From Scatophagus argus (Eukaryota > Chordata > Actinopteri > Scatophagidae): DNA of 64,000 nucleotides. The first letter of the stretch is position 1. Every line of letters starts with the position of its first letter. The stretch spans positions 9,469,223-9,533,222 of the forward strand of contig NC_058515.1 in the NCBI RefSeq assembly GCF_020382885.2, given 5' to 3'. Below the pieces are notes generated by a model. The model did no database searches and had not been told where the DNA came from. It saw nothing but the letters and a program-made list of their open reading frames with translations. The position numbers were made by a program, and so were the translations under genes. Below, in pieces: positions 1-64,000 of the stretch.

Positions 1-281
1 TTTTAACATTATCGATTAATCTCACGTTATCAAATTGTTGCAAATAGTTGGACAGGTTGCATTTCAGTGCTATTTTTAGACTTAAAAGAAGAAATTTTCC
101 TTTCGGTTCCTTCAGTGTTATGTACTGAGTGCCAAGTTGCAAATTGAGTTAAATATGTTTCAGTCTTCGCTTGACTGACAGCTTAGTGTATTCTCAGATC
201 CCCTTTCTAAGAAAGGTGACACATTCTTTCACATTCTTTTCATCAGAAAATGATTTGATTTGTGATAGGCATGTTACGTGA

Positions 282-825
<544 letters not shown>

Positions 826-2489
826 TCCCACTACCACCCCGCCCCACCCCCTCCAACCACTACCAACCTTTCTGAGACCTCCACCATTCATTCATTTAAA
901 TATTAAATCCAGCTCAGCAGCCTAGAGTTCCCAGAGTAAAATATGTCAGATGCACTTTCACCCCCATACATTACCCCTGTCCCATCCATTTATGTCTTTA
1001 TTATTCTGCAGTCTGAATTGTATTTGCCTCCAGTTTTCTTTTCAGTAACGACTTGGGTTCAGTGGTCTCGTGGCCAGTTACTTTTCCAGTGTCATAATTA
1101 ATCATATTTTACTGAAAACAGTGAGAAAGAATAATAAAAAAATGTTAGGCCGTAATTATAGGCATGCCCAGGGTTAGGGGAAGAAAGGCACGCTATATGA
1201 GTTCAAATTAATTCTTACTGACAGTTAAGATAGGTATTAGCTGTTTATTGTTTGCTGGCTTGCAGGGAGACAAAGTGTGTTTTGAGTTTAGGGTAGGAAA
1301 TCGATAGGATCTTCCGGCCAAACGCGGGTTATTTTTGGTATCTGGCAGAATAAAGGATAACTGTTTTGCAGCAGTTCTTTTTCATAGAAAAAGTTGCTAG
1401 GTGATTTTAAAAAAAAATCACCTGGTTCTGAAGTCTGTGAATGGAAATTTAGTGTGCTACCCCATATCTGACCTTTGCAAGGAGTATAATAGAATTCAGA
1501 CTTAACAATCATCCTCTGCTTTCAGTGGTAAGACTATTATGTTGACTGCTTCTATGATTATTGTTGTTATTGTTAATTTTAGATGGCTTAATTTCTAAAG
1601 GTATTGTAAAGCTGAGTGAAATTTTCTTTTTTTTAAGTTTGTCTCCTTTTTTAAGAAAAAAAATATTTGAACTCTGTATACAGCTGCATTACTGGCTCTT
1701 TCTCTCCACTCATGACCATACATGATAAAATGTGATGAAAAACTACCTGTGTTTCGTGTCTTTATTAAATATCTTAGGTCTTATTTATCACAGAATCGCC
1801 AATAAATAAAGATGCTATCATCTGCTTTTTTCCATAGTGATAATTGTTGATTGGGCTGCAAACTGACCAGATGGAACAAACATTTCTCACTCATTAAAGT
1901 CATTTGATTTTATGTATTTGTCTTAGAAGACATTACATTCAATATTCAACACCCCAAATGGGAGTTATAGTCCAGCCTTTGTTTCCGTACTTGCATGGGT
2001 TTGCCTTGTCATCAGCTACTGCAAAGGACATGTGACTTTGAAACTGTGCAAGACCACCCGTGCTTTTATGAGAAGGGAGTTAAGTAAGCATAAGGTCTAA
2101 TTTTTTCCATGAACTTGTTTCAAGCATTATAAAACAAGTCATACATCAGGAAAAATCTGGCATAAGAAAAAGGGAACAACGTTTGTTATTGGCATCTGAA
2201 AGGTTTTGATACACCAGTATGCAACTATTTAAACTCTGATATAATTGCTGTGCTTTGAGAAAAGTCTGAAAACTTTCATATGTGAATGCAATAATTAGCT
2301 TTTGATTGACATGATACATTCCATGTCACAAACTATGTGATGATATGTAAATAAGAGGACATTTTCAAAATCTGCTTTTTAGTGTTGTGTCTGAAAGGGA
2401 TCTTACAACATATCCGTACAGTCTATTAGCAGAAAGGGGAATTTCTAAGTTTACGTTTGAGTCCCGTCAAAATACCAGATAGACAACAG
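826..2489. other. gabarap 3' UTR and gabarap-gps2 intergenic space
   Basis: No gene was recognised. The first part is probably the gabarap 3' UTR: AATAAA hexamers occur at 1133-1138 and, in tandem, at 1801-1810, and the second pair is the likelier transcript end. The rest is AT-rich single-copy-looking DNA up to the gps2 promoter. Short reading frames here have no recognisable protein features. Confidence 0.6.
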
Positions 2490-2545
2490 TTCCCACAATG
2501 CAGCTCGGATGAAACTATCGGAAGTCATTTTTTGTACCGGAAGTG
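2490..2545 (+). promoter_or_regulatory. gps2: gps2 core promoter with ZNF143-like and ETS sites
   Basis: The sequence TTCCCACAATGCAGC at 2490-2504 resembles the ZNF143/Staf consensus. It is followed by two ETS/GABPA-type sites, ATCGGAAGTC at 2517-2526 and ACCGGAAGTG at 2536-2545. This site combination is typical of TATA-less housekeeping promoters. It lies just ahead of a probable noncoding exon whose donor (GTAAGG) starts at 2709. Factor occupancy is inferred from motif resemblance only. Confidence 0.6.
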
Positions 2546-2549
2546 TAAC

Positions 2550-2708
2550 ATTACCGACCGGGCTGAGGAAAACCTTTCCTTCTGTTTATACTCTGGAAAG
2601 AAGTTTTGACTGTATCTTGGCTAGCTGCTCCAGGCACGGTCAGGTCGCCTCAAATTGAAAACCGCTAGACGGATAGGTTCTTTTTAAACGACCCACAACA
2701 AAACAAAA
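2550..2708 (+). other. gps2: gps2 noncoding first exon (5' end approximate)
   Basis: A moderately GC-rich stretch ends in AAAA followed by the donor GTAAGG at 2709. The next acceptor (CCACAACAG) ends at 3099, directly ahead of the exon carrying the gps2 start codon. The 5' boundary is a guess set by the promoter motifs. Confidence 0.5.
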
Positions 2709-3123
2709 GTAAGGTTTCTGTGCTCTTATCACCCCACCACAGCAAAGTAACGTGAACTGAAAAGCTAAAGATGCGCAATGTTAGTGTTGAGCACCAAGCT
2801 AACTCCAGTTAACGTTTGTTTTTGTACATGTATAAAATAGAAATGTTGAGGCTCGTTTGCATGTGCATACGTCCCCACCTTAAAATATATCGCATCCGTT
2901 GACGTATGATACTAAAAGTTGCTGTCAGCTAGCAGCAACCAAAGCAAATAATGCTAAGTTAGCTGTTAGCCGACCATCAGCTAGGCCTATAACCATTGTA
3001 CCCATGGTATGTCTTCTGGTTTTACTACAATTTTACTGTTTAATATACTACAGTTATTCATAGTAACCTTTAACAATTTTTTTAATATATCCACAACAGC
3101 TGGCCCCTCCACTGCCTGTCACC

Positions 3124-5667
3124 ATGCCCGCCCTGCTGGAGAGACCCAAGCTGTCTAACGCGATGGCGAGAGCGCTCCATAAACACATCATGAGGGAGAG
3201 GGAGCGCAAGAGACAAGGTAGGCATATACACCAGTGATAGTGATAGATAGTGATCAAAATTGGATGGAATTGTTGGACAAGACATTAGAACCCTTTTTCA
3301 GTACAGTGTTATATTGTATTTCAATGTCTTTTTCACATTCAGACATATAACTTCAAAAACCTTTCAGGAAAATCAGTTAGATGCCTGCCTTGTGTCGTCG
3401 CATCTTCATTTTTAAGTAAGGTGTTTGAATGTGTTTTCCACCACTGAACAAGATGAATATCATTTTTCAGAGGAGGAGGAGGTGGACAAAATGATGGAGC
3501 AGAAGATGAAGGAGGAGGAAGAGAGGAAGAGAACAAAAGAAATAGAGGAGAGGATGTCTTTGGAGGAAACCAAAGAGCAGGTCTGTAAATGATAAAAACA
3601 CAAACAGCTTAGAATTTTGACATTTTTACTGCAGTCTGTGCTTATGTTTTCTTGTACTGTGATTTCCAACTCAAAACCTCAGGTTATGAAAATGGGAGAA
3701 AAACTACAGGGACTCCAAGAAGAGAAACACCAGCTCTTCTTGCAGCTCAAGAAAGTACTTCATGAGGAGGAAAAGAGGCGCAGAAAGGAGCAGAGGTAGT
3801 CAAGATGCCACTGCTTTTGTTTTCTAATTCAGTACACATTGCATGACAGTAAGCCCAGAAGTTAATTTAAGTATTTTTGGCATTCAGTTGCATTGTGGTG
3901 CCTTCTGTCATTTTTAGTGATATCACAACACTGACATCAGCCAGCTACCAGTCCAGCCTGCCCATGCATGCAGGGCAGCACCTCCTCAGCATTCAAGGTA
4001 AGGCACTTACAGTATTATGTATCACCTGTTGTCTGGAAAATTGTCAATATCCTTTTAATATTATTTGTATTAGCCAACTGATCCTTGTCGTTGCTTTTCT
4101 CAGGCAGTCCTGTCAGCCACAGTCGACCTGGTGCGCTGCTCGGAGAACGTAGCAAACAGTTGTTCCCAGCTGCTGTGATTCCAGTGAGTAAAAGAATATT
4201 TGCCACAGATACTTATGCATTGGCCGTATGTAGTAGTATAGACAAATGGTAATATGTATTTGGTTCACTGAGTGCGGATTTAAACACCATTATTGCATAT
4301 TTCAGTGTTCACCCTCACGCTCCTCCTTCTTTTAGGCACGTCACTATCAGACACCAGGGTTCAGCTCGGGCTCAGCAGAGCATGGACAGTTCAGCGGTGG
4401 CCAGGGAGTCCATGAGCCCTATGGAGTTGCTCAGGCCCAGCATCCCTCCACCTACGCTCCTGGACCATCTGTACCTGTCAGTTTCGCAAGCAGCTCTCAG
4501 ATCAGAGGTGAAGAGCATGTCTGAGAAAGTGGCAGTGATCCATCTAATATAAGAAGATATGCACATGAAAAGAAAAGAAAACAAGACTTCTTTTCAAACT
4601 TTGTAAACTGGATATGAATTCCCTAATTCAGTCCTCTTTTAGTCTGGCTTATGCTGACTTTTTGTGCATGTTGCGGCTTAGTCAGATCAACAATCTGATC
4701 TGCATGAAAGTGGGATGCAGTGGTTGTAATAAGTTGCTTTCGGTCTCCGACAGGTGCCTCTGCGTTTCAGGCCATGCAGTACCTCCCACACCAGCAGCCT
4801 GGCTACCCTGTCCACAGTCACTTCACCTCCCAGCCTGGTCAGTTCCTCTGTTGTCATCATCCATGTGTTCTCACTGTTGTTTCATTAGAAAAGACTTATT
4901 TTGACTTTTAATAACCACCAAATATCCATTATATAGGCTCTGTATTTGATGTTAATTATTGTTGGCTTATAAATTAGTATTGTTATGGGGAATATAAATC
5001 TCTGTGTCTTGTGCAGGATACATTCCTGGAGCAGGAATACCCCTCCAGAAGCAGCTTGAACATGCCAACCAACAGTCAGGCTTCACTGATGCAGTAAGAT
5101 CATTTGACATGCTTTGCCTTCATTTTTCAACAGTTAGTGAATTCCAAATAGAGGGACTGTGTTTAAAGTCATGACTTCCTGATCTGATCTATGTTTTTGT
5201 TGTGTCTCGATGTTCTCGCAGGGTGCTTTAAGGCCTATGCATCCTCCAGCCATGCATCCTTCTGCTCCAGGACTGCTGCCCACACCGTCGATGGCGGTCC
5301 AGATTCCCACAGCAAAGGTAAATCCCCAAAGCTCACACAGCTCTTTTAAATTCACAGTTTTCCTACCTTGAGGGCAATGATGCCAAAACGTACTTCAACA
5401 TTGCATACCGCTCAGGTGTTTTATTTAAACTTTACAGCTGACCTTTCAAACTGCATCCACGTATTTATACTTTACTGTGAAATGCTTCCTAAATCTTTTC
5501 TCTGACACAACAGTTTCATCACCAAACACTGACAGTTGTGATTTCACCATATGGTGCCATGTTTCCATCTGCAGTCCCCGTTTCAGAGCTCTCCCCAGGG
5601 TGCTCCTCGCCACAGCTTCCTCCCCCACAGCCAGAGTGGGCAGAGGTTCTATCACCATGGCAAGTAA
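3124..5667 (+). CDS. gps2: G protein pathway suppressor 2 (NCoR/SMRT-HDAC3 corepressor subunit)
   Basis: Nuclear subunit of the NCoR/SMRT-HDAC3 corepressor complex; the family also restrains JNK and ubiquitin signalling. Ten coding exons: 3124-3217, 3471-3580, 3683-3795, 3918-3997, 4104-4183, 4336-4507, 4754-4837, 5017-5093, 5222-5317 and 5575-5667, giving 332 aa (human about 327). The N-terminus MPALLERPKLSNAMARALH is diagnostic. Residues about 20-105 form a highly charged Glu/Lys/Arg coiled coil (KRQEEEEVDKMMEQKMKEE; EEKHQLFLQLKKVLHEEEKR), the part that contacts NCoR/SMRT and TBL1 in the human protein. The rest is a low-complexity Gln/Pro/Ser/His tail with the conserved blocks LQKQLEHANQQSGF and LRPMHP, ending QRFYHHGK as in human. 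The start is the first ATG after the acceptor at 3099, in an ACCATG context. Confidence 0.96.
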
Positions 5668-8057
5668 CTCACAATGACCTTCGCTGTTGCTGAGATTTCT
5701 GCAGCTTCGCTCAACGATTTTGGAGAAATGTTTGGACGAGGAATGGATCGACTTCTTGTTAGGCTGGATTTTGCCATATCATTTATTTTAATTCCTGTAT
5801 GGTATCTTGTTTTGACTTTGTTAACAAGCGATCAGCAGTCCTCGTGCTTATGTGCTTCTGACCCCCCCCCCCCCCCCCAAGTAATGTTAATTTGTAAAAT
5901 AGACTATTTTACCTACATTGTAAAGCCATTCTGGAGGTGCACTACAATGTTAATATCTTGTAAAAAGCAAAACCAGCATGAACCAGAGCTTATTCTTTGT
6001 ATACTAATGTTCGTAATAAGATATTCAGCATCATGTAGTAGCTGAATTTTAAACACATGAATCAAATCAATATGTTTTTACTGAGGTCACGTGTGCACTG
6101 ATGTAACTGAATGACTCCTGGTTGATCACATTAGAACCATTAGGGTTAATTACCACAAACTGAATCAAGATGACCATTTTTCTGACATGGGAGGATTTCC
6201 ATTGTTTTGTGCTGTCCTCTTTCACAGCATAACCTCTCTGCTTTTTCTCAGATCTGTTTGTTGCTAAATAAAATATAAATGCAAACGCCACATCCACCAG
6301 TTTGTCATCTTTATTCTTGTTTTTGGCCATGGAGACATTCTGCACAGTTTGGACTTGTTGTATGAGCACAAAGTAAGGATACCAAACTGCCACAACTTGT
6401 TTGCCTCCAGAACCGAGAGTATGCCGAATAACACTGCACTCATTTCTCCAAACCGCTCTGTGTGAAGGCCCACTCTGAGAGCCCCTGCAAAGGGGTTTTT
6501 AAGGAGTGGGTGAAATTAAATTGAGGTTTGGCAGAAGGACTTTTTTCTTTTCAACAGATTAGAATTTGTGTGTTTTCTTGAAGCAGGGTTTTGTTTCCTT
6601 TTGACACTTGAAATCGTCAAGACAAAAAGAAACTGAACCTTGGTGTGCCATGTTGGTAACCTTTGCTTTAATGGACAAATTTCAGGTGACAAACGTCAAC
6701 AGAATAATGCAGATATAGGAGTTGAAGCCCTTCATAAAACAGGGGAACATATAAAAAAAACTAAACAGTTGTGACATTATCACCGCCTTTCGTTCCCCTG
6801 ATGGTAGGTAGCTACTGAATATTTGTAGACCTACTCAGTCCTTAGTGAGAGACCTTCCTTCATGACCGTTTTTTTTTTTTAACCTTTTTACACCTGCAAG
6901 GAATCAGATGTGGCTTTTTTAATCTATACATATACATAGAGAATGTTTGTTTACTGTTTACTGTGACATTTCCAATTATTTATTAAAGTTCTCTTCCTGA
7001 TTGAACCTAAAGGTCAGAAAACAGAATAAGGGAGAGTATGAAAAACCAAGACAAAAAGAAAGAAAAAAGAGGGAGAATAGCATTGACGAGGCAAAATCCC
7101 CTCCTTTTCCCCAGGTCCAGTGCATCTGGTTTGCCCCTGAAACAGAATTACAAGGGGAAGGAACGAGAAGAAAGAGGAAAGCAAAGTCAGAGAAGGAAGA
7201 TGCTAAAGAAACAAAAAATAAACTCAAGAGAAATCTATTTTAATGAGACAGTGTTTAAACTAGCCTCTGCAAAGAAAACATTGCACAACCAACAGTTTTA
7301 AACATGTTTTTTTTTCTTCTTGTGAACACCTCTACAGGCCCACACTCTGCAGGTGACAACGTGCATAAAACAGTCTGACCTAACCATAACAACAGCAATG
7401 CTTACAGGCCGTTTCTTAAAAGAAGAAGGGGTGTACAGGAAGCAACTTTTTAGATCAGGCTGTAAAGTGCAACCCACGGGGGGGGGGGACAAAAAAAATA
7501 AACAATTGGTCAAAAATACAATATAAACCATAAGCTTTCATTTATATGTCATAGTGCTACATAAAAAGATACACATGCTCATATTAGTGTTAACATGAAA
7601 AAGAAGTACACGAAGGGTAGGCAAATCCGCAAATTTTAAGTGGAAATGGAATTAACACTCAAATTTTCAAACAATAACCGAATTACATTTTGTCAATTAG
7701 AAATCTTGAAATTTCTGCTGATCACTAACGTCCAGTTCAAACAAATATATACACAAAAGTCATTATGCAACGCAGCACTATGGAAAAACATCAATATTTC
7801 CAGTATTGTGGATATGCATAACTGTGAATAACATCTTAAATTTTTTTGTATATAATACCAAAGATAAAATCTAAACAATCAAACAGCCTTGGATATTGTT
7901 GATTGGAGTTGCCTTCCCCTTGATCCACTGATGAACGTTAAGCTGTACATGTACATGACATAACACACACTTGCACTGGCATGGCACATGCTGGTGGGGC
8001 GCGAGGTCGAGCTGCGTGTCGATTAGCGGCTGTGGCTCTGTATTTACCTGCAGTGAC
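5668..8057. other. Convergent 3' UTRs of gps2 (+) and eif5a (-)
   Basis: There is no coding gene here. The gps2 3' UTR runs right from 5668, with an AATAAA at 6267-6272. The eif5a 3' UTR runs left from 8057; its likely poly(A) signal on the minus strand is the TTTATT at 6979-6984. The two genes therefore end within roughly 0.7 kb of each other. A run of 17 C lies at 5862-5878 and a G-rich run near 7479-7488. The reading frames in this stretch (for example 5674-6045 on +) are chance. Confidence 0.6.
5862..5878 (+). repeat. Poly-C tract (17 C)
   Basis: An uninterrupted run of 17 cytosines in the gps2 3' UTR. Such tracts are length-unstable and can bind poly(C)-binding proteins in RNA; any role here is unknown. 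Confidence 0.9.
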
Positions 8058-11000
8058 TTATTTACCCAAGGCTTTGATGCCAATTGCAGCTTCTTCATCC
8101 ATTGCATTTAGAACGGTGATCTGAAAGAGTGCAGAGGAGTTCAGTGTTTTAACCCAGAGGTCTTAACCTGCCGCACAGTGGGACAAATCTGACCCACCAA
8201 TCAATTTTTACAGGTTTTATTTCGAGCAAAGCAGGAAAATCTGAGCATAAAAATAACGTGATCATTCATTTTACATTTACTAAGCTGCACCTTAGTAGTA
8301 CAACTTGTCACCGTGAAATACTTTAGGATGGACTAACTGTATTCTGATTTACTGAAGTACACCACATCTGGGAGAGGAAAGCCATGTTCCATGAGGAATT
8401 ACGGTACTCCACTCGACATGTTACACAGTATGTTAGGCACAAGGGATGGAAGTAGCAAAGTCAAGTTTAGCTCGTCTTGTGCATCGTTGTGATTACAATT
8501 TCGAAACGAAGCTGAGAACAAGTGCCATGTAGAATTGAGAAGCTTGAGCTGCTTGACTGTATGTCCTACTGCAATCACCAGGCAATGCTGAAAACATTAG
8601 ATTAGTTGATGCACTGAAAATTATTCTAAACTGTGAAGATTTGATCTCTTTGGCGTCTGTTTTAAATCAAATTCAATATCTAATACATTTTCACAATTCT
8701 TAGTAAGAGTAATTTGAGTAATTCATGATACTCCCCTCCAAGTCGTCTTATAGACACCACCAAGAACATGATGGGTGTCCCTCCTAGTTCCAGAACAGAA
8801 ACATACAGAAGCAAGTGTTCGGTGAAGGGACAGTACTGACCAGGATCTCCTCTCCGGCTTCGTTCTTGCTCTCTATCTCTTTGCCCAGGTCTCCCTCGGG
8901 AATCTTCAGGTCCTCTCTCACCTCACCACTGTCCTGGAGCAGGGACAGGTAGCCATCTTGGATCCCAATCAGCTGGAAGAAGGGACACAAGAGAAAAGAG
9001 TAATCTGACACAGTATTTTGATACATGCAGGTGTTATCTTTATCCTCTTTTTCCCCGATCGTGAACGACTGTATACATGACCCTCCTGACATACGAGCAT
9101 ATGGGAGCACTGAGGCTGTACGATTTCACCTCAACAGGAAATCCTACACCAAATTGTTTTTCAATTTGGCAGGCTGCAGGCCTGTTTCAAACAAGCGGGT
9201 ATGATTGTTGTTACTATTCAATAGCCTCTTTAGTTGTCCATCAGGTTTTCGGTCTCGCTCTCCCTAAACAGGGCGTAACCAAGAGGAAGAAAGCCCGCAG
9301 AAACTCACTTGTATCGTTTCCTATGAATTACACAGTGATTCTGAGACTAAACTGCCAAGCATTTTACTCTTTAGCTGCTAAATCTTCACAATTTGACCAT
9401 GATGCATGCTTCTAACAGTCATTTATAGATTAACACAGAGCATTTACAAAAACACAGCCAGCGGTTTTCTCTGACAGTAGGACCAGTTGCTTCTCTTTCC
9501 TTCTTTGTGCGTTAATGACTGCAAAGCTGTTCTCATAAAATAACTCTTGGCTGCTGGGGTGCATTTAGCAGTTGGATGATTACTTGAAAAAGCCCCATGA
9601 TTATTAGTCAGCTATGTAGAAATGTCTCTGGACCTCTTGTGCTTATTAAGACCAAAACAAATCTGTTAATATTACTGTGATATCTGAGACGTGATTCTTA
9701 ATTAAACTCATTCCCCACATTCCACTAAAACTCCCTCATCATCTTACATTTCCTTACACCCTAAGAGGATGGAGCCCTGGTTTTCTACTCTTTAATGGTG
9801 TGTAAAACAATCTTTCTTATTAGATTGTAATTTGTACATATGAACCACACTGTGGTTTAAGAATATAATTGATAAGAAGCTACTGTAACAGCAGTCAAGA
9901 CCTCTAAATGATCTCTTCAGTCCTCCAGCTGTCTCACCTGGTAATCCATTCTCTTGATGTTGGGGACGTCCATGTTGTGGGTGGAAGGACAAATATCTTC
10001 ATACTTCTTACCAGAGAAGATGTCGATACCAACCAAGTGGACCTGCACAAGCACAAAATGCACAGACAGGCTGAACAATCAGCTTTGCAGTGCATCCAAA
10101 AACAAAATATTTGCTCACAGATTTCAACTGCTTTAAAATATTCAATGTTCAATGTGTAAAACAATGCTTGAGTTACCTCCCGTCCTTTAAAAAAAGGTAG
10201 TTGGCTATTAATAAGTATGCCACGTGTATCATGCTCAACCCAACATTATAAAACTATTTTACCTTAAAGATGTTGCCACACCTTGTTTTGAAACCGGGAG
10301 TATATCCCCACAAAGAACACTTTGTTTGGACACCTATGAACACAGCGATCGCACTTAGACATGGGACCAAACAAGCAGGCCAAGATCGCCAAGAAAGGGT
10401 GGCGTCTGCTCACTTCCAGTCGAATCCTGTGGCGGTTTGTTTGTAGTTTGAACTAATTTTTAAAAAATACATTACGCCAAGCCAAGTGAAACTTTATACT
10501 TCCACTTATCAAAGTGTTATAGATGTTATGCCAGTCGCCTTGGTCTCTGTCCATCAGTGTTTGTTTTGGTCTAATTTCACATACTACTGGATTCATACGA
10601 AGCTTTTAGACGTACTGAAAAAAAATCTCAAATATCGTTTGAGCCTCCTAAACAGCATGTTAGTATAGAATTTTGAACACAGCAAGTCTGAAGCTGTTTG
10701 GTTACATGATGGTTTACTGTAAAAACTCCTCATAATTCTGACTTAAGTAGGCTCGAGCTCCAGAGACACATGTGGAAAATCTGACCAAAGAACACACACT
10801 TCTTTTCTGTCCGCTGTAATCAGATTATGCAAAACAATTACAGCCATGTTTCTGTTCAACCAAACTATATTTATCACAGCCACGGGCCTTTGGCTGAAAT
10901 AAAAAACATCACGCTTCATACTTTTAGGGGACCTGTTAGAAATCAGAGGACGCAGGCTATTGCTCCCTGGCGTTTTTGGATGAAGATGTACGAGTGATGA

Positions 11001-11625
11001 CTGATGATGTTTTCCAGTGTATAAACTTCAAGTGACAGTTGACCGAAGTCATTGTGCTTCTGCAGGAGCCTAGGGCTGTTGCCAAGTGACTACATTTAAG
11101 TATCTGCTCTGGATAACGCATGAGTAATTGTGTGCTGCTCTGAAAATGCAAATAATACCGGGAAAATAACACCAAGACCTGCTCTGACCTCTTCCCCAAG
11201 AACTGCTTATTGCGAATTTGATTCAAAGTAATGCATTCACAACACATGCACACGGATGGATATCCATATTTAAGTAAGTGGTGTATAAGTGAAATACAAT
11301 CTGAAACTGCAGGGGCACCCAATCGCAAAAAATACTAATTCTTGCATAACGTTGTTTTCAACATAAATTATAAGACATATACTTTTCCAAATACTATTAC
11401 CCTGCCAAAATGTACTTTATCTACATTGTGTACATTAGCACGTCAACATTTGCTGACCTTAGCGTGGCCGTGCTTGCCAGTCTTGGAGGTGGACATCTCA
11501 ACGATCTTGCATGGTCGTCCTTTCAGCACAACAAAGCCATTTTTACGCAGAGCCGAGCACTGCATGGGGTAGGTGGCGGACGCGCCGGCATCACCTGTCT
11601 GGAAGTCCAGCTCTGCATCTGCCAT
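8058..11625 (-). CDS. eif5a: Eukaryotic translation factor eIF5A
   Basis: Hypusine-containing factor that promotes peptide-bond formation and termination at stalled ribosomes. Four coding exons, in transcript order: 11625-11458, 10042-9938, 8972-8841 and 8120-8058, total 155 aa (human eIF5A 154). The N-terminus is [20 protein letters not shown]. The hypusination loop [12 protein letters not shown] lies at residues about 45-56 with the modified Lys at about 50. It is followed by [20 protein letters not shown] and an OB-fold C-terminal domain ([20 protein letters not shown]). The gene ends [20 protein letters not shown] and then ALGK. All introns fall between codons (phase 0). The start codon lies a few bases inside its exon, whose acceptor is at 11631-11632, so a separate 5' UTR exon is expected. 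Whether this is the eif5a or eif5a2 copy rests on synteny with ybx2 and gps2. Confidence 0.96.
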
Positions 11626-13612
11626 GCCTGCTGTGGAGGTCAACACACACAAAGCAGACATTCATAAGTGACTGAGAAATAGGACAGCAGGTACAAATAC
11701 CAATGGAGTCAGAAAACACAATGAAAGTGACTTAATATTGTGTCATATGATCAGATTTTATCTAGGAAAACAATGATGATGCTATTAGTGATGCTATTTT
11801 CCACAATTTATGCATTGTTCTTAGTGAAGTGAGTACTTAATTTCTTTACTAACAATGGGCAACAGTTGAAATTTGTGTATACAAAAGCAAAATAGTAAAT
11901 ACCTTTATAATGAATAAATAAGACCGCAAGTCTGACAATCATTGACATTAATGACTTTTTCACTGACTTTATCACAAAATAAACAATTTAGATTAACTAT
12001 TAGCAGCCACATGAAAAACACCATAAAACATGTTGTAATATTTGGCTTTAGCATCATATTCTTACTCAGTTAACCAAAGCTGACTTGAGTATTTACTTTC
12101 AGGTATAACCCATCTTTAGAGTGGTAAGGAGCTTTATGGATTTTTATGTCGCAGAAATAGTATTTTTTCAACAGAGACGAGAATCCACTGCTGCCTGTCA
12201 GTTTCTCATCAGAACAAGATAGAAATGTCAGAGTTGGCAGGTGATGCCAAATCAAACTTTAAGGGGTGTGGAGGAAATTACACTTTGAATGGACACTACT
12301 GAGCGCAGGGCAGAGCAATGCAGCCGAGCAGACGGGGCTAAATAAAGAAACAGAGACAAGGCACCTGTTAGCCGAACCAAGCCCAGTCCTACTGTGCAAA
12401 GTTATCATAAAATTACCACAAATTAGAGGTCATAATCGGACTCTAATATCTCGATTAAGTTTTACTCATGAATGCTGACAAACTATGCGTCCTAAGCTAG
12501 TTACCCAAACTTTTACAAGTACCGTTGGCCGTGATGTCCCGGTGGTCCAGCCTGCCACGAGTACATTATAACTAACAGTTAACTACAGAAAGTTAAGCAA
12601 CTGACTCACACTATTCAGTGGCAAACAAAGATGTTCATCAAAGATATAGTTGAGGAAAAACTGCAGAGACTGAAATTGCGGACTCCACTGCTCAATTAGG
12701 TCGGCTGGTCACCGGGTGAAACGTTTAACCAGGGCCGTTAATCCGCGCTGATGACCCATAAATCAAATTTCAAGCAGGCGTCTCCGGTCGTGACTCCTTT
12801 GACTGCCTCCCATGTCGTAAACCGAGCACAAAACGTTAAACTGGAGCGAAACGAAGCGCTCAGTCACACCCCGGGAACAGTGCGCGGTACAGTTTTGTCA
12901 GCAGCGCTGGAAAGACGAGGCTAACTGCGGCCTAGTACCACGTACAACGGCCCGCCGTCGATAACATGGTGACTGCACTCAGGCCGAGGCCCTTATGATG
13001 AAGAAATTGAAGTTCAGAAGGCAAAACGACAACCTTTAAGGCACTCACGACATCAATGTGGTCCTTTCTATAAACCACCCTGATCATTTAAACCCCGTGC
13101 TGGCCATTATCACGGCCACAGATATGGAAAATTGATTGAATTTTGGCCCGCTTGTGTACAGTAATGACTAAGCTAATACTCGTGATGGCTTCGGCGTGCA
13201 CCGACCTATTGAGGAGACCAAGTTATAGCAATTAGTTTAATCATGCTGTTTGTGGAGTTAGTGCCAGTGACAGATGTGTGAAAGCAATAAAAGTCTTTCT
13301 CAATGTATTTGGCAAAGTGTCGGTGGGTTTGCAAACTTTAAAAAAAATCAGAAAGGGGTATTTTAAAATTGGGTATTTTACCATTTTAGCTAACAAGTCA
13401 GAATGAAGGTACCGTTAGAATGCGGTATGAGCTATCAGATTTGCCGATAGCCCGCTGGTAAAGCAGACCGCTATTATTACAATGGATGCGTTTAGTTAAA
13501 TGGGAAATCACAATACAGCTTGGTCTATGCTTCAGACAGACATGTGCATAGGATAGGATCTGCTCAGGCGCAAACACGCCCCGTGTATTGGGTGTTTTCA
13601 TAAGAAACTTAC

Positions 13613-13700
13613 CCTAGTGATAAAGTCGCTGCTCTCTTTTGTTATTTATGAGCCTTTCTCCCGTTAATTCCGCCCCCTCTTTGCCTCCCTGTATCCGAGC
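13613..13700 (-). other. eif5a: Probable noncoding first exon of eif5a (upstream end not defined)
   Basis: On the minus strand a consensus donor (GTAAGT) occupies 13607-13612, preceded by exon-like GC-balanced sequence. A donor here would join to the acceptor at 11631-11632, leaving an intron of about 2 kb. The transcription start is not visible; the GC-richer DNA up to about 13900 is the likely promoter. Confidence 0.45.
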
Positions 13701-16660
13701 TAACGGGTCGTCTGGCCAGGGTATGTCTCCTCCTTGGTGGCTCGTTTGCGACGTCGCTCCCTTTTTCTTCAGCTATCAGCTATCTCTTTTATTCCTCTTT
13801 CATTCCCGTCGCTCCCGCTCGCCTCGCTTCTCCCAACGCCTTGTAATCCAGATTGCAGTTTACCTCGTATAGAGGTACACAACTGTTTAAGTCAGCCGCC
13901 GGGCCGAGAAGAATCAGAGCCCTGAACGCCGCTATGTCAGTACTGTCTGTAGCCTACACTCCACCTTCTCTGTCTCTCCCTCATCCAGCTCCTCAACACT
14001 GGCAGCACGTTGAAAGAAAATTAACAGGACTTCCCGTTGGAGCTGTCAGAATAAAAACTCCTCAACAAAACAAAAAAACACCTCAATGTGCACTTTTTCA
14101 GCCTTTGGAGCTTTCAGCTGCGTCTAGTGGTTTTCATCAGAGGATGCAGTTGGCACAGTTGTCATGGAGATCTCAGTTGTCATCACGTGATACAAACAAC
14201 TTGCCAAAGTCGTTTGGTTTGTTTGTTTGTTACATTGTGCATTCGTTGGGGGCTCTGTTTTCAAAAATACAAAGCTTGATCTAAAGGGTTTGACATTTCT
14301 GTAGCAGTTTGTTGTTACTGGCGGGCAAACATAAACATAGCAAGAGAGATGAAATGAGCAAAAATGGGACCATCATGATCAATCATGCTATTATATTAGT
14401 CAAACTGTAATGTAGAGTGTGATATGTGACATAACATAAAATAGGATTTGAAGACTGGGAGCTCCCACTATCAAGTGCACATCAAAGCTGCGTTTTATTT
14501 CAGAAAGCAGCTACTTCTTGCATTCTTTTAGATATGATCATACTTACATTTGGTTTTTCTGTTGCATACAGTTAATTTCTTTTTCACAAGTTGTATTTCC
14601 AAATACATGTGCAAAACTGTTATTGCACTGGTAGTTGTACTTTCACATAAACTGATAGGTAGAAAAGTGCTTTGAGTAAGCTTTACCAGAGGAAGGCCTT
14701 TATGTTAACTTTCATTTACTGATTGGCCTATACAGTAAATAAGTACGCCCACCAGTAGGTAACATTTGCTCTGCCGCAAATGTTTGCACCAACTTCTCAT
14801 GAAACATTAAAAACTGTTGATGCATGTTTATGATAACCTGGTTTATGTATTTAGTCAGTAGTTCAGGAGATACTGCCATTTCAATTTGGGCATACATTTT
14901 GAAGTATTTGAATAAGGTTATGAAAGATAAACTTTGTTTTAGAAAAAACAGCATAGCATTAATTGGTTAGTGTAGAATATGGGTGTTCTTTGTGTTTGTT
15001 TGTTTTTTTAATTATCAACATCCGTTTCACTTATTGTCATACTAATAAGAAAAATGTGAAAAAAATATAGTGAACGTTTCCCGTAGCAGACGTAAATAGG
15101 CCTATATACTTTTACTCTGAAAGTAAGGTTGGAACATTTCCCGTCTTCTCGTGGCTACTTTAAAGTAACTTGACGCTACTTTCATCCGAATGCCCATGAA
15201 GCGAACCTCGGCAATTTGGCACATTGTGCGCATGCGTAGCTTTTCATTCTAGTGCAGCATGGAAAACTCGGCTCTACTGGATTTATTCACCTCCCCTGGA
15301 CGTTTTACTGTAGGCTACATAACCACAGCAACTGTGTGTAAACGACCTAACTATCCAGTTTATAGATGGGTATTTCATATCTCATAGTGGAAAAAATATT
15401 TAAATTGCACACTGTCATCATCAGCCGTAGCCACTATTGTAAATTTAAACATTTTAAATTGTTAAACACTGCCATGCTGCCTGTGTGTTCCTCTGCAGAC
15501 TGTAAGTCCTTCTGCCACTAATAATTACACTTCTTATTAGAGTCTTTTTTTTCATTCCAAAGACCCATGGCTTCTGTGCACAGCAAACGGTTTCATTGAA
15601 CTTGGACGTTCATAGAGCTGCTAAATTTAGTGCTGCAACTGGAGTCCTATGACCTATGAGTGCTGTAGTTAAAGGCATAGTTACTGAAACCCCCAAATGA
15701 ACACTCAGTTATTGCTTTTTTAAACCTGCATGAAATAAAACCTCACTGAAGTTGATACAGGACTAAGAAACCTACAGCAAGATAGTCCCTCCAAGCACAG
15801 CAGTCTTTGAAAATTTAAATGGGACATTTATTTGCTGGTCAAAGTAATTCTGAAATGTCCATCAGATCTTTTCAGACCGCTCATCAGCAATCAAATTCAA
15901 CAGGCCTATGGGCGAGTCTTCTTGGGATGGGCTATTTCTTCAGTGAAGAGTAAAAGACAACCATAGGTGCACTGAGACAAGAGAATTGGCTCCTGATCAA
16001 TATCATCTATATAATAGAGAATTGTTACAATAAACAGTCATCATTATCATCAAGTCACAAAGTGTTTTTCTCCCCCCTGCTGGCCAAAAACAGCTCTTGT
16101 CTGATTATTCCAACAGGCTCAACAGGTTATTCATGACCTGGACATGTTGATGTATCAAAGAATATGTGCAAATAATTAGTCATGGTATCCCTGTAGCAAA
16201 AGCATGCTTTTATTTTGTAGGGTGCAGTATGTCAGAAGCAATGTCATTCAGCTGCATTATTCTGTGCATTAGAGAATAAAACTGTGCTGCACACGTTAGG
16301 CTGCTTAAGTATCAGGTAATGCCAATTATCTCAAAATTACCCAATTAAATGGTCCATCACTATACAATGTGCTCCATAACCTCACAAGAAGATCTATGAA
16401 GTGTGAAATGTCAGTCACACAAACAGATCCTGCTTCTCTGCATTGCGTGCATGTGTAGCAAAATCATAAACTGCTGTCAGTGATCGCTATAAAGAAAACA
16501 CTTTCCTGTTGTAAAAGAAGGCTACCTGTCCTCCACCTGCTGAAGTGCTCGCAGTGCTTATGGCATTAGAATCGGTTGAACAGGTGAGCTAAACCAAAAC
16601 ACTCATATGCTGTGACTCTGAGGAAATAAGAGGGAAGAACAAGCAGCAGGTCGGTGTGAT
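13701..16660. other. Intergenic space between divergent eif5a and ybx2
   Basis: About 3 kb between two 5' ends. The first few hundred bases (to about 14000) are GC-richer and probably hold the eif5a promoter. The remainder is AT-rich with no coding gene, RNA gene or recognisable repeat that I could support. The reading frames at 13853-14284 (+) and 14712-14954 (-) show no domain, codon bias or splice context. Confidence 0.5.
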
Positions 16661-16767
16661 CGAAACAGTGGAGCATGAAGCGTACTGAAAATATACAGAA
16701 GGAAAGCGCAAGCAACGATCGCACAGTTAAGTAAAACGGGACGAGGAAGATCCAGAAGAGGGCAGTA

Positions 16768-16878
16768 ATGCAACCCGGAGGATCCCAACTCCTGCAAAAG
16801 CTCAAAGAAGAAGAAGAAGAAGACGAAGAAAAGTTTAGGGAAGAGCTGGAGGGAGGGGACTCCGGAGTGAAAGCGTAG
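16768..16878 (+). promoter_or_regulatory. ybx2: 36-codon upstream ORF in the ybx2 leader
   Basis: ATG at 16768 opens a frame of 36 codons that stops at TAG 16876-16878, 16 nt before the ybx2 start at 16895. The peptide is acidic and lysine-rich (QKLKEEEEEDEEKFREEL), built on a GAA repeat. A shorter uORF of 19 codons starts at 16675 and stops at 16732-16734. Both are in the same transcriptional direction and the region looks like exon leader. Whether they are transcribed depends on a transcription start I cannot see. Confidence 0.45.
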
Positions 16879-16894
16879 TAATCCGGCAGCGAGC

Positions 16895-19812
16895 ATGACC
16901 GACGACGAGGCGCAGAGCGCTCCACCATCGGCACCTGTGGGAGACAAGCCACAGCCTGAGAGGAAAGTCATAGGTGGGTGTAGAAGGTGATCATAGGTGT
17001 AAACTTGTGTGTCTAGGTCTTCAAATATCTTTCAATTCAAATCAAATATAGTTTTAATTGGGATTAGTTAAATAAACACTCTGTTGTCGGCGCATACATT
17101 TTATTAGCCTTGTTCACACACATTCACATTAAAAAATAATCAGCCTTTTCACGTGTGAAACTAAAGATATCTTTTGTGCCAGCCACAGCAAGGTGCCACT
17201 TGAGCTAAATCAACAAATAACTGGTCAATCAATCAGTCACTTTAGGCTCTTGACACCACGCTGAGTTGCTTTTTTTTGTGGAGGGGGGGGGGGGGTCGTC
17301 AAACACGTGTCATGAGTTTTACGCACGGGATTTGTGGGAAGCAATAATTTAAACCCATGAATTTAAAACCTCCCACTGTGAGGCTAAATATAAAGGGATT
17401 TTACCGTCACGTAAAATTCAAATATGATTTGTAGTTAACTCAGACAGTCTCAGCTGGAGCACAATCCTTCCAACGTTTCTGTACATTTGGTTGAGCGGCT
17501 TCCTTTCTGTTTTACTGAAAACGAAATGAAGCCACATTAGTGTTTTAAGTGTGTGTGTGTGTGTGTTAACAGTGGGGAGCACATGACCTAAATTCCCCCC
17601 CTTTTATCAGCTGTCGCGCGCGCGCTCCAAGCCCGACGTGCGCGCGTGCCGCCACAGGTGAAAAATGATTGCACCTGTGAGGGCTAACGTGCCAATTAAA
17701 TGCGCTTAGACGAAAAGAAGAAAACCGCTCGCCTCTTGTCACAGTGAGGATGAAGGAGGTGATTTTTTGTTTTTAATTTCATGTCATGTCGTACTTCTCT
17801 GAGAGGAGAAACTCGGTTGTGTAGCAGCTCTCCCTGGTGACCCAGTGCCGACCAGATTTCAAAGTCTTACTGTTAATGATTGACACACAAGAGCTCCCAT
17901 TTCAGGTTATGAGCAAGACTGCCATTACTACAAGCCAAGATGACCCTGTAGCCAATCATGTTCTTGGAAGGGCTGTATAACCTATATATAATGTGTTTTA
18001 TGTGAGATGTTACCGCGACGCACCTTTAATCACGTGCTCCCTGTTGCTGCTGCTGTTGTTGTTGCAGCCACCTTGGTTCAAGGCACAGTGAAATGGTTCA
18101 ATGTGCGGAACGGATATGGCTTCATAAACAGGTACTGCTTGCTCACATGCAATTTTTAGCACATCTTCGAGCTAGTTGAATTAAGGCAGATTCAAAACTC
18201 CATGGGCCATGTTGTTCACTAGGTTTTTATTTCTCACAGGAATGATACCAAAGAAGATGTGTTTGTTCATCAGGTAAGGCAAAGGGCATTTCCCCCCCCC
18301 AAATCAATGCTTTGGTGGGTTGATGGAACCATTATTTCATGTGAAATCTGTCTCCTCAGACGGCTATCAAGAAGAACAATCCTAGGAAATTCCTCCGCAG
18401 TGTGGGTGACGGGGAGGTTGTAGAGTTTGACGTTATTGAAGCAGCCAAAGTAAGGATTGAGGAATCTAATTGACATTATAGCGAAGGTTGAAATTGTTTT
18501 GTTTGTGTTTAAACATATCCCTTCTCCACCCTTCTTTGGTGTCTCACAGGGCTCAGAAGCAGCCAATGTAACCGGTCCAGGCGGCGTTCCAGTCAAAGGC
18601 AGCCGCTACGCACCCAACAAACGCCGCTTCCGTCGAAGGTTCTTCCCCCGCAGCCCTCGGCCTGGAGATCAGGTTAAACCAGCCAGCGACCAAGGCCCCT
18701 CTGTCGAGGGCGAGGGATCAGGGGAGGACGGTGGAACGAGACCTCAGCAGCGCCGCCGTAGGCCTCGCAGACCGAGGCAGGAGGCACAAGATGTAAGCCA
18801 AAACAGAAGGGAGGTGCAGAATGTAGGGCTTAAAAAGAAGCAGAAGACAGCAGGATGTTGCTGCAGCGAGAGAATTCTTTCTCCACCTTGATGTAGATTG
18901 AGTAAAAGGAAGTTTGGAGGTTTGGGGATTGAAACATTGGTGAATCCTGTCTGAACATGAAAATAGTGGGACAAAGCGAAAATGAGCTTAGAACTGTTCT
19001 GTGGCTGACTAATATTAGATTTTGTCCGCTTGATGTGTCAGGGTGAGGCTGAAGAGACAAAGAACGGATCAGAAGAGGGTGGCCAAACGCAGCGACCGCC
19101 ACAGCGAAGATTCTGGCGCCCATACCGAAGGTAACCTGACTGCGTTGTCTGTATTCTTATATTTATTCATTCTTCTGCCTTTGAATTACACAAGTCCAGA
19201 GCTCATTTAGTGTTTCCCCTGTCCTGGAATTCACAGACCGTTCCGTCCTCGCCCACCTCCCGATCAGACAGCAGACGGCCAGCAGGCTGCTCCCGTAGAG
19301 AGCCAGCAGCAAGGTGAGGTGAAGCAGACGGAGGCCTCTAAGGGCCCCCAGACCAACGGAGAAGTAGCCAAGGGCCAGAAACAACGGCCCCAGTCTAGAC
19401 GCCGTAGGCAAAGGAACTCGGAGTCCTCTACCTCGAAAGTGAGTGCGGCTAGTGGATCAAGTGCGGTTTTTCCCTAATACAACTAAAGACTCAGGTGCAG
19501 AATATCACTGACATTTTTATTACTTGGACACATTGCAGAACGATACAGAAAAGTCTGCATCAGAGCCTGGTACCCCCCCTCAGACTTCAAAACCAGTCGA
19601 CCTTAAACCCACATCAAAATCACCAAAAGCCTCTCCCAAAACTTCGCCTAAAACACCAAAATCACCTGAGGTAAGCTGCTCAAAGTGCCATTTTCTGGTT
19701 CCCCTCCTGGTATGTGTGATCATTTGTGTTGTCGTGTTGCTAGAAATTTCTCACCTAGTCTCCTTACTCGCAGGAAACGGCTGCCACGACAGTCGCAGCA
19801 CCAACAGAGTGA
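16895..19812 (+). CDS. ybx2: Y-box binding protein 2 (cold-shock-domain mRNA-packaging protein)
   Basis: Germ-cell type Y-box protein that binds DNA Y-boxes and packages and silences mRNA in oocytes and spermatids. Nine exons: 16895-16973, 18068-18131, 18240-18273, 18360-18449, 18550-18792, 19042-19130, 19237-19438, 19539-19670 and 19774-19812, total 323 aa. The cold-shock domain (residues about 27-95) contains RNP1 and RNP2 ([23 protein letters not shown]). It reads [22 protein letters not shown] and GSRYAPNKR, which are YBX2-like rather than YBX1-like choices. Next come alternating basic/aromatic Arg-rich islands ([42 protein letters not shown]) and acidic stretches. The last two exons add a Ser/Thr-Pro-Lys repeat tail ([19 protein letters not shown]) not present in human YBX2. 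Position between eif5a and slc2a4 supports ybx2. Confidence 0.92.
17611..17652. repeat. Alternating CG/GC-rich purine-pyrimidine patch in ybx2 intron 1
   Basis: Two blocks of alternating C and G (TCGCGCGCGCGCT near 17614 and GTGCGCGCGTG near 17638) lie within 40 bases, a composition that favours Z-DNA. A (TG)n run lies just upstream near 17551-17566 and a G-run near 17283-17295. CpG is otherwise sparse here, so this may be an unmethylated regulatory patch. Confidence 0.5.
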
Positions 19813-22396
19813 CGCTAGTGAGAAGACAGTCACACGACCCATGGCAAGAGGTGGGATCCCACATTAAAGTGGTCAGGTCTGGGTCAGGCGGGGTGGGAGA
19901 CTTGAGGGTGTAGGGTTACACCTCTTGTGCTCCAGGTCTTACTTTCACAGAGCAAGACGACCAACACTGACCAGCTGTGTATTGAGGGTTTTCCGTAAAT
20001 GAATTAAAGGTGGAATGACAGTTTTTATGTAGTCACTTTAAGGGACTTGTCCACTTGTCTGTTTGGACTGAGGAAAGTTCAAACGCCAGGGGATTTTAGA
20101 CTATTATAATCCTTGTTTCAGGATTAGATGTGTCCCTTGTGTTTTAGTGCGCTTGTGTCTTTATTGTCTTTCTCTGTCAATCTGCCACTCGCCTTCTTTT
20201 ATTTTTATTTTCCTTTTCCTTGTCTTTGTTTTTCGTAGGTCCTAGGGTTGGAGGACTGGACCTATTTTCAGAACACATGCACTGGTCTCCCCTCCTTGCA
20301 CTCCCTCATCCTCCAACCCCCCCACCCCGTCTCGCTGTCATCCCTTACGCTCCCTCCCCTCTCATCTTGTCTTGTGTTGTGCTGTCTAGACAGTAGATGT
20401 TTGGAGAGGGGTGAGGTAGGGAAGAAGGGGAAGATGCAGGGTGGGTGATGGGTGTGTATTTAGGAAGACATCTTTTTATATATATAAAAAAAAGGGGGGG
20501 GGGAGAATGGACAATCTGCTTGGTAACCCAGTTATTGAAATCCCCCTTTAAAAACTATTTTTCTTTAATTGTCCTGATGAGACATGTCAAGTAGTTTATA
20601 GAGGAACCAGCCTTGATTTTTATTTACCTTTTTTTTTTTTTCTTTTAAATTTGGTTGAAGAGGGGAAAACCCAAGCAGTTGTGAGTTTGGTGGTGCATTA
20701 TGGGAGCCAGTTTAGTTCTGTTACCACCTTACCATCAGTCCCGATAAACATACTACTCCCTACTATCTCCCCAGTTGAGGATAGATTGATGAAAAGAAAC
20801 TTTATTTTTTTCTTATTTGTGTGTGCGTTTCTTTGGAGGGGATTATGTGCAATGTCAGTACTAAAAAAAAAAAAAAAAGCCAATTAAAAAAAATCATGTT
20901 TGCAAATGTCAAGATTCAGTCCTTATTTCTTCATGTTTGACTGGGGTGCAGAGTATTTGGAATTAGTTAACGTAACAGTTAACAATTTCTAGTAGTGGCT
21001 GGAAATTAAAGGAGGCCTTTTTTGTTGTTTTTCAGAGACATTATTTACAGTATGACCACAGCATCAGTATTCACTCTATACAAATTAACAGGTCCTCTCT
21101 GGAAAAAACCTCAGTACAAATCCTCAGAAGGTAGTGATACACACCATTAAAGTATAGACAGCAAACAGCACATACGACAGATGCCAAAATAAATACAGAC
21201 ATGATGCTTGTGATTGATATCCTCTACAAGATCTGCTCTTTACAAGCAGCCTTTTTGATTGCACATCTTGCTGTAGCGTAAAAACCAAACACCTACTGGA
21301 GTGCAGAAAGCTGACACTTTTAGACCCTGGTACCCTTCATATCAGCAACCAAAAAACACACTTATATGTACACAAGAAGTACTAAAATAGATTTTTGTTC
21401 TGAAGGTTGTGCAACGAGTTTCTTGTGATCTGACAGAAATACTTTGTGATAGCACTTAGCTGAAGCTGGGAACACACTGCGTAACTGGTGATGAAGACTT
21501 ATGAAACCCCATTTTCTGAAGGACTGAAGACAGTTTGGATGGACTAGTGGGGTTAGCATAGAAGGTTATTTTTACGGCTGCATGTCGCATGACGTTTTCA
21601 AACCCAAGTTTTGGTGCTGACACAAAAATCTTTTTTTTTTTTTTTTTTCCTTGAGCCAAACCTAAATAAATGAATGTAGAGTTGACATTTTTACCTGAAA
21701 CTGTCTAAAGAATAACTAAACCAGATTACAAATTTGACTGTTTAATGCCAGTTTATAGTATTTGAATTTTTTAAATCGTTGGTTTTACAGAAACATTTCA
21801 GTCTGTGTCAAATGTTGGATTTTTTTCTTTGCAATCCTCCCATAGTGATCCTAAAGGTTTAAAAGTAAAAATGTACATGTCACATACTAGTGTTTCAAAT
21901 CTTATAGTTCAGTGTGTTTAACTCACTTGGACTTGCACATCTAGCATGTTCCCAGCTTCATTATAAAACAGGTAAGCATACTTGACTGTGTTTTTTCTTT
22001 TTCTTTTTTTACTTTCAACTTTGGATGTCGTTGTAGATAAAGTGCAGGAATTCCAAAGTCTCTCCGCATCCGTCTGTCCACTGAGTGCATCGCCACGGAA
22101 TAAAATCCTACCACGTTGGCAGTCAGTGCCTCAACAGTCCAAACACTTTGTTCTTTTATGCATCTTATTCCTTGAAACTACAGTAGCCAACTGTTAATCC
22201 ACAGGTTTTAAGCCTTCTGTTGAGGCTCAAATCTTAACCGTTAACATCCAAGCTGCAGTGGTACCAACAAAGGACAATTCCAAAACACACCTCTAACCAC
22301 AATCTTATATGAATACAACAATTGACCTTAAAGTACATGTCAGAAAGTCAGGCCCACATACACAGTTCATCCCAAGCTGGCCTCAGTTCCATGTCT
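19813..22396. other. 3' UTRs of ybx2 (+) and slc2a4 (-), convergent
   Basis: No coding gene. The ybx2 3' UTR probably ends near 20890: an ATTAAA at 20883-20888 follows a long A run and no better hexamer is close. The DNA from about 20900 to 22396 is likely the long slc2a4 3' UTR read leftwards; I could not fix its end. A T run near 21632-21648 and G runs near 20490 are simple sequence. Confidence 0.5.
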
Positions 22397-25300
22397 TTAG
22401 TTGTTGCTTTCCTCCCCCAAGTAGTCCATCTCTGTGCTGGACTTGCCCAGGTCCATGTTCATGTCCATGTCCATATCCATATCCATCATTCCTCCTGCCG
22501 AGTGTTGGTGGAAGTTTGCTGCAATCTGGTCGAAGGTCTTGCCCCGCGTCTCTGGAACCCGGAAGAATGTGAAGATGAGGAAGAAAAGGAGGAGCACCGC
22601 GAAGATCAGGAAGACGTATGGCCCACAGAGGTTCTGAGGAAGGATGGGATCAGAATAAACAGCATGACAACACTGCAGAAAATGCCACAGTTAGTAGGAT
22701 ACCCATTATCGCCAAGTTCATCCACAACTATCTACTGAAGGTAAACACTCACAGCAACATATTGGAAGCACATGCCGATGATGAAGTTGGCAGTCCAGTT
22801 GGAAAAGCCGGCCACAGCCATGGCAGCCGGCCTTGGACCCTGAGAGAACAGCTCAGCTACAAAGAACCAGGGGATGGGTCCTGGGCCGACCTCAAAGAAG
22901 GCCACAAAGCCAAAGATTGACAGCATACTGATGTAGCTCATCCATGGAACGCTGTCCTGTTAGGAGGGAGGAGGGGGGAAAAGGCTTCAGAAGTTAGTAG
23001 AGAAAATATCCACAACAGCACAAGATGCTTGCATCTCTGCGAGACTGACCAACAAAGCGAGAGCCATCGTCATGACGACTGCACAGATGCACATCCCACC
23101 AAGTCCTAGCATGTGGAGCGTCCGTCGGCCCATCCTCTCGATCAGGAAGAGCTGTTAATAATCCGAAAATATGGAAACGGAGAGCTTGTCATCCTTAGTA
23201 GGCGATTGGAGATATAACTTATAACTTATAACTGAAGCTGATAAAGTGAACTATTCGTCTAGTGTGATTCATCGTCAAAACAAGGGTGCAGCCATGCCCA
23301 GCAGCTCTATCAGGTTGAGGGAACACTAGAGGGAAAGTTGGCATCACCAAAGTCAGTGGGATTTATCCCTCTGGGAGCCACAAACAAACAAAACTTCACA
23401 GCAGTCCATCCAAAAGTTATTGAAATGTTCTAGTCTGGACCAAAGTGATGAAGCCACGTTCATTTCCATCCCACAAGCCATGTTAAATTTCAAGTTTTTT
23501 GACCCGTGTAATGACATTGAAACATCTTAATCTGCCAAACCACACTTGACCTATTTGGAATGGATGTGAGTGTTTGAGAGGCGGGCACAGGCAGGCACAG
23601 GCAGAGAAATCGCACAACCAACCTGCCGCGTTATCTTATTTGTTCTTTGATAACAATGTTAAACAGTAATAGAAACACACTTTGGTACATGGCTGGACTG
23701 TACTCTTTATCATACTAAATTCAAAAACATTTAGAGTTCAGTTGTTTTATAAAGATGGAGGGACACACCAAAAATCTAACATGAAGGCACGCTGGTTTGG
23801 TTACTGACCGAGACCACAGTGAAGGCGCAGTTCACCACACCTGCTCCTATGGTGGCATAGACTGGACTCTGGACTCCCGCCTTCATGAAGATACTGGTGG
23901 AGTAGTAGAAAATCTGTCCAGATAGATAAGAAGATTAAGATTATCAATATTCTAAAGCATTGATTGACTTTATACAAAGTGTATTGATGTAATTTAATTT
24001 TTTTTTTTTTTTTTAAAGGAACACAATCGCTCACTGCGTTGATCCCAGACAGCTGCTGGGAGAGCTGCAGCAGGATGGAAATGATGATGGGCTGGCGGTA
24101 CACCGGAGAACGAAAGAGCTCCAGGATGGACACCTTCCTCTCCATATCCATCTTCCTCTTCTCCTCCTTCATCTCTGCAAGCATGTCGCCCACCTCCTGC
24201 CTGCCCGTCAACCTCCTGAGGCCTGCACAAAGTAAGAAGCAACAGAGGCTCTATGGGGTCAACTTAAGATGTTATATACACCATATAGATGGTGGCTCTA
24301 ATACATTCAGTCCCAGAAATTTTGCATAAGGTGACTTGGAAGTACTTCGATACAAATAGCAAGGTGCTATTCAGTAAGTGGTTAGACGGTGTAGTAAACC
24401 TCACAGCCTTGTCTCGCAAAAATTGAAATGATTGTGGTCATAGTTCACCAGCAACAAAAATACAAGAAATGTTAATAAAATGTCTAATAGTTGTAGTCAG
24501 ACAGTCAACAAACAGATACAGAAACTAACGAGTCAGGAGGGAAAATATTTTTTTACTTTGGACCTGCATAATGCCACGTAAGCTGACATTATATTACAAC
24601 AGCCGAAGTGGAGCAGCTAACTTTATTCATGTTGGACCAGTTTAGCTGTTAATACTCGGGCTTTAGATTTAACCTCACAAAAATAAATAACAAAATAAAG
24701 GTAAGGGTTATTCTAAGATAAAACCAAGACACTGAAGACCAATCTTGAGTGCGTCAGCCCTGCTCACCTCTCTTGGCCTGGTGCTCCTGGCAGCGGACAA
24801 TGTAGAGGAAGCGGGGGCTCTCGGGACAGAAAGGCAGCAATGCCATCTGAAGTACAGTTGGCACGACAGTTAAACCCAGCAGGACTGGCCACAAGTCCTC
24901 ACCGCCCAGTAACACCTCCAGACCCAAGATCTGCACAGTGAGAGGGGTCAGATGTGGAGTTACAACATTAAAAAAAAAAGATAATATGAAAACATTTCAA
25001 GGAAAGGCTATCAGGAAATATCAGCATTAAACATTAAACATTACATTTGTTGGTTTAATATTAGAGTTTTGATCACCTTAAGATTTGTTCTGGAAAAATG
25101 AGCTACGTGATGGGGGGGAGATCCAAACTTTTTTTGAGAAATTACTTCATGGTTTTCACATTTAACTTTTGATCTTTGTTCATACAGAAAGGCTTTATAA
25201 TGTGTGTCATACCTGTGCTATGAGAATACCAGTGACTATGGCCAGTTGGTGCAGCGTGCCCAGAGCCCCTCGTAGACTTGTGGGAGCTATCTCCCCCACA

Positions 25301-28300
25301 TACATCGGTGTCAGGCCTGATGCTAATCCTGCACAGAGGGGCAAAGTTGGATGAGAGACAGAAACTTGAACAGGGATGAAGGAGAAAAAGAAAAGGAATC
25401 AGTTACACAGAAGCAACTTTCAAACACATTCTTATGATTTTAAAGTGACGGAACAGTGCAGTGCTCACCACAGTAGGCGCCGATGATAAAGCGTCCCAGG
25501 ATTATCATTTCATACGAGCGGCAGAGCTTGGATAACCCCATCAGACTTCCTCCAATGAAGGCAAACAAGTTGTTTATAAGCATGGCTTTCCTCCTGGAAG
25601 AATGCACAGACAGTTTTACCTATTCACTTTTTGAATGCAACCGATATAACCTAAATTTGACATTTTTCATTATTTAAATCCAAGATGGTCACAAGTCTTC
25701 TTTTATCATGCATAAGATTAATGAGACCAACTGAAGTTTATTTCAGGAGCCTGGATGTGCACTACAACATTTAGCCACTAGATGGCAGTGTCATACAAAA
25801 ACACTGAAGGCTTCAGACAGTCCTTGACTGAAATTAGTAGCTGTTCTTAATTAACCTGAAAATTTCAATATGACATATTTATTAGCCTCAGAAAATCCCT
25901 TTATTTTAAAAGTTTAATTTCTCAGTGTATGTGCACTGGAGGTTTCCCACTTCCACATCACACTTGTTGCTGCCAGACTCATTGTGATGACATAAAATCA
26001 TCTCGTGTTTGACTGAAGTTTAGGAACAGAAAGCTTTCCCCTCTCGGCAGATGAGGGCAGATGAGGGGAAAGTCAAACTCTGCACATACATCATTCTACA
26101 CAAAGAAGGTCAAACATCCAAGTGATGTAACAATAACTTTTTTTAGGAAGACCTTGTCCTGAGTGCACCCAGGCCGAACACTACCAGCCCCACCCCCGAC
26201 CCCCGGTCCTCCACACACCCCTCCTGACCCAGTGCCATCAGCTCTGTTAAGATCCACTTTCAGTCAGTGGAAGCTGTGGGCTGCAGTCCAGTTTGCACCC
26301 TGGTTCAGGTTGCAGAGGGAAACTGGGTCGTCGTCATGTAATGTCCTGGGCAGAGTTTCCCCCATAAATGACTAGAGAAAGGACGTTGGATCCATTTGGG
26401 ATCCAAGTAGAAGTGAGTGACGCTGATGTGATGACTCACTACTGAAATATATGAGAGTTTACTTGATTGTTCCCCAGATCACTGCTGAATGACAGTTCTG
26501 CATACAGTGCCCGCAGTAAGATCTGTGCATCCTGATGTTTTGGGGTTTTTTTGGTTTGTGACCCCTTTTTGTTTGTGACTGACTTCCACTTTGATTGGAA
26601 ACACCAAACTTAAAGTGTGTGTGTATGTTTCTCTACCTGCCGAGCCACTCGGAGACAAAACCCACGCAGAAGGAGGACAGCATGCCACCGATGGAGAAGA
26701 TGGCCACAGACAGGGACCAGAGGGAGGTCAGCGTCCCCGCCGGGATCGGCACGCCATGCCGGTGCACCCATGTCGCGTTATAGTCCTCCTCAATCATCTG
26801 CACAGAAGTGACCAGAAGAAAGCATGAGACACAGTAACAACAGACAGTAACCAGTCGGTCTTGTAGCATAACAAGCATATTAGGAATGTAACGTGAGATG
26901 CTTTTAAGTTAGCCTAAATATGAACATTTATATTATATACAATATTCTTGTATTTGATCCTCAGTACTTTTTTGGCAACAGCCAAAATGAGTCCTTAAGA
27001 GAGTCCTTAAAGCTGTCAAGCACTGACACTGAAATCTGGCATCGAATGTTTGGTCAAATTTTAGCTTGGGTCTCCTTGTCTAAAAAGGCTTTTGGAGGAG
27101 AACATGCATCCATTTGTAAAATTAGAAAAAATGATTTTTGTGTTAATATTTTCAAATGACATCCAACCACATTGACGTGTGGATTGTACTGTTGGGTCCT
27201 GAGCTGGATCCACATTTATATAAACTGGTTTGTTGACATAGTAAAATTTTTTATGGAGGATGCACAGATCAAGGCAGAAATGAACACTTTATTGAAAGGT
27301 TATTTCCTGTACAACAGGACAAGTTTTTCCGTATGTTTAAACAACTGGTAGCCTCTTTCTGAAACAGTTGTAATAGCCAACAAAACTGTCTCAAAATGTC
27401 ACGGGCACACATAAAAACACAACAGCTCAGGTTCTATTCTGGTTTGAGTGTCTCTGTTAAACTACGTCAGCTGTGTGGAGTTTGTAGTCGAGGGTCAAGG
27501 TGCATCAGCAGCTGCCTAAACACCAGCAGCCGAGTCAGAAGCGAAGCACTGGACTGGAGTTCTTTGTGAACATGCCAACTAAGACTCTACTGTACATATT
27601 AAAATATGGAGTCAGCTGGATGCATTTAGTTGTTCTGCGGCACATTTCTTAATATACTTGCATATTCTAGTCTTGATAAAAGAACAGGATAAACGCACAG
27701 CAGAAGCCACATGTGCCCTCGTGCTGGACAGGAACTGCAGTATGAGCACCAACATGCTTTATGGCCTGAGTAAGTCAGCTTTTCCAAAATCATGTGCTCC
27801 TATCTATAAACTCTGTTAATAAAATGTTTGTATTCGAAGGCTTTGAAATTGTGTGCAGCAACTTATTGGTGTGGCAGAAAGCACTCTCCCTCATAAACCA
27901 AGCATAAAAATCCCCTAGTTGCCTTTTATAGCGTGACAGCTGAATGCTCTGCCTACGTCCCCTTTGCATCAGACGATGCCGCAACAGCATCGCGTGCCAG
28001 GGATTGGTTCCCTCTTTCAGGTTTATTTTCTAAACACCACAGGCACCGCTTGAGGCACACCCCCGTGTAGAATCAGGAAGAAAAAATATGAGCTCGAGGT
28101 GACGTCTGGTTAAAAGTCACGGCCTTATGTCGGCACTTCTGTTAACGCATTTCCATTCTTTGATGCAGAGTGTTTTTCTGGACAGTGTTGAACACCATCA
28201 TCGTGATCAGCGCTTTGTTTTTACCTTCTGAGGTGCATTGATGACGCCGATGTTGTACCCAAACTCCAGAGATCCAAGGACGGCAGTGAAGACCGAGAGG

Positions 28301-30334
28301 ATAAAAGTTCCAGTCACAGTCTGGAGTAGAAACACACACAGACACACACATACACAGAGGTAAACCACTATTTTCAGAACACTGAGTAATGCTGCGGCAC
28401 TTGTAGCTCCGCTCTACTAACATCAACTATTAATATAACTAATCCTGATGAGAGACAATCCCTTCAGCTCTATTGAGGACTTCACTGACTACTTTACTGT
28501 TGATGCCTAAACTTAAACTTTCCCTCCGTGTTTCCCATCAGGCCACGGACACCTGTCTCCATGGTGACAGACAACCTTGGGCAGATGACGACTTGCCCTC
28601 CAGCAACAAAGAATGTTTACATCTCAGAGAGCCACTTCATACAATAACTGGCAGATTAGTTACTTACAGCAGCTCGATGTTAAAGACATAACTCTATAAC
28701 ACGGGTCTCTCAAGAACTGCTGGACAAACAGGTAAAAACATGCCCATCATGGCTGCCTGAAAAGCTGACATTTTAGTGATGCGGGCCACATGGCAAGAAC
28801 ATTAAGTGACTTTAAAGTGAAAATTTCATAAGAATTTAGAATAATCCTAAACATTCAGTAGGAAAGCACAAACAGTCTGTTCTGTGTTTGTGTACTCTTT
28901 TATATTTGAGACGAAACTTATCGTATTCTGTTCTGCTCTGTGGATCATTCAAGTCTGAGTTTGTGTGGCTTGAGTTTGCATTGAGTGTAGTTGGTGCGCA
29001 TGTAAACACTTGAGTCTTGACCTTGCTGTGTTGAGTCTTTAGATAAGTGCTTTTTAGTTGCCACAGACCAAAACAAAAAGTGTGTATATGTGTGTGTGTG
29101 CGTGCATGTCCTTGCAACAGAAAAGCAGTCAGTTACGCTCTATTGCACTTCTGCACTTAACTGCATTTCATTAAAAGTTGCCTCACACAGCTGAATGCCT
29201 AGTAATTAATTTACTTGTCGCTTCTCATGAATGAGCCTGTGCCTGCTTTTGATAACTGTGAGCTTTAATAGAAGAGCATTGATTCTTTGGGGTTAAAAGG
29301 GAGAACTCATAGATTGTGTTTGCTTTTAGCTTTGAGTTTTTCATGCTCAACACATTTATTTTACAGTGAAGATCAGACCTTCTGTTTTGAAGCTCTGCAC
29401 ATCAGCTGGAACATCAACCTGCCACGTTACAGACATTCACAGAGTCGGTCGGCTGTTTACTGGTGATGCTGCCTTCAGGGGTTGTTCAATTCATTACATC
29501 AGAGACAACAGTCCGCTCTCGCTTGTTTCAGTATTTTGGTCAGATTAAATCTGAGTAGTAGCGCTAAGAAAAACTGATGCACATGTCCATCTGAGCTAGA
29601 AATGATTTCTCGCAGAGAGCAGGAGGGAGCACACAACACAGACATTGTTTATGGGGGTGCTGAGGAGGAACCAGTCAGACTAGGTGGCCTGTAACAAATG
29701 CACAGTACTAAGCTCTGACCTGTAAAGTCAGATATTTAGCTGCTCAAGGTCACTGCTCACTAAATAAGGGCGAAAGCTCATTCAGGTCAGGGCTGGTGTT
29801 AGTTTTACTCCTTACTGAAACTGACACATTTGTTGTATTAACTGGTTATTACAAAGACTATTATTACCATTATTATTATTATTATTGTTATCCTTAATTC
29901 ATTATTTTAGACTCTAAGCAAACCATTGTTTTACACATTTTCAACAACATACTACACCACATATTGTTACTTATTTTGTTAATTTTACATCATTTTAATT
30001 TTCTGATTATTCTAGCCGACCAATTAACTATTTCGTGTCTGTTTGTTACATTATACGAGGCCAACTGAAATTCGGCATCGCAAAACCTGCATTTTTTTCC
30101 TACAGTTTTTGTGTGCGTCAGAGGTAAATCCGTGCGTAAAATCTCTCCAAATAAACAAACGCCGAAAAGTGAAACGCGCATGAATTAAAACAAATGTAAC
30201 GACTTCTCCTACAGCGTACAAATTCATCACATCACTTTTGTGAGAGAAAAAAAGCCCACCCATATTTACAAGTTGTGAAAAGCTCTCAAGAGAAAAATTA
30301 CCTCCCCCCCGAGTTGCTGAAACCCGGCCGGCAT
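22397..30334 (-). CDS. slc2a4: Insulin-responsive glucose transporter GLUT4
   Basis: Facilitative hexose transporter of the plasma membrane and insulin-responsive vesicles (major facilitator family, 12 membrane spans). Eleven exons, in transcript order: 30334-30302, 28320-28225, 26797-26637, 25593-25469, 25328-25213, 24930-24768, 24222-24035, 23913-23809, 23151-23050, 22956-22753 and 22633-22397, total 509 aa, the same length as human GLUT4. Sugar-transporter signatures are intact: [35 protein letters not shown] and the [11 protein letters not shown] substrate motif. One N-glycosylation site (DYNATW, about residue 50) sits in the first outer loop. GLUT4-type trafficking signals are present at both ends: N-terminal FQQL (human FQQI) and C-terminal [10 protein letters not shown] (human STELEYLGPDE). 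The human dileucine region is replaced by a Met-Asp repeat at residues 480-492. The small first exon holds only 11 codons. Confidence 0.95.
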
Positions 30335-30733
30335 GACTTTGGCAGCTCCAGGCACTCGGTGGCGGTCGATGACAGATGCGTCTGGTGCCAAATGGAGACA
30401 CGTGAAACTCCCCCCAAAAGGACAACAAGCCCCGACTTCGACCTGTAGCGCTTAAGTACCAAATAAAAGCGCAGGAAAAGGTAAAATCCAAAAGAGAAGA
30501 CCAAAGAGATCAACGTGGTGCGTCCTGTGCTGCAGGGTGTCCTCTCTCCTTTGAATTTTGTGTTGTGTCGCTCCAGCTGGGATAGAGAGACACCCGCACA
30601 CCCACGTGCACGCCTCTCTCCGTATCGAGGTGGGGGGGCTACTCCAGTTCTGAAGATCAGCCCACTGGGCCTCTGGCTGATCTTGAGATTCTGCGGCAGA
30701 GGTCGAGAGGCAAGCAGGAAGCTCCCTCTTGAC

Positions 30734-30748
30734 CTTAAATACTATTGG
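30734..30748 (-). promoter_or_regulatory. slc2a4: Possible slc2a4 promoter: CCAAT box and TATA-like element
   Basis: On the minus strand CCAAT (30748-30744) is followed directly by the AT element TATTTAAG (30741-30734). If functional, transcription would begin near 30705, giving a leader of about 370 bases to the start codon at 30334. The element also loosely resembles a MEF2 site, a factor known to drive GLUT4 in muscle, but the match is weak. Confidence 0.4.
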
Positions 30749-32110
30749 CTGAGGGGAGCGAGCATGTGTAAGGAAAGAAGACCCTGCTGTTCACCAGAAC
30801 ACTGGGGTGATCTTAAAGACAAGGGGATCTGGTCTTTATCATGGTGATGAAGTAAAGTGAGAGAGCTGTTATATCTGGAGCTCATCAATGGGTGGTTTGT
30901 TGATGGCCAAATTTAGTCTCAGGGCCCTTTTTTCTGAGTCCTGTTACATAACATGAACTGCGCAGCTACCAAAAAGAGTGTGTGAATGTGGTGCATCATT
31001 ACTCCTTTCTTTGCGCGTGACCTGCAACACTTAAAGTTTTTTGACTCACAAACGCGCGATGCATCATATATAAAAGGTAAAATGCTGGAGGTTACATGGT
31101 TGCGCAGGTGTTGGACCTCAGACGAACCCAAGCCCGAGTTCAACATGCTACCAGCTGTGACTCAACATTTTTTCTTGGGCAGCAAAGAGGGGCTCGTCTT
31201 TGACGCCCTGGTCGCCATTGTCTGTTCCCATCAGTCCTAAATCCCTTTCTATTTAGGATCACATGCCAAAGGGGTCACACGCCATGTTCCACAACCCCCC
31301 CCCCCATGCACACAACAAAGCTTAATCCTCCTACATCAGACAACAGGTGGACCCTAAATTTGGACTGTGCCACCTGAGTTAGCAGTGTTGGTGTGGAAAG
31401 GGGAAGTTTGGGGGTGTGTTGTGGGAAGGTTGCACTGGGCGGGAAAAGAATCGATCTGCCAAAGAGCTCAGTGGAAAAAGATCTGCTCTAGAACTCTCAA
31501 TCGAATGATTCAAGTCCACCCCCTTGCAGACACACCCCCGCCTCACACTCTCCTCAGAGCACGCCGCCTTCGCCTTTTCCTGCCTTCATATGCACATTGA
31601 GAAAGTGCGGAAGAACCTGACACCCCCTCCTCATCCAATGCCAGGGGCCCCTAGCACAGTCATATGTGTGTGTGTGTGTGACTCTGACTAAATGTAGAGA
31701 AACTTTACACCATCAGCACAGTGGCGTAGAGCCCTACCAACGTAGTTTTAGGGTTCATGTGCACAGCCAAGGACAGACAGAGATGACAGTATTACGCTTC
31801 CAGAAAGGATCACATGGATTCATACAGACGGAGCCAAAAACAATCATAAACCTACAAGTGCAGGCTTGTGGCAATGATAGAAATAAGGCTAAACACTCTG
31901 CCTCACTCCAGTCAATATTTTTATCCAAATAAGTGTCAACTGTGCTGTCCCCCAACTGGAGGGTGTGCTTTACTGTTATCAGAAAGAAAAAGTCACATCA
32001 CCACACACACACACGCACAACCATGTGACTGCCCTCTATTACACACCCAAGTAATGTAGAGAAACAGAAACAGTATCATGTAAATACTGCTCCTCGTTGT
32101 CATGTCATGT

Positions 32111-32145
32111 TTGTGTGTGTGTGTGTGAGTGTGTATGTGTGTGTG
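32111..32145 (+). repeat. (TG)n microsatellite, interrupted
   Basis: TG dinucleotide repeats with two interruptions (GAG and TAT) over about 35 bases, in the slc2a4-tp53 intergenic space. Confidence 0.85.
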
Positions 32146-32832
32146 AGGTCAGCTGGTTCAAAATCACGTTACAGTAAACTGAGTCGCGTGATGGGTAGCA
32201 GGTGTGGAGCCTTAGTGACGCCATGTGACAGGCAATAACATTCAGTTTCCCAAAGTTAAAAAAGAGCAGGAGGTGTGCCATTTCATTAGAATGGTACAAA
32301 TTATAAATAGCAACAACAATGTGAGTTAAGCAATAAATCCAAACAAGTATTTGCATCTCTTGATGAGATCAAAACCACACGCATCTGTCCAGTCAGTATG
32401 AAGCTACAGCCAGGAGATGGTTATCTTAGAGTGAAAACAAAGGGAAACATTCTATCCAAAAGCAAAATCCACCTAACAGCACCTCTGAAGCTTTGCTAAT
32501 TAATACCTGATACCTCATATTTTTAATCTATATAAAATTCCTCAGTTGTTTATTCTTTTCGCTTTAAATAGTCTTTATTTCAAGCCAAGCATACCTGTTA
32601 CTGACTTTGTGTTTACCTTACAGATGTTTGTCTGTTCTCTAGGCAAGAAAGCAAATAAGTAGTTTTTCTCAAAATGACAAACTATTCTTTAAGTTAGCAA
32701 TTTAATACATATACAGAATACGGATACAGAAAAGCCACAGGAATCCCCACTAATAAAGCATGTAATTGGCTTAATATCAAATACTAAAACAATACTTTAG
32801 GCTTGCTGGTAAACATATAAATATAAATAATG

Positions 32833-33303
32833 CAACTTATGTCCAAAAGTATTGGGACACCTGACGATTACACCAACAGGGACTTAAATGACATCACATT
32901 CTAAATACACAGACAGCTTTGCAGCCTCCACTCTTCTGGGAAGGCTTTCCTCAGGATTTTATGTCCGACTTTTTGCCCATTCATTGGACCAAAAGGCCTG
33001 GCTCACAATCTCTGTTCCAGTTCATCCCAAAGGTGTTGGATGGGGTTGAGGTCAGGGCTCTGTGTGGGCCAGTCAACTTCTTCCATACCAAACTCATCCG
33101 ATCATGTCTTTATGGAGCTTTGACTTGTGCACTGGGCCACAGTCATGCTGGAATATAAAAGTGCCTTCCCCAAGTTGGAAGCATAGCATTGTCCAAAATG
33201 TCTTGGTATGCTGAGGCATTAAGATTTCCCTTCACTGGAAGCAAGGGACCCAGCCCAAAACCTTGAAAAACAGCCCCATCCCAATACTTTTACTTATTGT
33301 CTA
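32833..33303 (-). mobile_element. Tc1/mariner-like miniature DNA transposon, copy A
   Basis: The left end reads GTCCAAAAGTATTGGGACAC and the right end CCAATACTTTTACTTATTGT, an imperfect inverted repeat. Internally the minus strand carries remnants of a Tc1-type transposase catalytic region (the block around QHDCxPVHK and a decayed SPDLNP-like stretch), with several in-frame stops. It shares about 200 bases with the copy at 53462-53770 but is longer, keeping an inner segment (about 33165-33275) absent there. The outermost bases have decayed, so the exact ends and the TA target duplication are unclear. About 470 bp; not autonomous. Confidence 0.75.
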
Positions 33304-34640
33304 AGACAGGCCACATACTGTAGTCAGTCCTATAAAAGTACTATAAATGGAGGGCAGACTGGCACAAGTCACTGCATGCAGCTCAGGCTATGACTCAGTG
33401 TAGCCCCATGGAGCGGCAAACCTTAAAAGCACTGAATTACAATAAAAGTGAATATACAGAAACATTCCCAAATTAAATGTGAAAAGTTAGTTCTCATACA
33501 CGAGAAAATATCACATTACACATAACATCAGATGTTCGACATTCTGTTGTAATATTAATTATGCAAATTCTCTTTTCTCTCAGTGGTTTTCCTCAGTTGA
33601 ACCTCACTATTTTATTTATATACTGTTCCCCTGGGATAAAGTTCATAGTGGTCTCGCTGGCACCACTGGCGTGCACCCAGACACACGAGGACCAACATTC
33701 AGCGTGTACCCTTTGGGATTGGCACAAGAGGTTTGGGCCTGCTCGGCAGCCCTAATCCCAAGTGATGTAGAAGTTTAGTTTAGAGGCGATATTATCCAGC
33801 ATGTTATAGCAGATTCTGAAATCATTTAACAGTGTTTTATTACATAAAGGTAGACCTGTTGGAGGACACCATCCATGACAGTCGTCGAATACGCTGATGA
33901 CCGTACCTGCTTCAGGGACGCTGCTTCAAAGATGACCTCTCTGGATAAAGAATGAAGTGGTGGCATAGTGTGGATTCATCCCTCAAAGATAAACTTCAAC
34001 ACATATTATGCTTGTTGAAAGAAAGGGAACTACAACTACAACTGCCAAATGTTACAGCGGACTAGTGTGCATTTTTAGCTGTTTAAGTCTTGGGAAAATA
34101 TCAAAATTGGATGTAAAATTTTGTCATTGGACCACAGTAGTATGTACTGGCCAGTAAGACACTGGGCACTGTAGTTTGTAAGGACTGAATGATACATATA
34201 TTTTCTTGAAAGATTTTATTGTCTTGAAGAGTTTAATATTTTTGTCCTGGTACATAATAGTCTCTTTGAACTATTTTCAATAATTATATGGACTAGTTAC
34301 GTTGAAATCACCTGTTAGTGTGACCTAAAATCAGAAGTTTCTCGGAATGTCATCGTGTTGCCTTCAGGAGATCAACAGAATCTTATAGTTTTCTTCAGCA
34401 AAACATGTTACTAAAGATTTTGTGTATATCAAGTGAACTTTATTTGTACAAACTATCACATATGGTATTAGCACCAGTCATTGAACCTTTTTAACCCGGA
34501 AATAAATAAATCTCAGTCCGTGATGAAAATAATTGCACAAATATACAACCGTGCCTTATGCAGCTGCTATTTGGTTTTGTACTTTCGTTCTTGAGTTCGA
34601 ATATTTCCGACAGTAAGGGAACGCAGCAGTCGAATTTCGC

Positions 34641-35734
34641 GATGTTGCATTAACCGCGTCATGACAGCAGAACGCTCTGTGATTGGACGGCTGTGCGAAC
34701 TTAAAAGCTGCCCCTCCCCCTTCCTTTCATTGGGAATCCCCAACAACAACAACGTGCTCAGCTTTATCTCAAAATATTTTGACTTTTTCGGTTCTTTTCG
34801 CTCCCCTCCTGAACAACATTCAACAGTGACTCATCGCTGTAAGACAGCAGTAGCGGGACGTTCAAGGTAGCGTTGTGGTCATACACCTCTAATTCGTTAA
34901 AGTAAAAGAGCCAAGAGCTACTTTCTTGTCCGATAAAGAAAGTTTTGCGGCAGTTAAGCTAGTCGGTCTGATTGCAGACGTAGCGCCAACGTAAGCTAGT
35001 TATGCTAATGCTAAGCTCGATAGCCAATGCAAAAATGGTTTTGCGCTATAGCAAGCTGTACTGTTCCTAGACAGTCGATAGTCATTAGCTTCCAATAGTA
35101 ATTTTGGTGCAGATTAAGTTTGTATTTATCGAAGCATTCTGAAAGTGGCAACTCGGCGGCTAGCTAGCTTCATTCAGTCCGTAGAGGCCCCCTCCTCGAA
35201 AGAAAATGGACGATAGCTAACGTTAGCAGGTGTCAAAGTTTTACGTTTGTTTGCGGACGAGTGATTGTGAACACACGTAATTTTTATTTCCACATTAACC
35301 TTTGTTTTCGAGGAACATGGCTCTTTCGATGGCTATATGTGCGAAAGCGTTAGAGAGTCACGTCAACGTGAGACAGAGCTCACAGAGTAAGAGGCCTACT
35401 TGTTTCCAGCTTAATTTAGTGAATCCGCATTTCCTTAAGATAATTTATCCATTAAAAACCCTAATGTTTTGAAGCCATTAAATCGCGCAGTTGGATAACA
35501 AACCAAAATCCTCATGATGTTTATTTTTCACAATTTACTGTTATTTTATTGACAAAAAAATAATAAATTAACACTGACCAATAACTCGACAACAGAAATA
35601 GTTTTTGCCTTGAATGTTAGTTGTACGATACAATTAACTTTCATTTTGTCACTTGCATCTAATCAAATGTTTATTTTGATAGAAATCGACTAATTTAATC
35701 ATACTAATTTTTAACTTCCTGTTGATCTCCACAG
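34641..35734 (+). other. tp53: tp53 promoter and noncoding first exon region
   Basis: DNA ahead of the tp53 coding exon is GC-richer than its surroundings and holds inverted CCAAT boxes (GTGATTGGAC near 34679 and TCATTGGG near 34729). A probable 5' UTR exon lies somewhere between about 34850 and 35390, with a candidate donor around 35388 (GAGTAAGAG). The acceptor of the coding exon (CTCCACAG) ends at 35734. Exact transcription start and exon borders are not determinable from sequence alone. Confidence 0.45.
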
Positions 35735-35794
35735 CACCTCCTGTGTCTTGGCTCTTCCTCATTCTCTCTCTCGGCTGGGTAAAGAGGGAATCTA

Positions 35795-38700
35795 ATGATG
35801 GAAGAGCAGGGATTTGATAGTCTGCCGCTGAGCCAGGACTCATTCAGACAGCTGTGGGAGAGTGTGTAAGTTTTGTTTAAGATACCTTTTTTTTTTTAAT
35901 AAAAAAAAGTCAGGTCATGATAGAAGAACAAATGAACCAGTCTGTATATTTCTTTTTTGCAGAGCTGCCCCCTCAATCTCCACCATTCCAATGGTGACTG
36001 ATGTGGAAAATGGGCACATGGATATGTTGGTAAGCATGTGTGTTCATGCCCTTGTTCAAAAACATTATGTTGAATTTCTGCAAAAGAAAGCTTTCTGTAA
36101 CATATTAGATTCTCTTGTTTGTGTTGTTTTACAGCTTATGAATGATCAAGAGTTGGCTGATGGGTTTGATGAAAATCTGTTTGAGCTGGCGCCAGAGGTG
36201 TCTGTTAAAGATGGGGTTACTCCCCCATCCTCCACCGTCCCGGTTACAATTGACTATCCAGGGGAATATGGCTTCCAGGTTCGCTTTCAGAAGTCTGGCA
36301 CAGCCAAGTCCGTCACTTCCACTGTAAGTAATTTCAAACCCAAGTTCTCACAAGAAACACAGAAGTTCTACATCCTTGTTAATTTCATGTGTTTTTTTTA
36401 AACTGGTTGGTAAATGTTTTGCTCTATCATTTTCAACAGTATGTGCACCAGTTAACACGTCTTATAGCTGTTAAGATAAATAAAAGTCAAATATGTACTT
36501 ACTGCCCATTAATTGATTTTTAACAGAATTACGCAGAATTTAAGTTCTAGACTTCAAATATTAGCTAAATTACTTGTGTTTCAAAGTTCAGCTGGACTTG
36601 CCGCAGATTATCCTGCAACCAAACATGACGAGGAGTAGAACAAAAGGGAGTTCCACAGCAGCTCAATACTGACGTCCGATTACTGTTGGGCTGAATTTCT
36701 TCTATCCAGTGTGCAGTTTTATTAACAGAAACTCTGTGCCTGTTGCATGCTGTGTTAACTCACTACATTAAATTCAACTTAACTAAATGGACTTCTAAAT
36801 GTTAAGGTTTTGAAATTGAAAGGTTTTACTGTAATTATTTCACTGACACAAAATTATTTAAAATCGAAAACGAATAGTGAAAACATTTAAAAGGAACTTC
36901 AAAATGACTTACCTCGTCACGTTAAAAATCCTTTCTTTCGCATCTCATGGTGGTATTCATGTGGAATCTTTTTCATTGTGGCAATTCGCTAAATTTTAAG
37001 GTCTAGAATCAGTCGCTGCGTTTGAAGAGCCAATGGCATTAATATTTCCACGGTGACTCACCCAGCAGTGCCCTGCAGTTGGCCAGTTTAGTTGAGGTTA
37101 GGGTGGTCTGCCCTGAAACTCCCGCCCCCTGCGACTTGTGCTCTGCCCTGTTGGAGAGGCGCACTGTGGTTGTAAAGCCCAGCTCTGACATGACGGGACA
37201 TGTTCCTGCGCTGTCTTCCTCCAGCACAGAAAGGGTTAAATATGGACCAACGCAAGGTAAAAATTAAGTGTCTTTTAAGCTGATAAATCTGGGCTGACTT
37301 ATTGGTGAACTCAACAAGTAGTTTGGTTTTGGTACTTTAGAGAAAAAAATAGTAATTGAACTTTTGTTCAAGAGTAGTGTTTGAGTTTTAGTATTTATGA
37401 TAGCGCATTCTTTTTCTGAGTCAGCTCTCAGGGCCGTGCTTTAGGATTTCAGTAGTGCTTTTAGGTTCAGAGCCGCTTTTCACAGCTCTGCTGCTCCACA
37501 GGTGTTAACGTGTATGGCTTTCTCCCTGTGCTTTCTCTCAGTATTCGGAGCTTCTCAACAAGCTGTATTGCCAGCTGGCAAAGACCAGCCCGGTTGAAGT
37601 ACTGGTGAGCAAAGAGCCTCCGATGGGTGCGATCCTCAGGGCCACAGCGGTTTATAAGAAGACTGAGCACGTGGCCGAAGTGGTTCGCAGATGTCCTCAT
37701 CATCAGATTGAAGACCGTAAGAAAAAATTGGAGAGAAACATTTACAGTGGAAGAGTGTTAGAAGAATTTCATTGCATTTGTGTAATTGATCTGAAGTTAT
37801 TTATTTGTTTTTTTTCTGTTCTCTTTTAGCTGCAGAGCATCGAAGCCATCTCATCAGAGTGGAGGGCAGCCAGAGGGCACAGTATTACGAGGATCAGCAC
37901 ACCAAGAGGCAAAGTGTGACCGTCCCTTACGAGCCCCCTCAGGTACAACACCGAAAAGAGCTCATAAAGAATTCTAAACAATTTTGGTGATGTACTTTAA
38001 CCAATAAAATAAAAATTGTTTCACTTTTTGTCTTTCAGCTGGGCTCAGAGATAACTACAATTTTGCTGAGCTTTATGTGTAATAGCTCCTGCATGGGAGG
38101 CATGAACAGAAGGCCCATCCTCACCATCCTGACCCTTGAGACGCCAGAGTAAGTCTTAACAGATGTTGCAGTGTGGTGTTGCTGTATCGTCTTGTGTATG
38201 GAGAAGAGATTGAGATATAGAGGGCAGGGGTCTTTTTACTGTCTTTTTAAACATTTTATTTACATTCATTTGTATGTCAATGATAAGCATGCCCCAGTTA
38301 AGTCATGTTTTAGTATGTGCAGCCTGTGAAGGCATTTTAACTGCTCCTCTTCCTCTTCCCAGGGGATTTGTTTTAGGCCGCAGATGCTTCGAGGTGCGTG
38401 TCTGCGCATGTCCAGGCAGGGACCGCAAAACTGAGGAGGAAAATAGCACCAAGATGCAGAACGGCACCAAAGAAACTAAAAAACGAAGTCAGCTTTGTTT
38501 TTTGTTCTTTTGTTGCATGACATTACGTATCGGTTTCAGTCCCTGCTTGCCACTTTCCTTGCTGACCTCACCTTTGCTTCTTTAGAGAGCACCCCGGCTC
38601 CTGATGCAGCTTCTGTGAAGAAGTCCAAGCCGGCCTCCAGCGCAGACGAGGAGGACAAGGATGTGTTTGTTCTGCATGTAAGTACTCATTTTCATAGAAC

Positions 38701-39326
38701 TGGAAGTGTTTACGTAAAAAATTTTTCATGCTCTTTGATTAATTTTCCTTTTGGTCTCCCCTGAAGGTTCGTGGTCGCGAGCGTTATGAGATGTTGAAGA
38801 AAATCAATGATGGCCTGGAGTTGCTGGACAAAGAAAAGTAAGGAGTGTACTGGGTAAATTTGTGTCAAAACAGTTTGAATGACGTTCAGTGGTCCAAACT
38901 TCTAACTTTGTTTTTCACATCTTTAGAGAGCAGAGATCACCTTCCATTAAGGGTCACTGCGTATAATGTTTTTCATAGAACATTTCTATTACAAATTGCT
39001 GTCTCACAGCATGAATTTTATTCACTGTTTATGGTGTAATGTAGATAGACTATGCAAATATAAGTAAACTAATTACTGCCATCAAGGAAGCAGATGAAAG
39101 CGGTGTGAGTCAACCCTTAGTGTCCCCACTACAGTTACTGTCATTCTGTGTGAAACACCAAACAGGCTCAAACACAACCCTAACCTCTTTTACCACCTAC
39201 GAAGAGTCATGTCCTGCTTCTCTCTCCAGCAAAACCAAGACCAAGGTGTCTGTGAAACCCGAGTTCGCTGTGCCTTCCAGTGGAAAGAGACTCCTGCAGA
39301 GAGGAGAGAGGAGTGACAGCGACTAA
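35795..39326 (+). CDS. tp53: Tumour suppressor p53
   Basis: Stress-activated tetrameric transcription factor. Ten coding exons: 35795-35865, 35963-36029, 36135-36323, 37542-37716, 37830-37942, 38039-38148, 38363-38487, 38586-38677, 38767-38837 and 39230-39326, total 369 aa. The start is fixed by an in-frame stop (TAA 35780-35782) just upstream; a second Met follows at once. The transactivation domain has the MDM2 box as FRQLWESV (F17, W21, with Val24 where human has Leu26). The DNA-binding core keeps the zinc ligands C160, H163, C219, C223 and the DNA contacts R229, R230, R254, R261 (motifs [15 protein letters not shown] and [15 protein letters not shown]). A basic nuclear signal (KKRKS) precedes the tetramer domain at 310-338 ([17 protein letters not shown]). 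The basic C-terminus ends RGERSDSD. Intron 3 (1.2 kb) is the longest of the coding introns and contains a p53-type element. Confidence 0.98.
37186..37205 (+). promoter_or_regulatory. tp53: p53-type response element in tp53 intron 3 (candidate internal promoter)
   Basis: The 20 bases are two abutting decamers, TGACATGACG and GGACATGTTC. The second matches the RRRCWWGYYY half-site perfectly; the first keeps the central CATG with three flank mismatches; spacer is zero. It sits in a GC-richer patch (about 37050-37260) of an AT-rich intron, just before the exon encoding the start of the DNA-binding core. In zebrafish, p53 drives a shortened isoform (delta113p53) from a promoter in the corresponding intron. 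A donor-like AAGGTAAAAA follows at about 37254-37263. Function here is inferred. Confidence 0.6.
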
Positions 39327-41050
39327 GGAAGCTCATTGCTCTGATCAAGAGAACAAGCAGCATGTCTTTCTCCCTCCAAGCCATCGGGTTTATTTCAGGT
39401 TTTTATTTGTCATTGGAACCCCAAACCACCTCCTCCTGCCTCAAGTACATGAGAAAAATTTAATCCAGTAACTGTACTGCCTGACCATTCACTGTACTCA
39501 AAGTACTGTACCATGATTTGCTTTTTTTTTTTAAACTTGTGCCACTGAATAAAGGCTGAACGGATTTTGTAGAGGAGAGCAGTTCATACTGTAAGCAGGT
39601 CTGCCTCCTCTGTACTCTGAAAAGGTCCCCTGAAATGGTTTTGAGGACTTAAACAGTCTGTGCATTTGCTTGAAACAGGAAAATGGTTTGGGGCTTAAAA
39701 CTTGTAGGGGACTGTATTTAAACAGTGTTAATGTTGACAGGGATTTTCATTTGAGTTTAAACAATTTTGGTTTTTTGTTGTTTTTTTTTTTTTAAATTCA
39801 CGTCAGTCATGTTCTCACCTGTAATGCATTATTTGTAGTACAATTTAGAGACCTGAAGGTTTTTCTTTGTTCTTTTTTTTTTTTTTTTTTAATCAGTGAC
39901 ATTCGTTTTCTATGTTCTGTCAATATAGTAATTATGATCTTAAATGTGTTAAAAATAGAATCAGGCTGGTCAAATTTTTAGTCCTAATTAAGACCAGGAT
40001 CATAATCTTCATACGAGTCACTGCCAAGTCAAGCTTGAATGGGGAAAACTTGAATGGGAGTATACTTCTGCTAATGTTGCTGTATTACTGTACCACATCC
40101 CACGCAAATGAAAACATTTACATCTAGTCAAACACAAACTTTAAGCTGTTTGTCAGGACGTTCCCTTGAAACAAGTGTTTTATTCCATTATGCTATGCAC
40201 GCAGATCTAAAATCGTGAAAACCAGGAAGGCCGGATCAAAGAACGCACGGGCCAAAATGCATGCAAGTTCCTCAGTGGGTTTTTTTCCTGCTTAAATTTT
40301 TTTTAAAATATATATATATATATAATCCAAATATATATATTTTTTTCGTCACAAAGAGCTGTAAACAGATTGTAGTCTCTTTTCTTTTTGTCTCTTCTTA
40401 GAGATTTGTATTTTGTCATTGAATTCACCTCTTCAGTGCTGATGATTCAAACATTTAATGTCATGATTTTTTTTTTTTTGTTAAAAACAACAGGGGCTGG
40501 CTGGATCACCCCAAAAGCTAATCACCTTTTGTTATTTGTAACTTTACAGCAGAAAGTATTGGTAGGGGGGAGGGAAAACCAAATTGGGAAGAGAGCATTT
40601 TCAACCTGTAAATACTGGACCAAATTTTTAGGACCTTAGACCACAGTTTTATTACAACAGTTTTATGGGCCGCAAGCGACTGCATTTCTAAATCAATGAA
40701 GAAGTCACTCGTTAGGATGCCCCTGCTGCAGTTTGGTTTTATGTTTCCGTTTTTGGCCTCCAACCTACAGACTATGAAATTTGTCACTTAATCAGCACTT
40801 CATTTTTAAGCAACCGATCACTGTCTGTTCACTACAACCACTTCTTGTTTTTACACTGCTGAGAAAGTTGACGTAAAGGCATTTCTTTGTTTATTTCTAT
40901 ATCTTTTATATATTATTTTGGGAACATAGTTTTGTATAAAAGGTTTATCTTTCTATATTTTTCATTGTTATTTTCCATCGCTTTTTTTGTACTAATTTGC
41001 ATTTTTCTTACTGAAAGCTTAAGCCAAAATAAAAGCTTAACATAAAACTC
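39327..41050 (+). other. tp53: tp53 3' UTR
   Basis: Long AT-rich trailer with many T runs (for example 39780-39794 and 39874-39890) and an (AT)n stretch at about 40306-40343 able to fold on itself. AATAAA hexamers occur at 39548-39553 and 41028-41033; the latter is followed by GT-rich DNA and fits the distal end. The frames at 39912-40127 and 40388-40639 lie inside it and look like chance. Confidence 0.6.
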
Positions 41051-41444
41051 TGCTCTTGTGTTAATGCGTGAATGTTTTTCCATCTCCTGCCCGGTAGGTG
41101 AACTGTTATTCATTACATCATTCTACTGTTTTCATGTTAGTGATTTGCATGTTTGGGAGGTGGATGCAAAACCAGCAGCATGTGAAAGGTGTCCTTACCT
41201 GTCCTGAGATGAATTGAGTCCTGTTTTGAGAGTCAAATGTGCACTTCATTACCTGTTGCTCCATGTGGGTGGAGCAGGTGTTTGTCAGAATGCAGGATGC
41301 GTCCGTAGCCTATGTGGGTAATGAGACGTACAGCGTTGATTTAAGTGCGTTTTGTTTCATTCCTGCTTCTTTGTTTTGTTTTTGCAGTTCCTGGTGAAGT
41401 TTCACGAAGCTGTCCTCAACCTTGAGATGTGCGGTCATCTCAGC

Positions 41445-44400
41445 ATGGGAAAGTTACTTTTCAAGGGTAAAGCCTTTGTTTCAGTGTACTGGGGTGAGTA
41501 TCATTTTCTCAGAGCTGTCCAGCTGTGGCCTGTAGGCCTATGCAGTATTTTTAGAGACAAAGTGAAAGTTTAAGCCATGTCAGTTTAATTTTTTTTTTTG
41601 GATTGTTTGAAATCGTGATGGATTTTCATTAGTTTTTGCAGTGAGAGGGCCATTATGCAATTTTTTAACAGTATGCAAATTCTTGTGTTTCATAAAGTCA
41701 GAAGAGCAAATAATTACTTACTAATTTTACGTCCTTCATGGCAGCATCCTTTTCAGTTTAGAGGTTTGAAGGGTTTCCCCATTACAGCAAATTACTGAAT
41801 GTTTGTAAAAACAATTTTTAATCCGACTTAACATTTAAAATTATTCAGAGAATAGAAAAGAGGCCCGCAAGAACAGAAACATATGAAATCAATATTTTGT
41901 TCTGGAGTTTACTTACAACTATATGCAAAATGTGACTAAAACCTGTTGTAGTTCAGTTGAAGATACTGAGAATACAGACGTTCACTAAATTGTGCAGACA
42001 TTGATTCAGATGTTGATGAATTGGAGAAGAGTATTGAATCTTTAGTTAATTGGCTGTTTAGTTTATAATGAGCAAAAACACCAAAGATTCTCCCATCCTG
42101 ACTCATGAATGTAAGGCTTTGTTGTTATTATTTTTTTTTTTTATTTCATGTCATATTAGATTCAAATTCTGGTCACTTGGTTGGACAAAGCGAAAGATGT
42201 TACCTTGATCTCTGACAGATTATAATTCATTCTTTTTTAAAACCAAACATGAAGATAATAGTCTGCAGATTGTTGAAAGTAATCATTAGCTGCAGCACTA
42301 GTTTAATGATGCAATGATCGAACTTCTCTCCTGATGTCAATACCTGAACTCAGGGAATGTGCCGATGAAATGTGCGTCCGTCTCCTGTGGTCAGTTTTGG
42401 CCAGTCTTACCTGTCCGTATGTTTCTCCTCAGCTCTGATGGCGATGTCCATTACTGCAGAGCAAGAGTATTTCCCTCGCTCGAGAAATGTCACCTGGGAC
42501 GAGGCCAGGGAACACTGCCAGGTACAACATGAGCTTCAGTTCTCTGATCAGACCGAGGTTGAGACCCGGACTGTGTGCACATACTGAGGAAGCTGTGATG
42601 TTGGAGACACACGCGTTTGTAGCAGCATTTAATGATGTGGTCTTTGATTAAAACTAGCATTGTGTTAAAAAGAACATTTACTTCCGTGTTCTTGAGTTTC
42701 ATTTAATTATCATGAACTGTTCATTTATTAACAGTTTCACTAAAATAAAATTGTTGATAGTCATTTTTGTCAACGATGAACCACTGCTGTTAAATATTGA
42801 CTGTGGCCTTTCGTGTCCTGTCAGGCCTGTTACGAAGACCTGGTGACACTGACTCCTGGAAACATCCAAACCATCACTCAGAAACTCACTTCTGACTACT
42901 GGGTGGGCCTGCGCAAGAACTTCTACTCCACCGGCGACCCCAGTATGTCCTGGACCTACTGGGCTAACGGGGATCCCCTCACCTTCCAGAACTGGTACCC
43001 TGGTTGGCCCATGTTAAATCCCTCCCTCCCAAATCGAGACTACAGCTGCCGCTGCTCCTGCACCTCCACCTCCCCGACAGCCCGCAGCTCCAACACTTTC
43101 ACAGAGTTCACAACCCCAAACGTGAGTGAAAATGCGTTCCAGAACTGGACGCACATGAGCAGCTTCTCCAACGTCACAGACCAAGCCATGACAGGCGCTA
43201 CCGGAATCGGGGAATCCAGCACCCCATCGACCACAGCTGCACTCTTTACAGACAGGCTGTGTGAAGCATCATGTGTGCCAGATGTCCCAGACACCATTGA
43301 GAACTATATTGAAGACTCTTGTGTGGTCATGCTCAGCTTTGGGGCTTGGATAGAAAAGAACTGCTTGGAGCTTCTACCGTTTATATGTTATGAAGGTGAG
43401 ACTCATTTAAAGCCTCTTCGCTGCACCTTGTGCGACTGTCTAAGCACCTCAGCAGAACATTAGCTTTTCAATTAAATCTACAATTTCTCTTAATTTCCTC
43501 CAGTTTAATGCATGATGTCATCAACATATTTTTACGCATGGCACAATATGGGGCATTATTCTTTAAGACATTGACATTCTTCTTTTTATGTCCAGAACGT
43601 TTCTTTGGTCAAGTCAACGTGACCAACGTGACTTCAAGCAGTGCCAACGTCACATGGCTAGAGGGGCCTGGCAACATCAGCCATTACCGTCTGGAGGTCA
43701 AAAGTTACCAAGAACCGATCATAAATCTGACCGATTTGACCTACAGCCTTGTCAACCTGACGGCAGGCACCCACTACTCGATCCAGGTGTTCCCTGTTAA
43801 GTGTGAGAGAGACCTCAACCCGCAGGAGGTCGCCTTCTATACCAGTGAGTTTGTCTCAAACTACTCATTTCTTTCTTACAAATCTTACAGATTTGATATC
43901 TGTAAGATTAAGGACTTCACAATTTCCTTTGGGCATTAAAACTGCCAATTTTTTTCTTAAAGAACCGAGCAGATGGAGGTTAAATCCTTGTGTGTGATTG
44001 GCTCGTACTAGTAAGAGTAAGAAGTTTGATGAGCGTGCCTTAACTCTTTCTTAAAGTTTTTTTTTTTTTTTTGATTTGTTTGAGCTCACTGCATTAATCA
44101 GGACTTGGTATATTTTGTGGTGTTTAGTGGTCAAAATCATTGCTGTTTTCAAGCAGATTATCCTTAAATTAGATCAACACTGATGAATTAAAATTTCAAA
44201 AAGAAGAAAGTAATGACCCGTAGTGGTGATGCAAACTGTCTCTTCTTCTTTCAGTACCTAACAAAGTTGAAAACCTCACAGTCACAGAGTGTACCGACGT
44301 TTCCATCTCCCTGGCCTGGAACAGATCAGCTGGAAATGTGGATTTCTATCTTATTAAGGTCCAGGGTGAAGAGAAGATTCGTAACACGGAGGACATAAAG

Positions 44401-47400
44401 GTCGGCAATTTGACATCTGGAAGCCGTTACAAATTCACCGTCCTCTCAGGAGTCGGGAACAATTCGATATATAGCGAAGAGTCGAGCATCGAAGGTCACA
44501 CCAGTGAGTTTTTTAATCACTTAATCATGTTCAGGTTTTTCTCTTCTGCCTTTTATTTGGTGAAGGATTTTAACAGGAAGCACGCTGTGCGGTTGAGAGC
44601 AGTGACAGCACAACAAAAGCCTGTTCGGGTGTAAATGAGGATGATGTTCATAGCTGGTTATTTCCTGGCCACATGTTGAGGAATTCAGATCAGCGGAGGC
44701 GCATTAGAGCCACGTCTGGTTGTTGTGAGTGAACTGAGTGATTTTATGTCTGTTTTCAGAGCCTGGGAAAGCATCCAACCTGACAGTCTCTAACAATACC
44801 AATGACTCGCTGCTGCTTACCTGGCAGCCACCACCTGGACTGACCACAGGTTACGTGGTGACGGCTGTGAATGACAGTGATCAGTATGTATTTGTACATG
44901 CTTATGTAAATGTAATTGTATTGACAGTGATGTGTGTTTGGAGCTGTTCTGTCAGCCTGGTTCAAGGGTTGCTAACGTAGACTTTTACTTTAGCGCCACT
45001 GAGTGAAATACCATAACATAATATGGAGTGACTTCTCATTGAGCTCCATCATCAGCCTGTAGTAAAAGTAATGACAATAACTGTGAACGGTAATTGTGAA
45101 TTTGATGTACCCTTCTCTTTTCTGCCTACGGGTCTGAGCCCTGTTTTAGCAGTTTAGGCCATCATTTCTATTCATTATGATCCCATTACACTTTAAGTTA
45201 AATTGAACCAAGTAGTTGTTACATAAAGTGTGATGGATATTTTTATCTTTTTCTTTTCCTGTCTAACATGGGGCTTTAAAACCTGTATGATCAGCTGAAT
45301 ACTCGTGTTTCTTACTCCCTCTGACTTTTGAACTGAGTTTTCACAAAGCTGCAGCACAGGAATTGGAAGGCTTTCCCAAACTATGAACACGAGACTAAAA
45401 TTTGTTAAAAGCTGGTACTTAACTTTTGCAGGCAGCAGCATTGCAAACCAAGTACTTGTGTCTCTTCCTAACAGGACGTTGTTTACTGAAACGTTGAACC
45501 ACACTGAAGTGAAAGTGACCGGGCTGCCGATGGGCACCCGGATAACCCTCAGTGTGGCAGCACTGGCCAATGACACTCTGAAGGGAGACAAAGTGACTGT
45601 CGTCAGCTTCACCGGTAACTCTGCACTAATGGTTGACCCCTCATTGTTGGTTCGGTTGAGAAATCCATGATGCCTGCTGTGTTGAATGTCATTAACCTGA
45701 CTCTGTGGCTCCCCCACAGCTCCTGGTCCAGTTTCAAACCTGACTTTGGTCACAACACACGACTCCCTCAATGCCACCTGGACCTCTCCTGTGCATAATT
45801 ATTCACGGTTCAACGTCACGCTCGAGCTGGATGGCACAAATGTCACAACAGACAGCATACAAGAACCCAGGAAGCACTTTGACCACCTGAAGGCTGGTGC
45901 CAACTACACAGTGATCGTCTACAGCGTTAACGGGCGTTTCGAAGGCCCACCAGTAAAAAGCTCCAAATTCACCCGTGAGTCTCTTTGGCTCATTTTCCTG
46001 ATTTGTGGTTGAATTTTGATTTTATTTGAAGCAGCAGTGAGATCACAGGAAATCCCTTCCTTTTCCCTGATTGAAAATACCAGTTGTTCATTATGCAATC
46101 CGTGCAAATCACTGCCTCATTTTCTCTCTCTTCCTTTTTTTTTTCTTTTCTCCCAGGGCCTTTGCCGCCTACTGACCTCTCCATCCCTTTTTTCGACAAA
46201 CAGCAAATCACGTTACAGTGGAAGGCCCCTGCCAACACAGCAGCAGTCACATACTCTGTCAAGATCAGCTCCAGCTTCTGGGGCCACAGCTGGTCTTTGA
46301 CTGTGAATGATAAAACCAACCACACGTTTAGTGACTTGAAATCAGGGACCAAGTACGACTTTGAAATACAAACGGTGGCGGGTGGCAACTCGAGCATTGC
46401 AGTACTCACGTCTCATTTTACAGGTGAGACTGTCACACTTGAAAGACCATATTTGGATTGCTTTAGCCCATTAGAAACAAACGGTATAATTTCCTTTACC
46501 ATTACATTTCCCCAAGCATAGCATACTTTCAGTTTAAATTGGCCAAAAAAAAAACTTTTAACATTCATGAGAAAAAACCTTTTGGTTGCGTTCCACGAAA
46601 GGCCAGCATGTGAGGTTTGAGAGGCAGCTGTTCAAAAGCATTGCATTTACTTTGAGGCTGACTCTGATATTCAGCTCACACACCTCACAAGTGCTTCTGA
46701 GATTTAAACTCAAAGCTGTTTTTGACACTAGCTTGGCGTTTGAATTTCTGCTAAACTTATAAATCAAATCTGCTTTCATTAAACCTGATTATCAAGGAAA
46801 ATTGTAAGAAGCATTACGCCCTCTGACCGCAAAAAAGGCCTCCAAACAAGTGAGCAACAGCTTTTCTGGTTATCAGTTGCATCTGGTGGACGTTTTGTCC
46901 TGCGAAACTTAACAGGTTTTTCCAAGCACCTGGACTTTCTGTATATTTTATCCTATATGTGTCACTTCTAATTTAATTTCACCCCAGTCCGATCTAGGTC
47001 TGACAAAGGTCTGACTAGCCACTGTGGACGTAGACATAAATAATCACTTTGCATCTTACGTGGACCTGAAAGAAACTTTGTCCCTTTTTCAAGCCACCAA
47101 CGTTGTCTGAGGGGGTGTGGTGGGAGGTGATGGAGAGCTGACTGAGTTCAAATTCAGGCTGTCGTAGATAACAGTATTCCAAAGAAAAGATTAAGGAACT
47201 GTGTCTATATAAAATACCAAATCCATTGAAGGAAGTTCACCAGAAGTCCTTTTACAGCGTTTTTATGACTGGTAACTTCAGAGACAAAGCAAACAGCAGA
47301 CATTATTTATTCATTCCTCCACATGCAAATTTTACATCATGAATGAGTTTGTGCTTCCTTGTTCTAATTTCCTCTTCACACAGTCTGTGTTTGTTCCTCA

Positions 47401-47732
47401 GTTGCAGAGGAAAGGGAGGTCAGTCTGTCCATGTTGTGCTCTTCAGCAGAATTTCTCCTCTGTGACAAAAACACCACAAGGGAAAGTGTGTTTAATCAGG
47501 TACGTCAGTCACCACACAGACGAAGACAAATACATGTCTGGGGGGGGATAAACCTAAGGAAATGGTGCAGTTTTTATTCTACGACGCACTCTAAGACAAG
47601 CTGAAATAAGAACATCTTTCTTTATTTTCATGTGTTTTGTCACAGTTGCAGGCGCATTTCAACAGCCTGTTGGGGGACAATATTTTCTGGAAACTCGAGG
47701 CGCAGGAAGCTGAAAACCAAGGGACACAATAA
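41445..47732 (+). CDS. Secreted C-type lectin / fibronectin III multidomain protein, family not recognised
   Basis: Eleven exons: 41445-41466, 42433-42521, 42825-43395, 43596-43844, 44255-44503, 44760-44876, 45432-45614, 45720-45974, 46157-46423, 47402-47499 and 47646-47732, total 728 aa. A short hydrophobic start (LLFKALMAMSITA) is a likely signal peptide. A C-type lectin domain (about 20-227) keeps the fold motifs ARExC, DYWVGLR and CLELLPFICYE. It lacks EPN/QPD and WND and carries a Ser/Thr-rich insert at about 104-195. Five FN3 domains follow at 228-310, 311-393, 394-493, 494-578 and 579-667, resembling those of class III receptor tyrosine phosphatases and dense in N-glycosylation sequons. 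The last about 60 residues (with CSSAEFLLC and VFNQLQAHFNSLLG) match nothing I recognise. No membrane span or phosphatase domain follows. Every FN3 domain is bounded by phase-1 introns. An in-frame ATG at 41427 is an alternative start. Confidence 0.8.
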
Positions 47733-48885
47733 ACATTTTTTCTAATTTAACTGGTGAGGGTATTATATTATTATACAGACGGGCTTTCTGTCGTGGGTGT
47801 TTTGGAAGCGAGTTAATGTTAAAAGCTTTTGCAGTGCTGCTCAGGAAATCAAATATGAAGTCACTGTGTGTAAAATAAAAGAGGTTATAATTTGGTGTTT
47901 ATTTTTTTGTAATCTAGTTATGATTCTTAAAACGTGAGCCGACTCTCAGTCCTTTCTATTCAGAATTTTTACAAACCAAAAGTGCAAAAACATACCTGTG
48001 TTTATGATTTCATAGATTTTTTTTCTTACTCAAGGTTGCATCACCCGTCTTAATATATTATATATACTGTATATTATAATTATAAAACAGTCAATCAAAT
48101 TCATGACAATTAGAGAAAAGTATAAGACAGAAAATCAGCATTTTCACTTCCTGCATCAAAATGACAAGATAAGAAGTCAACATTTTACTTATCACTAACA
48201 TTTTAGCATTTAACTTTTTCTCGATCTTTCTAAACTGGCTTCCAAACGTGTCTGATGTTGTTGCTAAATAAATGAATAAAAATATTTTCAGTTACCAACA
48301 GTCACATGGGATGATCATTTCTTCAGTGAAAGCAGGGCGTGTGATACTGTGACACTCATAACGATGTTTGTGTAAGATGCACAACTTTACCTCTTCTTTC
48401 CATGCACTTGTTGGAAACAGGACAAACGTTTACAATGAGGTATGGTTAAAAAATAACCTGAAGAAAAATAAAAGCGGTGTATGCTTGGTCACTTATTAGA
48501 ATGAAAACACTCCTCCTGTTTCCAAGTTTCAGGACTCAATAAATTTTGCACCTTTTATGAGCAGCAAACCTACTTACTTACAGCCCAAAGTGAGAATGAC
48601 CTTGACCTGATGGCTTTGTTTGATAATGAGAAGATAATCAATAGGTAAGCAGCAGATAGATATGAGGTCAGGTCAGCAGATATAAATACTGGATATGTGG
48701 GCTGTTGTTACTCTGCACGTCCTGCCAACTTCTGCTATTACATGTTATTTTTGAGCTGTATAATGAGGAAGGGGCAGGGCTGCCACGGTTCATTCAGCTA
48801 AACGCATGAAATGTGTCAACAAAAATCAAGCAAACAAGTACTTGAAACTGTCGAAGTAAAAGGACGAAGAGCATCGAGCAGCCGC
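47733..48885. other. Spacer between the two lectin genes
   Basis: No gene seen. AATAAA hexamers at 47728-47733 (overlapping the stop codon of the upstream gene) and near 47874 are candidate poly(A) signals for it. An AT-rich palindromic-looking stretch lies near 48049-48082. The last about 200 bases presumably hold the promoter and leader of the next lectin gene. Confidence 0.5.
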
Positions 48886-51800
48886 ATGGACTCCAGAAAC
48901 CAGGAGGGCGATGCTGAGGGGGAAACACCCGCAGGTCAGTGAGAGCATCACCTGCAACGACAACTGGTGTACGTGAAGGGCATTTCAGCATGAAGAGTTT
49001 GACCCAAGATCAAATAGAACTTTACAAACTTAATACCTTCTTGATATTTATGCCAGTAATAAACTAGTTAATAACCTAACCTTCCCTGCAGGATACTGTC
49101 AGACTTGTCAGCTGGCAGCTGGGCTGGCTGTTGTTATGGCAACAACAATCCTCGTCATTGGACTCCTTCTGTGTTTGGTTTTATCTGGTGAGTATACATA
49201 AAGTGATAAGTTCATATCAGTAAATATATATCATGAATTCCCATAACATTTTACTGCATGTTTGTGTGTATATATATATATGATGGCTGAATTCCATTTA
49301 GCTCTTTCAGGTTCAGGGCCCCGATGTTGTTCGTGCTGGCTCGCTCACTCGGACACTGGAATAGGGCAGAGCCGTCGTTAAAAGTCATCGTTAGGCTGAG
49401 CAGAAATGAAAACACCCGTTTTCAGATCAGCATTATCAGCAAACTATACTCAAAGTGCAGTGTTCAATTATGGAGCATTCGAGGTCCTGAAATCATTTTT
49501 CTGGATCTCAACTTTATCATTCCTTTAAGTTCATGACGAGCTGAGGTAAATCCCAGAACAGTTTTGCACAGCTGCAACCTGAGTAATGAGCAACGTAAGT
49601 GAAAACACCTGTGAGCACATGTTAGGCCTAAAGGCCTATCTGTAAGAACACGTCGTATTTGGTAAGCTGCTCAGTCAAAGTAACTGATAATTATAGCACT
49701 TAAAGTACAGTATTTCCCTCTGAAATGTAGTGGTGTGAAAGTATGAAGTTGTAAGAGTTAGATATTCTGACTGGTGAAGTAGAAGTACCCCAAAATCGTA
49801 CTTGAGAAAATGTATGACTGGCATCTGTCATTTCCTGTCACCGCCATATTTTTCTTCTTGAAATTACAAACCGCTTTTGCACTATTGTGATAAAATCGAG
49901 CTCACATCAAGTTGCTCAGTCAGAGGTTCCACTTCCTGTTTGTTTGCAAAAATTCATTTGTCACATGTCACCTGGACAGCAGCACCACACGCGGATCAGA
50001 GCTCCGAAACTGAGCTGATGGAGCGGCTGCAGCAGTGCCAAAAAGAGCTTCGCGATCTGGACGTGATGCTCCACGCTGTCGCTCAAGGTCATCTACAAAC
50101 GTCTGACTTCCTGCAAATGTGGCATCTCAACAAGTCTTGAATGCTTCCTCATACTCACATCAGCTTTCCTGTCCTGCTGTGCGCAGACTCCAGGTGCAGA
50201 TTGTGTCCACCTGGCTGGTTGTGGTGGAGGAGTCGCTGCTACTTCTTTTCAGTGGGACAGCAGGAAAATCGTCAGTGGGCTGCGAGCGCCGAGTTCTGCC
50301 AGCAACACAACAGCAGCCTGGCTGTGATCAAAGACTCTGCAGAGATGGTACCACTCATGCTTTTGGAAATAGAAATACCTTGTGGGAGGCTATGAAGCTG
50401 TAGTTAACACCAACCTTAGCAGAGTCCAAGATTAGGCCAAGTGAAACATGATTACTCAGGAAATAACAATGATACCTGCAGATGTAGACCAAGATGGACA
50501 AATATGCAGTCAATGTTAAATGGACAAAGTAGACAGAAATAACAAATAACGCTGTGGAAAAGTAGGAACAACTCCACTGTCACAGGTTAGAACTTCCTTA
50601 CTAACCAGGATGAAAACATCAAGGAGGCTTTCTGTGCAAAAATGGACATGAAGTCCTCCAAATGTTGTTTCCTCCATAGGAGTTTATCCAGGGTGTGATG
50701 AGAAAGTTCCCTCAGTTTCCCTTCCTGTGGGTGGGCCTGACAGACACCGAGCAGGAGGGTCGGTGGCTGTGGTGGGACGGCTCGGACATCCAGCACTACC
50801 TGCCGTAAGTCCGCATCGACTGGCACACAAAGTTATAGAAAAATAGGAGGAAATTCAGTATATGAGCATTTATGGGAAACTCTCCTGCTCACACATTGGA
50901 TTTTAGATTGCTCACTGCTGATTCATTTCTGGATCTCTGAGGCGTTTCTCACAACAGATCCTGATTTTTTGACACAACATCTGGTCATTTATTTCAGCAA
51001 GTGATCAGCGAATACAAAAATGTGTGAATCTTTTATCTTTGTACGTTTGATGGATCGCTTTTTAGCTCAGGAGACATTTATGAATACAACATGACATACT
51101 TATACAAAAGATAGAAATGAAATACATTTTAAAAAATGTAAATAATATTAAAACATATGTTTTGTTTTGTACTTAATTTCATTTTTTCCTAAAAGTTTCC
51201 CTGTCCTGTCCAGCTGGCCTGCTGTGTGCTGACTAAATGACAAAACCTCATTTAAAAAAGTTGTTTGTATTACATTGATATAAGATATGATAAGATTCCT
51301 TTAATGATCCACAATGAGGAAATTCATGTTTTGCCAGCAGCAAAGTTGATAGTGAAACGGTAGACATCTGTAATAACCAATTTACATTAGTAGAGAATAG
51401 TAATATAATATAAAACACTGTGTACAAGAGAAAGAAATAAAAAAACACACAACAACAGATACCAACACAATAGCAGCAGTTGCACACGGGCTAATAAATT
51501 GTACAGTGGAATAGTGATTATTGCACATTAGTTATTATTATTATTATCATTACCAAGATGCCTTTCACAGTATTTAAGTGATTGAGTAATTTTGTGTGTG
51601 TGTGTGTGTGTGGGTGGGGGGTGTTGGGGGCTACTGGGGGCAGTACTGGTTGTTAAACAGTCTGACAACAGCAGGAAGGAAGGAGCTCTATTATAGTACA
51701 TATACATACACACACACACAGTACATACATTGATACACACATACAGACAGCTTGGATCCCAGATGAAGTGAACTATTGTATCCGTCAGTCATCAGTCCCC

Positions 51801-52004
51801 ACCTATTGTAAATCTAAGACAGATGTTTTTTTTTTTTTTTTATTAAACTGTTGTCTTCTGTGTGTGTTTGTGTGTGTGTTTTGAAGGCTGACTGTGCAGT
51901 GGGATGCTGATCACAGGGACTGTGCAGACTTGAGGGGAGGTGGGAGTCTCTTCGCTGCCAGCTGTGATGCTTATGGACCCTGGGCTTGTAAAAAAGACTC
52001 CTGA
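48886..52004 (+). CDS. Type II membrane C-type lectin-like receptor (ASGR/CLEC-like) without usual sugar-binding residues
   Basis: Six exons: 48886-48934, 49092-49187, 49980-50087, 50187-50347, 50680-50804 and 51887-52004, total 218 aa. A 16-residue cytoplasmic tail is followed by one membrane span (about 24-48, AAGLAVVMATTILVIGLLLC), a short coiled-coil-like stalk (residues 49-84) and one C-type lectin domain (85-218). The domain has the expected fold landmarks: CPPGWLWWRSRCYFFS, AEFCQQHNSSLAVI, LWVGLTDTEQEGRWLWWDGS and a closing Cys pair. The calcium/sugar motif EPN or QPD is missing; in place of WND there is DHRDCADL, and the last exon is short. Exon order (tail, membrane, stalk, three for the lectin domain) is that of ASGR/CLEC10A/CD209 genes, which lie near TP53 in human, so descent from that cluster is plausible. 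The donor at 50088 (GTCATC) is weak. Confidence 0.8.
51270..51690 (-). repeat. Degenerate interspersed repeat, LINE-tail-like, in the last intron of the lectin gene
   Basis: Begins with GATAAGATTCCTTTAATGATCC and continues through AAACAGTCTGACAACAGCAG and AGGAAGGAGCTC, phrases that recur across fish genomes in an old interspersed repeat. Includes a TTA/TAT run (51531-51549) and a (TG)n tract (51593-51612). The start resembles the tail of fish non-LTR retrotransposons read in reverse. I cannot assign a family; borders are approximate. Confidence 0.5.
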
Positions 52005-52858
52005 CATTCAGCACTCACACACACATTATGTATTTCTTTACATACAACAAGCTCACCTTTTTTCTTTCTTTCTTTTTTGTTTTTTTACACAAGATTTGGA
52101 CATTTTTACATTTACATTAAATATTATATATTATATTTACAGCATTCAAAAAGGCAACAGCGTGTTTCCAAAGACCTTTATTGGAGAGCTTTGCATTTGT
52201 AAACAAACATATAGTTCGAGTTGTGGTGTAGTAATGAAGATTATTCTCCCGGACTGTGAAATATTTGTCTGAAGTGTAATGTAGCAGTAGAAAGAAAACC
52301 CTGTATGTGAATGTGAAAGGGCATTTTAAAGTACATGTATGTAGAAGCAGAAAGTGTACACAAAGATATGTGTTGTATAGCTGTTAGCTTAATTTTTGGC
52401 CAGAATCCACCAACCTTATTCTTTAAAATTGCAATTTTTTAAAATAAATATCTTTATATTTACTCAAAGTTTGTGTTTCTCGAGGTCTGATAAAAATCTC
52501 CACTGACACGACAGAAATGTAATGTAAATGTAATCATTTCGTCATCATCTATGAGCTTCAGCACTTTAATATAGTTCATTTTTTTTGAGCTGAGCTGAGG
52601 TTTTAAGTTCAGTTTAAAGGCGAGGAACTGGCAGATGTCTTTAAAGTAACATTTAGGAAAACTAAATTCATGTGAAATCCTAAAATATGTGTGTGGCTCT
52701 AAAAGCCTGAGCTGGTGCTTTTAAATTAATTTAAAATCTAAGAGGTTCCACATTTCAGCAAAGAAAAAAAAATCTTGGTGCAGATTTTGTTTTCTGTTTT
52801 TTCTGGTCCAGGCAGTTGTTGTCTTCCAAGAGTCCTGTGAGAGTTGTTGAGGTTCGTC
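52005..52858. other. Convergent 3' UTR space of the type II lectin and the B30.2 gene
   Basis: About 0.85 kb without coding sequence. AAAATAAATA near 52440-52449 is a likely poly(A) signal for the lectin gene on the plus strand. The B30.2 gene ends from the other side; its own poly(A) signal is not obvious. Confidence 0.45.
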
Positions 52859-55800
52859 TCAGTTTGCTGGGACTTCTTTGTGCGGTGGGGTGATTCTCAT
52901 GAGTGTGCGACCATCCAGCGGGGCAAACAGAGGGTACAGCTTCCCCTTGAAGCTTCCCGTGAAGGTGTAGATGTGGGACTTTGTTTGTGCATCGTAGAAG
53001 GAGATCTGGCCCTCTTCATAGTCTAAGTAGATCCCGATACATCGAGGCACGAGGCCAACGGGCAGGGGTGTCTCCGGCTTGGTGCAGGCGTAGAATCGGT
53101 TTGTGCTGCGCCACAGGACCCAGTAGCCCTGCTTTGGGGTCATGGGGAACCGGCCACTACGCTGAGAGTCGCTGGTGGTCACTCCCACGCGCCAGCAGCC
53201 GTTTTTGGCTATGTCCACCTCCCAGTAGTGGCGGCCCTTGCTGTAGCCCTCCCAGCCGAGCACACAGGGCCAGGTGTCGAATCGCTGAGAGCTGCAAGGC
53301 AGGTCGGACACTGAGTGGCTCTCCTGGACCATACGCTGGTCGTCAGATAGCTTCAGCCAGGGGTAGTTGGTCACCGGGTCGAGGATCACATCGGCTGATA
53401 GGAAAAAGAGAGCGTGCGGGCGCAAATTAGTCTGTTGGACTGTGAATGTGATGTTTCTCTACACTATGTGGACAAAAGTATTGGGACAACCATTACTCGT
53501 TTTTTATTCGTGCAGTAGACTCTGCTCTGCCGGGTAGAGCAATAGAGAGGCCAGTCACTGATGTTGGACCAGAAGGCCTGGCTCACAATCTCTGTTCCAG
53601 TTCACCCCCAAGGTGTTGGATGTCAGGACTCTGTGTGGGCCAGTTAAGTTCTTTCGTTCTTTCGTCCACACCAAACTCATCCAACCATGTCTTAATGGAC
53701 TGTGCTTTGTGTACTGGGGCACAGTCATGCTGGAAAACATCCCCGTCCCAATACTTTTGTCTATATAGTGTATGTGAGATTAGGATGAAGTGGAAGTTGA
53801 TCTCACCTTTTGCACTGAGAATCCAACTCCAAACTGAAAGAGACAGACACACAGACATTACAGTGGCAGTCAGTAAAGAATTGAAATGTTTATTGTATGT
53901 GGTCTAAACCCGTGATTTTCAGAGTTCCAAATTAATTAATGTTTTTTCTTTTTAAAAATAAAAATTGCCTACCTGAGTTGGGGATGTATCTGGGAAGTCC
54001 TGCTTTCCAAGTTTTTTGCTTTGCCAGCAGCCATAACTGTGGAATCTGAAAAGAAAAAAACGTGTTTGAACGGGAAAGCATTTTTTTATGTAGTGATTCC
54101 TTAATTATACCATCCTTTATGACCATGCAGTGTGTAAATATGAGCAGCACATATTGTAAATGCTGTGTAAACCTTCCAGGAAACATTTTTTTACGAGATT
54201 TACGGTAAAACATGACTTAGTGCTGCTTTTGGAAATTGGTTAAGGGTCATAAACATAAACAGAACAATAAAAAAACACAAGTTTATATTTACTGACTAAA
54301 AGTCACATACGCCTCTGCTCCAGCTCAACTGAAGTCAAAGCAGGCACTATAGTCCCATCAAATTCTGGTCAGGAACTTTGCTCCCGACAGCACACCATCA
54401 TCAATGCATGTGATGATCGTTTATCTGCAGTCTTCGCTATCAGTTATTAAAGACGGTGACTGACGCAGTTTACCTGGGCAGGGGCAGACTCGATTAATTT
54501 ATTGCTTTTGATATAATGCACATAGATGAAGAGCAGGGGTCACTTGTATCGAATGTTGCGTCGTTATGTAACCCAGTCGCGGCTGCACTGTGATGTCCAT
54601 CAACTGCTTTCTTTTAGATGTTGAACTTAAGCCAGTTCTGTGGTTTTACGGTTTTCGTTGATGTTATTTGTAAAGCGTACTAGTTAAAATGTTTATCTTT
54701 GACCTTCGAGGGACCTTTTAAAAAAAATGTTTGTCAGCGGCTTCTCACCGTGCTGTCTTCTTTGAGCAGAGACCACGTGATGAACTCCAGCAGAGGCATC
54801 AGGTTGAACAGCCGTTTCTTCTTCAGGCCCAGCAGACGCAGCACTTTTCCCAGCTCTTCGCTCTGCACGCCGCAACTCTGCGAACACAAATGCTTATTTC
54901 AGCTGCTGCATTTGCCGCAGTCTTCCCTAAATTATTTTTCATCATAAGCTGTGATGAATTCTGCTGACAGTGACAAACACTAACTCGCTTTCCACAAGTT
55001 TGTTTTTGGACTGTCAGGTTTCAGCTTTGCAGCTCCTCACCTCAGTCACCTTCTGAAGCTCCTTTGCCCACTCCATGATCTTCAGTTCTGCCTCCCCACT
55101 GGTTTCATGTTTAAGGCTCTCAGATGCCCAAGGAGTCTCCTTCAGGAGCTGAGGACACAAATTCAGTACGTTCAGATTGATATTTACGCTACTGAGTATA
55201 TCAGAATTAGAGTTTATATTGTCAAATGTACATGTACACACAAGTACACATGGTTGACCTATAACTGACAGTATAATCTTTACCCGATCGATGTGGTGGA
55301 GTTCGTCAGCCCACTCCAGGATCAGTTTCCTGCTCTCCTCAAGACTGCGCTCAGTACGTGTGCTTGAACTCTGTGCTTCTTTGTTGCTAGTGCCTTCCTC
55401 TGGATCAACACCGCCCTGCGAACACACAGCACCACGCACTGTCAGGCCATGTCCTTAAAGACATAATGCAGCACGACTATGACAATCAGATGGCAAAAAG
55501 ACAAACGAGTTTCTGACGGTTTTTTTTGTTTAAACTGGCAGATGTTTCGGAGGTTATCATTTGCTAATTTACAGATCACATCAGGGTTAAATAGATGAAG
55601 AGTTATATCTGGTGAGTTTTTCATTTGCTTTATCCCATATGCCCTGGCCCAGTGCCTCATTTACTCATTTAATGGGGTTATAAAACGGACAACACTTTCA
55701 GTATGCACTCAGCCAGTTCCCATGTTTATTGCTCTTCGTGACCGAGCAAAGTAATCATCTCCCTCAGCAACGCTTATCCAAGGTTCAGTAGAACTCGCTG

Positions 55801-56919
55801 CAATAAATAAGGTCTCGTACCTTGGATCAGTGAACTCTAAATGTGGGCATAGAGTTGAAACTTTGTCAGCTTCATCTCCAGGCTTGAACTTTTTTAACAG
55901 ACTGAAATGATCAACCACATATGCTTGTAACACCCCCCCCTCCCCCACCAACCCACAGTCGCCTCTGTATTTAAGGAAAAAGATGGTCAGAAGTGAGACA
56001 AGCAAAACTTTAACGCCAGTAAATCCTTGTCTTGTTCATTAAGTCTACAATTCATGCGTTCATTCAGACGCACACTTTTCTTAGTCTGTTGTTGTAATAA
56101 ATTAGCAATAACATTCATATGTTTCTGCTGTATCACTGACTCTTCCTTCCTTCCCTCCCTCCCTTGTGTCCTACCTTGCAGACTTGGTCCACCTGCTTCT
56201 TCCAGTGATTGATGAACTGCACACACTCTTGCAGGCTGCGCAGATCTTTGAGGCTGCTGTGATGAAGATTTTGCTGCAGGAAACGCATGTAAAATGTTTA
56301 TTCCTACTTTATTCCTAAGTTTTTTAAAGGCAGTTAAACATCCCAAATGGGAAAAAAGCATACAGTTTTAAATGTGACTTAAACCTCAAGGCAACAAAAT
56401 CAAGGATGTTTCACGTACCTGTGAGTGTTTGTTGAGGCTGTTGGTGTTGGCTCTGCTGGGGACCGAGCTGGATGTCTGGAGGTCCTCCACAGGCCCTGGC
56501 CATCGTACGGCCCCGATGGAGCTGCTTTGGGTGGTGCTGCTGTCCTCCGACTTCAGCAGTATGCTCACCCCTGCAGGGTGGACAAATTCAGGTGAAAACA
56601 GCGTCTTTTTATACTCAGCTAAATAGCAGTTCACACAGATGATCTCTAACACGGAAGAAAATAAGGTTGAAGTAAGAAAAGAAAGTTTTCCGGGTGAGGA
56701 AGTCATTCAGTGTTGCGGAGTACTGATACTTTCAAACGGGTAACACGTGAATATTTCAGGTGTCACGATTAGTGCATAGTTATATAAGCTGATTAAATTT
56801 AAGCCACATTATCGTCAAACTCTGAGCAAAAGTTGTAAGTTCCCTAGCATGAATGCAAAGAAAAGTGGCACTGGCATGTACCTACTTTTATGAGTTTTCA
56901 GGATACTCTTCATCTCCAT
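52859..56919 (-). CDS. PRY-SPRY (B30.2) domain protein with repeated helical exons, family not recognised
   Basis: Nine coding exons, in transcript order: 56919-56886, 56570-56419, 56273-56175, 55415-55284, 55148-55041, 54877-54749, 54045-53973, 53833-53807 (a 27-nt microexon) and 53394-52859, total 429 aa. The last exon encodes a full PRY-SPRY domain (residues about 252-425) with the usual signatures: LDPVTNYPWLKLS, GRHYWEVDI, WRVGVT and IYLDYEEGQISFYD. No RING, B-box or membrane span is present. Residues 63-175 hold three related helical units (FINHWKKQVDQV, LILEWADELHHID, LKIMEWAKELQKV), each in its own phase-0 exon, then a Leu/Lys-rich helix (LGLKKKRLFNLMPLLEF). B30.2 domains bind protein partners, often in innate immunity, but no function can be assigned here. 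The start is in an ACCATGG context. Confidence 0.8.
53462..53770 (-). mobile_element. Tc1/mariner-like miniature DNA transposon, copy B (309 bp)
   Basis: Near-complete terminal inverted repeats (left CACTATGTGGACAAAAGTAT; right end complementary, ...ATACTTTTGTCTATATAGTG) are flanked by TA at 53460-53461 and 53771-53772, the target duplication typical of Tc1/mariner. The minus strand keeps an open piece of a Tc1-type transposase catalytic core (VFQHDCAPVHKA, then IKTWLDEFGV, then NWPTQSPDIQHL). It sits in the last intron of the B30.2 gene, 37 bp from the 27-nt microexon. Shares its family with the copy at about 32833-33303 but has lost an inner segment. Confidence 0.85.
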
Positions 56920-57143
56920 GGTGGCGTCCTAACTGTGGAGCGGAGAACACATGAAAGGAATTACATGTTGGTGGAAAGAGTAGCAGTACCAATACAGTGA
57001 TATGAAAATTCTCCATTACAAACCATTCACTTACACTAAATAACTTAAATAAAAATGGATGTTCATCATTAAAAGTGCTCATAGTTGAGAGAAATGACTC
57101 CTATGAGTTTAAAACTTTTGGTATGTCATTGTAGTACTGGATA

Positions 57144-57426
57144 TACAGCAATCAGCCACAACACTGAAACCACCTGCTTAATATTTTGTATTTTTGTAGG
57201 TCCCCCACAGATCTGACCTGTCGGGGGAGGGGACACAGGACCTCTGGGGGAGATCTTGCGGCCACCGGCATTGGAATGTTGGAGTATTTGGTCCCCCTAA
57301 CCCCAACCCTATGACCTGATCCACATGATTGTCGGAACCCAAGATCTGCCCGCAGAACATTGCATGGTAAACAGATGGTTAACGTTATTCACTTCAGTGG
57401 TGTTAATGTTGTGGCTGATCTGTGTA
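57144..57426. mobile_element. Miniature inverted-repeat DNA transposon of the ATCAGCCACAACA family (283 bp)
   Basis: The left end TACAGCAATCAGCCACAACA and the right end, whose reverse complement is TACACAGATCAGCCACAACA, form long inverted repeats bounded by TA. This terminal sequence is common in fish, in elements of the Tc1/mariner type with TA target sites. The interior (including AGATCTGCCCGCAGAACATT) looks like an internally deleted remnant with no open transposase. A different family from the copies at 32.8 and 53.5 kb. Confidence 0.8.
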
Positions 57427-58195
57427 TTATTGTTATTGATCCATTAATGCGTCGTTAGATCTAATTTATTTACTGGTGGGTAGTTTCACCTGTAGCAATA
57501 AGCTTTTTATGAATAAATCAAGTTTTAGATGATCTTTTTTTTATTTTTAGAAATAAGTGGGGAAAAATCTTCATTATTCATATGAAACAGAAATATGAAA
57601 CATTCAGGTTGAGTCACTTGCAAAGCCGTACTGTAAGCTCAAAATTAGCTAAAAAATTTGATATTTGATAGTAACTAACTAAACCAAACCAGAACTTTGA
57701 TTTGTTGGTCAGTGAATATCGGCCTGAATATCACTTTTAAGTATTGGGGCGGAATCAAAATTAATTAAAAAAAATCAATAATGACAGTAATGACAACTTT
57801 CAAAACAAAGTGGAAAAGTGCTTTACAGTAAAAAGAAGTAATAAAGCTAAATAAAATCCAATACACAATAAACATACAATATAAAACAAGATAAAATCAG
57901 TTATAGGAAAAAAAACACATTTACAACACACTTAAATTTTTATGACAGTAAATTTAAATCATTATTCTAAAATTGTGTAAAACATGATAAATTCAGAGGA
58001 AAACATTAAAATATGCACAGACCTGTACCACAGATGCATACAGAATATAATCTACGCACCTTCAGCCTGTGGGAGTCGTGGTGCAGCTCTGCTGGTCGAG
58101 TAGACTGGACACCAACCAGCCTCTAATCAACGTTTTTGTTCCTTCCTGCGTCTCTCTGATCTTTGGACTTTTTTTATGGCCCATGATTTCTGCAG

Positions 58196-58281
58196 AATAC
58201 CCTGACAAGAAATGCTCTCAACTTCCTGGCAGCTGCTGGCACGCTTACCTCGAGGGAAAAAAGGCGGAGGCTGACAAAAAG
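58196..58281 (+). other. Orphan exon-like segment (86 bp)
   Basis: A pyrimidine-rich acceptor (GGACTTTTTTTATG...TTTCTGCAG) ends at 58195 and a strong donor (AAAAAGGTAAGAG) begins at 58282. The 86 bases between are open in one frame with phase 1 in, phase 0 out (YPDKKCSQLPGSCWHAYLEG...). No partner exon was found on either side, so this may be an exon of an unrecognised small gene, a dead exon or chance. Confidence 0.25.
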
Positions 58282-59472
58282 GTAAGAGTGACGCTTATGT
58301 GATGATACTTATGTGGTGTTACTGTAACTACTGCTGATTCATTTTCACAGCCGTTATGGGTGGACCAGATCGTTTGTGTAAAATTTAATGTACTAACTGC
58401 ATATAATTCCTTGGACAAATATGATGAGTGTAGATAACATATGTTTATTGTTTTTTTTAATTATTGTGAACAGTTATACCACCTCTCCAACATAAACGTT
58501 CATAAAACCAAACTAAAGCGTGTCCATTCTGGGCAATCAAGGGAGGGACTTTCACACTGATAAAGGATCTTATATCATCTTTAAGACTTGAAACCCAACC
58601 GTAGCAACGCAGATAATATCTACAGGTGATAAGTAAGTCACTTGAACATTGGCATAATTTAAAAACTGATTAAAAGCACACCTACTACTGCTTTAAAAAT
58701 GTTCATCTGGACTTAACAGTATGTGGCTGAACTGTCAACAAGTATTCAGTTCCCTTAAGTAAATGTAGCAACACAACCTTATAAAATGTAAAAAGAAAAA
58801 AATAAGTTCTGCCTTCAGAAATAGTACAAGCACTTATTATGGCCCTAAAAATGGCCCTTTTAAGTGGATTATTTAATATATATCTCATTACTGGGTTATT
58901 ATTACAGACTGATTAATGTGTAAAAAGCAGTTTAGTGGCGTAGTGGGTAGCAGGTCTGTAGGACTGGTGGGGAAAAATGGGACTGAGTTCACGGAGTATA
59001 TAATCATCATTGCGTGTAATATTCATGCAGCCATTGCAACACAGGGGGCATAGTTTACACAACGTTAATTATGTAACAACTGTCAGCGCATATCTTGGCA
59101 TGCTTTTAAAGTGAACTTCAGACAGCGTGGCACCACAAGTAGCACTTTCAGATTTATTTTTCAATGCAGGCAAATTGGTGACACTAGAACAAATGTAAAA
59201 AAAAAAAAAAAAAGAAAAATCCAAAGTCATTGACCTAAAGTTGTTTTGTTTTTATTTTTAAATATCTTTATAATCTCACCAGAAGAAACTTGCAGAATAT
59301 TGCATATATAAAAGTGGCATCACATCTCTGATTCTACCAGGTCCACGGCACAGTGCCTTACAAATATGTACATACAAGTGAATCCATATAAAAATGAAAT
59401 GTATCTTGTATCGGATGCTGTCTGTTTGTCGGCTTCTTCTTGAGCGCGGGATTTGTCAAACACTTAAATGAA

Positions 59473-59571
59473 TTAGTTCCAGTTCTTGAAGAACTGCTTG
59501 AAGATGATGGTCTCCTTCCCCTGTGGCAGTATCTCCACCTGCAGCACAAACCGCACAAATATCAACTGCTA

Positions 59572-59625
<54 letters not shown>

Positions 59626-62600
59626 CCACAGTAAGTGTCCTGCAGGAGATAATCCGCGTCTGTAAACGACCTGAGATACATTAAGAGTGAACAAGAGTGG
59701 AACAAGAATTTCTGAGATGTACCTGCGTTTTCATCCTGGGGTACTTCATCTGGTCGATGAAGTTATCTGCCATCTGAAGGGCCACTTGCTTCTCCTCAGC
59801 ATTCGCTCCGTTGCCTGGCAGTCGACCAGTGAACAACATTAGTATTGGCAGTTTGCAAAGGATCATTAAGATAAGATAGGCCTGTATTAGTCCCGCACTG
59901 GAAGAATTCACAATTTTGATTTGCTTCTAGATCCTCATTAGCTGCTTCTCTTTCCACTAGAGAAAATATTACATTCTTATGTGCGTACAGTACATGCACA
60001 CATTAAAACAGGATTAAGATAGATAGACACTTTATTGATCCTGAGGGAAATTCAAGAAATTCAAGTGTTTGAAAGCCTCATCCACGCTGTCAGACATACT
60101 GACGCTTTTATTTATTTATTTATTTGTCACTATGTCAGCCTAAATGCAGCAGTCGCTTCTGATAATTTAGAGTTTAAAAATACTGAAATAAGCTTGTTAA
60201 AATGCTGCTGCTCCTAAAATCACAATTTTATACATAGAAAACAAAAAATAAAACTCTGACATCCTGTTTGATTTGTGCTCTTGTCAAGAATCCCAAGTTG
60301 CCGCTCAGTCTCATGAGCAACCCTGAAAAATACTAATAACATATCATCCACCCCATTAACCACAGGCTTAATTTGCTACTCCGTTTTATCAGTATTTCGT
60401 TATGTGAGTTGAGTGTTTTGTTTTGCTGTATTTAATTTGCTTTGAAATGAGAAACAAACCCTTAAAAGAAACCATCTTTCTATAAAGAACATTTATGTCT
60501 TTCTCAGATGTCTCAGCTCATTTCAAGTTATTTTTGATAAATATAAAATACATAGATTTCCTCACCTTTCCAGACAAAGATCTTTCCATTGGCGCCGTTG
60601 TCCAGAATGAAGCAGTCGTCCCGAACCAGCAGCTCCTTGCCAAACGGGCTCTTGTCCGACACTTTGGTTATCGACATGGATCCCGTCGCATCAGACACCT
60701 GTGGGGGAAACGAACACAGTCTTATGCTTTACTCAATGATAAGAAGAGGCAGATATGAATGCAGATGTGCAGATGAAGTTACCTTGTAGAGGGAGGCAGA
60801 GTTGGAAGCGTCTGCTTTGCTGTCCTCTTCTGGCGTGCTCTCCGGCAGCTCTGGCATCGGTCCCAAGATCTGCAGCGACACGACAGGAAGCTGAGAAACC
60901 AACAATACTACAACAAAGATTTTTTTATTTATTTTTTTTAAGGACTTCCTTAGATTGATCTGAATATTTTGGAAGCATGTGCTAACCTGGAAATTTGGGG
61001 GAATATGCTTATATTTGCTTTCTGTTAGTCCACTTTAATCAGTTTGACCAGTTTCACATCCAAGATGAACAACAGCGCACTGTCTGTAACATAACTACAT
61101 ATTAAAAAAGTGTGTTTACATTGAGCATCTCCTCTGGCTCCTCGCCCTCGCTGCTGTCCACAATTCGGGCTTTGCCATGTCTGTCCGTGTCACGAATCAG
61201 CGAGGCGATCTCGCGCACTTTCTGCTTCTCAAAGATGTTGGCCTGCGAGCCGATCCACGACACAATGGTCTGGAGGGCAGAGAGACAGCGTGAGACACTG
61301 TGGTCATGTTCATGCAGTTTCACAGCAAACTTTCTTTTGCATGAGCACTTTTTAATCCTATTATGAAAGATGACAGGTTTTCGAGTCCTCAGTTTGCGAT
61401 CTCACCTCTCCGAGGTCGAGGATGAAGCAGTCTCCTTTGTTGAAGCTGCTCCAGGACAGCTCCACCTCCTTGGCACGGATGTTACGTTTCCCTTTGATCT
61501 GGTACAACCTGTGCACCGTCCCAGAACCCTGAGACCTCCTGAAGCCCGACTCCACGCCACCCTCCTGTGAGACAAATGGGATACGCATCCAAAAGACATT
61601 GTGGTTTTTATGTTTGTCTTTTTGTGTTTTATCTTAGTTGTCGTGCTGGTAAAAATGTGTGAGATTTCAACTCGACTTGGCAGCTGTGTCTAGTGTTGTG
61701 AAGTGACAAAAAAGTCAAAGCGCAGAAAATGAGATATGTCAAAAGGCAAGTCTTTGCATTCGGTTTCTCATTTATGATTGAAAACTTGAGAAAAATAATC
61801 AACAGTTCAGGTTAATCAATTACTCTGCAAGTTCTTTAATTGACACTGCAAGTGACTTACGTATAAATGGAAAAAAATCAAAGCTATATTTCATGTGTTC
61901 ATGAAGATCCAGAATCAGGTCTGTCCAATCCTCACCTTGTAGCTGACTCCTCTGGGGAAGAGAGCCATGAACTCCGGGGACTCGTAGCCCTGAACCTGCC
62001 TGTGCTGAACGGGGTCACCGCCCAGAAAGTTGTCCAACTGGGTGGCCAGCATGGCACACGCCACCCGCTCGTCCTTAGACGACTTCTCACCTGCGATAGA
62101 GAGGAGATTAAATACCACGTTCAAAAAGTACACACTTGAATGAATGAAAAGGTCTGACTGAGGTATTTTGTTCTTTTTTTTTTTTTGGTCTGAGGAAGCT
62201 ATGTCTAAGCTATGTCGCTAATAAAAGCTTTTTAATAAACTTGACAAAGTCTGAAATTTGCATCTTTGTACCATAATACAACAAAGTGATGGAGACAGTG
62301 AGATATGATTAAAGGCTCTACAAAATCTCTGGGGGGAAAAAATTGTGTTGGGGTCATTTTGCCAAACTGCTATTTCTGAGGTTGAAAATGATCTTTTATG
62401 ATGAGCTATTCAGCCAACATGTACGGATGCTCGTAAAACTGCTTTGAAAGAACTCCAAACTGAGCTCGCACGGCAACAAAATCCTGTCCGTCGAATAAAA
62501 ACCTCCGTTTGAGTGAAAGAAAACGGCAATAAGAGGGATGCGAGGAAGAGTTAGGAAAATGAGGTCAGAAAGGTTAAGGTGTCACAGCGTGAGGAACAAA

Positions 62601-63880
62601 AGAGCCGCTGACAGAGGTGACGGGTCACGCAGACAAAGAGGCAAACAGAGCGTTGGCCGGCGGCGCACAAAGACGACACAGGGGCCATCAACTGCAAACA
62701 AGAGGAGGAGCGAGGCTTCGGAGAGCCCTCTCCAAGCTGTGACAATCAGCTTAGTGTTACCTAAGCACCGGATACATGCTGGAAACAACAGCCACATTTG
62801 AGTACTGTAACAGCCATCCTGCATTTTTAATGGGCCCCGCTCGACAAAAAAAAAGAAAACATCCCGGTTCATCATCCCTTCATCCTTCTCCATCCAGCCT
62901 CTGTCCTCGCACAATGATGCAGCAGGTCGGCGCTGTGTCTCATGTGTCATCACCATTAGCGGGAGGGTTATTAGCTTTTCGACCGCAGCGCAGGGCCAGG
63001 ATGAGGTGTGTAATAAGCAGTGAACAATGGTTAGCGCTTTTCCTGGAGTGGAATAGAAACAGGAGACGTATCCCTTCTCTTGAAGCCAGGACTACACATT
63101 TAAGTGTAAAGTTTTTGAGCAGAATATAAGTGTGATACAGTATGTGTTGTGTCATGATGCCTTGCATGTTGTAGTGTGGACATCTTATCTCTGCGTTGTC
63201 ACTCGATTTTCTGTCCTCATGACCAAGTCAAATTCTGCCATTTTTAGTTGACTTAATTTTCCAGTCTGTCATCACGATCAGACATTTTTTAGTGGCTGAA
63301 CATTTTTCATGCCGATTGAAGAAACATGCTGATCTAAGAGAAGGCATTTCTGTATTGGAGCTTTCAACATCCCGTAACTGCTGCATCCATCTTATCTAGA
63401 GTTGTTGCCATTTTTCTGTCGTAATTTTTTTTGGCTCTGGTGGAGGATGAAGATTGTTGATCCTGCCTTCAGCACTCTAACTGGCTGACTTATTTTCCAG
63501 ACTGAGCTCAACACCAGAGCTGTCTGAATAGCTGAAACGATCCATAGGAAATGGTCTAATTTTGATGATCTCATGTATCTCCCCCTTTAGCTCTTATTTT
63601 CTCAGTATTATTGATTGTGTCCAGGCACCCCCCCCCCCCCAGCTCCCCATGACATGATACATATATGTTGGTGTTTCAGTCTCTCACCTATCCACATGTG
63701 GAGATCAGCTCCCAGTTGACCACGGTTGTCCAGCACCAGGTAGGAGTCCCCATTATAAAAGGCTCCCACCTCTGAGGGATCCAGCAGCACTGCCTTCATC
63801 TTCTCCACCCTCCACACCCGGAGGCCCGGCTCCCGGACCTCTGGGCCAAACTGACCTGGTGCTGCCTGGAAGGGGAGCAT
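59473..63880 (-). CDS. capg: Macrophage-capping protein CapG (gelsolin family)
   Basis: Calcium-dependent barbed-end actin capper of cytoplasm and nucleus; unlike gelsolin it has three repeats and does not sever. Eight coding exons, in transcript order: 63880-63688, 62090-61936, 61564-61406, 61269-61120, 60869-60783, 60698-60566, 59814-59723 and 59538-59473, total 344 aa (human 348). Gelsolin repeats lie at about 12-115 ([21 protein letters not shown]), 125-230 ([27 protein letters not shown]) and 243-344 ([30 protein letters not shown]). The closing [20 protein letters not shown] is the CAPG ending almost residue for residue. The start codon follows its acceptor by one base, so the 5' UTR lies in an exon to the right; 63881-64000 shows only intron. 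Intron 1 (1.6 kb) holds no other gene. Confidence 0.95.
59575..59625 (+). repeat. Compound (GT)n(GA)n microsatellite in the last capg intron
   Basis: About 17 GT units followed without a break by about 8 GA units, 37 bp inside the intron from the acceptor of the last capg exon (59538). It should be highly polymorphic. Confidence 0.9.
59865..59935. repeat. Short LINE-tail-like repeat fragment in a capg intron
   Basis: AAGATAAGATAGGCCTGTAT followed by TAGTCCCGCACTGGAAGAATTC, a degenerate version of the fish repeat phrase GATAAG...CCTTTATTAGTCCCAC...GGGAAATTC. The same phrase opens the larger repeat near 51280. Family not assigned. Confidence 0.45.
60014..60058. repeat. Second LINE-tail-like repeat fragment in the same capg intron
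   Basis: AGATAGATAGACACTTTATTGATCCTGAGGGAAATTCAAG-type sequence: a GATA run joined to TTTATTGATCC and GGGAAATTC, a hallmark 3' end of fish non-LTR retrotransposons read in reverse. A (TTTA)n run follows at about 60107-60127. Confidence 0.5.
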
Positions 63881-64000
63881 ACTGCAAGGAAACAAGAAGA
63901 AGACCGGTAAGACGCACGGACAAAAAGAGTAGGATGTAGTGGGGAGGGATTTACAACAGTCAACACGAGCATGATTTCTACAGTAGGAGTCAGTCAAATG

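Follow-up and report, generated by a model that had tools for sequence, protein, structure and literature searches.

A candidate p53-responsive internal promoter and associated short coding first exon in intron 4 of Scatophagus argus tp53

Where could an N-terminally truncated p53 begin in a species that lacks the internal methionine from which the best-known short isoforms start? A review confines delta133p53 isoforms to human and higher primates on the ground that this methionine is absent elsewhere, and it also describes zebrafish delta113p53 (PMC7698932). The tp53 gene of the fish Scatophagus argus raises the question anew: the methionine is missing, and the intron in question contains a p53-like element and a potential start codon of its own. 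We analyzed this gene within a single stretch of genomic DNA of 64 kb, referred to as the window.

The tp53 gene model and its longest coding intron

The gene and the two parts of it that concern us here are as follows.

35795..39327, + strand: tp53 coding region, ten coding exons encoding a 369-aa full-length p53 (clean spliced open reading frame)
36324..37541, + strand: longest tp53 coding intron, 1,218 bp, equivalent of intron 4 and host of the candidate internal promoter
37542..37716, + strand: core-domain exon 5, the predicted splice partner, whose first codon is whole (Tyr110)

The 369-aa protein matches the Pfam families P53_TAD (residues 9 to 26), P53 (residues 86 to 269), and P53_tetramer (residues 296 to 339) at E <= 0.001 and no others. 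The transactivation motif, the DNA-binding domain, and the tetramer domain are all present and a SAM domain is absent, which identifies the gene as tp53 rather than tp63 or tp73. In the working gene model, the donor after exon 8 (ACGAA/GTCAGC, 38487-38493), judged by eye, fits the donor consensus poorly, yet the frame is kept.

The earlier note on this DNA had placed its candidate in the longest tp53 coding intron, and the gene model agrees. This intron lies between coding exons 3 and 4, and the numbering "intron 4" assumes a non-coding exon 1; it is bordered by the exon 4 donor ACT/GTAAGT and the exon 5 acceptor CTCTCAG/TATTCG. Exon 5 opens at Tyr110, and this stretch aligned with TYSPALNKM in the p53 chain 5xzc_B, which we take to be the human protein. 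The candidate patch therefore sits in the intron preceding the exon that begins at human Tyr126, the position of P2, although here the promoter itself is a candidate. Human Met133 corresponds to a Leu here and zebrafish Met113 to a Val (the zebrafish register rests in part on PMC4333405), and the first in-frame methionine of exon 5 is M137, in PPMGAI; the earlier note had read these residues correctly. Zebrafish delta113p53 and human delta133p53 start at an internal methionine of exon 5, and because the equivalent residues here are Val and Leu, any comparable start in this fish must lie elsewhere.

A candidate start codon in phase with exon 5

Six features of the host intron bear on where that start might be.

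37050..37256, + strand: GC-rich patch that is a candidate for both the internal promoter and the first exon
37186..37205, + strand: p53-like element TGACATGACG/GGACATGTTC, half-sites directly adjacent, with an intact CATG core in each
37200..37202, + strand: upstream in-frame ATG, which would add 14 residues ahead of MDQRK if transcription begins 5' of it
37205..37224, + strand: acceptor-like tract of pyrimidines, closed by a CAG at 37224, which would define a 32-nt cassette exon at 37225-37256
37242..37256, + strand: predicted alternative coding start, ATG GAC CAA CGC AAG (MDQRK), with A at -3 and G at +4
37257..37262, + strand: donor GTAAAA following AAG

The patch had been described as richer in G+C than its surroundings, and indeed G+C content is 55.9% at 37050-37262 compared with 35.5% in the remaining intron; a content as high is reached by 2.7% of the 213-bp windows taken across the 64 kb at a step of 20. 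The patch is not a CpG island (CpG observed/expected, 0.42). It contains the words TGACTCA (37054), CCGCCC (37122), and TGTGGT (37165), presumably AP-1, SP1, and RUNX words. A second TGASTCA word of intron 4 lies at 37417, 3' of the candidate exon. A repeat origin of the patch was considered and rejected: the intron contains no direct repeats of at least 14 nt, and its one weak inverted pair (72%) falls outside the patch. A search of 35000-39500 against Rfam returned nothing at the gathering score.

The patch also contains GTTAAATATGG, which had previously been called TATA-like. This word includes an ATG at 37242 in the context AAATATGG, a strong Kozak match, and because the identical letters form an in-frame start codon in such a context, we set the TATA reading aside. 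The donor-like site that had been noted soon after it is present as GTAAAA at 37257. The mini-open reading frame from 37242 meets this donor (AAG/GTAAAA) on a codon boundary and is in phase 0 with exon 5 at 37542, with no intervening stop; the predicted junction, 37256/37542, joins ...CAACGCAAG to TATTCGGAG. The predicted product, MDQRK followed by Tyr110 onward, would be 265 aa long (5 + 260) and would lack the transactivation domain. It would exceed a form initiated at Met137 by 32 residues. The earlier expectation that an isoform of this species would start deeper in the core domain, at Met137, fails because the candidate exon has its own ATG in phase with the next exon.

Which ATG comes first would depend on the RNA start site, and two cases count against the prediction. 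An out-of-frame ATG at 37190 precedes the others if RNA starts upstream of 37190, while a start downstream of the p53-like element would leave a leader of no more than 36 nt.

On weights that are general splice-site frequencies and not a trained model, used for donors and acceptors alike, the donor at 37257 scores 3.04, above the donors of exons 2, 4, 5, 6, and 7 and below that of exon 3 (3.73); these six (exons 2 to 7) are the ones scored among the nine tp53 donors. This donor lacks G at +5, and 87 of the 3,925 GTs on the + strand of the window score as high.

The 20-bp element reported in the earlier note is present at 37186-37205 as two abutting half-sites, the first a weak one with a CATG core and three mismatches in 10 positions and the second perfect (3 + 0). 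It is ordinary by mismatch count, because the window contains 22 spacer-less sites with at most three mismatches, compared with 22.0 expected under a first-order model and 23.2 in 10 shuffles. Requiring a CWWG core in both half-sites leaves 2 sites in the window, where 2.0 (first-order model) or 2.8 (shuffles) are expected, and 0.038 such sites are expected in the host intron. Perfect half-sites number 13 in the window versus 25 expected. Sites in which both cores are CATG are expected less often: the same two qualify (36032 and 37186), both within tp53, compared with 0.13 expected per 64 kb and 0.0025 per host intron, a rarity that is suggestive only because the CATG condition was chosen post hoc, once the site was known. 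As a candidate p53 response element, 37186-37205 is ordinary by mismatches and CWWG cores and rare by its CATG cores. The other doubly CATG-cored 20-mer, at 36032-36051 (AAGCATGTGTGTTCATGCCC, three mismatches), lies just inside tp53 intron 3 and adjoins the exon 3 donor.

A strong-Kozak, in-phase ATG followed by a donor of that strength occurs once in the intron, at 37242, and dinucleotide shuffling of the intron, repeated 300 times, yields one in 8% of cases (26% if the Kozak condition is dropped). Taken alone, the pairing of in-phase ATG and donor is therefore not significant (P about 0.08). For 37050-37300 alone, the strong-Kozak pairing arises in 1.6% of 1,000 shuffles. Across both strands of the 64 kb, we found nine arrangements of a strong-Kozak ATG, an open reading frame of at most 90 nt, and a donor scoring at least 2.5 (three on the + strand and six on the - strand). 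When a p53-like element with at most three mismatches was required within 100 nt upstream of an ATG-donor arrangement, in any Kozak context, the ATG at 37242 was the only one on either strand. None of the parts is unusual by itself, but their joint occurrence in the expected intron is; what this one sequence offers is a prediction.

Preferred and competing readings

We read the patch as an internal, p53-responsive promoter (P2) of tp53 together with a short first exon that is itself coding, a reading that we hold to be slightly better than even. The earlier proposal of a p53-driven internal promoter was reasonable in itself, and its position matches that of the zebrafish promoter, but it overlooked the in-frame ATGs (37242 and 37200) and the whole-codon donor. 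In the sequence of events that we envisage, full-length p53 would bind the element at 37186-37205 after damage, and RNA would begin at or close to that element. Translation would then start at the ATG at 37242 or, given a leader long enough to include it, at the one at 37200, as their contexts suggest. The splice signals and the frame predict that the exon, which ends at 37256, is joined in phase 0 to exon 5 at 37542. The short product may enter tetramers with full-length p53 and so restrain or redirect it, an effect reported for zebrafish delta113p53 and TA5p53, and the exon-borne ATG would stand in for the internal Met113/Met133 that this fish lacks. A broader proposal, that fishes without Met113/Met133 keep a p53-driven short isoform by placing its start codon in a special first exon within intron 4, is more tentative, and we consider it possible rather than probable.

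The same letters could be explained without any promoter, as a GC-richer intron stretch in which a p53-like word, an ATG, and a donor fell together by accident. The elements are individually common, as the numbers above attest (22 sites against 22 expected, 2 doubly CWWG-cored sites against 2.0 to 2.8, 13 half-sites against 25, and P about 0.08 for the ATG and donor), and the same 2.7% of 213-bp windows in the 64 kb are equally GC rich. An accident, however, would have to account for a combination that recurs nowhere else on either strand of the 64 kb and that falls in the one intron that carries a p53-driven promoter in zebrafish and human. We regard chance as unlikely, while giving it appreciable weight. 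A more modest departure from the preferred reading grants the p53-driven promoter and supposes that its 5' end is non-coding, with translation from Met137, or that the donor at 37257 is unused. Zebrafish offers a precedent, in that the delta113p53 transcript opens with exon 1a and uses a start codon in exon 5 (PMC4333405), and M137 is the first in-frame methionine of exon 5 here. Nevertheless, a scanning ribosome would reach the better-placed ATG at 37242 first, in frame when the RNA is spliced at 37256, and the context of Met137 (CCTCCGATGG, with C at -3) is poorer than AAATATGG. Because of the C at -3 and the preceding ATG, we rank a Met137 start low and think this variant improbable.

The remaining possibility is that the full-length transcript can take up 37225-37256 as a cassette (poison) exon of 32 nt, the inclusion of which would add HRKG and a stop after exon 4 (...VTSTHRKG*) and thereby lower p53. 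The acceptor-like CTGTCTTCCTCCAG scores 3.98, near the exon 4 acceptor (4.15), above those of exons 9 (3.82) and 10 (1.77), and below the other seven of the nine tp53 acceptors, exon 4 included; CTGAC at 37185-37189 is a possible branch point. Yet 131 of the 4,280 AGs in the window score as high. Acceptor-donor pairs this strong arise in 23% of 300 Markov-resampled introns, compared with 3.4% of 500 resamplings of 37050-37300, and the cassette is weakly supported for that reason. It would also make it a coincidence that the patch has a p53 element and a strong-Kozak ATG in phase. We judge a cassette exon to be a poor bet.

Relation to known p53-family isoforms

The internal-promoter reading with a coding first exon has parallels within the p53 family. 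DeltaNp63 and DeltaNp73 each begin with an internal first exon, which provides the start codon along with a few residues unique to the isoform, and the internal first exon of DeltaNp73 is p53 responsive; the predicted exon here would do likewise in supplying a start codon and a few unique residues. The DeltaNp63/DeltaNp73 first exon, however, joins from intron 3 of p63 or p73 to exon 4, one exon earlier, and keeps the whole DNA-binding domain. The join predicted here, at Tyr110, falls within the Pfam P53 domain (86-269), and the product would lose the first part of the DNA-binding domain. Zebrafish DeltaNp53, as described in PMC2958959, is a splice variant comprising exons 1 and 2 and a retained intron 2 with the start codon M2. 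There too a tp53 intron provides a start codon in frame with the next exon, but DeltaNp53 starts before exon 3, keeps the whole DNA-binding domain, and does not involve an internal promoter (PMC2958959). Zebrafish delta113p53 and human delta133p53 share with the candidate an intron 4 location, a p53-like element, and an N-terminally truncated product, which here is predicted. An 11-bp deletion in a p53 element of zebrafish intron 4 abolishes delta113p53 and spares full-length p53 (PMC7378207, PMC7862496), and in human P2, too, an intron 4 p53 element lies upstream of the start site (PMC13072146).

The closest known system is zebrafish TA5p53 (exon 1b, tp53 intron 4). As set out in PMC4333405, zebrafish intron 4 contains a damage-induced promoter and an alternative, longer first exon spliced to exon 5; only the allele with a 4-bp CATT deletion gives this longer exon in-frame ATGs, yielding TA2/3/4/5p53 with 9 to 65 added aa, and in TA5p53 9 aa are joined to a p53 without its residues 1 to 93. 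The likeness extends to an internal promoter in the same intron (a candidate here), extra residues that an intron 4 exon contributes ahead of exon 5 (predicted here), an ATG of its own, and a lack of the transactivation domain (predicted here) (PMC4333405). In S. argus, the predicted intron 4 exon has an in-frame ATG (37242), and its donor (37257) is in phase 0 to 37542. The zebrafish ATGs, by contrast, need the deletion allele and coexist with delta113p53 (PMC4333405), whereas the ATG here is present in the given sequence, 5 aa would be added (19 from the ATG at 37200), and a Met113 form is impossible. What is new here, with moderate likelihood, is an intron 4 first exon with a sequence-encoded in-frame ATG, a predicted variant on the TA5p53-like layout.

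The literature search covered open papers, with subscription papers and transcript databases outside it; among the matches listed, the fish papers on p53 isoforms concern zebrafish only, an intron 4 isoform in other fish is not reported, and the peptide MDQRK appears in no paper. Given that scope, an annotated transcript may well exist. In the prokaryotic and viral contig collections scanned, no p53 locus was found, a result that therefore has no bearing on fish. Two Acetobacter matches were rejected as p53: they rest mainly on the stretch LETPEGFVLGRR, and their surroundings are not p53.

If the broader proposal is true, the absence of an internal methionine would be no evidence against such isoforms, contrary to the inference drawn in PMC7698932; an intron 4 exon with its own start codon would mean that the Met133-based inference fails for N-terminally truncated p53 generally. 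A damage-induced loop of p53 self-restraint could then extend beyond what searches for Met133 suggest. In zebrafish, irradiated embryos with the CATT-deletion allele survived better (46% versus 29%; PMC4333405), and this phenotype provides a clear physiological test of the prediction.

Within the window, tp53 is flanked by a sugar transporter fragment (23801-24211, - strand) and an open reading frame with a PRY-SPRY domain (52859-53425, - strand). Downstream of tp53, at 42813-46518 on the + strand, lie open reading frames that show a fibronectin type III domain and a weak match to C-type lectin and that perhaps belong to a single receptor gene.
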